From positions 1-44,295 of the forward strand of contig JAHRAZ010000044.1 in assembly GCA_020027475.1 (NCBI GenBank): 44,295 nucleotides of DNA, in the 5' to 3' direction. Below are positions 1 through 44,295 of this stretch, piece by piece. How positions within the stretch are numbered: the first letter of the stretch is position 1; every line of letters starts with the position of its first letter. This stretch comes from Microthrixaceae bacterium. GTDB lineage: Bacteria > Actinomycetota > Acidimicrobiia > Acidimicrobiales > Microtrichaceae. The translations under genes were made by a program, and so were the position numbers. Below the pieces are notes generated by a model. It ran no database searches and was not told where the DNA came from. It worked only from the letters and a program-made list of their open reading frames with translations.

Positions 1-22
1 ATCAAGCCCTCGTCACGATCCG

Positions 23-28
23 TAGGAT
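23..28 (+). promoter_or_regulatory. -10 element of arfB, probably leaderless
   Basis: TAGGAT lies 7 nt before the ATG at 36. With this spacing transcription would begin at or next to the start codon. The same layout (TAnnnT plus 6-8 nt plus start codon) recurs in this window at gtrA, dtxR, lhr and the ABC ATPase gene. An upstream -35 cannot be judged because the window starts here. Inference from spacing only. Confidence 0.4.
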
Positions 29-35
29 TTGACCG

Positions 36-446
36 ATGGGTGACGATCTCTTTGTGGGCGACGGACTGACCATCGCCGGATCGGAGCTGTCCGAGCGGTT
101 CAGCTCCTCGGGTGGCCCGGGAGGCCAGCACGCGAACCGTTCCAGCACCAGGGTGGAACTGACCTTCGATGTGGTTGGGGCCAAGTCGCTGTCGGATCAT
201 CAACGTCGGCGGATCATCGACACCTTCGGCGCTGAGGTGAGGGTGGTGGCCGACGCCCACAGGTCACAGACGAGGAACCGCGCCGCGGCTCGCCAACGTC
301 TGGTGGAGAAGTTGTCGTCGTCGTTGGTCACGCAGAAGAAGCGACGTGGTACGAAACCATCACGGGGTGCAAAGAAACGGCGCCTCGACCAGAAGCGGCA
401 GCGGTCCGAGCTGAAACAGCAACGTCGGCGACCGATCGCCGACTGA
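36..446 (+). CDS. arfB: ArfB/YaeJ-type peptidyl-tRNA hydrolase (ribosome rescue)
   Basis: 136-aa protein of the ArfB (YaeJ) family, which enters stalled, non-stop ribosomes and hydrolyses the peptidyl-tRNA ester. The release-factor catalytic signature is intact: SGGPGGQHANRSSTRVEL at residues 25-42, with GGQ at 29-31. The C-terminal third (about residues 100-134) is packed with Lys and Arg, matching the basic tail with which ArfB occupies the empty mRNA entry channel. The length matches the family (about 140 aa) and is far too short for a canonical release factor. The ATG at 36 is preceded by a TAGGAT hexamer rather than a clear Shine-Dalgarno. chdC follows 24 bp after the stop on the same strand, but no functional link is evident. 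Confidence 0.9.
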   Translation: MGDDLFVGDGLTIAGSELSERFSSSGGPGGQHANRSSTRVELTFDVVGAKSLSDHQRRRIIDTFGAEVRVVADAHRSQTRNRAAARQRLVEKLSSSLVTQKKRRGTKPSRGAKKRRLDQKRQRSELKQQRRRPIAD

Positions 447-470
447 GGCGATCCTGAGAGAAACCAGAAA

Positions 471-1196
471 GTGATTCCAGACATGTCAGAAGAAACACTC
501 CTCGAGCCATCGTCACCGTCGACCGGTTTGGCCGTGATGCACCTGTTCTTCAAGGTGGACACCCCGACCCGGGGATCGAAGGTCCACACCGGGGCAGTCG
601 GTCATGCGATTGCGGAGGCCCGCTCCAGAGGTGACCAGGTGGTGGTGGCGGTGATTCTCGGCCACAAGGCGGACCTTGGCGTGATGGCCCTGTCGCAAGA
701 TCAGTGGTCTCTTCGCAGGCTGCAATCCGGACTCACCGGTTCAGGTCTGGAACTCGTCGATTCGTATGTCTCGCTGACCGAGCTGTCGGAGTACGCGGCC
801 GGAGTGCCCGAAGAACTGAAGCAGGCGCGCCTGCATCCCCAGCTTCCGCCTGAGGGCAAACCGGCATTCTGTTTCTATCCGATGTCCAAACGACGACACG
901 TGGGAGCCAACTGGTACAGCGAGGAATACGATCGGCGCAAGGAGCTGATGCTCGAACACGGTTCTTCGGGCAGGAAATTCGCCGGTCGGGTTCTTCAGGT
1001 GGTCACTGGTTCCACAGGTCTGGACTCACACGAATGGGGTGTCACACTTTTTGGGGTGAATCCCGATGACATCAAGGACGTCGTCTACACAATGAGATTT
1101 GACGAGGCTTCGGCGGTATACGGTGAATTCGGTCAGTTCTATGTAGGTATGGTTTGTGAGCCCGAAGTAGCTCTCATGGAGCTGGTTGGGGCGTAA
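471..1196 (+). CDS. hemQ: Coproheme decarboxylase (HemQ/ChdC, chlorite-dismutase family)
   Basis: Last enzyme of the coproporphyrin-dependent haem route: it oxidatively decarboxylates coproheme III to haem b with peroxide. Family blocks are clear: FYPMSKRR (135-142), HGSSGRKFAGRVLQ (163-176), EWGVTLF, YTMRFDEASA and FGQFYVGM. By spacing to the Geobacillus/Listeria enzymes, Tyr136 is the catalytic tyrosine, His163 the proximal haem ligand (27 residues on) and Gln176 the distal Gln (13 further). The distal Gln is typical of Firmicutes; actinobacterial enzymes usually have Ala there. Start given as GTG at 471; ATG at 483 (residue 5) is equally plausible because neither has a strong ribosome site. 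hemE and hemH lie about 14 kb to the right. No protoporphyrinogen/coproporphyrinogen oxidase gene is in the window. Confidence 0.9.
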   Translation: MIPDMSEETLLEPSSPSTGLAVMHLFFKVDTPTRGSKVHTGAVGHAIAEARSRGDQVVVAVILGHKADLGVMALSQDQWSLRRLQSGLTGSGLELVDSYVSLTELSEYAAGVPEELKQARLHPQLPPEGKPAFCFYPMSKRRHVGANWYSEEYDRRKELMLEHGSSGRKFAGRVLQVVTGSTGLDSHEWGVTLFGVNPDDIKDVVYTMRFDEASAVYGEFGQFYVGMVCEPEVALMELVGA

Positions 1197-1214
1197 CCGA
1201 ACGGCATGCCACCG

Positions 1215-1240
1215 GAAACACTCTGGAAACACGTGGTTTC
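1215..1240 (+). promoter_or_regulatory. Possible GlnR-like site upstream of PII gene
   Basis: Two GAAAC pentamers (1215-1219 and 1226-1230) are separated by exactly 6 nt, giving an 11-bp period, and an inverted copy GTTTC follows at 1236-1240. Actinobacterial GlnR boxes are built from GTnAC/GAAAC half-sites with 6-nt spacing, so this arrangement just before a PII gene is suggestive. The expected GTnAC partner half-sites are not seen. Inference. Confidence 0.35.
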
Positions 1241-1246
1241 TAGCCT
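1241..1246 (+). promoter_or_regulatory. Candidate -10 element of glnB/glnD
   Basis: TAGCCT fits TAnnnT and directly follows the GAAAC repeats. It lies 27 nt before the PII start codon, leaving a short leader that contains the AGGGAG ribosome site at 1261-1266. No good -35 hexamer is visible, which would be consistent with an activator-dependent promoter. Confidence 0.35.
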
Positions 1247-1252
1247 CACTGA

Positions 1253-1612
<360 letters not shown>

Positions 1613-1684
1613 GGTCAGATCAAGTCAGCGCCGTCCGCACCGGGATCGTACCCGGATGGGCGGCGGTGCCATGATCGGATTCCT

Positions 1685-4009
1685 TTGGTTCCCTCAGCAC
1701 TCCGGCGCAACTCGTTGTTCGAGGACAGGTCGCTTCAGGGCCTGCCCTACTGTCATGCCCACACCGACCTGATCGAGTCATGGCTTGCAGAGCTGTGGTC
1801 TTATGCAACCGAGGTCGCTGATTCCCAAGGCCTGGCACTTGTCGCGATAGGTGGCCAGGGACGTCGCGAAGTTGCGCCCTTCTCCGACCTCGACCTTCTG
1901 CTCCTGACGGCGAAGGATGTCGCTGCCGAGGTGGTGGCGGAAAAGCTCTGGTACCCGATCTGGGATTCCGGCCTGAAGCTCGGTCACTCCGTGCGGACGG
2001 TTCGCGACACTCTCGCCCTCGCCGGTGAGGATCTGGAAACGGCGACCGCGCTGCTCACAGCGCGCCACCTGAACGGCAATCCTGAACTCACCGCCGAGCT
2101 GGTCGAGAAGGCAGCCGGAAATTGGCGGAAGAAGGGTCGCAAGTGGTTGGCGGAGTTGTCCGAGTCCGTGAAGATTCGACATGCCTCGAGTTCCGAGGTT
2201 GCCTTCGCTCTCGAACCGGATCTGAAGTCCGGCCGGGGTGGTTTGCGCGATGTCCATGCCCTTACCTGGGCGCAGGCGGCTGGTGCCGAACTGGCTCCCG
2301 AGGTGCATGAATCCCTGCTCGATCCGTATGCAGAATTGACCAGGTTTCGCGTTGAGCTGCATCGAGCTCAGGCCAGGCCAGGGGACCGGCTTCTTCTCCA
2401 GGAGCAGGACAACGTGGCTTCGCGCCTTGGTTTCGACGATGCCGACGCCTTGATGCGTGACGTCGCTGCTGCCGGCCGATCCGTGGCCTTCGCCAGTGAC
2501 GAAGCCTGGTTTGACATCAACGCCGCCCTCAGCGGTTCCTTCTTCGGCCGGTTTCGACAAGTCCGGGTGACCGAGGCGGGGATGGCGGTTGATGGCGGCA
2601 GAGTCGGAATGTCACCCGAGTCCATGGCGGAAGATCCTTTCGCATCCCTGAGATTGGCGCATGCTGCGATTGCCGAGGGTGGTCGGATCTCCACTGATTC
2701 CCTGGAAGACCTCAGCGGTGCCCCGGACCCTGCGGATCCGTGGCCGTCGGCGGCAAGGGATCTCTTCACCGACCTGCTCCTCACCGGCCCCGCGGCCATC
2801 GATGTGATCGAAACGCTCGACCAGGCCGGGCAATGGGAGCGGCTGATTCCGGAGTGGACCCCGACCAAGAGCCGTCCCCAACGCAACGCATATCACCGTT
2901 TCACCGTTGATCGGCATCTTCTGGAAACTGTGGCGGGTGCAGCTGGACTTGCTCACCGGGTTCACCGGCCGGATTTGCTGGTGATGGGAGCGCTGCTCCA
3001 TGACATCGCCAAGGCCTACCCGGAGCTGGGGGACCATTCCCAGGTAGGCGCCGACATGGCTGAGGTGATCGCCAGGCGAATGGGCTTCGGTCCCGAAGAC
3101 GTGTCGACGATCTCCGAGATGGTGCGGCTGCATCTCCTGTTCCCCGACGTTGCCACCCGACGGGATCTGTCGGATCCAGCCACGATCGAGATGGTTGCCT
3201 CGAAGATGTCTAGCCCCCAAATGGTGGCTTTGCTTGCTGCGCTCACAGAGGCCGACAGCCTCGCCACAGGTCCATCATTGTGGTCGCCATGGAAGGCAGA
3301 CCTGGTGGAGTTGTTGGCACACCGCACGGGTGACGTCATGGGCGGCGTGGGGGAGCTGACTCCGGCTGCTGTCGGCCCGTTCCCGCGGCCTGCCCAACGA
3401 GCGTTGCTGGACAGCGACGGAGTGGAGATGATCACCGAGGGTGACCGGGTCACCATCTGCTGCAAGGACCGGGCCGGGGTCTTCTACCGTGCCGCCGGGG
3501 CGTTGGTGCTTCACGGCCTGGACGTGGTGGAAGCCAATATCTATTCCGAGCGCGGACGGGCTCTGGACGAGTTCAAGGTCCGCGCGGGAACGTCGGGAGC
3601 AGTCCCCTGGGATCGTGTCTCCGCCGACATGGAAAAGGCATTGAATGGGCTATTGGCCCTTCATTCGAGAGTTGACGAGCGGGTTCGCAGTCATATGCAG
3701 CGAAAGGGCGCCACGGTCCACCAATTGCCGCCCGCCGTACGCTTCGACAACGAATCGAGTTCCACTTCCACGGTGATCGAGCTGGTCGGTCCGGACAGCC
3801 CCGGTCTGCTCTACCGGGTGGCCCGCTCACTGGCTGAGTTCCATCTGAGTGTTACCGGAGCGCGGATCCAGACGTTGGGTGACGACGTGATCGATGCCAT
3901 GTACGTCAGCGCCGAGGGCGGCGGCAAGGTGGATGATCCGGACCTGCAGTCCGAGATCGAGCGGGCACTCCTGCACGCCCTTGAGGTTCCCGTCCAACCG
4001 CTAGGTTGA
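1685..4009 (+). CDS. glnD: [Protein-PII] nucleotidyltransferase GlnD, bifunctional with removing activity
   Basis: 774-aa sensor enzyme that modifies and de-modifies PII in response to glutamine. Domains in order: nucleotidyltransferase with GGQGRRE (56-62) and the metal-binding pair Asp68/Asp70 in SDLDLLLL; a central region with SGRGGLRDVHAL; an HD hydrolase domain with LLHDIAK (His439-Asp440), which carries the removing activity; and two C-terminal ACT domains (about 589-660 and 693-765) that bind glutamine. Length is normal for the family. The only start available in frame near the N-terminus is TTG at 1685, because upstream codons in frame contain no ATG, GTG or TTG back to glnB. Its ribosome site is weak, so the exact start is uncertain. 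Confidence 0.93.
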   Translation: MVPSALRRNSLFEDRSLQGLPYCHAHTDLIESWLAELWSYATEVADSQGLALVAIGGQGRREVAPFSDLDLLLLTAKDVAAEVVAEKLWYPIWDSGLKLGHSVRTVRDTLALAGEDLETATALLTARHLNGNPELTAELVEKAAGNWRKKGRKWLAELSESVKIRHASSSEVAFALEPDLKSGRGGLRDVHALTWAQAAGAELAPEVHESLLDPYAELTRFRVELHRAQARPGDRLLLQEQDNVASRLGFDDADALMRDVAAAGRSVAFASDEAWFDINAALSGSFFGRFRQVRVTEAGMAVDGGRVGMSPESMAEDPFASLRLAHAAIAEGGRISTDSLEDLSGAPDPADPWPSAARDLFTDLLLTGPAAIDVIETLDQAGQWERLIPEWTPTKSRPQRNAYHRFTVDRHLLETVAGAAGLAHRVHRPDLLVMGALLHDIAKAYPELGDHSQVGADMAEVIARRMGFGPEDVSTISEMVRLHLLFPDVATRRDLSDPATIEMVASKMSSPQMVALLAALTEADSLATGPSLWSPWKADLVELLAHRTGDVMGGVGELTPAAVGPFPRPAQRALLDSDGVEMITEGDRVTICCKDRAGVFYRAAGALVLHGLDVVEANIYSERGRALDEFKVRAGTSGAVPWDRVSADMEKALNGLLALHSRVDERVRSHMQRKGATVHQLPPAVRFDNESSSTSTVIELVGPDSPGLLYRVARSLAEFHLSVTGARIQTLGDDVIDAMYVSAEGGGKVDDPDLQSEIERALLHALEVPVQPLG

Positions 4010-4040
4010 GCGGCGATGAGATGTGAGCGGCGATGAACGT
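4007..4040 (+). repeat. 17-bp tandem duplication covering the glnD stop / GNAT start
   Basis: Two copies of a 17-bp unit (4007-4023 and 4024-4040) share the first 13 bases, TGAGCGGCGATGA. The first copy contains the glnD stop codon and an ATG at 4016. The second contains the real GNAT start at 4033. The first ATG opens a six-codon reading frame whose TGA (4034-4036) overlaps the GNAT ATG as ATGA. Confidence 0.7.
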
Positions 4041-4458
4041 AGAGGTGTGTACCGAGGTAAGTGACGACTTGGTGGAGGCGATGGCGCGCCTGGTACCACA
4101 ACTCTCGTCCTCATCGCCGCCTCCGACAGCCGCACAACTTCAGGAAATCGTGGACCATGATGCCTGCTTCCTGCTGGTGGCAACCGAGGACAACACGTTT
4201 CTGGGGTCGATGACACTTGTGGTGTTCCCCATCCCGACCGGAGTTCGGGCGTGGATCGAAGACGTGGTGGTCGACGAGTCAGCGCGCGGCAAGGGTGTTG
4301 GAGCCGCTCTCAACACGGAGGCCATTTCGTTGGCGGAGAGACTTGGGGCCAAATCCATAGACCTGACGTCGCGCCCGAGCCGTGAAGCGGCCAACAGGCT
4401 CTATCAGCGGCTGGGATTCGAGAAGCGGGAATCCAGCGTTTACCGCTTCATGGGTTGA
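4033..4458 (+). CDS. GNAT-family N-acetyltransferase
   Basis: 141-aa single-domain GNAT protein. The acetyl-CoA pyrophosphate-binding motif A is RGKGVGAAL, after the strand AWIEDVVVDESA; the C-terminal motif B region is NRLYQRLGFEKRESSVYRF. The acceptor substrate cannot be predicted: small free GNATs of this kind acetylate amino acids, amines or antibiotics. The gene follows glnD by 23 bp within a tandem duplication and is probably co-transcribed. Its last 11 bp overlap the end of the convergent lipoprotein gene. Confidence 0.8.
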   Translation: MNVEVCTEVSDDLVEAMARLVPQLSSSSPPPTAAQLQEIVDHDACFLLVATEDNTFLGSMTLVVFPIPTGVRAWIEDVVVDESARGKGVGAALNTEAISLAERLGAKSIDLTSRPSREAANRLYQRLGFEKRESSVYRFMG

Positions 4459-5692
4459 TTCGCAAGAGCCCTGTAGGAGTCAGTACCAGCGGGTTTCCCT
4501 GCTCGTCGGCGTTGATCGATATCACCTCGTCGACCTGTTGTCCGGTGTCTGCCGCCGCTCCGTCAGGGCCGAGAACCCGGATGCGGCCGTCACAGTAGTC
4601 CGAATAGACATAAAGCCCGTTCAGTGGATTCTCCTCGGCTCTGACCACGTAGCCCCCGGAGATGGAGCAACGCCCGTCGTCGTGTGAGTAGACGTGCACC
4701 GGGTCGATCCTGCGGGCATTGTCATCCGGCCAGTCGGCGGTGGGGCCGGCGCCATCAAAGTCTTCCAGACCCTCCAGACGGTCCCATCCCAAGTCACTTC
4801 CGCTTCCCGATCCGGCGGGAATCACGTTGATCTCTTCCCATCGGCCCTGTCCGACATCAGCGACCCAGAGGTCACCGGAGAGTTCATCGAAACTGATCCG
4901 CCACGGGTTCCGGGCTCCCCTCATCCACACGTGTGAGCCGTTCGGGTTGTCGGCTGGTATGGCGTCGTCGGAGTCAGGGTCGAGCCGGAGGATCTTGCCC
5001 AGGTTCGAGTCGAGGTTCTGTGCTCGACCATCGGGATCCCCGGCCCCGCCACCGTCTCCGGTTCCCACGTACAACATCGCGTCGGGGCCCATGACCAGGT
5101 CGCCGCCATTGTGGTTTCCAAATGGTTGTTCGATCACCAGGAGATCCCGGATGTGCGAACCAGCATGACCTGAATCGGGGCCATCTGGATCGAGGGAGTA
5201 CTCGGCCACAACCGTTGCCCCATCTTGGGCGCGGGTGTAGTTCACGAAGAAGCGCTCGCCGTCGGGATGCGCCGCAACTCCGAGCAGGCCGCGTTCGGAC
5301 TCGGTGGAGCCCACCTCGGCGGTGATGTCCAGGACCTCGTTGGCTTCGTATCCGCCCGTCGGGCCGCTGGGAGTGAGCATTGATACCCGGCCCGATCGTT
5401 CGGTCACCAGAAGCGACGCACCTGAGGGTGACACGTCGGTGGGATAGTCGAGGTCAACATCGATTTCGGTCAGCGACAGTTGATCGAAATCCACTGCAAC
5501 CTGGGTGGTTTCCGTGCCGCTGAAACTGTCGGGTAACTCGGCAACGGATCCGGAAGTACCGGTCTGGCCGGGACCATCCGTGTTCGAGCAGGCCGACGCG
5601 ATCAGCAGGATCGCGGCCACGACCAGCAAGAATTGTCGGAGTCGTGTCACTGGGTGGAACTCACTTGTGCGGTCCCCTTGCGCGCTCATCAT
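4448..5692 (-). CDS. PQQ-dependent sugar (glucose/sorbosone) dehydrogenase-like lipoprotein
   Basis: About 414-aa secreted lipoprotein of the GSDH family (PF07995, YliI/soluble glucose dehydrogenase type), a six-bladed propeller that uses PQQ to oxidise sugars outside the membrane. The N-terminus has a basic stretch, a hydrophobic core and the lipobox LIASAC (lipidated Cys34 counting from the second Met), so it should be anchored outside the membrane. Family motifs: RGLLGVAAHPDG, NHNGGDLVMGPDAMLYVGTG and GKILRLDP. Two adjacent ATGs (5692 and 5689) can start it; the upstream tesB stop overlaps them, so the genes are translationally coupled. A much longer in-frame extension exists but lies inside tesB and is rejected. 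No PQQ biosynthesis gene is in the window, so the cofactor and substrate are inferred. Confidence 0.85.
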   Translation of the reverse strand: MMSAQGDRTSEFHPVTRLRQFLLVVAAILLIASACSNTDGPGQTGTSGSVAELPDSFSGTETTQVAVDFDQLSLTEIDVDLDYPTDVSPSGASLLVTERSGRVSMLTPSGPTGGYEANEVLDITAEVGSTESERGLLGVAAHPDGERFFVNYTRAQDGATVVAEYSLDPDGPDSGHAGSHIRDLLVIEQPFGNHNGGDLVMGPDAMLYVGTGDGGGAGDPDGRAQNLDSNLGKILRLDPDSDDAIPADNPNGSHVWMRGARNPWRISFDELSGDLWVADVGQGRWEEINVIPAGSGSGSDLGWDRLEGLEDFDGAGPTADWPDDNARRIDPVHVYSHDDGRCSISGGYVVRAEENPLNGLYVYSDYCDGRIRVLGPDGAAADTGQQVDEVISINADEQGNPLVLTPTGLLRINP

Positions 5693-6558
5693 GATTGCCG
5701 GAGCTTTCGGATCACGCCTTCTTGCATGACAGAGGCAACCAGATCTCCGCCTTCGGTGAACACCAGTCCCCGCCCGAGCCCCCTTCCGTTGGTTGCAGAT
5801 GGCGTGTCCTGGGCGTAGAGCAACCATGAGTCGCTGCGAAATGGCCGATGGAACCACATCGCATGATCGAGGGAAGCCATGAACACCTCACCTGCAGCAA
5901 AGGACTCACCGTGGGGCAAGAGGGTGGTGTCGAGCAGGCTGATGTCCGACGCATAGGTCAACACGCAGATGTGCAGCACCGGATCGTCGGGAAGTTCGCC
6001 GTTGGCCTTGAGCCATACGTTCTGGAAGGGCGGAAGAGTCTCGTTTCGTTCCCATGGGCTTGCCTCGCAGTATCGGTTGTCGATTGGGCGAGGACTGTCG
6101 TACCAGTCGCCGATCGTGTCCTTGAACGGCGCCATTCTCTCTTTGAAGTCCGGCAGGGATTCTGGAGCCGGCAATCCCTGTGGCATGTCGAATTGATGAT
6201 CGTATCCGCCCTCTGCGAGACCGAAGCCGGCGGACAGATGGAAGATCGGTCGGCCATTCTGAATCGCTTGGACGCGTCGGGTCAGATACGAGCGGCCATC
6301 GCGGATCCGGTCGACCTCGTAGATGATCGGAGTTCCGGGCAGACCACCGCTGAGGAAGTAGGCGTGAAGTGAGTGGACCATGAACCCGTCTTCTGCGGTT
6401 CTGGCCGCCGCGACCAGTGCCTGGCCGGCAACTTGGCCTCCGAACACGCGTTGGCGGTCCTCGTCAGGACTATTGCCCCTGAAAATGTTCACTTCGATTC
6501 TTTCGAGATCGAGCAGTTCGATCAGGTTGTCAACAGCCATTTGGTCCACATTGGGCAT
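5689..6558 (-). CDS. tesB: Acyl-CoA thioesterase II (TesB)
   Basis: 289-aa double-hotdog thioesterase that hydrolyses acyl-CoA to free acid and CoA. The start typical of the family follows the chosen ATG at 6558: NLIELLDLERIEVNIFRG, then RVFGGQVAGQAL. The C-terminal hotdog has SLDHAMWFHRPF, QDTPSATNGRG and VMQEGVIR, which carry the equivalents of E. coli Asp204, Thr228 and Gln278. With this start the length matches E. coli TesB (286 aa). Longer in-frame starts run up to 6795 inside the divergent gtrA gene and add unrelated sequence. No clear Shine-Dalgarno is seen, so ATG 6540 or 6588 remain possible. The stop overlaps the start of the downstream PQQ-dehydrogenase-like gene. Confidence 0.88.
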   Translation of the reverse strand: MPNVDQMAVDNLIELLDLERIEVNIFRGNSPDEDRQRVFGGQVAGQALVAAARTAEDGFMVHSLHAYFLSGGLPGTPIIYEVDRIRDGRSYLTRRVQAIQNGRPIFHLSAGFGLAEGGYDHQFDMPQGLPAPESLPDFKERMAPFKDTIGDWYDSPRPIDNRYCEASPWERNETLPPFQNVWLKANGELPDDPVLHICVLTYASDISLLDTTLLPHGESFAAGEVFMASLDHAMWFHRPFRSDSWLLYAQDTPSATNGRGLGRGLVFTEGGDLVASVMQEGVIRKLRQS

Positions 6559-6669
6559 TCTGGCCGCTCGAAGTATCCCAAGCGCCATCGCGGCGGCCTG
6601 ACCGGTCGGATTCCGGAACAAGGTGATTTCACTCCCTCGGAGGATCTGCGAGTGCGGCAGCATCTCCGG

Positions 6670-6675
6670 TACTCT
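6670..6675 (+). promoter_or_regulatory. -10 element of gtrA-like gene, probably leaderless
   Basis: TACTCT fits TAnnnT and lies 7 nt before the ATG at 6683. There is no ribosome site between it and the start codon. The tesB/gtrA divergent gap (6559-6682) is otherwise without a recognised signal. Confidence 0.45.
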
Positions 6676-6682
6676 CGCCCCG

Positions 6683-7228
6683 ATGAAGGTTTCCGCTTCG
6701 GCCCTTGCCGAACACGCCCGCACAAATGAAGGGCGCAAGCAGCTCCGATACGCCGGGGTCTCCTTGGTGTTCGTTCCGCTGGGCCAGATACTCATTCAGG
6801 TTCTCGGGGCGTTCTTCTTCTTCGAGTGGGTAACGGTTGATGGAACCATGTTCAAGGAGATCAACTGGACGGCGGCTTCGGTTGCCTCCGCAGCGATACT
6901 CACGTTGCCCAACTTCTTCGCCAACAAGTACTTGGTCTGGAAGAACACCTCAAGTGGCAACCTGCACACGCAAGTAGTTGTTTTCTGGGTCGCAGCCATG
7001 CTCGGCGTGACCTTTGCCACGGGTCTGACCTTCCTGGTGGACTCGCTGATCGATGATGGCGGTTGGTACGAAAAGTTGGCGGTGTTTTTTGCTCAGCTTC
7101 TGGGCTTCGGAATCGTCTGGTTGGGTCGATACATCATTCTCGACCGCTGGATTTTCAAGATGACCCATCATGGCGCCGACCCCGACCCGGATGAGCTCGA
7201 CATGGCTCACGGCGATCTGCCCATCTGA
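6683..7228 (+). CDS. GtrA-like membrane protein
   Basis: 181-aa integral membrane protein of the GtrA family (PF04138), four-helix proteins thought to flip or channel polyprenyl-linked sugars for cell-surface glycosylation. Four hydrophobic segments fall at about residues 25-47, 64-82, 98-118 and 133-155. The family hallmark in helix 2 and the following loop is NFFANKYLVWK, and the last helix ends WLGRYIILDRWIF. The tail is acidic and soluble. The ATG at 6683 was chosen because it sits just downstream of a -10-like hexamer and gives the usual GtrA N-terminus. A methyltransferase gene begins 4 bp after its stop. The substrate is unknown. Confidence 0.85.
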   Translation: MKVSASALAEHARTNEGRKQLRYAGVSLVFVPLGQILIQVLGAFFFFEWVTVDGTMFKEINWTAASVASAAILTLPNFFANKYLVWKNTSSGNLHTQVVVFWVAAMLGVTFATGLTFLVDSLIDDGGWYEKLAVFFAQLLGFGIVWLGRYIILDRWIFKMTHHGADPDPDELDMAHGDLPI

Positions 7229-7232
7229 GAGC

Positions 7233-7862
7233 ATGGATCCGGATCTATTGAGGTTTGCCGAGGCGGCCCGCGGTTTCATGCCCTCCGATGAGGGCGAAGC
7301 TCTCCATGACGCGGCGGTGGCCGCCGCTGGGAATGTCGCCTCCGGGCCGTTCGTGGAGATCGGAACCTACTGCGGAAAATCTTCCGTGTATCTGGGCGCG
7401 GCGGCACGCGAATCCGGCCGAGTCCTGATCACTGTGGATCATCACCGGGGCTCCGAGGAGAACCAGCCCGGATGGGAATGGCATGAGCCTGACCTTGTGG
7501 ATCCGGAAATCGGTGCGATGGACACCCTCGGGGAGTTCCGTCGCACGATGTACCGCGCAGGCCTCGAGGACGTGGTCGTCGCAGTTGTCGGCGACTCCCC
7601 GACAGTTGCCGAGTGGTGGAGTACCCCGGTGGCCTTCCTCTTCATCGACGGTGGCCACGGTGAAGACCCGGCCGACACGGACTTCCGCTGCTGGACTCCC
7701 CATGTGGCTTCCGGAGGGACCCTTGCGATTCACGATGTGTTCGCGGATCCTGCTGATGGCGGCCGACCTCCGTACGAACGTATCTACTTGCCGGCGATCG
7801 AATCCGGCCTGTTCGAGGATGTCTCGGCCACCGGGTCGTTAAGGGTTCTGAGACGTCTCTGA
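7233..7862 (+). CDS. Class I SAM-dependent methyltransferase (Methyltransf_24-like)
   Basis: 209-aa protein with the Rossmann methyltransferase pattern. Motif I is FVEIGTYCGKSSVYLG, a second acidic strand is VLITVDHH, and LFIDGGH (with a D-G-G-H typical of Methyltransf_24 and cephalosporin-hydroxylase-like methyltransferases) precedes GGTLAIHDVF. The acceptor cannot be predicted. The ATG at 7233 begins 4 bp after the gtrA-like stop, so the two are almost certainly one transcript; together they suggest modification of a surface or lipid-linked glycan, but that is inference. The last 24 bp overlap the end of the convergent small membrane protein gene. Confidence 0.8.
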   Translation: MDPDLLRFAEAARGFMPSDEGEALHDAAVAAAGNVASGPFVEIGTYCGKSSVYLGAAARESGRVLITVDHHRGSEENQPGWEWHEPDLVDPEIGAMDTLGEFRRTMYRAGLEDVVVAVVGDSPTVAEWWSTPVAFLFIDGGHGEDPADTDFRCWTPHVASGGTLAIHDVFADPADGGRPPYERIYLPAIESGLFEDVSATGSLRVLRRL

Positions 7863-8306
7863 GTCTTGAGGCACCTCGGAGTCCTGGGACAACCCCGAGT
7901 CCGGAGGCCACTGCGGGGGCTGGCGTACGTCGGCGCCGTGGGCGCGGGCAACCTCGACACGGCTGAGGCCGGCGTCACCGCGCTCCGTGCGGGCCTCCCG
8001 GCTTTTGAGCCATACCCAGATGCCCATTGCGATGATCACGGCGCAGATCAGGAGGAACAGTCCGATCTGGAACAAGCCACCCCGATCGGTCGGGGAGCGA
8101 GGTTCACTTCCACTGTTCGGCAACGGGATGATGCGGCCGACATCGCCTTGGGGTGACAGTGAGGTTGTGGTCATGTACGGATCCACGTCATCTTGTTGGA
8201 TCGGAGCGGCCGATGCCGTTGTCCCGAGAGCGAGGATTGCGAAGAGTGCGACGACAAAGGTTGCCAGGAACCGCGTACGCAGAGTCGCCGTTTTCAAGGT
8301 TCTCAA
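7839..8306 (-). CDS. Small secreted/membrane protein with PNSG motif, function unknown
   Basis: 155-aa protein I do not recognise as a named family. It has a cleavable-looking signal peptide (hydrophobic 13-33, TASAAP near residue 31-35), a short outer segment containing GRIIPLPNSGSEPRSPTDRGG (about 57-77), one membrane helix (about 80-99) and a cytoplasmic basic patch. The tail has a DSExxQDSExxQ repeat. The Pro-Asn-Ser-Gly stretch next to the membrane looks like a conserved functional motif, but I cannot test this. It starts at a TTG whose TTGA overlaps the stop of the upstream toroid gene, so it belongs to the GT4/methyltransferase/toroid operon. The 3' end overlaps the convergent methyltransferase gene by 24 bp. 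Confidence 0.6.
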   Translation of the reverse strand: MRTLKTATLRTRFLATFVVALFAILALGTTASAAPIQQDDVDPYMTTTSLSPQGDVGRIIPLPNSGSEPRSPTDRGGLFQIGLFLLICAVIIAMGIWVWLKSREARTERGDAGLSRVEVARAHGADVRQPPQWPPDSGLSQDSEVPQDSETSQNP

Positions 8307-9376
8307 CCTTCGGCGGAGTCGGGTAGGGAATCGAGTACGGTCGGAAGTTTCCGATGGTTTGTGAACAGTTCCGACGCCGGTGACCCGCCGGCCAGTGCGT
8401 CGGCGGCCAGGATTACCGCGGATGACGTGTACGTGGACTGTTCACCACCCGGGAAGTGAACTTCCTCGGGAACGACGATTCCGGTCCAGTAGCGGTCCTC
8501 TTCGCTTCTCAGGTCGTTGGCCCACGCGAAGTACTGGTGCGCGATCTCGTCCTCGCCCACCGCCAGGTGAGCCATGGCACATTCGCAGGTCTCCGCGGCG
8601 GTGATCCAGGGACGGTCCGAAACACAGCGAATTCCTCGGCCTTCGATCGTGAATGCATCCCGGCGGTTGGCAAGTCGCTCCCGGCCGGCGTCGCCCAACA
8701 CGGCGCCACCGAGAACCGGGTAGTACCAGTCCATGGCCCAGCGGTGTTTGGGAGCGAAGGCGTCGGGTTCATCGCGGATCGTGCGGGCCAGTCTGGCCGC
8801 GGAACGCCGCCACGCCGGGCGTTCGTGGCCCAGTTCCTCGGCGACTGCGATTGCACACAACAAGCTGTGGTTGATCGATGAGGAGCCGGTCAGCAGGGCA
8901 AAGGTCCACGCAGTGCCATCGGGTCGGCGTGCCCAGAGGATTTCCCCGCGATGGGTTTGGAGTTCGCGCACGAACTCCACGGCATTCTCGACCATGGGCC
9001 ACATGTCCTCGAGTGCGCCCTTGTCTCGGTACAGGAGATAGTGGAACCAGACGCCGGTGGCCACATAGGCAACACAGTTGGCATCGAACTTCTCCTGCTC
9101 GACCTTGTCGGGCAGATAGTACTGGTGCCAGGAACCGTCATTGTGCTGGAGCTTCTGGAGCCACTCGAATCCCAGCTCGGCTTCTTCGCGGCGGCCGCCC
9201 AGCATCAGCGCCATCAAGGCTTCGGTGTGGTTCCAGGGATCAGCGTGACCGCCGGGGAACCAAGGCACCATTCCCGAGACGAGCTGCCATTCGGCAATCG
9301 CATCCACTGTGGAACCGAGCTCGGCAGCGGTGATCACGTCACGGACCGCCTTGAGGTGATTGGTGGCCTCAGCCAT
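8303..9376 (-). CDS. (alpha/alpha)6-toroid protein, prenyltransferase/glycosidase-like fold
   Basis: 357-aa soluble protein rich in helical repeats of the kind annotated as prenyltransferase, squalene-cyclase-like or six-hairpin glycosidase. Visible blocks: HADPWNHTEALMALMLGG, EWLQKLQHNDGSWHQYYL, FDANCVAYVATGVWFHYLLY, GSSSINHSLLCAIAVAE and CVSDRPWITAAETCECAMAHLA. The QxxDGSW-like repeats recall QW repeats of terpene cyclases, and the paired helices recall glycoside hydrolases acting on a glycan. No signal peptide is seen, so it acts in the cytoplasm. ATG 9376 lies inside the end of the upstream methyltransferase gene (8-bp overlap), which supports this start over the longer frame. Substrate unknown. 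Confidence 0.7.
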   Translation of the reverse strand: MAEATNHLKAVRDVITAAELGSTVDAIAEWQLVSGMVPWFPGGHADPWNHTEALMALMLGGRREEAELGFEWLQKLQHNDGSWHQYYLPDKVEQEKFDANCVAYVATGVWFHYLLYRDKGALEDMWPMVENAVEFVRELQTHRGEILWARRPDGTAWTFALLTGSSSINHSLLCAIAVAEELGHERPAWRRSAARLARTIRDEPDAFAPKHRWAMDWYYPVLGGAVLGDAGRERLANRRDAFTIEGRGIRCVSDRPWITAAETCECAMAHLAVGEDEIAHQYFAWANDLRSEEDRYWTGIVVPEEVHFPGGEQSTYTSSAVILAADALAGGSPASELFTNHRKLPTVLDSLPDSAEG

Positions 9377-10145
9377 GCGCGTCGGCCTTGGCTCGCGGGT
9401 GCTTGTGGGTCTTCCCCGTGGCATCCGATTGCGGCTTGCGGGCATAGACCACGATGCTTTTTCCGATCAGGGGATTCATCACGGCTTCAACCGTGCGGGT
9501 CAGGATTGGCGCCGACATCATGTCCCACACAAGAAGGTCGTGGTAGGAGCGCACAAGCGGATTGTTGTCATTTGTCGGGCCAACGAGGCACTTCAGCCAC
9601 CAGTAGGGGGCGTGGAGGGCGTGAGCCCGCTGGGAGTACTCGGCAGTGAATCCCGCTGATTCGAGCCGATCGCGGAACTGGTTTTCGGTGTAGATGCGCA
9701 CGTGTCCTCCCTCGGAAAGGGGAGCGTGGTACTCAGCGGAGAGGGCCCAGCAGATCTTCTCGGGAAGCCAGGAGGGGACAGTTGCCGCGAGCATGGCGTT
9801 GGGTTTCAGCACCCGGAAAAGTTCGGCCATGGCGATGGTGTCGCCGGAAATGTGCTCAAACACTTCTGAGCAGATCGCGTGATCGAACGTGTTGTCCGCG
9901 AACGGCAACTGGAGGGCATCGCCGTTCAAGCAGGCGCCGAGGCTGTCCGGCGGTGCCTCTCCCGCCTTGTTGATGGTCCAGAAAATGTTGTGCACCTCGG
10001 GAAGCTCATCGAAGTCGTAGTCGAGAGAAACAACTCTTGCCCCGCGCCGGTAGCACTCAAATGAGTGGCGACCGGCGCCAGCGCCCATATCCAGGACCAG
10101 ATCGCCTTCCGAGATTTCGAGGTGGTCGAAGTCGACGGTCAGCAT
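9369..10145 (-). CDS. Class I SAM-dependent methyltransferase (Methyltransf_11-like)
   Basis: 258-aa methyltransferase. Motif I is LVLDMGAGAGRHSFECYRRG, followed by VVSLDYD, DALQLPFADNTFDHAICSEVFEHI and a PNAMLAATVPSW strand: the standard UbiE/Methyltransf_11 order. The start at 10145 is supported by a GAGGA ribosome site (plus-strand 10153-10157). It follows the GT4 gene by 34 bp and overlaps the toroid gene by 8 bp. The neighbours suggest methylation of a sugar or of a lipid-linked or storage glycan made by the GT4 enzyme; this is inference from context. The mycobacterial Rv0224c/Rv0225 methyltransferase-GT4 neighbourhood is a comparable pairing from general knowledge. Confidence 0.8.
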   Translation of the reverse strand: MLTVDFDHLEISEGDLVLDMGAGAGRHSFECYRRGARVVSLDYDFDELPEVHNIFWTINKAGEAPPDSLGACLNGDALQLPFADNTFDHAICSEVFEHISGDTIAMAELFRVLKPNAMLAATVPSWLPEKICWALSAEYHAPLSEGGHVRIYTENQFRDRLESAGFTAEYSQRAHALHAPYWWLKCLVGPTNDNNPLVRSYHDLLVWDMMSAPILTRTVEAVMNPLIGKSIVVYARKPQSDATGKTHKHPRAKADAHG

Positions 10146-10179
10146 GGCGATGTCCTCAATGGTGCTGCTTGCGTTGATG

Positions 10180-11454
10180 TCATGTCTGTCCCAGCAAGGC
10201 GCGGTAGTGCTCCGCAGTGCGCTCTGCGGTGTGACGCCAACTCCAGCGCGCCACAACCCTTTGGCGTCCCGCTTTGCCGATGACCGCAGCTGATTCCGGG
10301 TCGTCAAGCACGGCAAGGATGCCGCGTGACAGGTCGGTAGCGTCGCCCGGTCTCACGGAATAGCAGGTCTCGCCATCGGGGCCTGCAACCTCTGGCAGCG
10401 CGCCGCCTGTGGTGGCGACCAGAGGGCAGGTCGTGCTCATGGCTTCTATCGCCGGCAGCGAGAAGCCTTCGTAGAGCGATGGCACCACAGCACAGGAAGA
10501 CTCGTTGTAGAGCTCGACTATGCGCTGATCCGGAACGCCGGAGACGAACTCCACCGACCCAGCGATGCCGAGTTCGCGAATGGTCCGCTCGGCAGCGGAA
10601 CCCTCTTTCAGTTTGCCCACGATCACCAGATTCAGATCCAGTTCGGGCCGGTCCCGGCGGATCATTGCAAGCGCTTCCAGTAGGTAGCGTTGACCCTTCA
10701 TGGCCACATCGGATGAAGCTGTGGAAATGATCTGATTCGGGTGCCGCTGGATCTCGGGCAGGGGTTTGAACAGGTCGGGATCCACTCCGACGGGCACGAT
10801 GTGCAGATTCTCCGGCTCGACGAGGTGGTCTCGGCAGATGTCGTCGTATGAATTGCCCGACACTGTGATCACGCGGTCGAGCCGCTTGGCCACCCGGGTC
10901 TGCATCTTGGTGAACGCGTACCACCGGGACTTGTTGAACCGCTTCATGGGGCTGACCGCGTGCTCCATCTCGAGGCGGCGGTCCACGGTGATCGGATGGT
11001 GGATTGTGCCGAGCACCGGCAAACCCATACGTTCCATGAGGAGGAGTCCGTAGCCGAGGGACTGATTGTCGTGCACGAGGTCGAACTGGCCTTGCCGGTT
11101 GCGAAGGTGATCCCAGGCCCGCATGGAGAAGGAGAAAGGTTCGGGAAAGGTCCCCATGGAAAAAGTGCTGACTTCCAGGAAGTCCCAGCGATTCTTCAAC
11201 TCCCAGAATGCGGGCATGCGCATGGGAAAGTAGTCGTTGTAGATGTCGAGGCTCGGAAGCTTCACGAGCGGAACCCGGGAATCCAGCTCCGGGTAGGGCT
11301 GACCTGACAGAACCTCGATGTAGTGGCCGAGATCAGCCAGTGCCTTGGTCAGATGTCGGGTGTAGACGCCCTGCCCGCCAACGTGGGGTTTGCCCCGATA
11401 CGTGAGGTAGGCAATCCGCAGCGGATCGTCCGCTGTCTGAGGTCCGTTCACCAT
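10180..11454 (-). CDS. GT4-family glycosyltransferase
   Basis: 424-aa retaining GT-B glycosyltransferase. The N-terminal domain has LRIAYLTYRGKPHVGGQGVY, with the glycine-rich loop that holds the nucleotide sugar. A linker region reads DRVITVSGNSYDDI, then VPVGVDPDLFKPLP, and the C-terminal domain carries the E-x7-E signature in YEGFSLPAIEAMSTTCPLVATTGGALPEVAG. The acceptor and donor sugar cannot be read from sequence. First gene of a minus-strand operon with the methyltransferase, toroid protein and PNSG membrane protein. The ATG at 11454 gives a normal GT4 N-terminus; a longer frame from 11511 adds unrelated residues. Divergent from dtd across a 93-bp gap. Confidence 0.85.
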   Translation of the reverse strand: MVNGPQTADDPLRIAYLTYRGKPHVGGQGVYTRHLTKALADLGHYIEVLSGQPYPELDSRVPLVKLPSLDIYNDYFPMRMPAFWELKNRWDFLEVSTFSMGTFPEPFSFSMRAWDHLRNRQGQFDLVHDNQSLGYGLLLMERMGLPVLGTIHHPITVDRRLEMEHAVSPMKRFNKSRWYAFTKMQTRVAKRLDRVITVSGNSYDDICRDHLVEPENLHIVPVGVDPDLFKPLPEIQRHPNQIISTASSDVAMKGQRYLLEALAMIRRDRPELDLNLVIVGKLKEGSAAERTIRELGIAGSVEFVSGVPDQRIVELYNESSCAVVPSLYEGFSLPAIEAMSTTCPLVATTGGALPEVAGPDGETCYSVRPGDATDLSRGILAVLDDPESAAVIGKAGRQRVVARWSWRHTAERTAEHYRALLGQT

Positions 11455-11547
11455 GACGTTCCAGCCTCGCCGCGCCGCGTGGCAGTGGTCAAGTATGGGG
11501 TCACCCACCATGATGGCACGTCATCCCGGCGTGGGATAGTGACAGCC

Positions 11548-11985
11548 ATGAGATCAGTTCTTCAGCGGGTCAGTCGGGCGGCTGTGCGAGTTGATGGCCA
11601 GGTTGTCGGCGAGATCGGTGAAGGTCTGGCCGTCCTGGTGGGCGTTACTCACACCGACAACGCGGAGTCAGTGTCGAAAATGGCCCGAAAGCTCTGGAAC
11701 CTCCGGGTTTTCTCCGATTCGGAAGGAATGATGAACCTCTCGGTGTCGGAGGGATCCTCCCAGATTCTTGTGATCAGTCAGTTCACGCTTTATGCCGACG
11801 CCCGCAAGGGTCGCAGGCCGTCCTACATGGGAGCAGCCAGACCTGACGTTGCCGAGCCGTTGATCGATCACCTCGTCGACGAACTGCGCGGGCTTGGCGC
11901 AACCGTGCAGACGGGGCGGTTTCGCGCGGACATGGCGGTGGAGCTCGTCAACGACGGTCCGATGACGATGATTCTCGAGACCTGA
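11548..11985 (+). CDS. dtd: D-aminoacyl-tRNA deacylase (DTD)
   Basis: 145-aa proofreading enzyme that removes D-amino acids (and glycine from tRNA-Ala) from charged tRNAs, acting in the cytoplasm as a dimer. Family blocks: MRSVLQRVSRAAVRVDGQVVG at the N-terminus, the SQFTLYAD active-site motif, and NDGPMT, the Gly-cisPro loop that gives chiral selectivity (usually NxGPVT; Val is Met here, a mild change). Length is exactly that of the family. The ATG at 11548 is preceded 7 nt upstream by GATAGT, a weak match to a -10 that would make the message leaderless. The 3' end overlaps the convergent lnt gene by 38 bp. Confidence 0.92.
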   Translation: MRSVLQRVSRAAVRVDGQVVGEIGEGLAVLVGVTHTDNAESVSKMARKLWNLRVFSDSEGMMNLSVSEGSSQILVISQFTLYADARKGRRPSYMGAARPDVAEPLIDHLVDELRGLGATVQTGRFRADMAVELVNDGPMTMILET

Positions 11986-13423
11986 ATCGTCGGCGGATGC
12001 CGGGCACGTAGGCGAATGCCAAGGCGATGAACGCCGCCAGAAGCGCGGGGAGAGCGCCGAGAGCCTGGGCAGGCACGGTTGAGTCGTAACGTTCGATCGT
12101 CCGGGTGATCACTTTCTGCTCGCTCACATCCGTTCGCTGGTGAATGTCGCCGTCCGGGCTGATGAAGGCGGAGAATCCGGTGGGCGCAACCTGCATCAAC
12201 CAACGGCCACTTTCCATCGCCCGGAGCTGTGAAGTTGCCACCTGCTGGGTTTGCACCTGAGTCAACCAGTAACTCGCACCATTGGTGGGATTCAGAACAA
12301 CCTCGCCGCCCTGGCGTACACCCTCCCTGACGCGGCGCGAGAAGAACACCTCCCAGCTGATCACCACAGCCATGGGACCGGCCTCGGTTTCCACCACCGA
12401 CACACCATCACCCGGAATCTGATCGCGCGGAGGCAACAGGCCGCCCGCGATCGGCTCGAAAACTGATCGAAGCGGCACGTATTCGCCGAACGGAACCCGC
12501 CGTATCTTGTCGAAACGCTCGATCAGCTCACCCTCTGGAGTGATCGCCACCACAAAGTTGTTGAACGCGTCGACGCCTGCGTCTTGCACCACGCCGACCA
12601 CGATGGGCGCGCCGATGCGCTCCGCCTCGGTAGCCAGTTCACCTCGCCATGGATGATCCTCGAAATCTCCGGAGACGTTGACTGTGTTCTCGGGCCAGAC
12701 CACGAGGTCGACATCGGCATCGTCGGGGATGTCGTGGGTGGCTTGGATGTGATTGAGGAACACTGAATGCTCGGAGCCGGCCACATAGCGTTGACCCTGC
12801 TCGCCTCCACCTTGAACCGCTGCGATGGTCAGATCACCAACAGGTTCGCCGAGTGGCCAGAGTTCCCCCGCCAGGCCGATCATCGCCACCGCGGCGAGAA
12901 TCGCGACAGCGGACTTCCATTCGCGGTGAACCGCCAGATACAGCGCGGAGCCGAGTGCTGCCGTCGCCCCGCTGAGAAGCAGGAATCCACCGATGCGGGC
13001 GATGTCGAGCATTGCAGTGGTGGTTTGCCCCATGGCGATGATCGACAAGGGGACTCCGCCAACCGGGGCGTGGACGTGGAACCACTCGAAGAGGATCACG
13101 GCGGCCGGCAGCACGAACAGCGCCCGGCGGTCGGGCGGGCAGGCCATCGAAACGATCGCCATGAGGCTCCCCCACCCCAGGAGCACCGAAGCCGGCCAGC
13201 CCGCGCCGGTGAGTCCTGCCATCCAGAGGGTGGATACTCCGAACCAGATGACGCCCACGATCCAGCCGATCACAGCACGCTGACGCAAAGACGCGCCCTG
13301 AACTGCCGCTGGCCACAGAGCGAAACCCGCAAAGGCAAGGGGCCACCATCCCCATGGGGGCAGCGAGAAGCAGATCAGCAGCGCGGCTGCAACCGCCAGC
13401 AGGAGTCGCCGGGTGTTGGTCAT
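11948..13423 (-). CDS. lnt: Apolipoprotein N-acyltransferase-like protein with Ser at the nucleophile position
   Basis: 491-aa membrane protein: five to seven N-terminal helices (about residues 8-190), a periplasmic-side nitrilase domain (about 196-450) and a final helix (about 457-475). It should transfer the third acyl chain onto the N-terminal Cys of lipoproteins. Two of the three catalytic residues are present: Glu245 in VVWPENTVN and Lys306 in FDKIRRVPFGEYVPL. The third, the Cys of the usual ICYE/ICFE block (E. coli Cys387), is replaced by Ser356 in VVISWEVFF; the codon at 12356-12358 is AGC on the coding strand. The rest of the fold looks intact, so it is either a Ser variant or inactive. 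Several lipoprotein substrates are encoded nearby. No Ppm1 fusion. Confidence 0.82.
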   Translation of the reverse strand: MTNTRRLLLAVAAALLICFSLPPWGWWPLAFAGFALWPAAVQGASLRQRAVIGWIVGVIWFGVSTLWMAGLTGAGWPASVLLGWGSLMAIVSMACPPDRRALFVLPAAVILFEWFHVHAPVGGVPLSIIAMGQTTTAMLDIARIGGFLLLSGATAALGSALYLAVHREWKSAVAILAAVAMIGLAGELWPLGEPVGDLTIAAVQGGGEQGQRYVAGSEHSVFLNHIQATHDIPDDADVDLVVWPENTVNVSGDFEDHPWRGELATEAERIGAPIVVGVVQDAGVDAFNNFVVAITPEGELIERFDKIRRVPFGEYVPLRSVFEPIAGGLLPPRDQIPGDGVSVVETEAGPMAVVISWEVFFSRRVREGVRQGGEVVLNPTNGASYWLTQVQTQQVATSQLRAMESGRWLMQVAPTGFSAFISPDGDIHQRTDVSEQKVITRTIERYDSTVPAQALGALPALLAAFIALAFAYVPGIRRRFRSRESSSSDRR

Positions 13424-13513
13424 TGCGTTTCAGGTGTCATTGCGCCTCAGAGTCTCGCGCCCCACGTGACCGGAGCCACAACGCCGCAAATGGGTCTGGA
13501 TCGGCCCCTGAAT

Positions 13514-13519
13514 TAGAAT
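13514..13519 (+). promoter_or_regulatory. Candidate -10 of the PCuAC gene
   Basis: TAGAAT matches the -10 consensus well. It is followed by a leader with a long C tract (C8-T-C5, 13539-13552) and a GGAAGG ribosome site at 13555-13560. No convincing -35 is visible at 17-18 bp. Confidence 0.45.
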
Positions 13520-13566
13520 CGCGGTTCGGTAACGCATTCCCCCCCCTCCCCCTTGGAAGGACAACA

Positions 13567-14184
13567 ATGAACAGATCCCTGAAGATGAGCGCGATGGCAT
13601 TTGGTGCTCTGCTGCTGATTCCATTTCTCGCCGCCTGCGGTGACGACTCCGAGTCGGAACCCGCTTCCGACTCGGGTTCCAGTTCAGGAGTTGAGGTCAG
13701 CGATGCGTGGGCCCGGCCTGCCGGCACCGGTGAGAACACTGGCGTTTACATGACGATTACCGGTGGTGACACAGATGACGCCCTGGTGGGAGCCGAAGCT
13801 GACAACGTGGCCGATCTGGTCGAGATCCACGAGACAACCTCTGAGGACATGGATTCCGGAGACACAGGTTCCGACGAGATGGACAGCGATGACGCCGGCC
13901 ATTCCGATGACGACGCCGACGCCCTGGACGAATCCGTTTCCGACGAGATGGACGACATGGATGACACAGATTCCGAGTCGCAACCCGGCGGCATGATGAG
14001 CATGAGTCCGGTGGATTCCATCGCTGTTCCCGCTGGGGGAACCGTCGCTCTCGAGCCAGGTGGCTTCCATGTGATGCTGACTGGTCTGATGGAAACCCTG
14101 GAGGTCGGTGACACGTTCGAGATCGTTCTCGACTTCGACAGCGGGGAACAGATCACGACCTCGATTGAGGTCCGCGAAAGCTGA
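13567..14184 (+). CDS. PCuAC-type periplasmic copper chaperone lipoprotein with acidic insertion
   Basis: 205-aa lipoprotein of the PCuAC (DUF461) family, which carries Cu(I) outside the membrane to the CuA centre of cytochrome c oxidase. Signal peptide with lipobox LAAC (Cys24). The cupredoxin-like domain begins VEVSDAWARPAGTGENTGVYMTI and ends PVDSIAVPAGGTVALEPGGFHVMLTGL. The classic H-x10-M-x21-H-x-M copper motif is recognisable as His88 (EIHET), the GGMMSM Met cluster (143-146), His168 and Met170. About 45 extra residues (roughly 92-140) sit between the first His and the Met cluster; they are rich in Asp, Ser and Met, with one more His (112). Start ATG 13567 has a GGAAGG ribosome site. 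It ends 15 bp from the convergent hemH gene. Confidence 0.85.
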   Translation: MNRSLKMSAMAFGALLLIPFLAACGDDSESEPASDSGSSSGVEVSDAWARPAGTGENTGVYMTITGGDTDDALVGAEADNVADLVEIHETTSEDMDSGDTGSDEMDSDDAGHSDDDADALDESVSDEMDDMDDTDSESQPGGMMSMSPVDSIAVPAGGTVALEPGGFHVMLTGLMETLEVGDTFEIVLDFDSGEQITTSIEVRES

Positions 14185-14199
14185 TCCTCAGGCCCTCAG

Positions 14200-15102
14200 T
14201 CACATGCTCCGCGCAGCTGTTGAGACCAGTTGGGCGAGTGCCGACATCACGGTGGCATCCGCGTTGACAAGGTCGGTGCGTCCGAACTGAAGACCCACGT
14301 CTGCAGCGGCCTGTCGGGCAACGATGTCCAGATCGTGGCGAACCTCCATGTGCTCGGAGGTGAATCCCTGGGGACACACGAGTATCCCTTCGGACCGCCC
14401 GGTTTCGGCGAGGTCGCGGATGATCACGGATATGTCCGGTCCACGCCACGGTGTTGGGGACCTGGAGGCTGATTGCCAGCCGAGTCCCCAGCCCGCCCAA
14501 GTCGCCAAGTTGGCTCTCTGCGCCACGGCAGCCGCTGAATCATGGAGTTGATCGGGGTAAGGGTCGTTGTGCAGGGCTCGCTCCGGAAGCGAGTGGGCAG
14601 TGAAGATCACTTTTGTCTTCCGGGGCATCGGCGCGAGTGCATTGGTGACGGCCGCCGCATTGAAATCGAGCAGTTCCTCCAGGAGGTGCCAGCTTTCGAT
14701 TCCCTGGAACGGGATTGCATGTGCAGCGGCAGCGGCGGCGGCCCGCTTGAGATACTGGCCGAGGCTGGATGCCGAGTAGTGAGGCGCCAGAACGAGGCCG
14801 GCGATGCGGTCGACGGAAGCTGATGCGAGTTGGTTCACACCGTCTTCGATGAATGGGGCAGAGTGCTTCTGACCGAGCTGAACAACGAACCCTTTGCCAA
14901 GGGCCGCTGTGATGGCGTTGACTTGTGCGAGGGTGTGCTCCGTCATTGCGGACACACCGCCGATTTCGGCGTAGCGGCGCTCGAGGTCCTCCAGCAGCGG
15001 CGCCTCGGGCGCTCGACCGCCCCGGATGTGGGTGTAGTAGGCCCCTATCTCTTCGGTTGAACCCGGACTCCCGTATGCCATCACCAACACACCAGTGGTC
15101 AT
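14200..15102 (-). CDS. hemH: Coproporphyrin III ferrochelatase (CpfC/HemH)
   Basis: 300-aa enzyme inserting Fe(II) into the porphyrin. Because coproheme decarboxylase is encoded in the same window, the substrate is most likely coproporphyrin III rather than protoporphyrin IX. Motifs: VLVMAYGSP at the N-terminus, LAPHYSASSLG, ESWHLL, the active-site His170 in FTAHSLPERAL, and Glu253 in CPQGFTSEHMEVRHDLD, matching B. subtilis His183 and Glu264. The only Cys in the protein is Cys243, so the [2Fe-2S] cluster found in many actinobacterial ferrochelatases cannot be present. ATG 15102 overlaps the hemE stop as ATGA, so the much longer in-frame extension to 15618 is not real. Confidence 0.9.
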   Translation of the reverse strand: MTTGVLVMAYGSPGSTEEIGAYYTHIRGGRAPEAPLLEDLERRYAEIGGVSAMTEHTLAQVNAITAALGKGFVVQLGQKHSAPFIEDGVNQLASASVDRIAGLVLAPHYSASSLGQYLKRAAAAAAAHAIPFQGIESWHLLEELLDFNAAAVTNALAPMPRKTKVIFTAHSLPERALHNDPYPDQLHDSAAAVAQRANLATWAGWGLGWQSASRSPTPWRGPDISVIIRDLAETGRSEGILVCPQGFTSEHMEVRHDLDIVARQAAADVGLQFGRTDLVNADATVMSALAQLVSTAARSM

Positions 15103-16139
15103 CGTGGATTCTCCACCGGATGGGCGTGGACGAGCGACACCAATCTCTCCAGAACCTCGGGATTGGATTCCGGAAGAACCCCGTGGCCGAGGTTGAAGAT
15201 GTGCCCGCCGCCGGAACCCCGCTCGAGTAACTCCAACGCCGCCGGCCTGGTGGCTTCCCAGCCGGCCACCACGAGGGCCGGATCCAGGTTCCCCTGAAGC
15301 GCGGTGCCGGAAGGAATTCGGGTTCTGGCTGTATCCAGTGGAGTTCTCCAGTCCACGCCGACCACATCGGCGCCGGCTGCCGCTATGAGCGGAAGTAGTT
15401 CGCCGGTGTTCACGCCAAAATGGATACGGGGCACACCGAGGGAGGCCACTGCGCTGAGAACCTTCTGGCTGGCGGGCATCACGAATCGTTCGTAGTCGGC
15501 CGGACTCAGTGCGCCGGCCCATGAGTCGAAGAGTTGCAACGCCGAAGCGCCGGCTTCCACCTGACTCACCAGCGACGCGATGGCCAGGTCGGCGAGTCGA
15601 TCGACCAACTGGTTCCACAGTTTCTCGTCGGTGTGCATCAAGGTTTTGGTACGGGCATACGTACGGCTCGGACGGCCTTCGATCAGGTAGCTGGCCACGG
15701 TGAACGGAGCTCCGGCAAACGCGATCAGCGGGACCGTCAGTTCCTCCACGAGATTCCGCACCGTTTCCAGCACGTAAGGCGTGTCAGTCTCGGGTTCCAG
15801 CGGACGAAGTCGTTTCAGATCGTCTGCGGAAGTGAACGGCTGCTCTGTGACCGGTCCCACTCCGGGCTCGATGAACACACCGAATCCGATGCCGTGCACA
15901 GGCGTCACGATGTCCGAATACAGGATTGCCGCGTCCACTCCGTATCGGCGTACCGGTTGCAGTGTTATCTCCGTGGCCAGATCAGGGTTCGCGATCGCCC
16001 GCAGAATCGTTCCGGGGCCGCGGATCTCGCGGTACTCGGGGAGCGATCGTCCTGCCTGCCGCATGAACCAGACGGGGATACGTCTGACCGGCTCGCTGTG
16101 GCATGCCCGGATGAAGTCTGAGTCACGGTGGCCTGTCAT
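15099..16139 (-). CDS. hemE: Uroporphyrinogen decarboxylase
   Basis: 346-aa enzyme converting uroporphyrinogen III to coproporphyrinogen III, the step feeding ferrochelatase in the coproporphyrin-dependent route. The signature PVWFMRQAGRSLPEYRE holds the substrate-binding arginines, ILYSDIVTPVHGIG the key Asp, and AGAPFTVASYLIEG is the second UroD signature; HFGVNTGELLPLI and IFNLGHGVLPESNPE close the barrel. ATG 16139 gives the usual N-terminus; the upstream ATG at 16166 would add nine residues. The stop is embedded in the hemH start (ATGA), so the two are translationally coupled. It is divergent from the helD-like gene across 135 bp. Confidence 0.93.
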   Translation of the reverse strand: MTGHRDSDFIRACHSEPVRRIPVWFMRQAGRSLPEYREIRGPGTILRAIANPDLATEITLQPVRRYGVDAAILYSDIVTPVHGIGFGVFIEPGVGPVTEQPFTSADDLKRLRPLEPETDTPYVLETVRNLVEELTVPLIAFAGAPFTVASYLIEGRPSRTYARTKTLMHTDEKLWNQLVDRLADLAIASLVSQVEAGASALQLFDSWAGALSPADYERFVMPASQKVLSAVASLGVPRIHFGVNTGELLPLIAAAGADVVGVDWRTPLDTARTRIPSGTALQGNLDPALVVAGWEATRPAALELLERGSGGGHIFNLGHGVLPESNPEVLERLVSLVHAHPVENPR

Positions 16140-16187
16140 TGTTCTGAGTCTCGCACGCGCGCTCATGTCCCGAACGCGCGGCCAACC

Positions 16188-16210
16188 GGGCGGTCGGGGG
16201 TGGGGGCGGG
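16188..16210 (+). other. Potential G-quadruplex in hemE/helD intergenic region
   Basis: Four G tracts (16188-16190, 16196-16200, 16202-16206, 16208-16210) with loops of 5, 1 and 1 nt meet the usual G4 pattern on the plus strand. They lie just upstream of a TACACT -10-like hexamer at 16219-16224. Seen in sequence; in a high-GC genome chance occurrence is possible. Confidence 0.4.
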
Positions 16211-16218
16211 CCGCTGGT

Positions 16219-16224
16219 TACACT
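16219..16224 (+). promoter_or_regulatory. Candidate -10 of helD-like gene
   Basis: TACACT fits TAnnnT. Transcription from it would begin near 16231, inside or at the edge of the nested hairpins, leaving a 40-50-nt leader ahead of the ATG at 16275. Confidence 0.4.
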
Positions 16225-16225
16225 T

Positions 16226-16260
16226 GGAAACCACCTTTTTTGGTGGTTGCAACGGTTTCC
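16226..16260 (+). promoter_or_regulatory. Nested, partly exclusive hairpins in the helD-like leader
   Basis: Inner hairpin: AACCACC (16229-16235), six T loop, GGTGGTT (16242-16248), 7 perfect pairs. Outer hairpin: GGAAACC (16226-16232) with GGTTTCC (16254-16260), also 7 perfect pairs. The two share AACC at 16229-16232, so they compete. The outer 3' arm ends 3 nt before the AGGGGG ribosome site (16266-16271). This could be an attenuator, translation switch or protein-binding site; function is inference. Confidence 0.5.
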
Positions 16261-16274
16261 TTGCCAGGGGGCGT

Positions 16275-18377
16275 ATGAGCGAACATCCGGAGTTCCAGTC
16301 GGAACAGGATCACATCACCAAGGCGCACGAATGTCTGGAACGTTCGCGCCGCGAGGTCGAGTCGATGCGCGACGCCGTCGACGGCGGCCGCGGTGGCACG
16401 TACCAGAGTCGATTCGAACGCGATGTCATGTGGGATCGAGCCGATGCGCGGCTCGCCCGGATGGACATCGGCGACTTGTCCCTCGTCTTCGGCCGGATTG
16501 ACACTGTTGCCGGCGATTCCGAGGCTCCGGAGGGCGAAGAAGAGGCCTTTTACATCGGCCGTGTGGCGGTTGCGGACGAAAACCGTGATCCGGTTGTGGT
16601 TGATTGGCGTACGCCAATGGCCGAACGCTTCTACCGGGCCACTGGTGTGGTTCCCATGGGTCTGAAACGCCGCCGCTACTTCTCAACCCGCGGTACGACG
16701 TTGCTTGGAATCGATGATGAGCTCTTCGGCGGAGCAGCGCAGGACTTGGACTCCGGTCAGGTTCAGGGCCAAGGTGCCCTGTTCGCCGCGCTCGAGGAAT
16801 CACGTTCCGGCAAGCTCAGCGACATCGTCGGCACGATCCAGGCGGAACAGGATCGGATCATCCGGTCTGGACTGCCAGGCATCCTGGTGGTCCAGGGCGG
16901 TCCCGGAACAGGAAAGACGGTGGTCGCCCTACACCGCGCTGCTTACCTGCTTTATACCCATCGTTTCCCGCTCGAGGGTCAGGGTGTTCTGGTCATCGGA
17001 CCGAACCGGGTGTTCCTGAGCTACATCGAACAGGTGCTGCCCTCCCTTGGTGAGGCGGGGGTGAAGATCGCACAGCTTGCTGACCTGGTACCCCATATCC
17101 GTGCCCTTGGGTTCGACGACGCTGCGACCTCGCGGGTCAAGGGCGATCCGCGGATGATCAACGTGATTCGCAAGGCGGTCGCAGACAGGGAACAGCCCCT
17201 GGCCGAAGAACTGCGGATCCCGTATGGAGTCCAGAACCTACGGCTCACTGTCGAAGAGTCCGCCGAAATCGTTCAACGGGCAAGGCGACGATTCCGAACG
17301 CACAATGCAGCGCGAAAGTTCGTGGAGGCGGAGTTCTTCGCCAAGCTGGTCGAGTCTTCCCGCAATGACGATTCGGCCGAAGTGATCAAGGAACGTCTCC
17401 GCCGCGAGCTTGCGGTACGGGAGGCCCTGGAGTGGATGTGGCCGGTGCTGTTGCCGTCCGAACTGCTCAATGACTTCATGGGTCTGCCCGGGCTGCTTCG
17501 GTCCGCGTGTGACCGGACGCTCGATCGCGACGAATGGAGGTTGCTTGCCAGGGATCGCAATCCTGTGGTTGCCGATCTGATCTTCTCCCACAACGACGTA
17601 CCGCTGCTGGATGAGGCTCTGGAGTTGTTGGGTCCGCGCCCTACCCACAAAGAGGAAGATTCAGTGCGCACATACGGCCACATCGTGGTGGATGAGGCCC
17701 AGGATCTTTCGCCGATGCAGCTACGAGTCCTGGATCGGCGCTCCCTCAACGGTTCCATGACCCTTGTGGGAGACATCGCACAGAGCACAAGCGCATGGCC
17801 CCACGACGACTGGGATTCGATCGTTGAGCAACTGCCCAGACGGCGCGATCCTCGTATGGAGGAGTTGACGATCGGCTACCGGCTTCCCGGTCCCATCATG
17901 GATCTGGCATCGCGGGTTCTGGCAGTGGCTGCACCACAGCTGGATCCGCCTACGTCGATCCGCAAGGTCGGCGAAGAGCCGAAGATCGTTGCGGTGGATG
18001 CCGCGTATGCGGCATCCGAAGTCGAATCCCTGGCAGCCGCGGTGGTGGACCTGGTTCGATCCGAGCTGGACGTTGTCGGTTCCGGCAACGTGGCCGTGGC
18101 CGTCGCGTCATCACTGGTCACGGTGATCGATGAGGCCCTCGGTGCGGCGGGAGTCGATCACGGGACAGCCACGGAACAGGGCCTTGATCGTCAGGTCACC
18201 GTGGTTACGCCATCGTTGTTGAAGGGCCTCGAGCTGGACTCGGTGATTGTGGTGGAGCCGCAACGGATCCTGGATGAGCAGGTTCGCGGTCCGCAGTCGT
18301 TGTATGTGGCAGTGACCCGTTCCACCAAGCGGCTCACCATTGTTCACACCGGGGAGCTGCCCGAAATCCTGTGTTGA
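16275..18377 (+). CDS. HelD-like RNA-polymerase-associated superfamily 1 helicase
   Basis: 700-aa UvrD-like ATPase of the HelD family, proteins that pull stalled or drug-bound RNA polymerase off DNA. The N-terminus (about 5-70) is a charged, coiled-coil-like arm (QDHITKAHECLERSRREVESM) that in HelD enters the secondary channel, followed by FYIGRVAV...VVDWRTP, typical of the family. Walker A is GGPGTGKT (208-215), Walker B HIVVDEAQD (Asp473-Asp477), then LVGDIAQS; the late helicase motif VAVTRSTKRLTIV is at the C-terminus. An AGGGGG ribosome site precedes ATG 16275. It could be a HelR-type rifamycin-resistance factor, but the 19-bp rifamycin-associated element is not seen upstream; generic HelD is the safer call. 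A UvrD DNA helicase is less likely given the N-terminal arm. Confidence 0.83.
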   Translation: MSEHPEFQSEQDHITKAHECLERSRREVESMRDAVDGGRGGTYQSRFERDVMWDRADARLARMDIGDLSLVFGRIDTVAGDSEAPEGEEEAFYIGRVAVADENRDPVVVDWRTPMAERFYRATGVVPMGLKRRRYFSTRGTTLLGIDDELFGGAAQDLDSGQVQGQGALFAALEESRSGKLSDIVGTIQAEQDRIIRSGLPGILVVQGGPGTGKTVVALHRAAYLLYTHRFPLEGQGVLVIGPNRVFLSYIEQVLPSLGEAGVKIAQLADLVPHIRALGFDDAATSRVKGDPRMINVIRKAVADREQPLAEELRIPYGVQNLRLTVEESAEIVQRARRRFRTHNAARKFVEAEFFAKLVESSRNDDSAEVIKERLRRELAVREALEWMWPVLLPSELLNDFMGLPGLLRSACDRTLDRDEWRLLARDRNPVVADLIFSHNDVPLLDEALELLGPRPTHKEEDSVRTYGHIVVDEAQDLSPMQLRVLDRRSLNGSMTLVGDIAQSTSAWPHDDWDSIVEQLPRRRDPRMEELTIGYRLPGPIMDLASRVLAVAAPQLDPPTSIRKVGEEPKIVAVDAAYAASEVESLAAAVVDLVRSELDVVGSGNVAVAVASSLVTVIDEALGAAGVDHGTATEQGLDRQVTVVTPSLLKGLELDSVIVVEPQRILDEQVRGPQSLYVAVTRSTKRLTIVHTGELPEILC

Positions 18378-18388
18378 TTCCAGGGTGC

Positions 18389-19054
18389 TCAGACTGAGAC
18401 GAGAATCCGCTCGGTGGCGAAGGACCCGATTCCGATCGTGCGCCCTTCGATCTTCACGGTGGCGGTGCCGTCCGGCGCAATGGCTGCCAATACGCCGCTG
18501 TGGCCGGGCAGGAGCGAGTTGTCCTCCAAGAAGTCGAGCATTCCGGGCGTGAACTCGAGTTCCTCCGGTATGCGGCTGACCGTGAAATCAGATCCGACGC
18601 GGAGCTCGGCCAGTGCTTTGGTGGGCGGTTCGGTGTAGTCGGCGCCGGGAATGGGATTGCCGTGCGGGCACGTTGTCGGCGCCCCGAGGACTCGGTCGAG
18701 TGCTTTCTCGACCGGGTCCGAGATCACATGTTCCCACTTGCCTGCCTCGGTGTGTGCGTCGGACCACGAGAGGCCCAACATGTCGGTGAGGAACCGCTCG
18801 GCCAGACGGTGGCGCCGCACGACTCGTTCGGCCACCTGAATTCCGGTATCACTGAGCACGATGGATCCGTTGATCGTGATCAGACCTTCGTTGGCCAGTT
18901 TGTGGATCATTTCGGAAACCGCTGGCCTCGATACCTCGAGACGGTCCGCGATCCGGGCCTGGATCACGTCGATGTCGTCTTCGCGGAGTTCCCATATCGC
19001 TTCGCAGTATTCCTCGAAAGCCGGGTGGTACTCGTTGGAGCGGGAACCAGTCAC
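18389..19054 (-). CDS. DtxR-family metal-dependent transcriptional regulator
   Basis: 221-aa regulator. The winged-helix domain (about 8-65) has IQARIADRLEVSRPAVSEMIHKLANEGLI. The metal/dimer domain follows (VVRRHRLAERFLTDMLGL, HTEAGKWEHVISDPVEKAL, CPHGNPIP), then a C-terminal SH3/FeoA-like domain ending IGIGSFATERILVSV. Ancillary-site ligands His82, Glu86 and His101 are present, and so are Glu108 and His109 (DtxR Glu105, His106). The primary-site Cys102 of DtxR/IdeR is Gly105 here, and Met10 aligns with Glu15, so the metal preference is uncertain: iron or manganese. GTG at 19054 is supported by the TACAAT hexamer 6 nt upstream. Divergent from lhr. Confidence 0.88.
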   Translation of the reverse strand: MTGSRSNEYHPAFEEYCEAIWELREDDIDVIQARIADRLEVSRPAVSEMIHKLANEGLITINGSIVLSDTGIQVAERVVRRHRLAERFLTDMLGLSWSDAHTEAGKWEHVISDPVEKALDRVLGAPTTCPHGNPIPGADYTEPPTKALAELRVGSDFTVSRIPEELEFTPGMLDFLEDNSLLPGHSGVLAAIAPDGTATVKIEGRTIGIGSFATERILVSV

Positions 19055-19094
19055 CGGCTGATTGTACGTCACAACCCGGGGGTAGAGTCGCCCC
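19055..19094. promoter_or_regulatory. Shared 40-bp divergent leaderless promoter region (dtxR / lhr)
   Basis: On the minus strand TACAAT (19066-19061) lies 6 nt before the dtxR GTG. On the plus strand TAGAGT (19083-19088) lies 6 nt before the lhr GTG. No Shine-Dalgarno fits in either gap. The expected -35 region of each gene falls on or near the -10 of the other, so one polymerase should exclude the other. Confidence 0.6.
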
Positions 19095-22000
19095 GTGAAC
19101 GGACCTCCCGATCCCCTGGGGTACTTCTCCGGCCCTGTGCGTGCATGGTTCAATTCGTCGTTCCAGCGCCCCACTGCTGCCCAATCGGAGGCCTGGGGTC
19201 CCATTTCGCGCGGTGAAAACACGCTGTTGTGCGCACCAACGGGGTCCGGCAAGACGCTTGCAGCGTTCCTCTGGGCCCTCGACTCCCTGGGCCGGAAATC
19301 GGCGGTCAGCACAACCAAGGTCCTGTACATCTCTCCGTTGCGGGCCTTGGCCGTGGACGTTGACAAGAACCTGAAGGCACCACTGCGAGGCATCGAGTTG
19401 GCGGCCCAGCGGATGGGGGAGACCTATTCGCCTCCCACGATCGGCGTGAGAACCGGTGACACGGCGGCCAATGACCGCCGGAAGCTGATCAGGCACCCGC
19501 CCGAGATACTCATCACCACTCCCGAATCCCTCTATTTGATGCTCACGTCTGCAGCGAGGGAGACCCTGCTGGGCGTCGAGACCGTGATCATCGATGAGAT
19601 CCACGCCCTGGCGTCAACGAAGCGGGGCGCTCACATGTCCCTTTCCCTGGAGAGACTGGTTGCCCTGCAAACGGCGGTGGGCGCTGGTCGGGGGTTCCAG
19701 CGAATCGGACTCTCAGCCACTCAGCGGCCTCTGGAGGTGGTGGCGGACTTTTTGGGCGGTTCCGAAATGAGCGGCGACCAGATGAAACCGCGACGGGTCA
19801 CGATCGTTGATTCTCCGCATGGCCCCGAACTCGATCTGTTGGTTGTGGTGCCGGTGGAGGACATGGCTGACCTGTCCCGCAGTCAGGCTCCGGCGGATGG
19901 CAATGCGAGCGCCTCGATCTGGCCATCGATACATCCCGAACTGCTCAACCTGGTGGAGACACACAACTCCACTCTGGTATTCGTGAACGCTCGGCGACTC
20001 TCGGAGCGCTTGGCAAGCCGGCTGAACGACCTGGCTCACCATTCGGGTGACTTCGATGCTGGTGAGTCGATGGGGTCATCGACGGCGTCCGGCACCGAAG
20101 AGCTCGTGAAGGCTCATCACGGATCACTTTCCAGGGAACGTCGGCTGCAGATCGAGGATGAACTCAAACGGGGAGACCTCCGGGGCCTCGTGGCAACCAG
20201 CAGCCTGGAGCTGGGAATCGACATGGGCGCGGTGGATCTGGTGATCCAGGTGTCCTCGCCTGGGTCGGTGGCAGCGGGATTGCAACGGATCGGGCGCGCT
20301 GGTCACCAAGTCGGTGTGCCGAGCAAAGGACGGATATTTCCCAAACACCGATCCGATCTGCTGGAGGCCGCCACGGTCACCCGGCGCATGGGCGAGGGCC
20401 TGATCGAACGCACTGCGATCCCCAGGAATCCGCTCGACGTGCTCGCGCAACAGATCGTGGCCACGGTTGCCTTGCCGCCACTTCGTTCCACGGGCAATGC
20501 AGGTGAGGGAAATGGAATCGAGGTGGCTCTCGAAGAGGAATACAACACCGATGAGCTCTACGAACTCGTTCTCCGCTCCGACAACTTCACCGAACTCACG
20601 CGGACCGTCTTTGATTCGGTTCTGGATCTGCTTGCCGGCCGCTATCCCTCCGAGGAGTTTTCCGACCTGCGTCAACGAGTGGTGTGGGATCGGGTGAGCG
20701 GGACCGTGCGCGGACGTTCCGGGGCTCAGAGGTTGGCCGTGACAAATGCAGGGACCATTGCAGATCGGGGATTGTTCGGCGTTTTCCTCCCCGACGGCAC
20801 GCGTGTGGGAGAACTCGACGAAGAGATGGTCTACGAATCGCGAGTGGGTGAGAACTTCCTGCTGGGAGCTTCCACCTGGAAGATCACTGAGATCACATTC
20901 GAGCGCGTTGTGGTGGTGCCTGCGCCGGGCCAGCCCGGCAAGATGCCGTTCTGGCACGGTGATGGACCCGGCCGCGACGCCGAACTCGGCCGCGCGGTCG
21001 GGGAGTTGGTGCGGTTCGTGCGCAGCACCCCGGCCGAAGAAGCACTGGAGTTGTTGCGCTCTGAACACCACCTGGATGAGCTGGCTGCCGCCAACCTGGT
21101 GTCCTTCATGGATGAGCAGGCCGAGGCCACCGGTGTTGTTCCCGACGATCGAACGATCGTCGTGGAAAAGTTCCGTGACGAGATCGGTGATTGGCGCATC
21201 TGCATTCACTCACCATTCGGATCTCGGGTGCATGCACCATGGGGGATCGTGCTGCGTTCTCGACTGTCGGATCATTTTGGGGGTGGAGCATCCGCAGTGG
21301 AGGTCATCTGGAGCGATGACGGGATAGTGATTCGTTTGCCGGAATCGGCGGAGGTCCTGCCACGGGACATCTTGTTCCCCGATCCCGAAGAGATCGAAGC
21401 CGAACTGGTCACCACCTTGCCCACCACTTCAGCCTTCGCGTCACGATTCCGCGAGTGTTCCGCTCGTGCTCTGCTGCTTCCGCGCAGGCGACCGAATGAA
21501 CGGACACCGCTCTGGCAACAACGCCAGCGGGCTGCCGACCTGCTTTCGGTGGCATCGAGGTACCCCAGCTTCCCGATGCTTCTCGAGACCACTCGGGAAA
21601 TGTGCAATGACGTATTCGATCTGCCCGCCCTGAAGCAGGTTCTCTCGGAGGTGCGCAGCCGCAAGATCCGCTCAGTCGAGGTCCAGACACAATCAGCCTC
21701 TCCTTTCGCCCGCTCGCTCCTGTTCGGGTGGGTTGCCGTATACATGTATGAGGGCGACGCTCCGCTTGCCGAGCGTCGGGCAGCGGCTTTGTCGCTCGAC
21801 CGCGAGTTGCTCCGGGAACTTCTCGGAAACGAGGAACTCCGTTCACTTCTCGATGCCGATGTGCTGGCCACAGCGGAGCTGGAACTCCAGCGTCTGGTCG
21901 AGTCGCGTTCGGCCCGGGACGCGGATGAGTTGCTCGACATACTGCGCGCCATCGGGCCTCTGAGTCATGCGGAAACCCTTGCCAGAGTGGAACAGAACTC

Positions 22001-23732
22001 GGTGGCCATGGCCGAATCCTGGATTCGGGATCTGGTGGCGAATCGCCGGGTGATCGAGGTCGGCGTGGCTGGAGAGCCTCGCCTGGGCGCCGCGGAGGAC
22101 GCTGGACGATTGCGCGATGCACTCGGGGCGCATATCCCCATTGGTTTGCCGGCGGCCTTCACCGAGTCCGTGGATCACCCGATCCAGGATCTCCTGTTGC
22201 GCTACGCGCGCACCCACGGCCCGTTCACAACAGATCAGGCAAGTCGGCGATATGGACTGCCCCGCGACCTGGTGGCGGAGATGTTGCGCGCAATGGAGTT
22301 TGCCGGTGTCGTCTCCGAAGGTGAGTTCACTCCCAACGGAACCAGCATCGAATGGTGTGAGGCCGACGTTCTTCGAATGCTTCGCAGGCGTTCACTGGCC
22401 GCTCTGCGCAAAGAAGTCGAACCGGTCGAAAGTGTTGCGCTCGCCCGTTTCCTGCCCGGTTGGCAGGGGATCGGGGGGCGCCACCGGGGCCCTGACGCCG
22501 TGGCCGAGGCGCTGGGAGTGCTCCAGGGTGCATCCGTTCCGGCATCGACTCTCGAGCCGGACGTCTTGGGCCTGCGAGTCCGCGACTACAGCCCGGGTGA
22601 CCTCGATCAGTTGTGCCAGAGCGGTGAAGTCGTCTGGCTCGGTGCGGGCAGCATCGGGGGCACCGATGGCCGCGTACGGCTGGTGTTCTCCGATCAGGTG
22701 GCCACGCTGCTGGATCCCCCCACCTCCGACGACTTCATTGATTCCCACCACCGGGTGCTTCTGGATCATCTCGAATCCAGTGGCGCATCCTTCTGGCCGG
22801 ATCTCCGGGCTGCGGTGGCCGCGGCCGGTTTGCCCACCGAGTCCGAGGTGATTCTTGCAGCTCTCTGGGATCTTGTTTGGGCGGGACTTGTGAGCAACGA
22901 CACGATCGCCCCTCTGCGGGCCTTGGTGACGGCGGGACTCAAACGGCGTTCCTCGGGAGCACGTTCGCGGCGGCCCGACCTGCGGCGTTTGAGTCGTAGC
23001 GGTCCCCCGGCAGCAGTGGGTCGCTGGGCACTCACGGCTTCGCTGTTCGCTCGCCCGCCCAGCCCCACCGAGGCCACGATGGCCAGGGCAATGCAGCTCC
23101 TTGAGAGGTACGGAATCCTCACGCGCGAGATGGCCCTGGCAGAGGGCATCGAAGGTGGGTTCGCCGGAGTGTATCCAATGCTGAAACTTCTCGAGGAGCG
23201 GGGACAGGTCCGCCGCGGCTACTTCGTGGAGGGCCTTGGCGCCGCACAGTTCGCCCTGGCCGGTGCCGTTGATCGGCTTCGCTCCTTCGGTCTTGACCCG
23301 TTGGACGGCGCGAGCGAGGTGGGCGGTGTGGTGATCGAGAGGATGCCGTGGGAGCCAGTGCCGGAAGCGGCCGACGACCTGAAGTTTGTCGTGTTGGCGG
23401 CTACCGATCCGGCGCAACCGTGGGGAGCAGCAATCGACTGGCCCGAATCCTGCGGACACCCGAGCAGGTCGGCCGGTGCTTACGTGATCGCAGTGGGAGG
23501 CAGGGCATGCGCTTACCTGGAGAGGGGTGGTCGTTCCCTACTGACTTTCCCCGCTGCTGCGGACCATCCCGGTTGGGTACAGGCCCTCGCCGACCTGGTG
23601 AGCGCGGCAAGGGTGCGTCGCTTGAGGGTGGAGAAAATCGACGGTGAATCAGCCCGCTCATCCGATTGGGCGGCGAACCTCCTGTCGGTTGGTTTCAGCG
23701 ACGGTTACAAGGGTCTCGCACTCGACTCCTGA
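19095..23732 (+). CDS. lhr: Lhr-family superfamily 2 DNA helicase (long form)
   Basis: 1545-aa ATP-dependent helicase; E. coli Lhr is 1538 aa and the mycobacterial form about 1500, so this is the full-length type. The Lhr-Core holds Walker A CAPTGSGKT (46-54), LYISPLRALAVDVDKNL, DEIH (167-170), SATQRP, VFVNARRLSERLASRL, SLELGIDMGAVDLVIQ and the Q-R-I-G-R-A-G-H motif VI. Winged-helix and beta-barrel parts follow, and a large C-terminal half (beyond about 860) corresponds to the Lhr-CTD. It translocates 3' to 5' and unwinds RNA:DNA hybrids, with a role in DNA repair, notably after mitomycin C in mycobacteria. GTG 19095 is supported by TAGAGT 6 nt upstream. Ends 84 bp before the SDR gene. Confidence 0.93.
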   Translation: MNGPPDPLGYFSGPVRAWFNSSFQRPTAAQSEAWGPISRGENTLLCAPTGSGKTLAAFLWALDSLGRKSAVSTTKVLYISPLRALAVDVDKNLKAPLRGIELAAQRMGETYSPPTIGVRTGDTAANDRRKLIRHPPEILITTPESLYLMLTSAARETLLGVETVIIDEIHALASTKRGAHMSLSLERLVALQTAVGAGRGFQRIGLSATQRPLEVVADFLGGSEMSGDQMKPRRVTIVDSPHGPELDLLVVVPVEDMADLSRSQAPADGNASASIWPSIHPELLNLVETHNSTLVFVNARRLSERLASRLNDLAHHSGDFDAGESMGSSTASGTEELVKAHHGSLSRERRLQIEDELKRGDLRGLVATSSLELGIDMGAVDLVIQVSSPGSVAAGLQRIGRAGHQVGVPSKGRIFPKHRSDLLEAATVTRRMGEGLIERTAIPRNPLDVLAQQIVATVALPPLRSTGNAGEGNGIEVALEEEYNTDELYELVLRSDNFTELTRTVFDSVLDLLAGRYPSEEFSDLRQRVVWDRVSGTVRGRSGAQRLAVTNAGTIADRGLFGVFLPDGTRVGELDEEMVYESRVGENFLLGASTWKITEITFERVVVVPAPGQPGKMPFWHGDGPGRDAELGRAVGELVRFVRSTPAEEALELLRSEHHLDELAAANLVSFMDEQAEATGVVPDDRTIVVEKFRDEIGDWRICIHSPFGSRVHAPWGIVLRSRLSDHFGGGASAVEVIWSDDGIVIRLPESAEVLPRDILFPDPEEIEAELVTTLPTTSAFASRFRECSARALLLPRRRPNERTPLWQQRQRAADLLSVASRYPSFPMLLETTREMCNDVFDLPALKQVLSEVRSRKIRSVEVQTQSASPFARSLLFGWVAVYMYEGDAPLAERRAAALSLDRELLRELLGNEELRSLLDADVLATAELELQRLVESRSARDADELLDILRAIGPLSHAETLARVEQNSVAMAESWIRDLVANRRVIEVGVAGEPRLGAAEDAGRLRDALGAHIPIGLPAAFTESVDHPIQDLLLRYARTHGPFTTDQASRRYGLPRDLVAEMLRAMEFAGVVSEGEFTPNGTSIEWCEADVLRMLRRRSLAALRKEVEPVESVALARFLPGWQGIGGRHRGPDAVAEALGVLQGASVPASTLEPDVLGLRVRDYSPGDLDQLCQSGEVVWLGAGSIGGTDGRVRLVFSDQVATLLDPPTSDDFIDSHHRVLLDHLESSGASFWPDLRAAVAAAGLPTESEVILAALWDLVWAGLVSNDTIAPLRALVTAGLKRRSSGARSRRPDLRRLSRSGPPAAVGRWALTASLFARPPSPTEATMARAMQLLERYGILTREMALAEGIEGGFAGVYPMLKLLEERGQVRRGYFVEGLGAAQFALAGAVDRLRSFGLDPLDGASEVGGVVIERMPWEPVPEAADDLKFVVLAATDPAQPWGAAIDWPESCGHPSRSAGAYVIAVGGRACAYLERGGRSLLTFPAAADHPGWVQALADLVSAARVRRLRVEKIDGESARSSDWAANLLSVGFSDGYKGLALDS

Positions 23733-23744
23733 GGGTTCCGGCGT

Positions 23745-23750
23745 TAGTTT
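23745..23750 (+). promoter_or_regulatory. Candidate -10 of SDR gene
   Basis: TAGTTT fits TAnnnT; the predicted transcription start near 23757-23760 falls directly at the edge of the palindrome, as expected for a repressor operator. Confidence 0.35.
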
Positions 23751-23760
23751 GGGCGCTGCC

Positions 23761-23784
23761 ATGACTGGACACGTGTCCAGTCAT
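23761..23784. promoter_or_regulatory. Perfect 24-bp palindrome, probable repressor operator
   Basis: The half-site ATGACTGGACAC is followed directly by its exact reverse complement, with CACGTG at the centre. All 12 base pairs match with no spacer. It lies 32 bp upstream of the SDR start codon and just after a -10-like hexamer. Length and symmetry are typical of TetR-family operators; no TetR gene is in the window, so the binding protein is unknown. Confidence 0.65.
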
Positions 23785-23816
23785 GATCTGTTGGTCGTTT
23801 CAGAAGGGCACAAGCT

Positions 23817-24659
23817 ATGGATCGAAATCGTCGTTTTGAGGGGAAAGTCATATTTGTCTCGGGTGCGGCCCGAGGCCAGGGACGCTCACATGCTGTGGCG
23901 TTTGCACGCGAGGGCGCCCAGGTGATCGGGACCGACCTTTGTGAGGATCTGGAACACGCTCCCTACCCGGCCGCCACGCGGGAGGACCTTGACGAAACCG
24001 TTCGTATGGTGGAGTCCGCCGGTGGAGCAATGCACGCCGAGGTGGCAGATGTCCGCGAATACCGAGACACGCGTGACGCCCTGTTGCGGGGAGTGGAGCG
24101 GTTCGGCCGCCTGGATGTGATCCTCGCCAACGCCGGGACGTATGCACCCATGCCGGTGCAGTTCGTGGACGTCGAGTCGTGGGCGGAGACCATCGACATC
24201 AACCTCACAGGTGTGTTCAACACGGTGAAGGCCGGCATCCGCACGATGATCGAACAGAACGAAGGCGGCGCCATCGTGATGACATCCTCCACCGCCGGAC
24301 TCAAGGGCTTCTACGGTGCGCCCGCATACAATGCCGGCAAACATGGGGTGGTCGGCCTCATGCGCTCATTGGCCCTGGAATTGGCACCGAACCAGATCCG
24401 AGTGAACTCGGTTCACCCCACCTCGGTGAACACTCCGATGATCATCAACGACGTGTTCCCGAATCTCTTGCGCATGGACCTCGGAGGCAAGGCCACAGTG
24501 GAGGACTCAGCGGAGTTCCTGCGCGAACAGCAGCCGATGGACATACCGTGGATCGAGGCCGAGGACGTGAGCAATGCGATCCTGTGGCTGTGCAGCGACG
24601 AAGCACGTTACGTCACCGGAGTGACGCTCCCCGTCGACGCCGGTGCCTTGCTGAAGTAG
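23817..24659 (+). CDS. Mycofactocin-type short-chain dehydrogenase/reductase
   Basis: 280-aa SDR. The N-terminal cofactor motif is VSGAARGQGRSHAVAFAREGA. The following insertion, DLCEDLEHAPYPAATREDLDETVRMVE, is the feature that marks SDRs with non-exchangeable NAD(P) recycled by mycofactocin; NAG is in VILANAGTYAP. The catalytic Ser is in MTSSTAGLKG, with Tyr and Lys in PAYNAGKHG. The C-terminus is CSDEARYVTGVTLPVDAGALLK. The substrate is probably an alcohol, sterol or terpenoid carbinol, but cannot be named. No mft genes are in the window, so cofactor use is inferred from family. ATG 23817 lacks a strong ribosome site. The SDR stop codon lies in the first unit of a short tandem repeat. Confidence 0.85.
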   Translation: MDRNRRFEGKVIFVSGAARGQGRSHAVAFAREGAQVIGTDLCEDLEHAPYPAATREDLDETVRMVESAGGAMHAEVADVREYRDTRDALLRGVERFGRLDVILANAGTYAPMPVQFVDVESWAETIDINLTGVFNTVKAGIRTMIEQNEGGAIVMTSSTAGLKGFYGAPAYNAGKHGVVGLMRSLALELAPNQIRVNSVHPTSVNTPMIINDVFPNLLRMDLGGKATVEDSAEFLREQQPMDIPWIEAEDVSNAILWLCSDEARYVTGVTLPVDAGALLK

Positions 24660-24685
24660 GGCCCGCAGCCTTGCTGAAGCAGGGC
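24645..24685 (+). repeat. Short direct repeat at the SDR stop codon
   Basis: Two 18-bp units (24645-24662 and 24668-24685) differ at one base: GCCTTGCTGAAGTAGGGC and GCCTTGCTGAAGCAGGGC. The first encodes the last SDR residues and its TAG stop; the second has CAG instead. The 23-bp spacing suggests a recent tandem duplication after the stop. Confidence 0.75.
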
Positions 24686-24737
24686 AGGTGTAGGTGGTGC
24701 CACGGAATTCCCATGGATCTGCGGGAATATTGCAGTC

Positions 24738-25292
24738 ATGAGCAGAGTTTCGGTGAACATGAGAAAACGACTGGTCTGGTTGGCCGCGCTTGTTGGTGCC
24801 GTCGTTCTGGTGGCAGCGAGCTGCGGCAGCGACGATGGGAACAGTGCGTCAGGGGGTGAGGATCCAGGTGGATCCCTCGATTCCGCAACGGTGGAAATGC
24901 TCGACGTGGCAACCGGGGCCACCACAACTCTCGCTGAGGCAACGGACCCGCCCGACGGAAAGCCAACCCTCGCCTTCTTTTGGGCGCCGTTCTGCCCGAG
25001 CTGCCGTTCCGAAGCGCCCATTCTGGATGACTTGGCCGCGCAAGAGGGCGACAAAGTGAACATCGTGGGCATCGGCACCCGCGATGATCTCGCCTACGCC
25101 GAAGAGTTCCGTGAATCCACTGGCGTGGAAAACTTCCCACTGCTGTGGGAGGAGACAGGTGACTCATGGGTCAACTTCGGAGTTGTCGCCCAGCCCTACC
25201 TGATTCTCCTGCAGGACGGTCGCGAGATTAAGCGTTGGCCGGGAGGCGCTCCCGACGATCTGATTCTGGCGGAAATCGGCAAACTAAGCTGA
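24738..25292 (+). CDS. Thioredoxin-like (TlpA/ResA-type) lipoprotein
   Basis: 184-aa exported thiol-disulfide protein. A hydrophobic signal segment ends in the lipobox VAASC (Cys29), followed by a Gly/Ser/Asp linker. The thioredoxin fold begins near residue 50; the redox motif is FWAPFCPSC (Cys86 and Cys89), and the cis-Pro loop is VVAQPYLILLQDG. CPSC is closer to reductants of the TlpA/AhpC-TSA type than to DsbA. It probably keeps exported or copper/haem-protein thiols in the right state; the partner is unknown. ATG 24738 or 24759 (MRKRL) could start it. The NTF2-like gene starts 5 bp after its stop. Confidence 0.85.
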   Translation: MSRVSVNMRKRLVWLAALVGAVVLVAASCGSDDGNSASGGEDPGGSLDSATVEMLDVATGATTTLAEATDPPDGKPTLAFFWAPFCPSCRSEAPILDDLAAQEGDKVNIVGIGTRDDLAYAEEFRESTGVENFPLLWEETGDSWVNFGVVAQPYLILLQDGREIKRWPGGAPDDLILAEIGKLS

Positions 25293-25297
25293 CCGGC

Positions 25298-25678
25298 ATG
25301 CCGACGTCAGCCGAAATGATTGCCCACATCGAGTCTTACGCCGCTGCCCATTCGGCCGGCAACATCGACGCCATCGTGGCCCTGTTCACCGAAGACGCCG
25401 TCGTGTCGGATCCGGTTACTGAGCCTGCCTACGTGGGCCGTGAGGCATATCGTGGCTTCTTCACGGGCGCCCAGGACCTCTCCGATTCCATGGAATTGGT
25501 CATCACTGGACCCGTTCGAACTGCTGGAACCTTTGCCGCGGTGCCGCTGCGTGCAGTCTCGGAGATCGGTGACATCACGGTTGCCGTTGACATCGTGGAT
25601 GTGTTCACGTTCGGCGAGGACGGACGCTTCGTCGACATGAAGGCCTACTGGAACCCGAAAGCGATGCAGACGCTGTAG
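25298..25678 (+). CDS. NTF2-like (SnoaL/ketosteroid-isomerase fold) protein
   Basis: 126-aa single-domain cone-shaped NTF2-like protein. The N-terminal helices EMIAHIESYAAAHSAGNIDAIVALFTEDAVVSDP, followed by YVGREAYRGFF, and the strand VAVDIVDVFTFGEDGRFVDMKAYW are characteristic. Such proteins are isomerases, hydrolases or binding domains; Asp and His patterns here are not enough to assign a reaction, although resemblance to steroid isomerases together with the upstream mycofactocin-type SDR hints at sterol or polyketide-like substrates. The ATG at 25298, 5 bp after the thioredoxin-like gene, is chosen over a longer frame that overlaps that gene. Converges with the ABC permease gene (21-bp gap). 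Confidence 0.8.
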   Translation: MPTSAEMIAHIESYAAAHSAGNIDAIVALFTEDAVVSDPVTEPAYVGREAYRGFFTGAQDLSDSMELVITGPVRTAGTFAAVPLRAVSEIGDITVAVDIVDVFTFGEDGRFVDMKAYWNPKAMQTL

Positions 25679-25699
25679 AGCGGTTTGTGGCGGCCCGAC

Positions 25700-28363
25700 T
25701 CAATCGGAGTCGATTGCTGCCAGCACATCCATGTTCGCCGCGCGACGGGCCGGGATGATCGCAGCTACGACTCCGGCGAAGGCGGCCATGATCACGATCA
25801 CCGCGAGTTGGATCCACGGAAGCTTGAAGGTGACCAGGCCGGGTTCTCCTGCCGCCAACGCAGAACTCAACGCGGCAGCGAATGCGATGCCGATGACGAT
25901 TCCGAGAACCGTGCCGAAAACGGCCACAATCACGGCTTCGAGCCGGATTGTTCGACGGAGTTGTCGCCGGCTCATTCCCACAGCTCGCAGAAGGCCGAAC
26001 TCCCTGGTCCGTTCCATGACCGACAGTGACAGCGTGTTGGCGATTCCGATCAGGGCAATGATCACGGCCAATGCCAGCAAGGCGTAGACGATGTTCACGA
26101 AGACATCGATGAACGCTGTCTGGGACGCGATGAACTCCTCGCGGTCCTGCACGGTCACGTCCGGGCGGTCCGCCACCAAGGCATCCAGTTCGGCTACCAC
26201 CGCATCCCGGTCGGCGTCGTCGTCGAGCTTGACGTAGTCGGCGAAGTCGATGTCGAAACCGGGCAGTGAGTTCGGTCTCATGGTCTCGAGCGGCAGGTAG
26301 AAATCGTCCCCGGGTCCGAGCGCGTCGGTGTAGGTCAGGCCGAGTGTCAGGTTTTGCGTGCCCGTGGCCGCGAAGTAGACCGGGACCGTGTCACCGATCT
26401 CCCAGCCGTTTTCTTCTGCCACCGATTGGCGGGCGATCAGTGACTCCGAACCGAGCGTTTCCGGGTCGCCTTGCAGATCACCCATGTCGATCATCCGGAA
26501 ATACGTATCCGGGTCGATTGCATTGGACACGACGTCTTCGCCGGACGGCGCATCGTCCGGAATGCCGATTACCGGTACAGCATCGTCGTCCGGCTCCTGC
26601 GCACCGGTGTCGCCTTCCGATGGGTCCGATGGGAGGGACTCCTCGAGGATTCGCATGAATGTAAACCCAACGGGCGAGACGATGTCGATCCCGTCAATCT
26701 CGTCAGCGGAGTCACTGATCTCGGGAGGGACTCCGAGGAAGGAGAAGTTGCCGGCACTCACGATGAGGTCGACTCCGCCGAAGGCCCCCTGGATTTCGTC
26801 GTCAACGCTGGATTTCACTGACGTGGCGAGCACGGCGATGACCGAAACGAGGGTGACACCCACAGTCAGCGCAGCTGCGGTGGCAGCGGTGCGTCGTGGA
26901 TTGCGAGCGGCGTTCTCGGACGCCAACACGGCGGTGACACTTCCGCGTCTGTTTCCAAATGGCCAACCGATGGTCATGGCTGCCGGTCGCGCGAGCAGTG
27001 GGCCCAGAACAACCGCCACAGAGATCAGGATCGCGAGCAGTCCGGCGCCCACGTAATAGAGCTCAGGCTTCAAGGTACTGGTGAGCCCGAGCGCTGTGAG
27101 GGCGATTCCGCCGAGCAGGAACGCCACTCCCCAGACGCGTCTGGACCAGGACATGCCTGACTTGTCGAGACTCACTTCGGACAACGCGGCGATCGGCGGA
27201 ATCCGGGAGGACCGAACAGCCGGGATGACCGCGGACAGCGTGGTCACGACCAGACCCACGAACAGCGAGGTGACGATCACCGATGCGCCGATAGAGGGGA
27301 CCCCGGTTTCCAGGCTGAAGAACGAACTCAGCAGGCCCACCAGCGCAGACGCCAGAAGTGCACCCAGCAACAGCCCGACAACGGAGGCGAACAACCCCAC
27401 GACCAGTGCCTCCACAAGGGTGGAGACGATGACTTGTCGGCGGCGGGCACCGATCGCCCTCAGAAGGGCTGTCTCGCGTGTCCGTTGCGCCACGATGATG
27501 GAGAATGTGTTGTAGATGATGAATGTGGAGACGACGAGCGCAATGAATCCGAAGATGCTCACCACACTCGTGAGGATGCCAACGAACTGGGCGACAGCAT
27601 CCTGATTCTCCACCGTGAACGCCTCGCCGGTGATGACCTGCAGATCCGGATTTGCCTCTGCCAGTTGGGATGCCAGTTCGTCCTGCGAAACACCGTCCTC
27701 GGCCGACACGGCCACATAATTGAATTCATCACCGAGTTTGGCTGTGGACCGGGCGACCTCCTCGGTGAAGAATACGGGTTGGGCTCCCGCAGTCTTGTCT
27801 GCGTCGCTGCCCAATCCGACGAAGCCGACGACGGTGAACTGCTCGGATCCTTCCTGAGTTGCGATCTCGATGCCCTCGCCGAGTTCCCAGCCCTGCTCTT
27901 CAGCGGCCTTGAAGTCGATCGCAACCTCATCATCGGCGGTTGGTCCGCGACCGTCCGCAAGGGTCCCCGGTCTCATCGGGTCATCGATCCAGTTCATGAC
28001 CAGCGTCGGGGGACCGATTCCCCCGCCCGTCACCTTGCCATCGCTGCCGATCAGTTGAATGTTGCTGGACTCGACAACGCCATAGGCCAGCCGCGCACCG
28101 TCCACCCCGGACGAGGCCACGACGGCGTCGGCGGAGACAGGAGCACGGAACTCCCCGAATGTGGCCTTTTGCACGTCGGGTGAGCGAACGACGCTGTCGT
28201 AGCCGCTGTAGACGTCCCCGATCAGGCCCTTGATCGAGTCATCCAGGATGCCGCCCAGAATCTGGGTGCCGGAGAGGAAGGCGATCGCCAACACGATGGC
28301 GATACTGGTGGTGACCAGTCGCCACTTGTGCGCGAGCAGGCTTCGTAGGGTGACCCGGATCAT
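25700..28363 (-). CDS. ABC transporter permease with two FtsX domains
   Basis: 887-aa membrane protein. An N-terminal helix (about 14-36) anchors a large MacB-like outer domain (about 40-255), then three helices form the first FtsX domain (about 260-405, with QRTRETALLRAIGARRRQ). A central pair of helices (about 430-470), a second outer domain (about 525-755) and a second FtsX block (SVMERTREFGLLRAVGMSRRQLRR) with three helices follow. This is the LolC/MacB-type layout of mechanotransmission transporters that move lipids, lipoproteins or peptides rather than pump through a channel. It follows its ATPase gene by 7 bp. Substrate unknown. The sequence of the outer domain is rich in Asp and Glu. 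Confidence 0.9.
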   Translation of the reverse strand: MIRVTLRSLLAHKWRLVTTSIAIVLAIAFLSGTQILGGILDDSIKGLIGDVYSGYDSVVRSPDVQKATFGEFRAPVSADAVVASSGVDGARLAYGVVESSNIQLIGSDGKVTGGGIGPPTLVMNWIDDPMRPGTLADGRGPTADDEVAIDFKAAEEQGWELGEGIEIATQEGSEQFTVVGFVGLGSDADKTAGAQPVFFTEEVARSTAKLGDEFNYVAVSAEDGVSQDELASQLAEANPDLQVITGEAFTVENQDAVAQFVGILTSVVSIFGFIALVVSTFIIYNTFSIIVAQRTRETALLRAIGARRRQVIVSTLVEALVVGLFASVVGLLLGALLASALVGLLSSFFSLETGVPSIGASVIVTSLFVGLVVTTLSAVIPAVRSSRIPPIAALSEVSLDKSGMSWSRRVWGVAFLLGGIALTALGLTSTLKPELYYVGAGLLAILISVAVVLGPLLARPAAMTIGWPFGNRRGSVTAVLASENAARNPRRTAATAAALTVGVTLVSVIAVLATSVKSSVDDEIQGAFGGVDLIVSAGNFSFLGVPPEISDSADEIDGIDIVSPVGFTFMRILEESLPSDPSEGDTGAQEPDDDAVPVIGIPDDAPSGEDVVSNAIDPDTYFRMIDMGDLQGDPETLGSESLIARQSVAEENGWEIGDTVPVYFAATGTQNLTLGLTYTDALGPGDDFYLPLETMRPNSLPGFDIDFADYVKLDDDADRDAVVAELDALVADRPDVTVQDREEFIASQTAFIDVFVNIVYALLALAVIIALIGIANTLSLSVMERTREFGLLRAVGMSRRQLRRTIRLEAVIVAVFGTVLGIVIGIAFAAALSSALAAGEPGLVTFKLPWIQLAVIVIMAAFAGVVAAIIPARRAANMDVLAAIDSD

Positions 28364-28370
28364 CAGAGAA

Positions 28371-29132
28371 TCAGTCTCCGAGGGATTTCATCGTGTCGAG
28401 TACCACCTCGGCTGTCGGGTTCGAGAGTTCGTGCACGATCTTCCCGTCAGCCAGAAAAACCACCCGATGGGCATATGCGGCCGCGCCCGGATCGTGGGTG
28501 ACCATCACGATGGTTTGACCCAAGTTGTCCACTGCCCGGCGCATGAAGTTGAGAATCTCCGATCCGGAGCGTGAATCGAGGTTTCCGGTTGGTTCGTCCG
28601 CAAACACGATTCTGGGTTGGCTCGCCAGCGCTCGCGCAATCGCCACTCGTTGCTGCTGGCCGCCGGATAGCTCACTTGGTCGGTGTGAGAGGCGGTCGGA
28701 CAGATGCACCGTGTCCACGATGCGGTCGACCCATTCCGTATCCGGCTTTCTCCCGGCGAGATCCATCGGAAGGGTGATGTTCTCGCTCGCGTTGAGTGTC
28801 GGAATGAGGTTGTACGACTGGAAAATGAAGCCGATCTGATCGCGTCGCAGTTCGGTCAGCTGTGAGTCGTTCAGCGAATCGAGGTAGGTGTCGCCCACGA
28901 AGACCCGTCCTTCGCTGAGCTGGTCCAGGCCGGCGAGGCAGTGCATGAGGGTGGACTTGCCCGACCCGGACGGCCCCATTATGGCCGTGAATCGAGCGCG
29001 TTCGAAGCTCACGGTGACGCCGTCGAGGGCCTGCACGACAGTCTCGCCCTCGCCGTAGGTCTTGCGGGCGTTGATGGCCCCCGCAGCTGCCGTGTCACTC
29101 GGGGCCCGGGGTGTTTCAGCGATATCAGTCAC
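28371..29132 (-). CDS. ABC transporter ATP-binding protein (LolD/MacB type)
   Basis: 253-aa ATPase driving the adjacent FtsX permease. Walker A GPSGSGKST, Q-loop FIFQSYNLIPTLNASENI, ABC signature LSGGQQQRVAIARALA, Walker B IVFADEPTGNLD and H-loop VTHD are all intact. EPTGNLDS and the Q-loop sequence are typical of the LolD/MacB subfamily. The start is GTG 29132. A TAACAT hexamer lies 8 nt upstream and no ribosome site is seen, so a leaderless message is possible. The ATPase and permease genes form a two-gene unit of their own, with no membrane-fusion protein, as usual in actinobacteria. Confidence 0.93.
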   Translation of the reverse strand: MTDIAETPRAPSDTAAAGAINARKTYGEGETVVQALDGVTVSFERARFTAIMGPSGSGKSTLMHCLAGLDQLSEGRVFVGDTYLDSLNDSQLTELRRDQIGFIFQSYNLIPTLNASENITLPMDLAGRKPDTEWVDRIVDTVHLSDRLSHRPSELSGGQQQRVAIARALASQPRIVFADEPTGNLDSRSGSEILNFMRRAVDNLGQTIVMVTHDPGAAAYAHRVVFLADGKIVHELSNPTAEVVLDTMKSLGD

Positions 29133-29140
29133 GGAATGCG

Positions 29141-29146
29141 ATGTTA
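29141..29146 (-). promoter_or_regulatory. -10-like element before the ABC ATPase gene
   Basis: TAACAT on the minus strand lies 8 nt before the GTG at 29132, consistent with a separate, nearly leaderless promoter for the ABC pair inside the short gap after the GT2-like gene. Confidence 0.3.
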
Positions 29147-29153
29147 GTTGTGT

Positions 29154-30002
29154 TCAGGACTGATCCGACCAGCAGAGGCTGGCCACGCCGGGAACCCAGG
29201 ATGCTGCCCAGCGCATGATGGGCTTGAACTCGCCGGGCTGTGCCGACCTCGCGAGGCCGAACAGCCGCCTGGCCTCCGAGTGCATGTCCAGCCGGACTGC
29301 TGCCACACCGCCGATGGTGGCATAGCGGGCGAGGAGCCTCACGTCAGGGATCGGGGAGTCGGTGAGCGAATCGAGTGCCTGATGGATCCAGTTGAGGCGC
29401 TGGCGGTCACCTTCGGCATGATCGTGAGCAACGGGTTCGTGCCAGTCCACGAGGTTGTGCTCCACATGAGCCGCCCCGCCAACGACATCGGAATGAGAAA
29501 TCCGACTCGACAACTCCTCGGCGCCGTTCGGGCAGGGACCGGATTCGCTCAGTGCTATCAGGACCCTGGGGGGCATGAGAAAACTCCCGGGCCTGACGGC
29601 GCCCGGCCGCAGGGAGATCTCCCAGGCCCCGCCGTCGGAACCGTGCTGGGTGCCGGCGCAGAGCAGGGAACGTCGGTCGGTCCGGTCGAGGGCCCGACCG
29701 CATTGAGCGAGCCAGTTCGGTTTCACGCTCGTGTTCTCGTCCAGCACCGAAACCTGGGTGCCCTGACACTCGGAGAGCACCTCGATCATGGCCAACGATG
29801 GGTCGCCCGGTTCCACGATCATCACCCGCTCGTCCGCGAGCAGGCGAACGGGTTCGAGCGAATCCTCTCCGCACTGCATTGGCAGGATCAACACCTCGAG
29901 ATCACCGAAGGTCTGGGCAAGCACCGGCACCAGTGCGCGGCCCACATCGTGCGCCCCTTCGTTCACCGGTATTACAACGCTGAAGCGCGGTCCCACCGCC
30001 AC
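29154..30002 (-). CDS. GT2-like glycosyltransferase, catalytic motif weak
   Basis: 282-aa protein that starts as a GT-A family 2 glycosyltransferase: FSVVIPVNEGAHDVGRALVPVLAQTFGDLEVLIL is the standard first beta-alpha-beta unit. The region where the metal-binding DxD should stand reads VSVLDENTSVKPNWL, with DEN in its place, and the C-terminal half is atypical for the family (no ED or QxxRW motif seen). It may be an active, diverged enzyme or a non-catalytic relative. The start is GTG 30002. It follows the membrane glycosyltransferase-like gene by 21 bp, suggesting co-transcription and action on the same surface glycan. Confidence 0.65.
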   Translation of the reverse strand: MAVGPRFSVVIPVNEGAHDVGRALVPVLAQTFGDLEVLILPMQCGEDSLEPVRLLADERVMIVEPGDPSLAMIEVLSECQGTQVSVLDENTSVKPNWLAQCGRALDRTDRRSLLCAGTQHGSDGGAWEISLRPGAVRPGSFLMPPRVLIALSESGPCPNGAEELSSRISHSDVVGGAAHVEHNLVDWHEPVAHDHAEGDRQRLNWIHQALDSLTDSPIPDVRLLARYATIGGVAAVRLDMHSEARRLFGLARSAQPGEFKPIMRWAASWVPGVASLCWSDQS

Positions 30003-30023
30003 ATTGTGATGTATGGCGGTGTC

Positions 30024-31631
30024 TCAGACGCGGACCCTGAATACCTTGACGTTCGCGGACTCACCGAGATTTTCGAGATCCAGATCGGCCTTCAGTTGCT
30101 CCAACTGCCAGAGGTGGCCGTAGTCGGGTCTTTCGTCCACCCAGATGATGCAGGCCTCGGCCCCGTCCTCGACTGACTCGATCAGCAAATCCAGATCATC
30201 GACTTCTTCGTTCGATTCGAGGCCGGTTCGGCGAGGGCTCCATTCGGACTCCAGCGCCGGGTAGAGAGCGTTTGGAAGATTCGAATACAGCTCGCAGTCC
30301 TCCGGGAGGACCTCAAGAATGGCGTCCGCTCGGACGTCTCGAAAAACGGGGGCCTCGTAGTTCCCGTCGAAGAAGATGTCTCCGCCGGCGAAACTGATCA
30401 CCGAGACAAGTCCCATTGTCACGTTCGCTGCGGCCCAGGCGTAGGCCACAATCATGGCGCGCCCACGCCAGGGATCTTGTGGACCCAGCAGTCGAAGACG
30501 GTCGACCAGAACCAACGCAAGGGCGACCAGAGACAGATAGGCGGGATTCAGGAGCCTGAGATCGAGTGGGTTGAGGGCGGTGGTCGAGCGCACGTAGAGC
30601 ATGTAGGCGAGATAGCCGAAAGCCTGAACCGCGAGGAGCCCGCTTGGCCGGCCCAGCCAATGGAACAATTCCGTCAGCCGGTCACGGATGCTTCGGGAGC
30701 GGCCTGCGGCTCCCAGCACCATCCAGCCCGCCAGTACGGCAGCCAACAACACCATGGCGCCGATCGCCGCCCAGATGTACTTGAAATCATCCGCGACTCC
30801 GGGGAGAATCCACTTGCCCAGGGCGACGAGGATATCGAAGCCGTTGTCGATCGGTCCCCGTGCGGATGGGTAGCGAGGTCCGGTGTAGGTGCCGTCGAGT
30901 GAGTGATTCCGGAGCATCCAGATCACTGGCACGACGATGCTCATCAATCCGAACGCGATTCCGGACGCAAGCCTCTGGGTGAAGCGGCGGCGAAAGTCCA
31001 GCAGGAGCCATAAACCTCCGAGGCCGATGAGGTACACAGCGACGTAACGAAGCCCGAATCCCAGCCATGTCAGGCTCGCGGCGGCTACGAGCCACACAAA
31101 GCGTTGGGATTCGTAGAAGTTGATCAATGCCAGAATCCACATCATCACAACGACGGCGAACGCGAAGTCTGTCATCAGCAGGTGACCGAAACCCACGGTC
31201 GCCGAACCCAGTCCGATGACCAGCACCCCGAGCAGGACCAGCCTGTGGTCACCAACGGTTCGTTTGAGCAATCGGTAGCCCACAGGCACTGCTACGAACG
31301 CCGTGATCGCATTGAGGACGATGGATCCGCCTACCGCATTCAGCGGAGTGAGTCTGGCGATGGCCGCCATCAGCGCCGGCCACAGAGGTGGCCAGACGGT
31401 CAGGGGATCTTCCAGGAAGTACCGAAGGCCGTTGCCGCCGAGGATGGAATCGGCAATGGCCCGGTAGCCGACTCCGTCGTCGCCGGATGCGATGCCGTTG
31501 ACGTTGGCGATGAGGGTGAGTGTCGCTGACACGAGCGCAAGTGCCCAGCACCAAAGCGGAACGCCAAGTATCGGTCGGCCGGCAACGGGTGAGGCACCCT
31601 GCTCCTTGGGTGAGGCACCGTGCTCTTTCAC
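30024..31631 (-). CDS. Multi-pass membrane protein, GT-C glycosyltransferase-like
   Basis: 535-aa protein with about ten to twelve hydrophobic helices across residues 22-430 and a soluble C-terminal domain. The first extracytoplasmic loop has the acidic motif IASGDDGVGYRAIAD, in the place where GT-C enzymes such as ArnT and PMT carry their catalytic Asp; this and the layout suggest transfer of a sugar from a polyprenyl-phosphate donor. No family name can be given with certainty. The GTG start (31631) is followed by a tandem K-E-[HQ]-G-A-S-P peptide repeat. The downstream GT2-like gene is 21 bp away. Confidence 0.65.
   Translation of the reverse strand: MKEHGASPKEQGASPVAGRPILGVPLWCWALALVSATLTLIANVNGIASGDDGVGYRAIADSILGGNGLRYFLEDPLTVWPPLWPALMAAIARLTPLNAVGGSIVLNAITAFVAVPVGYRLLKRTVGDHRLVLLGVLVIGLGSATVGFGHLLMTDFAFAVVVMMWILALINFYESQRFVWLVAAASLTWLGFGLRYVAVYLIGLGGLWLLLDFRRRFTQRLASGIAFGLMSIVVPVIWMLRNHSLDGTYTGPRYPSARGPIDNGFDILVALGKWILPGVADDFKYIWAAIGAMVLLAAVLAGWMVLGAAGRSRSIRDRLTELFHWLGRPSGLLAVQAFGYLAYMLYVRSTTALNPLDLRLLNPAYLSLVALALVLVDRLRLLGPQDPWRGRAMIVAYAWAAANVTMGLVSVISFAGGDIFFDGNYEAPVFRDVRADAILEVLPEDCELYSNLPNALYPALESEWSPRRTGLESNEEVDDLDLLIESVEDGAEACIIWVDERPDYGHLWQLEQLKADLDLENLGESANVKVFRVRV
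31587..31628 (-). repeat. Two tandem 21-bp repeats inside a coding N-terminus
   Basis: Units 31587-31607 and 31608-31628 differ at two bases. They encode the repeated KEHGASP / KEQGASP at the cytoplasmic N-terminus of the membrane glycosyltransferase-like protein. In-frame duplication; copy number may vary between strains. Confidence 0.75.
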
Positions 31632-31700
31632 GGATGACAGTGTCGGGGGTGAAGGGGGATGCGCACAAATTCGACCGGCGCAGATCGGTGCAACAGAAGG

Positions 31701-31760
31701 GTGCTAACTGATGTAAGCATATGTGTTGACACCGCGAGCAGTGCTTGCTATAGTTAGCAC
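31701..31760. promoter_or_regulatory. Inverted repeat flanking the phasin-like promoter
   Basis: GTGCTAACT at 31701-31709 recurs inverted at 31752-31760 (AGTTAGCAC). Five bases further in from each, AAGCA/TGCTT also matches (31715-31719 and 31742-31746), giving 14 of 19 matching positions. The right arm overlaps the -10 and start of transcription; the left arm is upstream of the -35. This looks like a pair of regulator-binding sites that could loop over the promoter. Confidence 0.55.
31726..31754 (+). promoter_or_regulatory. Near-consensus housekeeping promoter of the phasin-like gene
   Basis: TTGACA (31726-31731), 17-bp spacer, TATAGT (31749-31754). This is the best sigma-70-type promoter in the window and predicts strong expression of the gene at 31816. 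Confidence 0.85.
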
Positions 31761-31815
31761 AACAGCAAATACGACAAGCGCTGCCTGGATCGAATCCGGT
31801 GGCCGAAGGAGCGAC

Positions 31816-32160
31816 ATGAGCAACGACATTCTCGAGCAAGTCAGTGAAGTGCAGGATCAGGTGATTCAGGCCATCGCAGGCGTCAAGGAGCCCCTCGCCG
31901 ATGCAGTCAACACCGTTGTGAGCTTCGTTGTGGACCGGGTGGACGTGCCCGCCGTTCCTTACGCCGACTCCCTCCCTACCCCCAAGGAAGTAATCGACCT
32001 CAACGCGAAGTTCGCCACCAAGGTTGTGAGCACCAACAAGATTGTTGCGCTCGCGGCTGCCAAGGCTGCTTCCCCGTTGACCGATCAGCTGCTTGACCGC
32101 CCGGCTCCCAAGGCCAAGACGGTCCCCAAGGCCAAGACGACGTCGAAGGCTGCGGCCTGA
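31816..32160 (+). CDS. Small helical phasin/HBHA-like protein with Lys-Ala-Pro tail
   Basis: 114-aa protein without signal peptide or membrane segment. The N-terminal two-thirds is predicted amphipathic helix (ILEQVSEVQDQVIQAIAGVKEPL, then ADSLPTPKEVIDLNAKFATKVV), a pattern seen in phasins and in actinobacterial relatives of heparin-binding haemagglutinin. The tail is a basic Ala/Lys/Pro/Thr stretch (PKAKTVPKAKTTSKAAA), like the HBHA tail but shorter; it could bind DNA, polyphosphate or acidic glycans. Storage-granule coating or surface adhesion are both possible, and I cannot choose. AAGGAG at 31806-31811 supports ATG 31816. Strong promoter and terminator frame it as a monocistronic, highly expressed gene. 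Confidence 0.7.
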   Translation: MSNDILEQVSEVQDQVIQAIAGVKEPLADAVNTVVSFVVDRVDVPAVPYADSLPTPKEVIDLNAKFATKVVSTNKIVALAAAKAASPLTDQLLDRPAPKAKTVPKAKTTSKAAA

Positions 32161-32249
32161 GGCGACAAGACCTGGCCGGGAGAGCGGATGCCCCCCTTCT
32201 GCCCCCGGCTTGAGCGGCCAGACCCGGTTCCCCCACTGGGTGGCTGCAA

Positions 32250-32285
32250 GCGAAGATGGAGAACCTCAGGGTTCTCCATCTTCGC
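32250..32285. terminator. Strong hairpin terminator, possibly bidirectional
   Basis: A perfect 16-bp stem, GCGAAGATGGAGAACC (32250-32265) paired with 32270-32285, closes on a 4-nt loop. It lies between the convergent phasin-like gene (stop 32160) and the acyltransferase gene (stop 32325). There is only a short T stretch after it (GTTTG), so it is I-shaped or weakly intrinsic in the plus direction. Confidence 0.8.
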
Positions 32286-32324
32286 GTTTGGGCAACTTGA
32301 GCGCGTCGGGGGAGTTCAGCGGCC

Positions 32325-33491
32325 TCAGACCTTCTTGTACTTCTTGTACTTCATCTTGAGGAACGGGGATTCCACGAAGCGCCAGGAAAGCTCAGCCAAC
32401 CCGAATGACATGGCAAGCAGGATGATCGATCGAATGATGAAGGGCACAGGTCCATATCCGAATGGCGGAACGATCACGACGGGAACCATGTGCCACAGGT
32501 ACAGACCGTAGGACCGCTTCCCCGTGAAAACGAGGAATGGGGTGGACAGGAACCGGCCGATCGCGCTGCTGGGGTTGAAATGGAGCCACAGCAACGCTGC
32601 GGCAGTCCCGTACAGGGCAGCGTTGTAGCCAATGCTCGTGAACGGCTCAAACCCGGGTACACGTCCGCCGAGCAGCAGGGCGGACATCACGAGCACCGCG
32701 CCGATGGCCGCGCAGATGTTGATCCACTTGCGGATCTCCGGAGTCATTGGAAGCAATCGGCGTCGCAGGACGGCGAGCATGGAGCCGATTACCAGTACGT
32801 CGAAACGCATGGCCGAGAAGCGCCACATCACCTTCGCCCAGTACGGGTACGGGTCCTGGTCGGTGAAGTCGCGGCTGAAGTCGGCACCCAGAACGCCTGC
32901 CGAGAGTCTGGCAATGAGCCAGAACGCCATGAATGCGCCGGCGCCCATCAGAAGCGTCCTCTGGGACTTCCGTGTTGCCAATCCCCAAATCAGGGCCAGA
33001 GGCCATAAGAAGTAGAACCACTCTTCCATGGACAGCGTCCAGAGGTGGATCAGGGCCCTGGATCCCTCTGCAACGTCGAAGCCGAAGAATCCGAGGAGGA
33101 TGTGATAGCTGTACAGGGCCGCTGAACCGATTTCCCAGAAGATGTCCGGGGCTTCGGTCCGTAGCTGTGGTGAAGCGATCGCCGCGAGCAGGATCACACC
33201 CAGGAAGAAATACATTGCTGGGAACAGCCGAAGTATTCGTCGATGGTAGAAACCCTTGAGACTGATGGCGCCTTGGCGGCTCTGCTCGTCGAGGAGCAGG
33301 CTCGTGATGAGGAATCCTGACAACACGAAGAACCAGTCAAGGACGATGATTCCTCCGTGAAGCCACTGGTCGAGGCCGAAGTGGTACTCCATGACTATGA
33401 GTATTCCCAAGCCCCGGAGGCCATCGAGTGGTGGTTCGTGCCCGAGCGGCAGCGAGTCGACACGAATTGGATCCGGGGTGGTCAGCGTCAT
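32325..33491 (-). CDS. OafA/YrhL-type membrane acyltransferase (first of tandem pair)
   Basis: 388-aa acyltransferase-3 family protein (PF01757) with about ten membrane helices, moving acyl groups (often acetyl) onto extracytoplasmic sugars. Signature: DGLRGLGILIVMEYHFG with the catalytic His, WFFVLSGFLITSLLL, FYHRRILRLFPAMY and HLWTLSMEEWFYFLWP; the end of the family is YGLYLWHMVPV...RFVESPFLK. It ends KYKKYKKV, a short basic tail. The ATG (33491) overlaps the stop of the upstream paralogue as ATGA. No SGNH domain is attached. Likely target is a cell-wall glycan or glycolipid; the context has no decisive neighbour. Confidence 0.9.
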   Translation of the reverse strand: MTLTTPDPIRVDSLPLGHEPPLDGLRGLGILIVMEYHFGLDQWLHGGIIVLDWFFVLSGFLITSLLLDEQSRQGAISLKGFYHRRILRLFPAMYFFLGVILLAAIASPQLRTEAPDIFWEIGSAALYSYHILLGFFGFDVAEGSRALIHLWTLSMEEWFYFLWPLALIWGLATRKSQRTLLMGAGAFMAFWLIARLSAGVLGADFSRDFTDQDPYPYWAKVMWRFSAMRFDVLVIGSMLAVLRRRLLPMTPEIRKWINICAAIGAVLVMSALLLGGRVPGFEPFTSIGYNAALYGTAAALLWLHFNPSSAIGRFLSTPFLVFTGKRSYGLYLWHMVPVVIVPPFGYGPVPFIIRSIILLAMSFGLAELSWRFVESPFLKMKYKKYKKV

Positions 33492-34735
33492 TGTTGCTTG
33501 CTTTCGGCCGGCGCCTCAGCCGGAGCAGCGTCCTTGGCGCCCGGCGGTTCGCTGAATCGGTCCTTCATTGCAAGGAAGGGACGTTCGATGTACCGATACG
33601 ACAGGAGGCCGACCCCTATGCCGAGCACCGCGGCGATGGAACTGATCGCCAGTTTCTGAGCACCGTGGGAGTCGAAGATGGCCGGGGCCAGAATCAGAAT
33701 CGGCAGGACGTGCCACAGGTAGATGCCGTAGGCGCGAAGCCCGAGCCATCTGAAGGGTGTCAGGCAGATGAAACGGTTGTAGAAGGACTTTTGGCGGAAG
33801 TACGTGTCGAGCGTGATCGGAGCGAGGAACAGCAGTGCAATCTGGTAACCGGGGCCACCCCACATTTCGAAGCCGGGGATGCGGCCCATGCCGATCAACA
33901 CGGCTGCGAACCATGCCCAGCCCAATGGTCCGAGAATTGCCAGCCACCTTCGGACGGCGTCGGGGACTGGTCGCGGGACCATCCGCGCGACCAGAGCTGT
34001 GAGACAGCCGTAGACGATCATGTCAGGGCGACTGGCGGCGATTCGATAGACGATTCCCTGCCAGGTGGGATCGTCCTGGTCGACAAAAACCGGGTCGAAA
34101 CCCTCATAGACGACAACCCATTGCAGCTTGAAGCGGATGAAGAAGAACAGTGCAACGAACAGCACCGATCCGATGATCAGCTTGCGGTCGGCGCGCCGCG
34201 TGGCCTTGGCGAGGACTCCCAGAAGAATCAGGGGCCACAGGAAGTAGAATTGCTCTTCGACGCTGAGGGACCAGGTATGGCCGATCATGTATGTGACGGT
34301 GTCGGGGAGGAATGCCGCGACGATGTTGTAGGAGTATGTGGCGGCAGCCAATGCGTCCACCCACCAGTACTGCAAATCAACGGTCTCCGCGGGCGCCACA
34401 GATCGCGCCACGATCATGATGATCACGTACACCCCGATGAACGCGTACATGGCCGGGAACAATCGCAGGACGCGCCTTGTGTAGAAGTTGCGCAGGCTGG
34501 CCTTGCCGTGGCGTTTCGTCTCGTCGAGCAGCAGGGTCGTGATCAGGAAACCGCTCGCCACGAAGAACCAGTCGATGATGATCGGCATGCCGTGTATGAA
34601 TGGAAGCACTTCGGCGTGATACAGGACCACGAGCAGGATGAAGACGCCACGAATGCCGTCGAAACCCGGGACGTGTCCGAGCCTCTCGCCGTCAACGCGA
34701 ATCAGTCGCGCTTGTCTGTCAGTGGTTGTAGTCAT
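33488..34735 (-). CDS. OafA/YrhL-type membrane acyltransferase (second of tandem pair)
   Basis: 415-aa acyltransferase-3 protein, a clear paralogue of its downstream neighbour: FDGIRGVFILLVVLYHAE (catalytic His), DWFFVASGFLITTLLLDETKRHG, FYTRRVLRLFPAMY and HTWSLSVEEQFYFLWPLILLG, then YGIYLWHVLPILI and RYIERPFLAMKDRF. The C-terminal tail is Ala/Pro/Lys-rich. The ATG at 34735 is followed by MTTTTDRQARLIRVDGERLGH, which aligns with the paralogue's N-terminus; the longer frame (to 34891) overlaps the parE gene and is rejected. Coupled to the first paralogue by an ATGA overlap. Two enzymes side by side suggest different acceptors or acyl groups. Confidence 0.9.
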   Translation of the reverse strand: MTTTTDRQARLIRVDGERLGHVPGFDGIRGVFILLVVLYHAEVLPFIHGMPIIIDWFFVASGFLITTLLLDETKRHGKASLRNFYTRRVLRLFPAMYAFIGVYVIIMIVARSVAPAETVDLQYWWVDALAAATYSYNIVAAFLPDTVTYMIGHTWSLSVEEQFYFLWPLILLGVLAKATRRADRKLIIGSVLFVALFFFIRFKLQWVVVYEGFDPVFVDQDDPTWQGIVYRIAASRPDMIVYGCLTALVARMVPRPVPDAVRRWLAILGPLGWAWFAAVLIGMGRIPGFEMWGGPGYQIALLFLAPITLDTYFRQKSFYNRFICLTPFRWLGLRAYGIYLWHVLPILILAPAIFDSHGAQKLAISSIAAVLGIGVGLLSYRYIERPFLAMKDRFSEPPGAKDAAPAEAPAESKQQ

Positions 34736-34820
34736 CGCCAAGTCCCCAGTGAGACGGTACAGATGAGGACTCCGGATGTCGAGATACGGCGGTTGGGCGA
34801 ATCCACTCAGGACCGGACGG

Positions 34821-36875
34821 TCAGATGTCGAGAGCTTCGCGATCCACCAGCTCGGAGTTCGCCAGCAGGTACTCGCGCCGTCTGCCCACATCGCTTCCCA
34901 TCAGAGTTTCGAACATGTCCGCCGCGTCGGCTGACTCGGCTGCGTCGTCCATCGTCAGCCTGCGAAGTATGCGGGTATCGTGATCCAGGCAGGATTCCGC
35001 CAACTCCTGGACATCCATCTCGCCAAGGCCCTTGAAGCGGATCCATTGAAGGTTTTCCGCCTTCCGGTTGCCCTTCGTCAGCTCGGCAGTGATTGTTTCC
35101 TTCTCCTCATCGGAGAAGGCGTGGATTGTTTCGTTGTTCACCTTCACGGTGTACAGCGGAGGTTGAGCGGCGAAGACCATGCCGGCTTCGAGCATCGGAC
35201 GCATGTAGTGATAGAAGAGCGTCAGGAGCAGGCAGCGGATGTGTGAGCCGTCGACGTCAGCATCGCAAAGGATTATGATTCGGCCGTAACGGGCTGAGCT
35301 GAGGTCGAAGTCCCGGCCGGAGCCGGCACCGATGGCAGCGAACAGAGCTTGCGCCTCTGCGTTGTCGATCACTTGCTTCATCGAGGACTTTGCTGCATTG
35401 ACCACCTTGCCCCGCAAGGGAAGCACAGCCATCGTTTCGGCGTCCCGGCCGCCTTTTGCGGGTCCGGCGGCAGAGTCTCCCTCCACGATCAGCAACTCGG
35501 AATCGGGACCGTGTTTGCGGCAGTCCGCAAGTTTGTCGGGTCGACCCGCCGAGGTGAGGTTCGCCGCCTTGCGCCGGGCGTCGAGGGCAGCCTTGGTGGA
35601 AATCCTCGTGACGATCGCCTGGGTGATCTTGTCCCTGACGGCATTGATGTGGGTCTTCCGGCCGCCACCTTCGAACCAGTTGGTCATGCCGTTGCGGATC
35701 ACCTCGTTGACAATCGAGGAGACCGGGGGTGTGCCCAGTTCCTCTTTGGTCTGCCCCTTGAACTGGGGTTCCGGGAATGTGACCTTGATGGCGGCGATCA
35801 GGCCCTCCTGGACGTCTGCCTTCTCGGCGCGGTCCTTGCCGTTTCTAACGAGTCTCGCGAGCTTGCGGTTGTTGGGAACCAGGAGGTCATTGACGACCCT
35901 TGTGAGACCACGATCGAATCCGGCAATGTGAGTGCCTCCCCCTGATGTGGGAATCGTGTTCACGAAGCTGTCGACCCGGGTGTCGAAACCCTTGGTCCAC
36001 CGCAGGGCAGTGTCGACGGTGACCGTGCGATCGACTGATGTCATCTTGCCGTCAACGGGAATCTTCTCGGTGAAGGTGCCCTCACCATGAAGGGTGATCA
36101 CGTCGGTGATGGATTCTCCGGCGTGGGACTTGACCAGGTCGCCGAGACCGCCTTTGGCAGTGAACTCCTCGGTTCCGCCGCCCGGACGTTTGTCGATCAT
36201 TCGGACCTTGAGGCCGGGTACCAGGAAGCAGACCATGGCGGCGTGTTCCCGAACCAGCTCAGGGTCAATCGCCAGACCCGGGTCGAAGACATCGAGGTCA
36301 GGCCAGAATCGCACTCGGGTGCCGGTACGTTTGGCGGGAATCTTGCGTACCTTCTCCAACGTGCTGGTGGGCTTGAACTTGCCCTTGGAATCGATGCGGC
36401 CCGGAACCCGTTCCACCATCGTGAGCCGGTAGGTCTCGCTGTCGCGGTCCACCTCGGCGACCAGCTTGGAAGAAAGGGCGTTGACCACGGATGCACCGAC
36501 TCCATGCAGTCCACCCGACGCGGAATACGCTCCGCCGCCGAACTTGCCGCCGGCATGCAACTCGGTGAAGACGATCTCCAGAGCCGTCCGGTTGCCACGC
36601 TTCTTGCCCACAGGGATTCCCCGGCCGTTGTCGGACACCTCCACGGAGCCATCGCGGTGAATGGTGACTTCGATCAAATTGGCGAACCCGGCAGCGGCTT
36701 CATCGACGGCGTTGTCGATCAGTTCCCACACCAGGTGATGCAAGCCGCTGGAGCCGGTGCCGCCGATGTACATGCCGGGGCGCTTGCGAACTGCTTCGAG
36801 GCCCTCCAGGAGTTCGATGCTCTTCTCGTCATAGGTGTCGGCGGTGCGGTTGGTCGGTCTGGATGCCTTGGCCAT
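34821..36875 (-). CDS. parE: DNA topoisomerase IV subunit B (ParE), GyrB paralogue
   Basis: 684-aa ATPase subunit of a type II topoisomerase. The GHKL domain has RKRPGMYIGGTGSSG, WELIDNAVDEA (Glu51, Asn55), VSDNGRGIP and GGLHGVGASVVNALS; the TOPRIM domain has EGDSAAG (Glu465) and DADVDGSHIR (Asp538, Asp540, Asp542). GAGSGRDFDLSSARYG and FYHYMRPMLEAGMVFAAQPPLY are closer to actinobacterial ParE than to GyrB, and the partner has no GyrA box, so topoisomerase IV is preferred. Which pair is the housekeeping gyrase cannot be settled without the rest of the genome. It follows parC by 34 bp. Confidence 0.85.
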   Translation of the reverse strand: MAKASRPTNRTADTYDEKSIELLEGLEAVRKRPGMYIGGTGSSGLHHLVWELIDNAVDEAAAGFANLIEVTIHRDGSVEVSDNGRGIPVGKKRGNRTALEIVFTELHAGGKFGGGAYSASGGLHGVGASVVNALSSKLVAEVDRDSETYRLTMVERVPGRIDSKGKFKPTSTLEKVRKIPAKRTGTRVRFWPDLDVFDPGLAIDPELVREHAAMVCFLVPGLKVRMIDKRPGGGTEEFTAKGGLGDLVKSHAGESITDVITLHGEGTFTEKIPVDGKMTSVDRTVTVDTALRWTKGFDTRVDSFVNTIPTSGGGTHIAGFDRGLTRVVNDLLVPNNRKLARLVRNGKDRAEKADVQEGLIAAIKVTFPEPQFKGQTKEELGTPPVSSIVNEVIRNGMTNWFEGGGRKTHINAVRDKITQAIVTRISTKAALDARRKAANLTSAGRPDKLADCRKHGPDSELLIVEGDSAAGPAKGGRDAETMAVLPLRGKVVNAAKSSMKQVIDNAEAQALFAAIGAGSGRDFDLSSARYGRIIILCDADVDGSHIRCLLLTLFYHYMRPMLEAGMVFAAQPPLYTVKVNNETIHAFSDEEKETITAELTKGNRKAENLQWIRFKGLGEMDVQELAESCLDHDTRILRRLTMDDAAESADAADMFETLMGSDVGRRREYLLANSELVDREALDI

Positions 36876-36909
36876 GGTTCACACAGTCTCCCACTCGGTA
36901 CGGCGCCGG

Positions 36910-39342
36910 CTACCAACGACCGAAACCGACTCCCAGGAACCGGCGCTTGGTGGCCTTGGAAGCCAGGTCTCGAGCCGTGTGGGCAATTGTCAGCGGTTCC
37001 GGTGAAGCATCCGCTTTGGTGGGTGCTTCCGGCTGGCCGAGGACCACTACCAGAGCATCTTCGGGGCCCACATATGCCCATTCGAGTCGCTTCTCCTTGC
37101 GGAACTTCGTGAGGCGAACCCCGGAAGTGTTGCGACCTCGCACCGGGATCTCCGCTGCGTCGGTGACTTTCGCGGTCTGAGTATCGGTGACTGACAGAAC
37201 GATTGCTCCCTCAGCCGGTCCCGCTCCGACGATTCTCGCTCCTTCGGCGAGTTTCATCCCACTGACTCCGGCGGATCCCTTGCCTTGGACAGTCACGGAG
37301 TCAGCCGGGCACCGAATCGCCTGTGCACTGCTGGCGACTGCCACCACCTCAGTTCCATCAGGCGCAGGGAACAGTGAAACCACGGCGTCGTTCGGTTTGA
37401 GGTTGATTGCGGGCTTGCCGGCCGCGATGGAGGTGAGGTCGGCCACGGAGATCCTCTTGAAGTTGCCCTGGGAGGTCACCATCATCATCGGCGGCGCGGC
37501 ATCCGGGCCGTTCGGTGGAGCAACCAGCCCGATCACGGTTTCCCCTTTGTCGAGTGCCGTCAGGTCCTTCAGGGCGGTCCCCCTGGCACGGCCGGTGACC
37601 TCGGCAACGGAGTCGACGTCGATTCCGAAACAGCGGCCCTTGCTGGTGACCGCGGTGAGGACCGAGTGGGTGGTGCATGCAACCCGCTGCACCAGGACGT
37701 CGTGTTTGCCGAAGGTGGCTTGGCGAGGCCCGGTGATCGGCTCGCGGCCGATCATCGCGCTGTACGAGAGTGCAACCACACAGGGTTCTTCCGGCCGGGC
37801 GGACTTCTCCTCGGCGGCAGCTTCGGAGAGGGTCACGTCGTTGAGTTCATCGGGTTTCACGATGCGGCTGCGGCGTTTCCAGCCGAACTCCTTGGTGAGA
37901 TCGGTCAGTTCCTTCAGTACCACCGTGCGCTGGCGTTTCTCGGAGCCGAGGAGCTTGTGGAGATCCGCAATCGTGGCGGTGAGTTCCTCGGCCTCGGACA
38001 GCAACTCGATCCTGGCCAGGGCGGTGAGCCGGCGCAGCTGCATGTCGAGGATATGTACAGCCTGAACCTCACTCAGATCCAGCTCGGCCATGAGCCGGTT
38101 CCTGGCCTCGGCGGCATCCTGGGAGGAACGGATGATCGAAACGACCAGGTCGATCGCATCGAGTGCGATCAGGAGGCCTTCGATCAGATGCAGTCGGCGT
38201 TGAGCACGAAGTAGCCGGAACTCGCTCCGACGGCGAACCACCTCGAGACGATGCCGGATGTAGTGATCACAGAGATCCCACAACCCAACGGTGGTGGGAA
38301 CTCCTTCCACGAGAACCACGTTGTTGATTCCGAAGCTGTCCTCGAGAGTAGTCAGACGGAACAGTTCGGTGAGAACCGCCTGGGCATTCGCGCCCGGCCG
38401 CAACTCGATCTCCAGGCGTAGACCGGTGTGCCGATCCGAGGTGTTCTTGATGTCGGTGACGTGCGGAAGTTTTTCTGCCCGCATCAGTTCCTGCACCCGG
38501 CTCACAACCCGCTCCGGGCCGATCAGGTACGGCAACTCTGTCACCACGATTCCGTCGCGGGCCCGGGTGAGCTTCACGATCTCGGCCTTGGCCCTCAAGC
38601 GGATGGAACCCTTGCCCCTCAGGTAGGCATCGGCGAGCCCCTCATCGATGATGACGCCGCCGGAGGGGAAGTCCGGTCCTGGCAGCACCTCCATCAGTTC
38701 TTCCACCGTGGGCTTCGGGCGGCGCTTCTTCATCACCAGTTCGACGGCCGCCAGCACCTCCCGCAGATTGTGTGGTGCCATGTTGGTTGCCATGCCAACA
38801 GCGATTCCCGATGATCCGTTGACCAGCAGACTGGGAAGTTTGGCCGGGAGATAGACGGGTTCGGCACGTTCGCCGTCGAAGGTCGGTCTGAAGTCGACCG
38901 TTTCCTCGTCGATCTCGCCCAGCATCTCGTCAGCGGCCGAACTCAGGCGACACTCGGTGTAACGGTAGGCAGCCGGTGGATCGTCGAGACTGCCGAAGTT
39001 GCCGTGAGGATCCACCAGCGTGACGTTGCGGCCGAAGCTCTGACCCATGCGCACCAGCGCGTCGTAGATGGCGCCGTCGCCGTGCGGGTGGTACTTGCCC
39101 ATGGTCTCGCCGACCACACCTGCGCACTTGCGATGTGGTCGGTCGGAGCGCAGACCCATGGAAGACATGGCCTGAAGAATTCGTCGCTGCACCGGCTTCA
39201 GTCCATCGCGGATGTCCGGAATGGCCCGCGCCGTGATGACCGAGAGCGAGTACGCCATGAATGACTCGCCGAGTTCTTCGCCAACCGGTACTTCGATTAC
39301 CTCGCGTGCATATTCGTTGAAGAGAGCGTCCTGGCGTGTCAT
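36910..39342 (-). CDS. parC: DNA topoisomerase IV subunit A (ParC), GyrA paralogue
   Basis: 810-aa breakage-reunion subunit. Active-site Tyr128 lies in [12 protein letters not shown]; the winged-helix block [19 protein letters not shown] carries Asp94 and, at the quinolone-critical Ser83 position of E. coli GyrA, Gly90. The tower and exit gate follow (about 160-490). The C-terminal beta-pinwheel (about 520-790) lacks the GyrA box QRRGGKG that wraps DNA for supercoiling; at the related place only [12 protein letters not shown] is seen. This points to ParC (decatenation, relaxation) rather than GyrA. The ATG overlaps the stop of the Abhydrolase_9 gene as ATGA. Confidence 0.86.
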
Positions 39343-41264
39343 TGGACGTCGGAGGCGACGGATGAGCTGTCGCCTTGTGCTTCCTTGCCCTTCTTCAAAC
39401 GATCGAAACGAGCGAGTTCGAGATCGTGAAGAGTATCATCGACCGCTCGGATCTGTTCCGGGCTTGACTCAGGCAGGTGCAGCGCCGTGTACACGAACTC
39501 GGCTGTATCGGCGCGGTAATCGTGTCCGAAGGACTTGAATTCTCCGGGAACGGTACGCATCGCGTTCATGGCGTCAACCATGGTCTGGGTGAGGGTGAGC
39601 AACGGCATCCATGTCATGTCCTCCGGAACACCGCGCCCTCGGGTTTCGGACTGCAGCCACGGCGGGCGTTTCACCGCGAGCCGAGCCGAAAGGGCCGCGA
39701 TCGGGTCGTTGTCGTGATCCAGAACCACCGCTCGCATCTTGTCGCGTTCCTCGGGTGTCAGCGCCATCAGCTCCGAGTAGTTGTCGAACGCTCCGACAGC
39801 ACCCTCAGCGATGTTTTCTCCGTGACCTTCGCGCATGCCGGTCCGCGACCATTTCGCCAGACCCGGGAGCCCGAACCAGAGGGCACGGTCGATTCCGTAA
39901 TGGTCGAAACCGGCGATGCCCTCCCTCATCACGACATCAGAACTGGACCATGCTCCGAGGCTCTCTCCGAACACGAGGACCTTCGGACGCTTTTCAGGCG
40001 GCCGTCCGGCCAGCCGTTGCTTCACGCCCCAGAGCAGGAGGCGGAACTGGGAGCGGCCGAGGGCAACTTGCTGGACCGCCAGAAATGATGGTGACCGGCC
40101 GTACTGGACACACACGGTGGCGATGTCGCCCCTGGTCAGCAACTCGGCTGCCGAGGCCACGGCCAGATCAACCCAGCCTGTGCCCGTGGGGGAGAACAGC
40201 AGAAGGTGGGAGCGGTCGAAGGCACCGAGTTCCTCCATTTCATCCATCATGATTTCGGAACGACCCGACGGGTACACAGGCTCCGAATTCATGCCCACGT
40301 ACGCGCGCACCGGGTGGGCAATGGCTGGTTCCCCCATCGTCTTTTCGATCAGCTCCGGCTCAACGATGTCGGTCACGAATCGCCTGCCTTGCAGACCCAG
40401 TTTCTCGAACGGAGAGATCGAGCTGGGTCCACCCGAAACGAATTCGCTCGTCGGTGCTTTGTCGTAGCCGGGTTCAATCTTCTCGTTGGCGCGGGCAATC
40501 CGGGCCACACCGGCGCTGTACAGCGCCACAGTACCTCCGGCCCAGATGGCGGTGTTCACGGCGGTGCCGATCACCTGGTGGGGTACGTCAGGGCCGAAGA
40601 AGTCAGCTGTTGCACTTTGTGAACGCTTGTACGCGGCGGCCAGGCCACTACTCGCAGAACCGAACGCGAAGGCGATCGCGACTGATCCGATCAGTCGTAC
40701 CGGCTTGTCCTCTTCTGTCCAGCGTGCAATGACACGCTGGCGTTCCTTGAGCGAAGTCCCTGAGCGGTACAGGGCATATCCGAATCCGGCCAGGCCGATC
40801 AGGGTGGGTCGCAGTGGCCCGTTTGAAGGAAAGCGTTTGCGGGCAGCGGTGCCGATTTCGTAGATCATGCCCCCGAGGGCCGCCGAGGTGGTGATCTCAC
40901 CAAGGCTGCGTATGGAGCTGACAATTGTCGGTTCGTGGTCCGTCTCCTGGATCCGGCTGAGGGCCATTCCGCCCGCCGCCACTGCTCCGCGTGTTGTCAA
41001 TTTCCACGCGAGTGGCGAGGATTCCGGTGCTATCTGGCGTGTGATCCAGTGGATCGGTGTGGAAACCACCGCCGCGGCCACGACAGCCATGCCTGAGGCG
41101 AGGCCCTGATGCAGGGTGGAGCGCGGCATCAGGGACGGCCCGTGTGCGTCCACCAGAGACAGACTCTTGAGAGGCGCAGACGGTCCGCTGGTTATCGGAT
41201 TGAAGATGTCCGCGGCTTTCTCCGTGGCTCCGAGTACGCCGTCTGTGACAACCTTGAGTTCCAT
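39339..41264 (-). CDS. Abhydrolase_9 family membrane alpha/beta-hydrolase
   Basis: 641-aa protein of the actinobacterial membrane hydrolase family (PF15420 N-terminal membrane part plus PF10081 hydrolase), typified by mycobacterial Rv1069c. The N-terminal half has several hydrophobic segments (GMAVVAAAVVSTPIHWI, SAALGGMIYEIG, LIGLAGFGYALYRSG, LIGSVAIAFAFGSASSG, AIWAGGTVALYSAG). The hydrolase half has LLLFSPTGTGWVDLAVASAAELL, VQYGRSPSF and the nucleophile elbow VFGESLGAW. The substrate is unknown. ATG 41264 is preferred because a TAGCCT hexamer lies 7 nt upstream; ATG 41339 would lengthen it by 25 residues. First gene of the parC-parE operon through an ATGA overlap. Confidence 0.85.
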   Translation of the reverse strand: MELKVVTDGVLGATEKAADIFNPITSGPSAPLKSLSLVDAHGPSLMPRSTLHQGLASGMAVVAAAVVSTPIHWITRQIAPESSPLAWKLTTRGAVAAGGMALSRIQETDHEPTIVSSIRSLGEITTSAALGGMIYEIGTAARKRFPSNGPLRPTLIGLAGFGYALYRSGTSLKERQRVIARWTEEDKPVRLIGSVAIAFAFGSASSGLAAAYKRSQSATADFFGPDVPHQVIGTAVNTAIWAGGTVALYSAGVARIARANEKIEPGYDKAPTSEFVSGGPSSISPFEKLGLQGRRFVTDIVEPELIEKTMGEPAIAHPVRAYVGMNSEPVYPSGRSEIMMDEMEELGAFDRSHLLLFSPTGTGWVDLAVASAAELLTRGDIATVCVQYGRSPSFLAVQQVALGRSQFRLLLWGVKQRLAGRPPEKRPKVLVFGESLGAWSSSDVVMREGIAGFDHYGIDRALWFGLPGLAKWSRTGMREGHGENIAEGAVGAFDNYSELMALTPEERDKMRAVVLDHDNDPIAALSARLAVKRPPWLQSETRGRGVPEDMTWMPLLTLTQTMVDAMNAMRTVPGEFKSFGHDYRADTAEFVYTALHLPESSPEQIRAVDDTLHDLELARFDRLKKGKEAQGDSSSVASDVQ

Positions 41265-41345
41265 TCCCGGCAGGCTATCGACATTCGACTCGCTCAATCC
41301 TGAACATCGTTCGACTATCGGGCTGACACCTGACACCATGAGTTG

Positions 41346-42923
41346 ATGAACGATGCCCCTTGGACAGGAGATGCGTGTTCGCTGGTTGACGCGTTCCGCT
41401 CCGGTGACCGCAATCCTGTTGAAGAACTGGACGCCACCCTCGCGGCGATCGAGGCTTCCAGTCTCAATTGCTTTTCATTTCTCGATCCCGACCGTGCCAG
41501 GGCAGCCGCCGAGATTGCCGATGTGTCCAAACCGTTCGGCGGTGTTCCCTTCGGTGTGAAGGAACTGGACAAGGTGCAGGGCTGGCCCGACACAGAAGGT
41601 TCTTTGTTGTTCAAGGACCGGATCGCCACTCGAACGAGCGGCGTTGTCCAGAGTGCAACTGAACGCGGCGGCGCCGTTCCCGTCGGCCTCACCACCTCGA
41701 GCGAGTTCGGGGGACTTAACGTGAGTGTCACCAAGCTCAATGGAGTGGCACACAACCCCTGGCAACACGGGCGCACGGTTGGCGGTTCTTCGGGTGGAAG
41801 CGCGGCGGCCGTTTCCGGTGGGCTCCTGAGCCTCGCCGGTGGCGGTGACGGCGGTGGCTCGATCCGGATCCCCGCCGGATACACCGGGCTGTTGGGATTC
41901 AAGGGCACATACGGCCGCATCGCCCGGTACCCCGATGCCTATTTCCGACCCGGCACCGTGGTGCTCGGAAATCTTTCCCGCTCTGTGCGCGACACGGCGA
42001 GGTACTACGACGTCTGTGCCGGCCTCGACGCCCGCGATCCAGCCAGCCTTCCTTCAGCCGGCACCTGGGAAGCCGATCTCGGGTCCCACGATCTCGCCGG
42101 CAGGACGGTGGCGGTGATTCCATCGATCGGGGGAGTACGTCTCGAAGATGGTGTGGAGCAACGGATTCTCGAACAGGCTGATCAGTTGATTGCCGCCGCC
42201 GGAATGGTCCGGGTCGAGGCGAGCCTCGAATTGCCCAATCTGGCTGCACAGTGGGCGATGGGCAACCTGTCCACGCTGATCGGGGACCTTCAGGACGCCT
42301 GGCCGTCCCGCCAGGACGAGCTCACATCCGAGATCGTGTTTGGTCTCCGGCTCGCCGAGACCTTCTACAACCTCAGGGTTGCCGGGGAAGCCGAGAAACG
42401 CCGTTTGGCGGCCTACGCAGCCATGGCCGAACTGTTCGACAACGCCGACTTCGTGATCTGCGCGACAAACCCGGGACCCGCGTTCGCCGCACACCAGACC
42501 ACAAGCAATTCGAACGACAGCTTCCTGGATGCCCTCGCGGACAGCAAGGCAGCCCGCAGGGTTTCACGTGGATTGATGGCCGGACTGCGGGTCGGATCGG
42601 GGGTATTCCCCAAGTTGCCCAACGCAGTGCTCGACTTCGTCATCGAACGAATCCCGGACGTCGTCACCATGGGGGGACTCACGATTCCTGCGAACCTCTA
42701 TGGCAATCCCTCGGTTTCGATTCCGGCCGGCACAATCGGCGGGTTGCCGATCGGCATGCAGGTGATGTCGAAGCATCACAGCGATGCCCTGTTGTTCGAT
42801 GTGGCGCTCACTGCGGAGCGCGAGATGCCATGGCCGCTGGTGGCCCCGACCGTCAGCCGAGAACCAGTTCGCTCACCGTCTTCATCTGCTCCGGTGAACT
42901 CGGGTACATCGCAAGGGTCGTAA
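41346..42923 (+). CDS. Amidase-signature family amidase
   Basis: 525-aa serine hydrolase of the amidase signature family. The Ser-cisSer-Lys triad is intact: Lys72 in FGVKELDKV, Ser148 in GGSSGGSAAA, Ser172 in GGGSIRIPAG. GKGTYGRIARYPDAY and the C-terminal PSVSIPAGTIGGLPIGMQVM complete the family. It hydrolyses a carboxamide, but no acceptor or neighbour names the substrate; indoleacetamide, aliphatic amide or an ester are all possible. ATG 41346 is used; an adjacent TTG three bases upstream is not needed. The last 24 residues, rich in Ser, Pro and Thr, are read through the 3' end of the convergent LLM gene (71-bp overlap) and look like run-on rather than domain. Confidence 0.88.
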   Translation: MNDAPWTGDACSLVDAFRSGDRNPVEELDATLAAIEASSLNCFSFLDPDRARAAAEIADVSKPFGGVPFGVKELDKVQGWPDTEGSLLFKDRIATRTSGVVQSATERGGAVPVGLTTSSEFGGLNVSVTKLNGVAHNPWQHGRTVGGSSGGSAAAVSGGLLSLAGGGDGGGSIRIPAGYTGLLGFKGTYGRIARYPDAYFRPGTVVLGNLSRSVRDTARYYDVCAGLDARDPASLPSAGTWEADLGSHDLAGRTVAVIPSIGGVRLEDGVEQRILEQADQLIAAAGMVRVEASLELPNLAAQWAMGNLSTLIGDLQDAWPSRQDELTSEIVFGLRLAETFYNLRVAGEAEKRRLAAYAAMAELFDNADFVICATNPGPAFAAHQTTSNSNDSFLDALADSKAARRVSRGLMAGLRVGSGVFPKLPNAVLDFVIERIPDVVTMGGLTIPANLYGNPSVSIPAGTIGGLPIGMQVMSKHHSDALLFDVALTAEREMPWPLVAPTVSREPVRSPSSSAPVNSGTSQGS

Positions 42924-43875
42924 CCGGACTCTCGCGCCACGCCTCGAGACGTTGCGCGATGCGCTCCTTTGGGCCGACGAGTGAAATCTCGTCGGCGAAC
43001 TCGGTGGGCACAAGATTGACGGCTTCCTCCCGTCGGCCTGCGAAGAAGAGATCCTGGATCCTGTAGGCCTCCTCCTCGTGTCCCATGCGGGCCATGAGGT
43101 CAGTGTGGAAGTTCTTCCCCTTGGCACCCATGCCGCCTATGTAGAAGGCCAGCATCGCCTTGGTCTGGGCCAAGGCGCCCTCAACGTCGTCGGTGACGTT
43201 GACCGTGGCCATGGCTGTGACTTCGAAGTCATTCGATGCCGCTGACAGTTGGTCGGCGTAGACCTCCTGGCGGAAGGGTGAGTAATACAGGGGAAGCCAG
43301 CCGTCGGCGATCTCGGCGGTCATGGCCACGTTCTTCGGGCCTTCAGCGCCGAGGAAGATCGGAATCTCGCGTCGATATGGATGGGTGATCGACTTCAGTG
43401 GCTTGCCGAGACCCGATGAGCCTTCGCCGGTCAGCGGATGCTGATAGTGCTCACCCTGGAAGTCGAGGACCTCGTCGCGTGCGAGGACCCGGCGCACGAT
43501 CTCGACGTATTCGCGTGTTCGTGCCAGTGGTTTGGCGTACGGCTGGCCGTACCAGCCTTCGACGACCTGTGGGCCGGATACGCCGAGGCCCAGGATCAGC
43601 CGGCCCTGCGAAAGGTGATCCAGTGTGATCGCAGCCATCGCCGTGGCCGTGGGTGTTCGGGCCGAGATCTGAACCACGGAAGTTCCGAGCTTGATCCTCG
43701 ACGTGTGTGCTGCGAGATAGGCGAGCGGAGTGAAGGCGTCACTACCCCAGGACTCCGCGGTCCACACCGAGTCGAATCCGAGGTCCTCGGCCATCTTCGT
43801 CTTCTCGACGAGGTCGCCGGGAGGCAACTGTCCCCAGTATCCCCAGATCATCGCCAGTTTCAGGTCCTCGGCCAT
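42853..43875 (-). CDS. LLM-class F420-dependent oxidoreductase
   Basis: 340-aa bacterial-luciferase-like TIM-barrel flavin/deazaflavin enzyme, similar in layout to mycobacterial Rv3520c. N-terminal LAMIWGYWGQLPPGDLVEKTKMAEDLGFDSVWTAE, then RIKLGTSVVQISARTPTATAMAA, GRLILGLGVSGPQVVEGWYG and IFLGAEGPKNVAMTAEIADGWLPLYYSP are characteristic of F420-binding members; F420 use is inferred from family. A GAGG ribosome site precedes the ATG (43875). The enoyl-CoA hydratase gene ends 9 bp upstream, so it probably belongs to a lipid or sterol-like acid degradation operon starting outside the window. Confidence 0.9.
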   Translation of the reverse strand: MAEDLKLAMIWGYWGQLPPGDLVEKTKMAEDLGFDSVWTAESWGSDAFTPLAYLAAHTSRIKLGTSVVQISARTPTATAMAAITLDHLSQGRLILGLGVSGPQVVEGWYGQPYAKPLARTREYVEIVRRVLARDEVLDFQGEHYQHPLTGEGSSGLGKPLKSITHPYRREIPIFLGAEGPKNVAMTAEIADGWLPLYYSPFRQEVYADQLSAASNDFEVTAMATVNVTDDVEGALAQTKAMLAFYIGGMGAKGKNFHTDLMARMGHEEEAYRIQDLFFAGRREEAVNLVPTEFADEISLVGPKERIAQRLEAWRESPVTTLAMYPSSPEQMKTVSELVLG

Positions 43876-43884
43876 GGTTGTACC

Positions 43885-44295
43885 TCACTTGCCCCGGAAG
43901 TTCGGCTTGCGCTTCTCGGAGAACGCGCGGGGACCCTCTTTGGAGTCTTCGGAGGCGTATACATCCCAGCCGTAGGTGAACTCGTGGTCGAGAGCTTCGG
44001 TTTCCTGCATGCCGTTGGTCTCGCGAAGTGTCCGCAGGAGTGCCTTGACGGCCAATGGGCCGTTCTCGCAGATGCGCTGGCCGATCTCGGTGGCCCGCTC
44101 GAGGGCGGTGCCGTCGGGAACCATGTGGCCGATCAAGCCGAGTTCAAGTGCTCGTTCCGCTCTGATGTGTTCACCCGTGAGGAGCAGCTCGCAGGCGATT
44201 GTGTAGGGGATCTGGCGTGGAAGGCGTACTGCGGATCCGGCCATTGGATACATTGACCACTTCACCTCGGAGAGGCCGAACATGGCTGACTCCGC
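43885..44295 (-). CDS. Enoyl-CoA hydratase/isomerase (crotonase), partial at window edge
   Basis: The frame continues past the right edge without a stop; only the C-terminal part (about 136 residues) is seen. The visible sequence, [26 protein letters not shown], then [25 protein letters not shown] and [20 protein letters not shown], is typical of the C-terminal two-thirds of crotonases, which hydrate or isomerise trans-enoyl-CoA in fatty-acid or ring-acid degradation. The catalytic oxyanion-hole Gly and acidic residues are upstream of, or at, the edge and cannot be checked. It ends 9 bp before the F420-type oxidoreductase start, so the two are co-transcribed. Confidence 0.85.

Follow-up and report, generated by a model that had tools for sequence, protein, structure and literature searches.

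The window, by which we mean the whole 44,295-nt stretch of Microthrixaceae DNA analysed here, contains a gene for an Lhr-type helicase and, 84 bp beyond its end, a gene for a mycofactocin-coupled SDR. The two genes and the elements identified between them are as follows.

19095-23732, + strand: Lhr-type ATP-dependent helicase (PRK09751, 1354 bits, under the curated cut-off of 1496)
23745-23750, + strand: -10-like hexamer TAGTTT (TANNNT), read from the sequence, a putative promoter element
23760-23785, no strand: perfect spacer-free palindrome CATGACTGGACACGTGTCCAGTCATG, a predicted TetR operator (from the sequence, the chance estimate, the second copy and the PWM)
23765-23780: 16-bp core of the predicted operator, CTGGACACGTGTCCAG
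23802-23808, + strand: Shine-Dalgarno sequence AGAAGGG, read from the sequence
23817-24659, + strand: mycofactocin-coupled SDR (carveol-dehydrogenase-like), 280 aa, the predicted regulated gene (TIGR03971)

The helicase gene (lhr) is regarded as an upstream neighbour and is not thought to be a member of the regulon. A gene for a DtxR/MntR-like regulator is located at window positions 18389-19393 on the minus strand and scores 140 bits on the actinobacterial DtxR model, the cut-off of which is 290; as called, this reading frame overlaps the start of lhr, so that its true start probably lies further downstream.

The sequence-only reading had described a perfect 24-bp palindrome between a -10-like hexamer and the start codon of a mycofactocin-type SDR gene, and all three elements were recovered. 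The 24-mer ATGACTGGACAC|GTGTCCAGTCAT is present at 23761-23784, and its dyad symmetry runs one base further on each side, which gives a true extent of 26 bp (23760-23785) without a spacer, 27 bp past the lhr stop codon and 31 bp ahead of the SDR ATG. The arms are 13 bp long, compared with 8 bp for the next longest zero-spacer palindrome in the window and a maximum of 10 bp in 60 first-order Markov windows. Spacer-free arms of at least 13 bp are expected 0.0013 times per window and 0.09 times per 2.84-Mb genome, and the 26-bp dyad is far beyond chance. Two spaced inverted repeats also occur in the window, namely a perfect 16-bp repeat with a 4-base loop at 32250-32285 (GCGAAGATGGAGAACC / GGTTCTCCATCTTCGC) and an A+T-rich 19-bp repeat (79%) with a 22-bp spacer at 31701-31760 (GTGCTAACTGATGTAAGCA / TGCTTGCTATAGTTAGCAC).

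The hexamer TAGTTT lies upstream of the dyad and would set the start of transcription near 23757, so that the dyad would span roughly +4 to +29. A scan found no consensus sigma-70 promoter. With a TIGR03971 score of 365.4 bits (cut-off 300), the downstream gene product passes as a mycofactocin-coupled SDR, and the closest solved structures are labelled 'carveol dehydrogenase' (5ej2 and 3uve). The genome also encodes MftC (587.8 bits, cut-off 265), so that mycofactocin is probably made and could plausibly serve the SDR as acceptor.

As the dyad follows lhr so closely, it might instead work in RNA, either as a terminator hairpin of lhr or as a hairpin in the 5'-UTR of the SDR mRNA. Its RNA would form an 11-pair stem with a 4-nt loop, and the 98-nt leader is predicted to fold at -38.2 kcal/mol (z -3.2). 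However, the tail behind the hairpin is ATCTGTTGG, without a T-run, the terminator scan makes no call there, and Rfam gives no match; an intrinsic terminator or riboregulator was therefore rejected. Moreover, many orthologous lhr-SDR junctions lack the dyad, and the letters of the core, beyond what pairing alone would ask for, match a TetR operator found elsewhere, which makes a function in RNA very improbable.

The reading of the dyad as a DNA operator is based on its second copy in the genome. The sequence-only reading had assigned the site to a regulon with a distant, possibly TetR-like repressor, against which the lack of a second copy would have counted, and the whole 2.84-Mb assembly supports this assignment. 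A search with ACTGGACACGTGTCCAGT, allowing up to 3 mismatches over 18 bp, returned a single other match, TCTGGACACATGTCCAGT (C17:27072-27089, 2 mismatches in 18), which is located on another contig directly upstream of a TetR-family gene, 27 bp ahead of its start (214 aa, G000:C17:27116-27757). This unlinked TetR gene thus carries the only other genomic site. A genome-wide search with the 14-mer core and 2 mismatches gave five further matches, as many as the reversed-pattern control gave (5), and these were not counted as sites. In a PWM built from the TetR operators of relatives, the window dyad scores 27.3 (maximum 29.7) and ranks second among 80,627 scored positions, exceeded only by the copy at the TetR gene.

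The TetR gene heads an operon in the order TetR-P450-SDR-CYP51-ferredoxin-SnoaL-AldDH-HIBDH (L010), HIBDH being a 3-hydroxyisobutyrate-dehydrogenase-like protein; the smaller genes were named from sequence and synteny. The second P450 of the operon is CYP51, which matches the M. tuberculosis CYP51 structure 1e9x (Rv0764c) with 629 bits. By adjoining genes for a P450, an SDR, CYP51 and a ferredoxin, the TetR gene conforms to the CYP51-cluster type. The palindromic site is common to the TetR gene and the unlinked SDR gene, its two places in the genome, and the motif is also found at mycobacterial TetR-aldA regions. Taken together, the dyad is most probably an operator of the CYP51-cluster TetR, which would draw the mycofactocin SDR into the TetR regulon.

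Among 148 relatives searched, homologues of this TetR were detected in 34 (E <=1e-20) and the exact CTGGACANNTGTCCAG in 28; 26 genomes have both and 112 have neither, while the TetR occurs alone in 8 and the motif alone in 2. The co-occurrence is strong (Fisher p ~1e-19, uncorrected for relatedness and shared ancestry), with the motif held by only 2 of the 114 relatives that lack the TetR, and reversed-pattern controls match in 3 genomes. The sites in G070 and G116, which lie near a pilin-like gene, were taken as chance or unrelated matches, as the TetR is absent and no fitting gene start is found among the listed reading frames. Conservation of the motif was confirmed at TetR genes across the order and the phylum: CTGGACANNTGTCCAG recurs before homologous TetR genes in Acidimicrobiales, Actinomadura, Nonomuraea and mycobacteria, and among the 27 TetR homologues examined (window genome and relatives) 26 have it upstream, with 2 mismatches or fewer. 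A TANNNT hexamer with variable middle three bases ends exactly where CTGG starts in 23 of the 26 motif-bearing upstream regions, and TANNNT was found at none of the other offsets from 1 to 8 in these regions. An abutting hexamer of this kind would look like a -10 box with an operator placed over the transcription start.

In Actinomadura, Nonomuraea, Planomonospora, Planobispora, Rhodococcus, Mycolicibacterium and others, the motif stands ahead of a TetR-P450-SDR-CYP51-Fdx-SnoaL operon, either exact or with 1-2 mismatches, and the aldehyde-dehydrogenase operon of the named genomes is often preceded by the same motif as well. In mycobacteria, CTGGACANNTGTCCAG is located between the CYP51-cluster TetR and a divergent aldA, again exact or with 1-2 mismatches. 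In some relatives the TetR gene is preceded by a pair of operator-like palindromes with a distance of about 23 bp, an arrangement that may allow cooperative binding (L043 about 2050-2090, L044 about 1472-1510 and L045 about 2050-2091, in G010, G006 and G023, respectively). A metagenome bin labelled Bifidobacterium breve (L174) has this acidimicrobial TetR/CYP51 operon on a contig equal in length (14628) to G027:C39; its label is probably wrong.

At the SDR gene itself, the site is retained in four genomes, i.e. the window genome (G000), G001 (SDR 94% identical), G016 (81%) and G015 (76%), with 14, 14, 13 and 15 bp, respectively, between TANNNT and the operator core. The outer arms differ between the window genome (ATGAC/GTCAT) and its congener G001 (ATAAT/GTTAT), remaining complementary except at one arm base, and the core is unchanged; these symmetric changes in the flanks preserve the dyad. 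G001 also has AGGAGGG where the window genome has the Shine-Dalgarno sequence AGAAGGG. The other SDR orthologues examined in the family (genera g2, g3, g4, g5, g7, g9, g11 and g14) have no good site within 300 bp upstream, so that conservation before orthologous SDR genes, a check set by the sequence-only reading, held for G001, G016 and G015 and failed for most orthologues in the family. Such absence would suit a functionless chance sequence or the remnant of a mobile repeat. This explanation is nevertheless extremely unlikely, given the expectation of 0.0013 per window, a core that is the same as the TetR operator, the persistence of the dyad through symmetric changes in G001, its presence in G016 and G015, and the restriction of the genome to two copies at up to 3 mismatches over 18 bp. 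Rather, the absence of the site from most orthologues points to the SDR as an optional, lineage-restricted member of the TetR regulon and not a core target. Where the site is missing, the SDR start is often only 2-60 bp from the end of the upstream reading frame, and with such short gaps co-transcription with lhr would be possible. In Rhodococcus, another TIGR03971 SDR (343-349 bits) is encoded within the TetR/CYP51 cluster, preceded by a related site with two mismatches, suggesting that this regulator and mycofactocin SDRs have become paired on more than one occasion.

Since the target is a mycofactocin-coupled SDR, the dyad might alternatively be the operator of another regulator, for example the mycofactocin TetR MftR, a repressor with a link to mycofactocin biology such as is proposed for the TetR considered here, or the product of the DtxR-like gene at 18389-19393, about 4.4 kb upstream; operators can also be common to several TetRs. 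However, footprinting in M. smegmatis defined a different operator for MftR (TCCATTCTGGCACTCGATGCCATATAT, with the palindrome T-N2-GGCA-N5-TGCC-N2-A; PMC8728441), and this palindrome is missing from the window core CTGGACACGTGTCCAG. Furthermore, the only other genomic copy of the site precedes the CYP51-cluster TetR, which reaches 27 bits on the MftR model TIGR03968 (cut-off 225). An MftR operator was rejected on both grounds, the differing sequence and the failure of the TetR on the MftR model, and control by any regulator other than the CYP51-cluster TetR is considered unlikely.

The closest known counterpart of the proposed TetR regulon is that of Rv0767c / G155_05115, the TetR of the mycobacterial cyp51-cyp123 locus, in which the TetR adjoins a CYP123-like P450, an SDR, CYP51 and a ferredoxin, an autoregulatory palindrome ('motif X') is present, and P450s, SDRs, and alcohol and aldehyde dehydrogenases are members (PMC6593523, PMC4482099). 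In Mycobacterium sp. VKM Ac-1817D, motif X, which was matched to the site of Rv0767c, is adjacent to 14 operons, 12 of which are induced more than 3-fold by phytosterol (PMC6593523). We likened motif X to CTGGACANNTGTCCAG through mycobacterial genomes and not through the printed letters of the motif. When M. tuberculosis is exposed to p-hydroxybenzaldehyde, Rv0767c decreases along with the adjacent genes (PMC10470581), a pattern compatible with joint control but no demonstration of repression. The operon position of Rv0767c is as in the window genome, whereas the window-genome TetR is only ~38-42% identical to the mycobacterial CYP51-cluster TetRs, which the tree sets on a separate branch. The extra target in the window genome, the unlinked mycofactocin SDR behind lhr, is a further difference from the motif X regulon. 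The site at the SDR would add a new target to a type of switch that is itself already known.

Mycobacteria also encode another TetR, not beside CYP51, that is closer to the window-genome TetR than the CYP51-cluster one, and a second conserved exact mycobacterial site (GTCTGGACACATGTCCAGAG/C) lies about 4 kb from this paralogue (L148 6118, L151 6093, L175 6149 and L177 6195).

Among characterised regulators, the cholesterol-catabolism TetR KstR is the best relative of the window-genome TetR by solved structure and NCBIfam and shares a steroid context, but the score of 57.5 bits is far under the KstR cut-off of 280 bits, and the KstR operator, with the consensus TNNAACNNGTTNNA, differs. EilR, a TetR of Enterobacter lignolyticus, was crystallised with its operator eilO on the oligonucleotide AAAAAGTTGGACACGTGTCCAACTTTCC, the 14-bp centre of which, TGGACACGTGTCCA, is identical to that of the window dyad (PMC6127294), which demonstrates binding of TetR dimers to a dyad of this type. 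EilR differs in its operator flanks, its efflux-pump regulon and its gammaproteobacterial host, and the likeness of the operators is probably convergent.

We hypothesize that a dimer of the CYP51-cluster TetR occupies CTGGACANNTGTCCAG at both promoters. At its own promoter, where the operator abuts the -10 box, bound TetR would cover the -10 box and the transcription start and block RNA polymerase, thereby autorepressing the TetR-P450-SDR-CYP51-ferredoxin-SnoaL-AldDH-HIBDH operon. At the SDR promoter, with the operator just past the predicted start (about +4 to +29), the bound dimer would stop transcription at initiation or early in elongation. TetR would be freed from the DNA by a hydrophobic ligand, most likely a sterol or other terpenoid in view of CYP51 in the operon, KstR as the nearest characterised relative and the phytosterol-induced motif X operons assigned to the Rv0767c homologue in Mycobacterium sp. 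VKM Ac-1817D (PMC6593523). Release of TetR would induce the P450 operon jointly with the mycofactocin-coupled alcohol dehydrogenase, so that alcohols made by the P450s could be oxidised.

Acidimicrobial lineages may have recruited an unlinked mycofactocin-dependent alcohol dehydrogenase to the TetR/CYP51 regulon through acquisition of an operator and a promoter behind lhr, a scenario that we put forward tentatively, at somewhat less than even chances. If it is true, mycofactocin would be the electron acceptor for an alcohol from a bacterial CYP51/CYP123-like pathway. Bacterial CYP51 clusters are widespread in Actinomycetota, and the role of CYP51 in mycobacteria has been described as unclear (PMC6469627). 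An operator common to the CYP51-cluster TetR and the SDR would tie the cluster to mycofactocin redox chemistry and to a probable inducer of the sterol or terpenoid class in a concrete and testable way, and regulons of the motif X kind would then reach beyond mycobacteria to Acidimicrobiales and Streptosporangiales.

Additional exact copies of CTGGACANNTGTCCAG in relatives mark possible further regulon members, the genes of which were named solely from their sequences. These sites precede an adenylate-cyclase-like gene (L184 2059, G037:C31:46558), a dihydrodipicolinate-reductase-like gene followed by one for a Rieske-like protein (L185 2040, G037:C42:6639), and a gene for an ABC substrate-binding-like protein with a divergent LLM-type oxidoreductase (L186 2127, G010:C15:21126). 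In Mycolicibacterium wolinskyi, two operator-like sites (L216 6692 and 6844) are located at a divergent TetR-like gene and a gene for a ferredoxin/ferredoxin-NADP-reductase-like fusion protein, a possible redox partner of the P450s.
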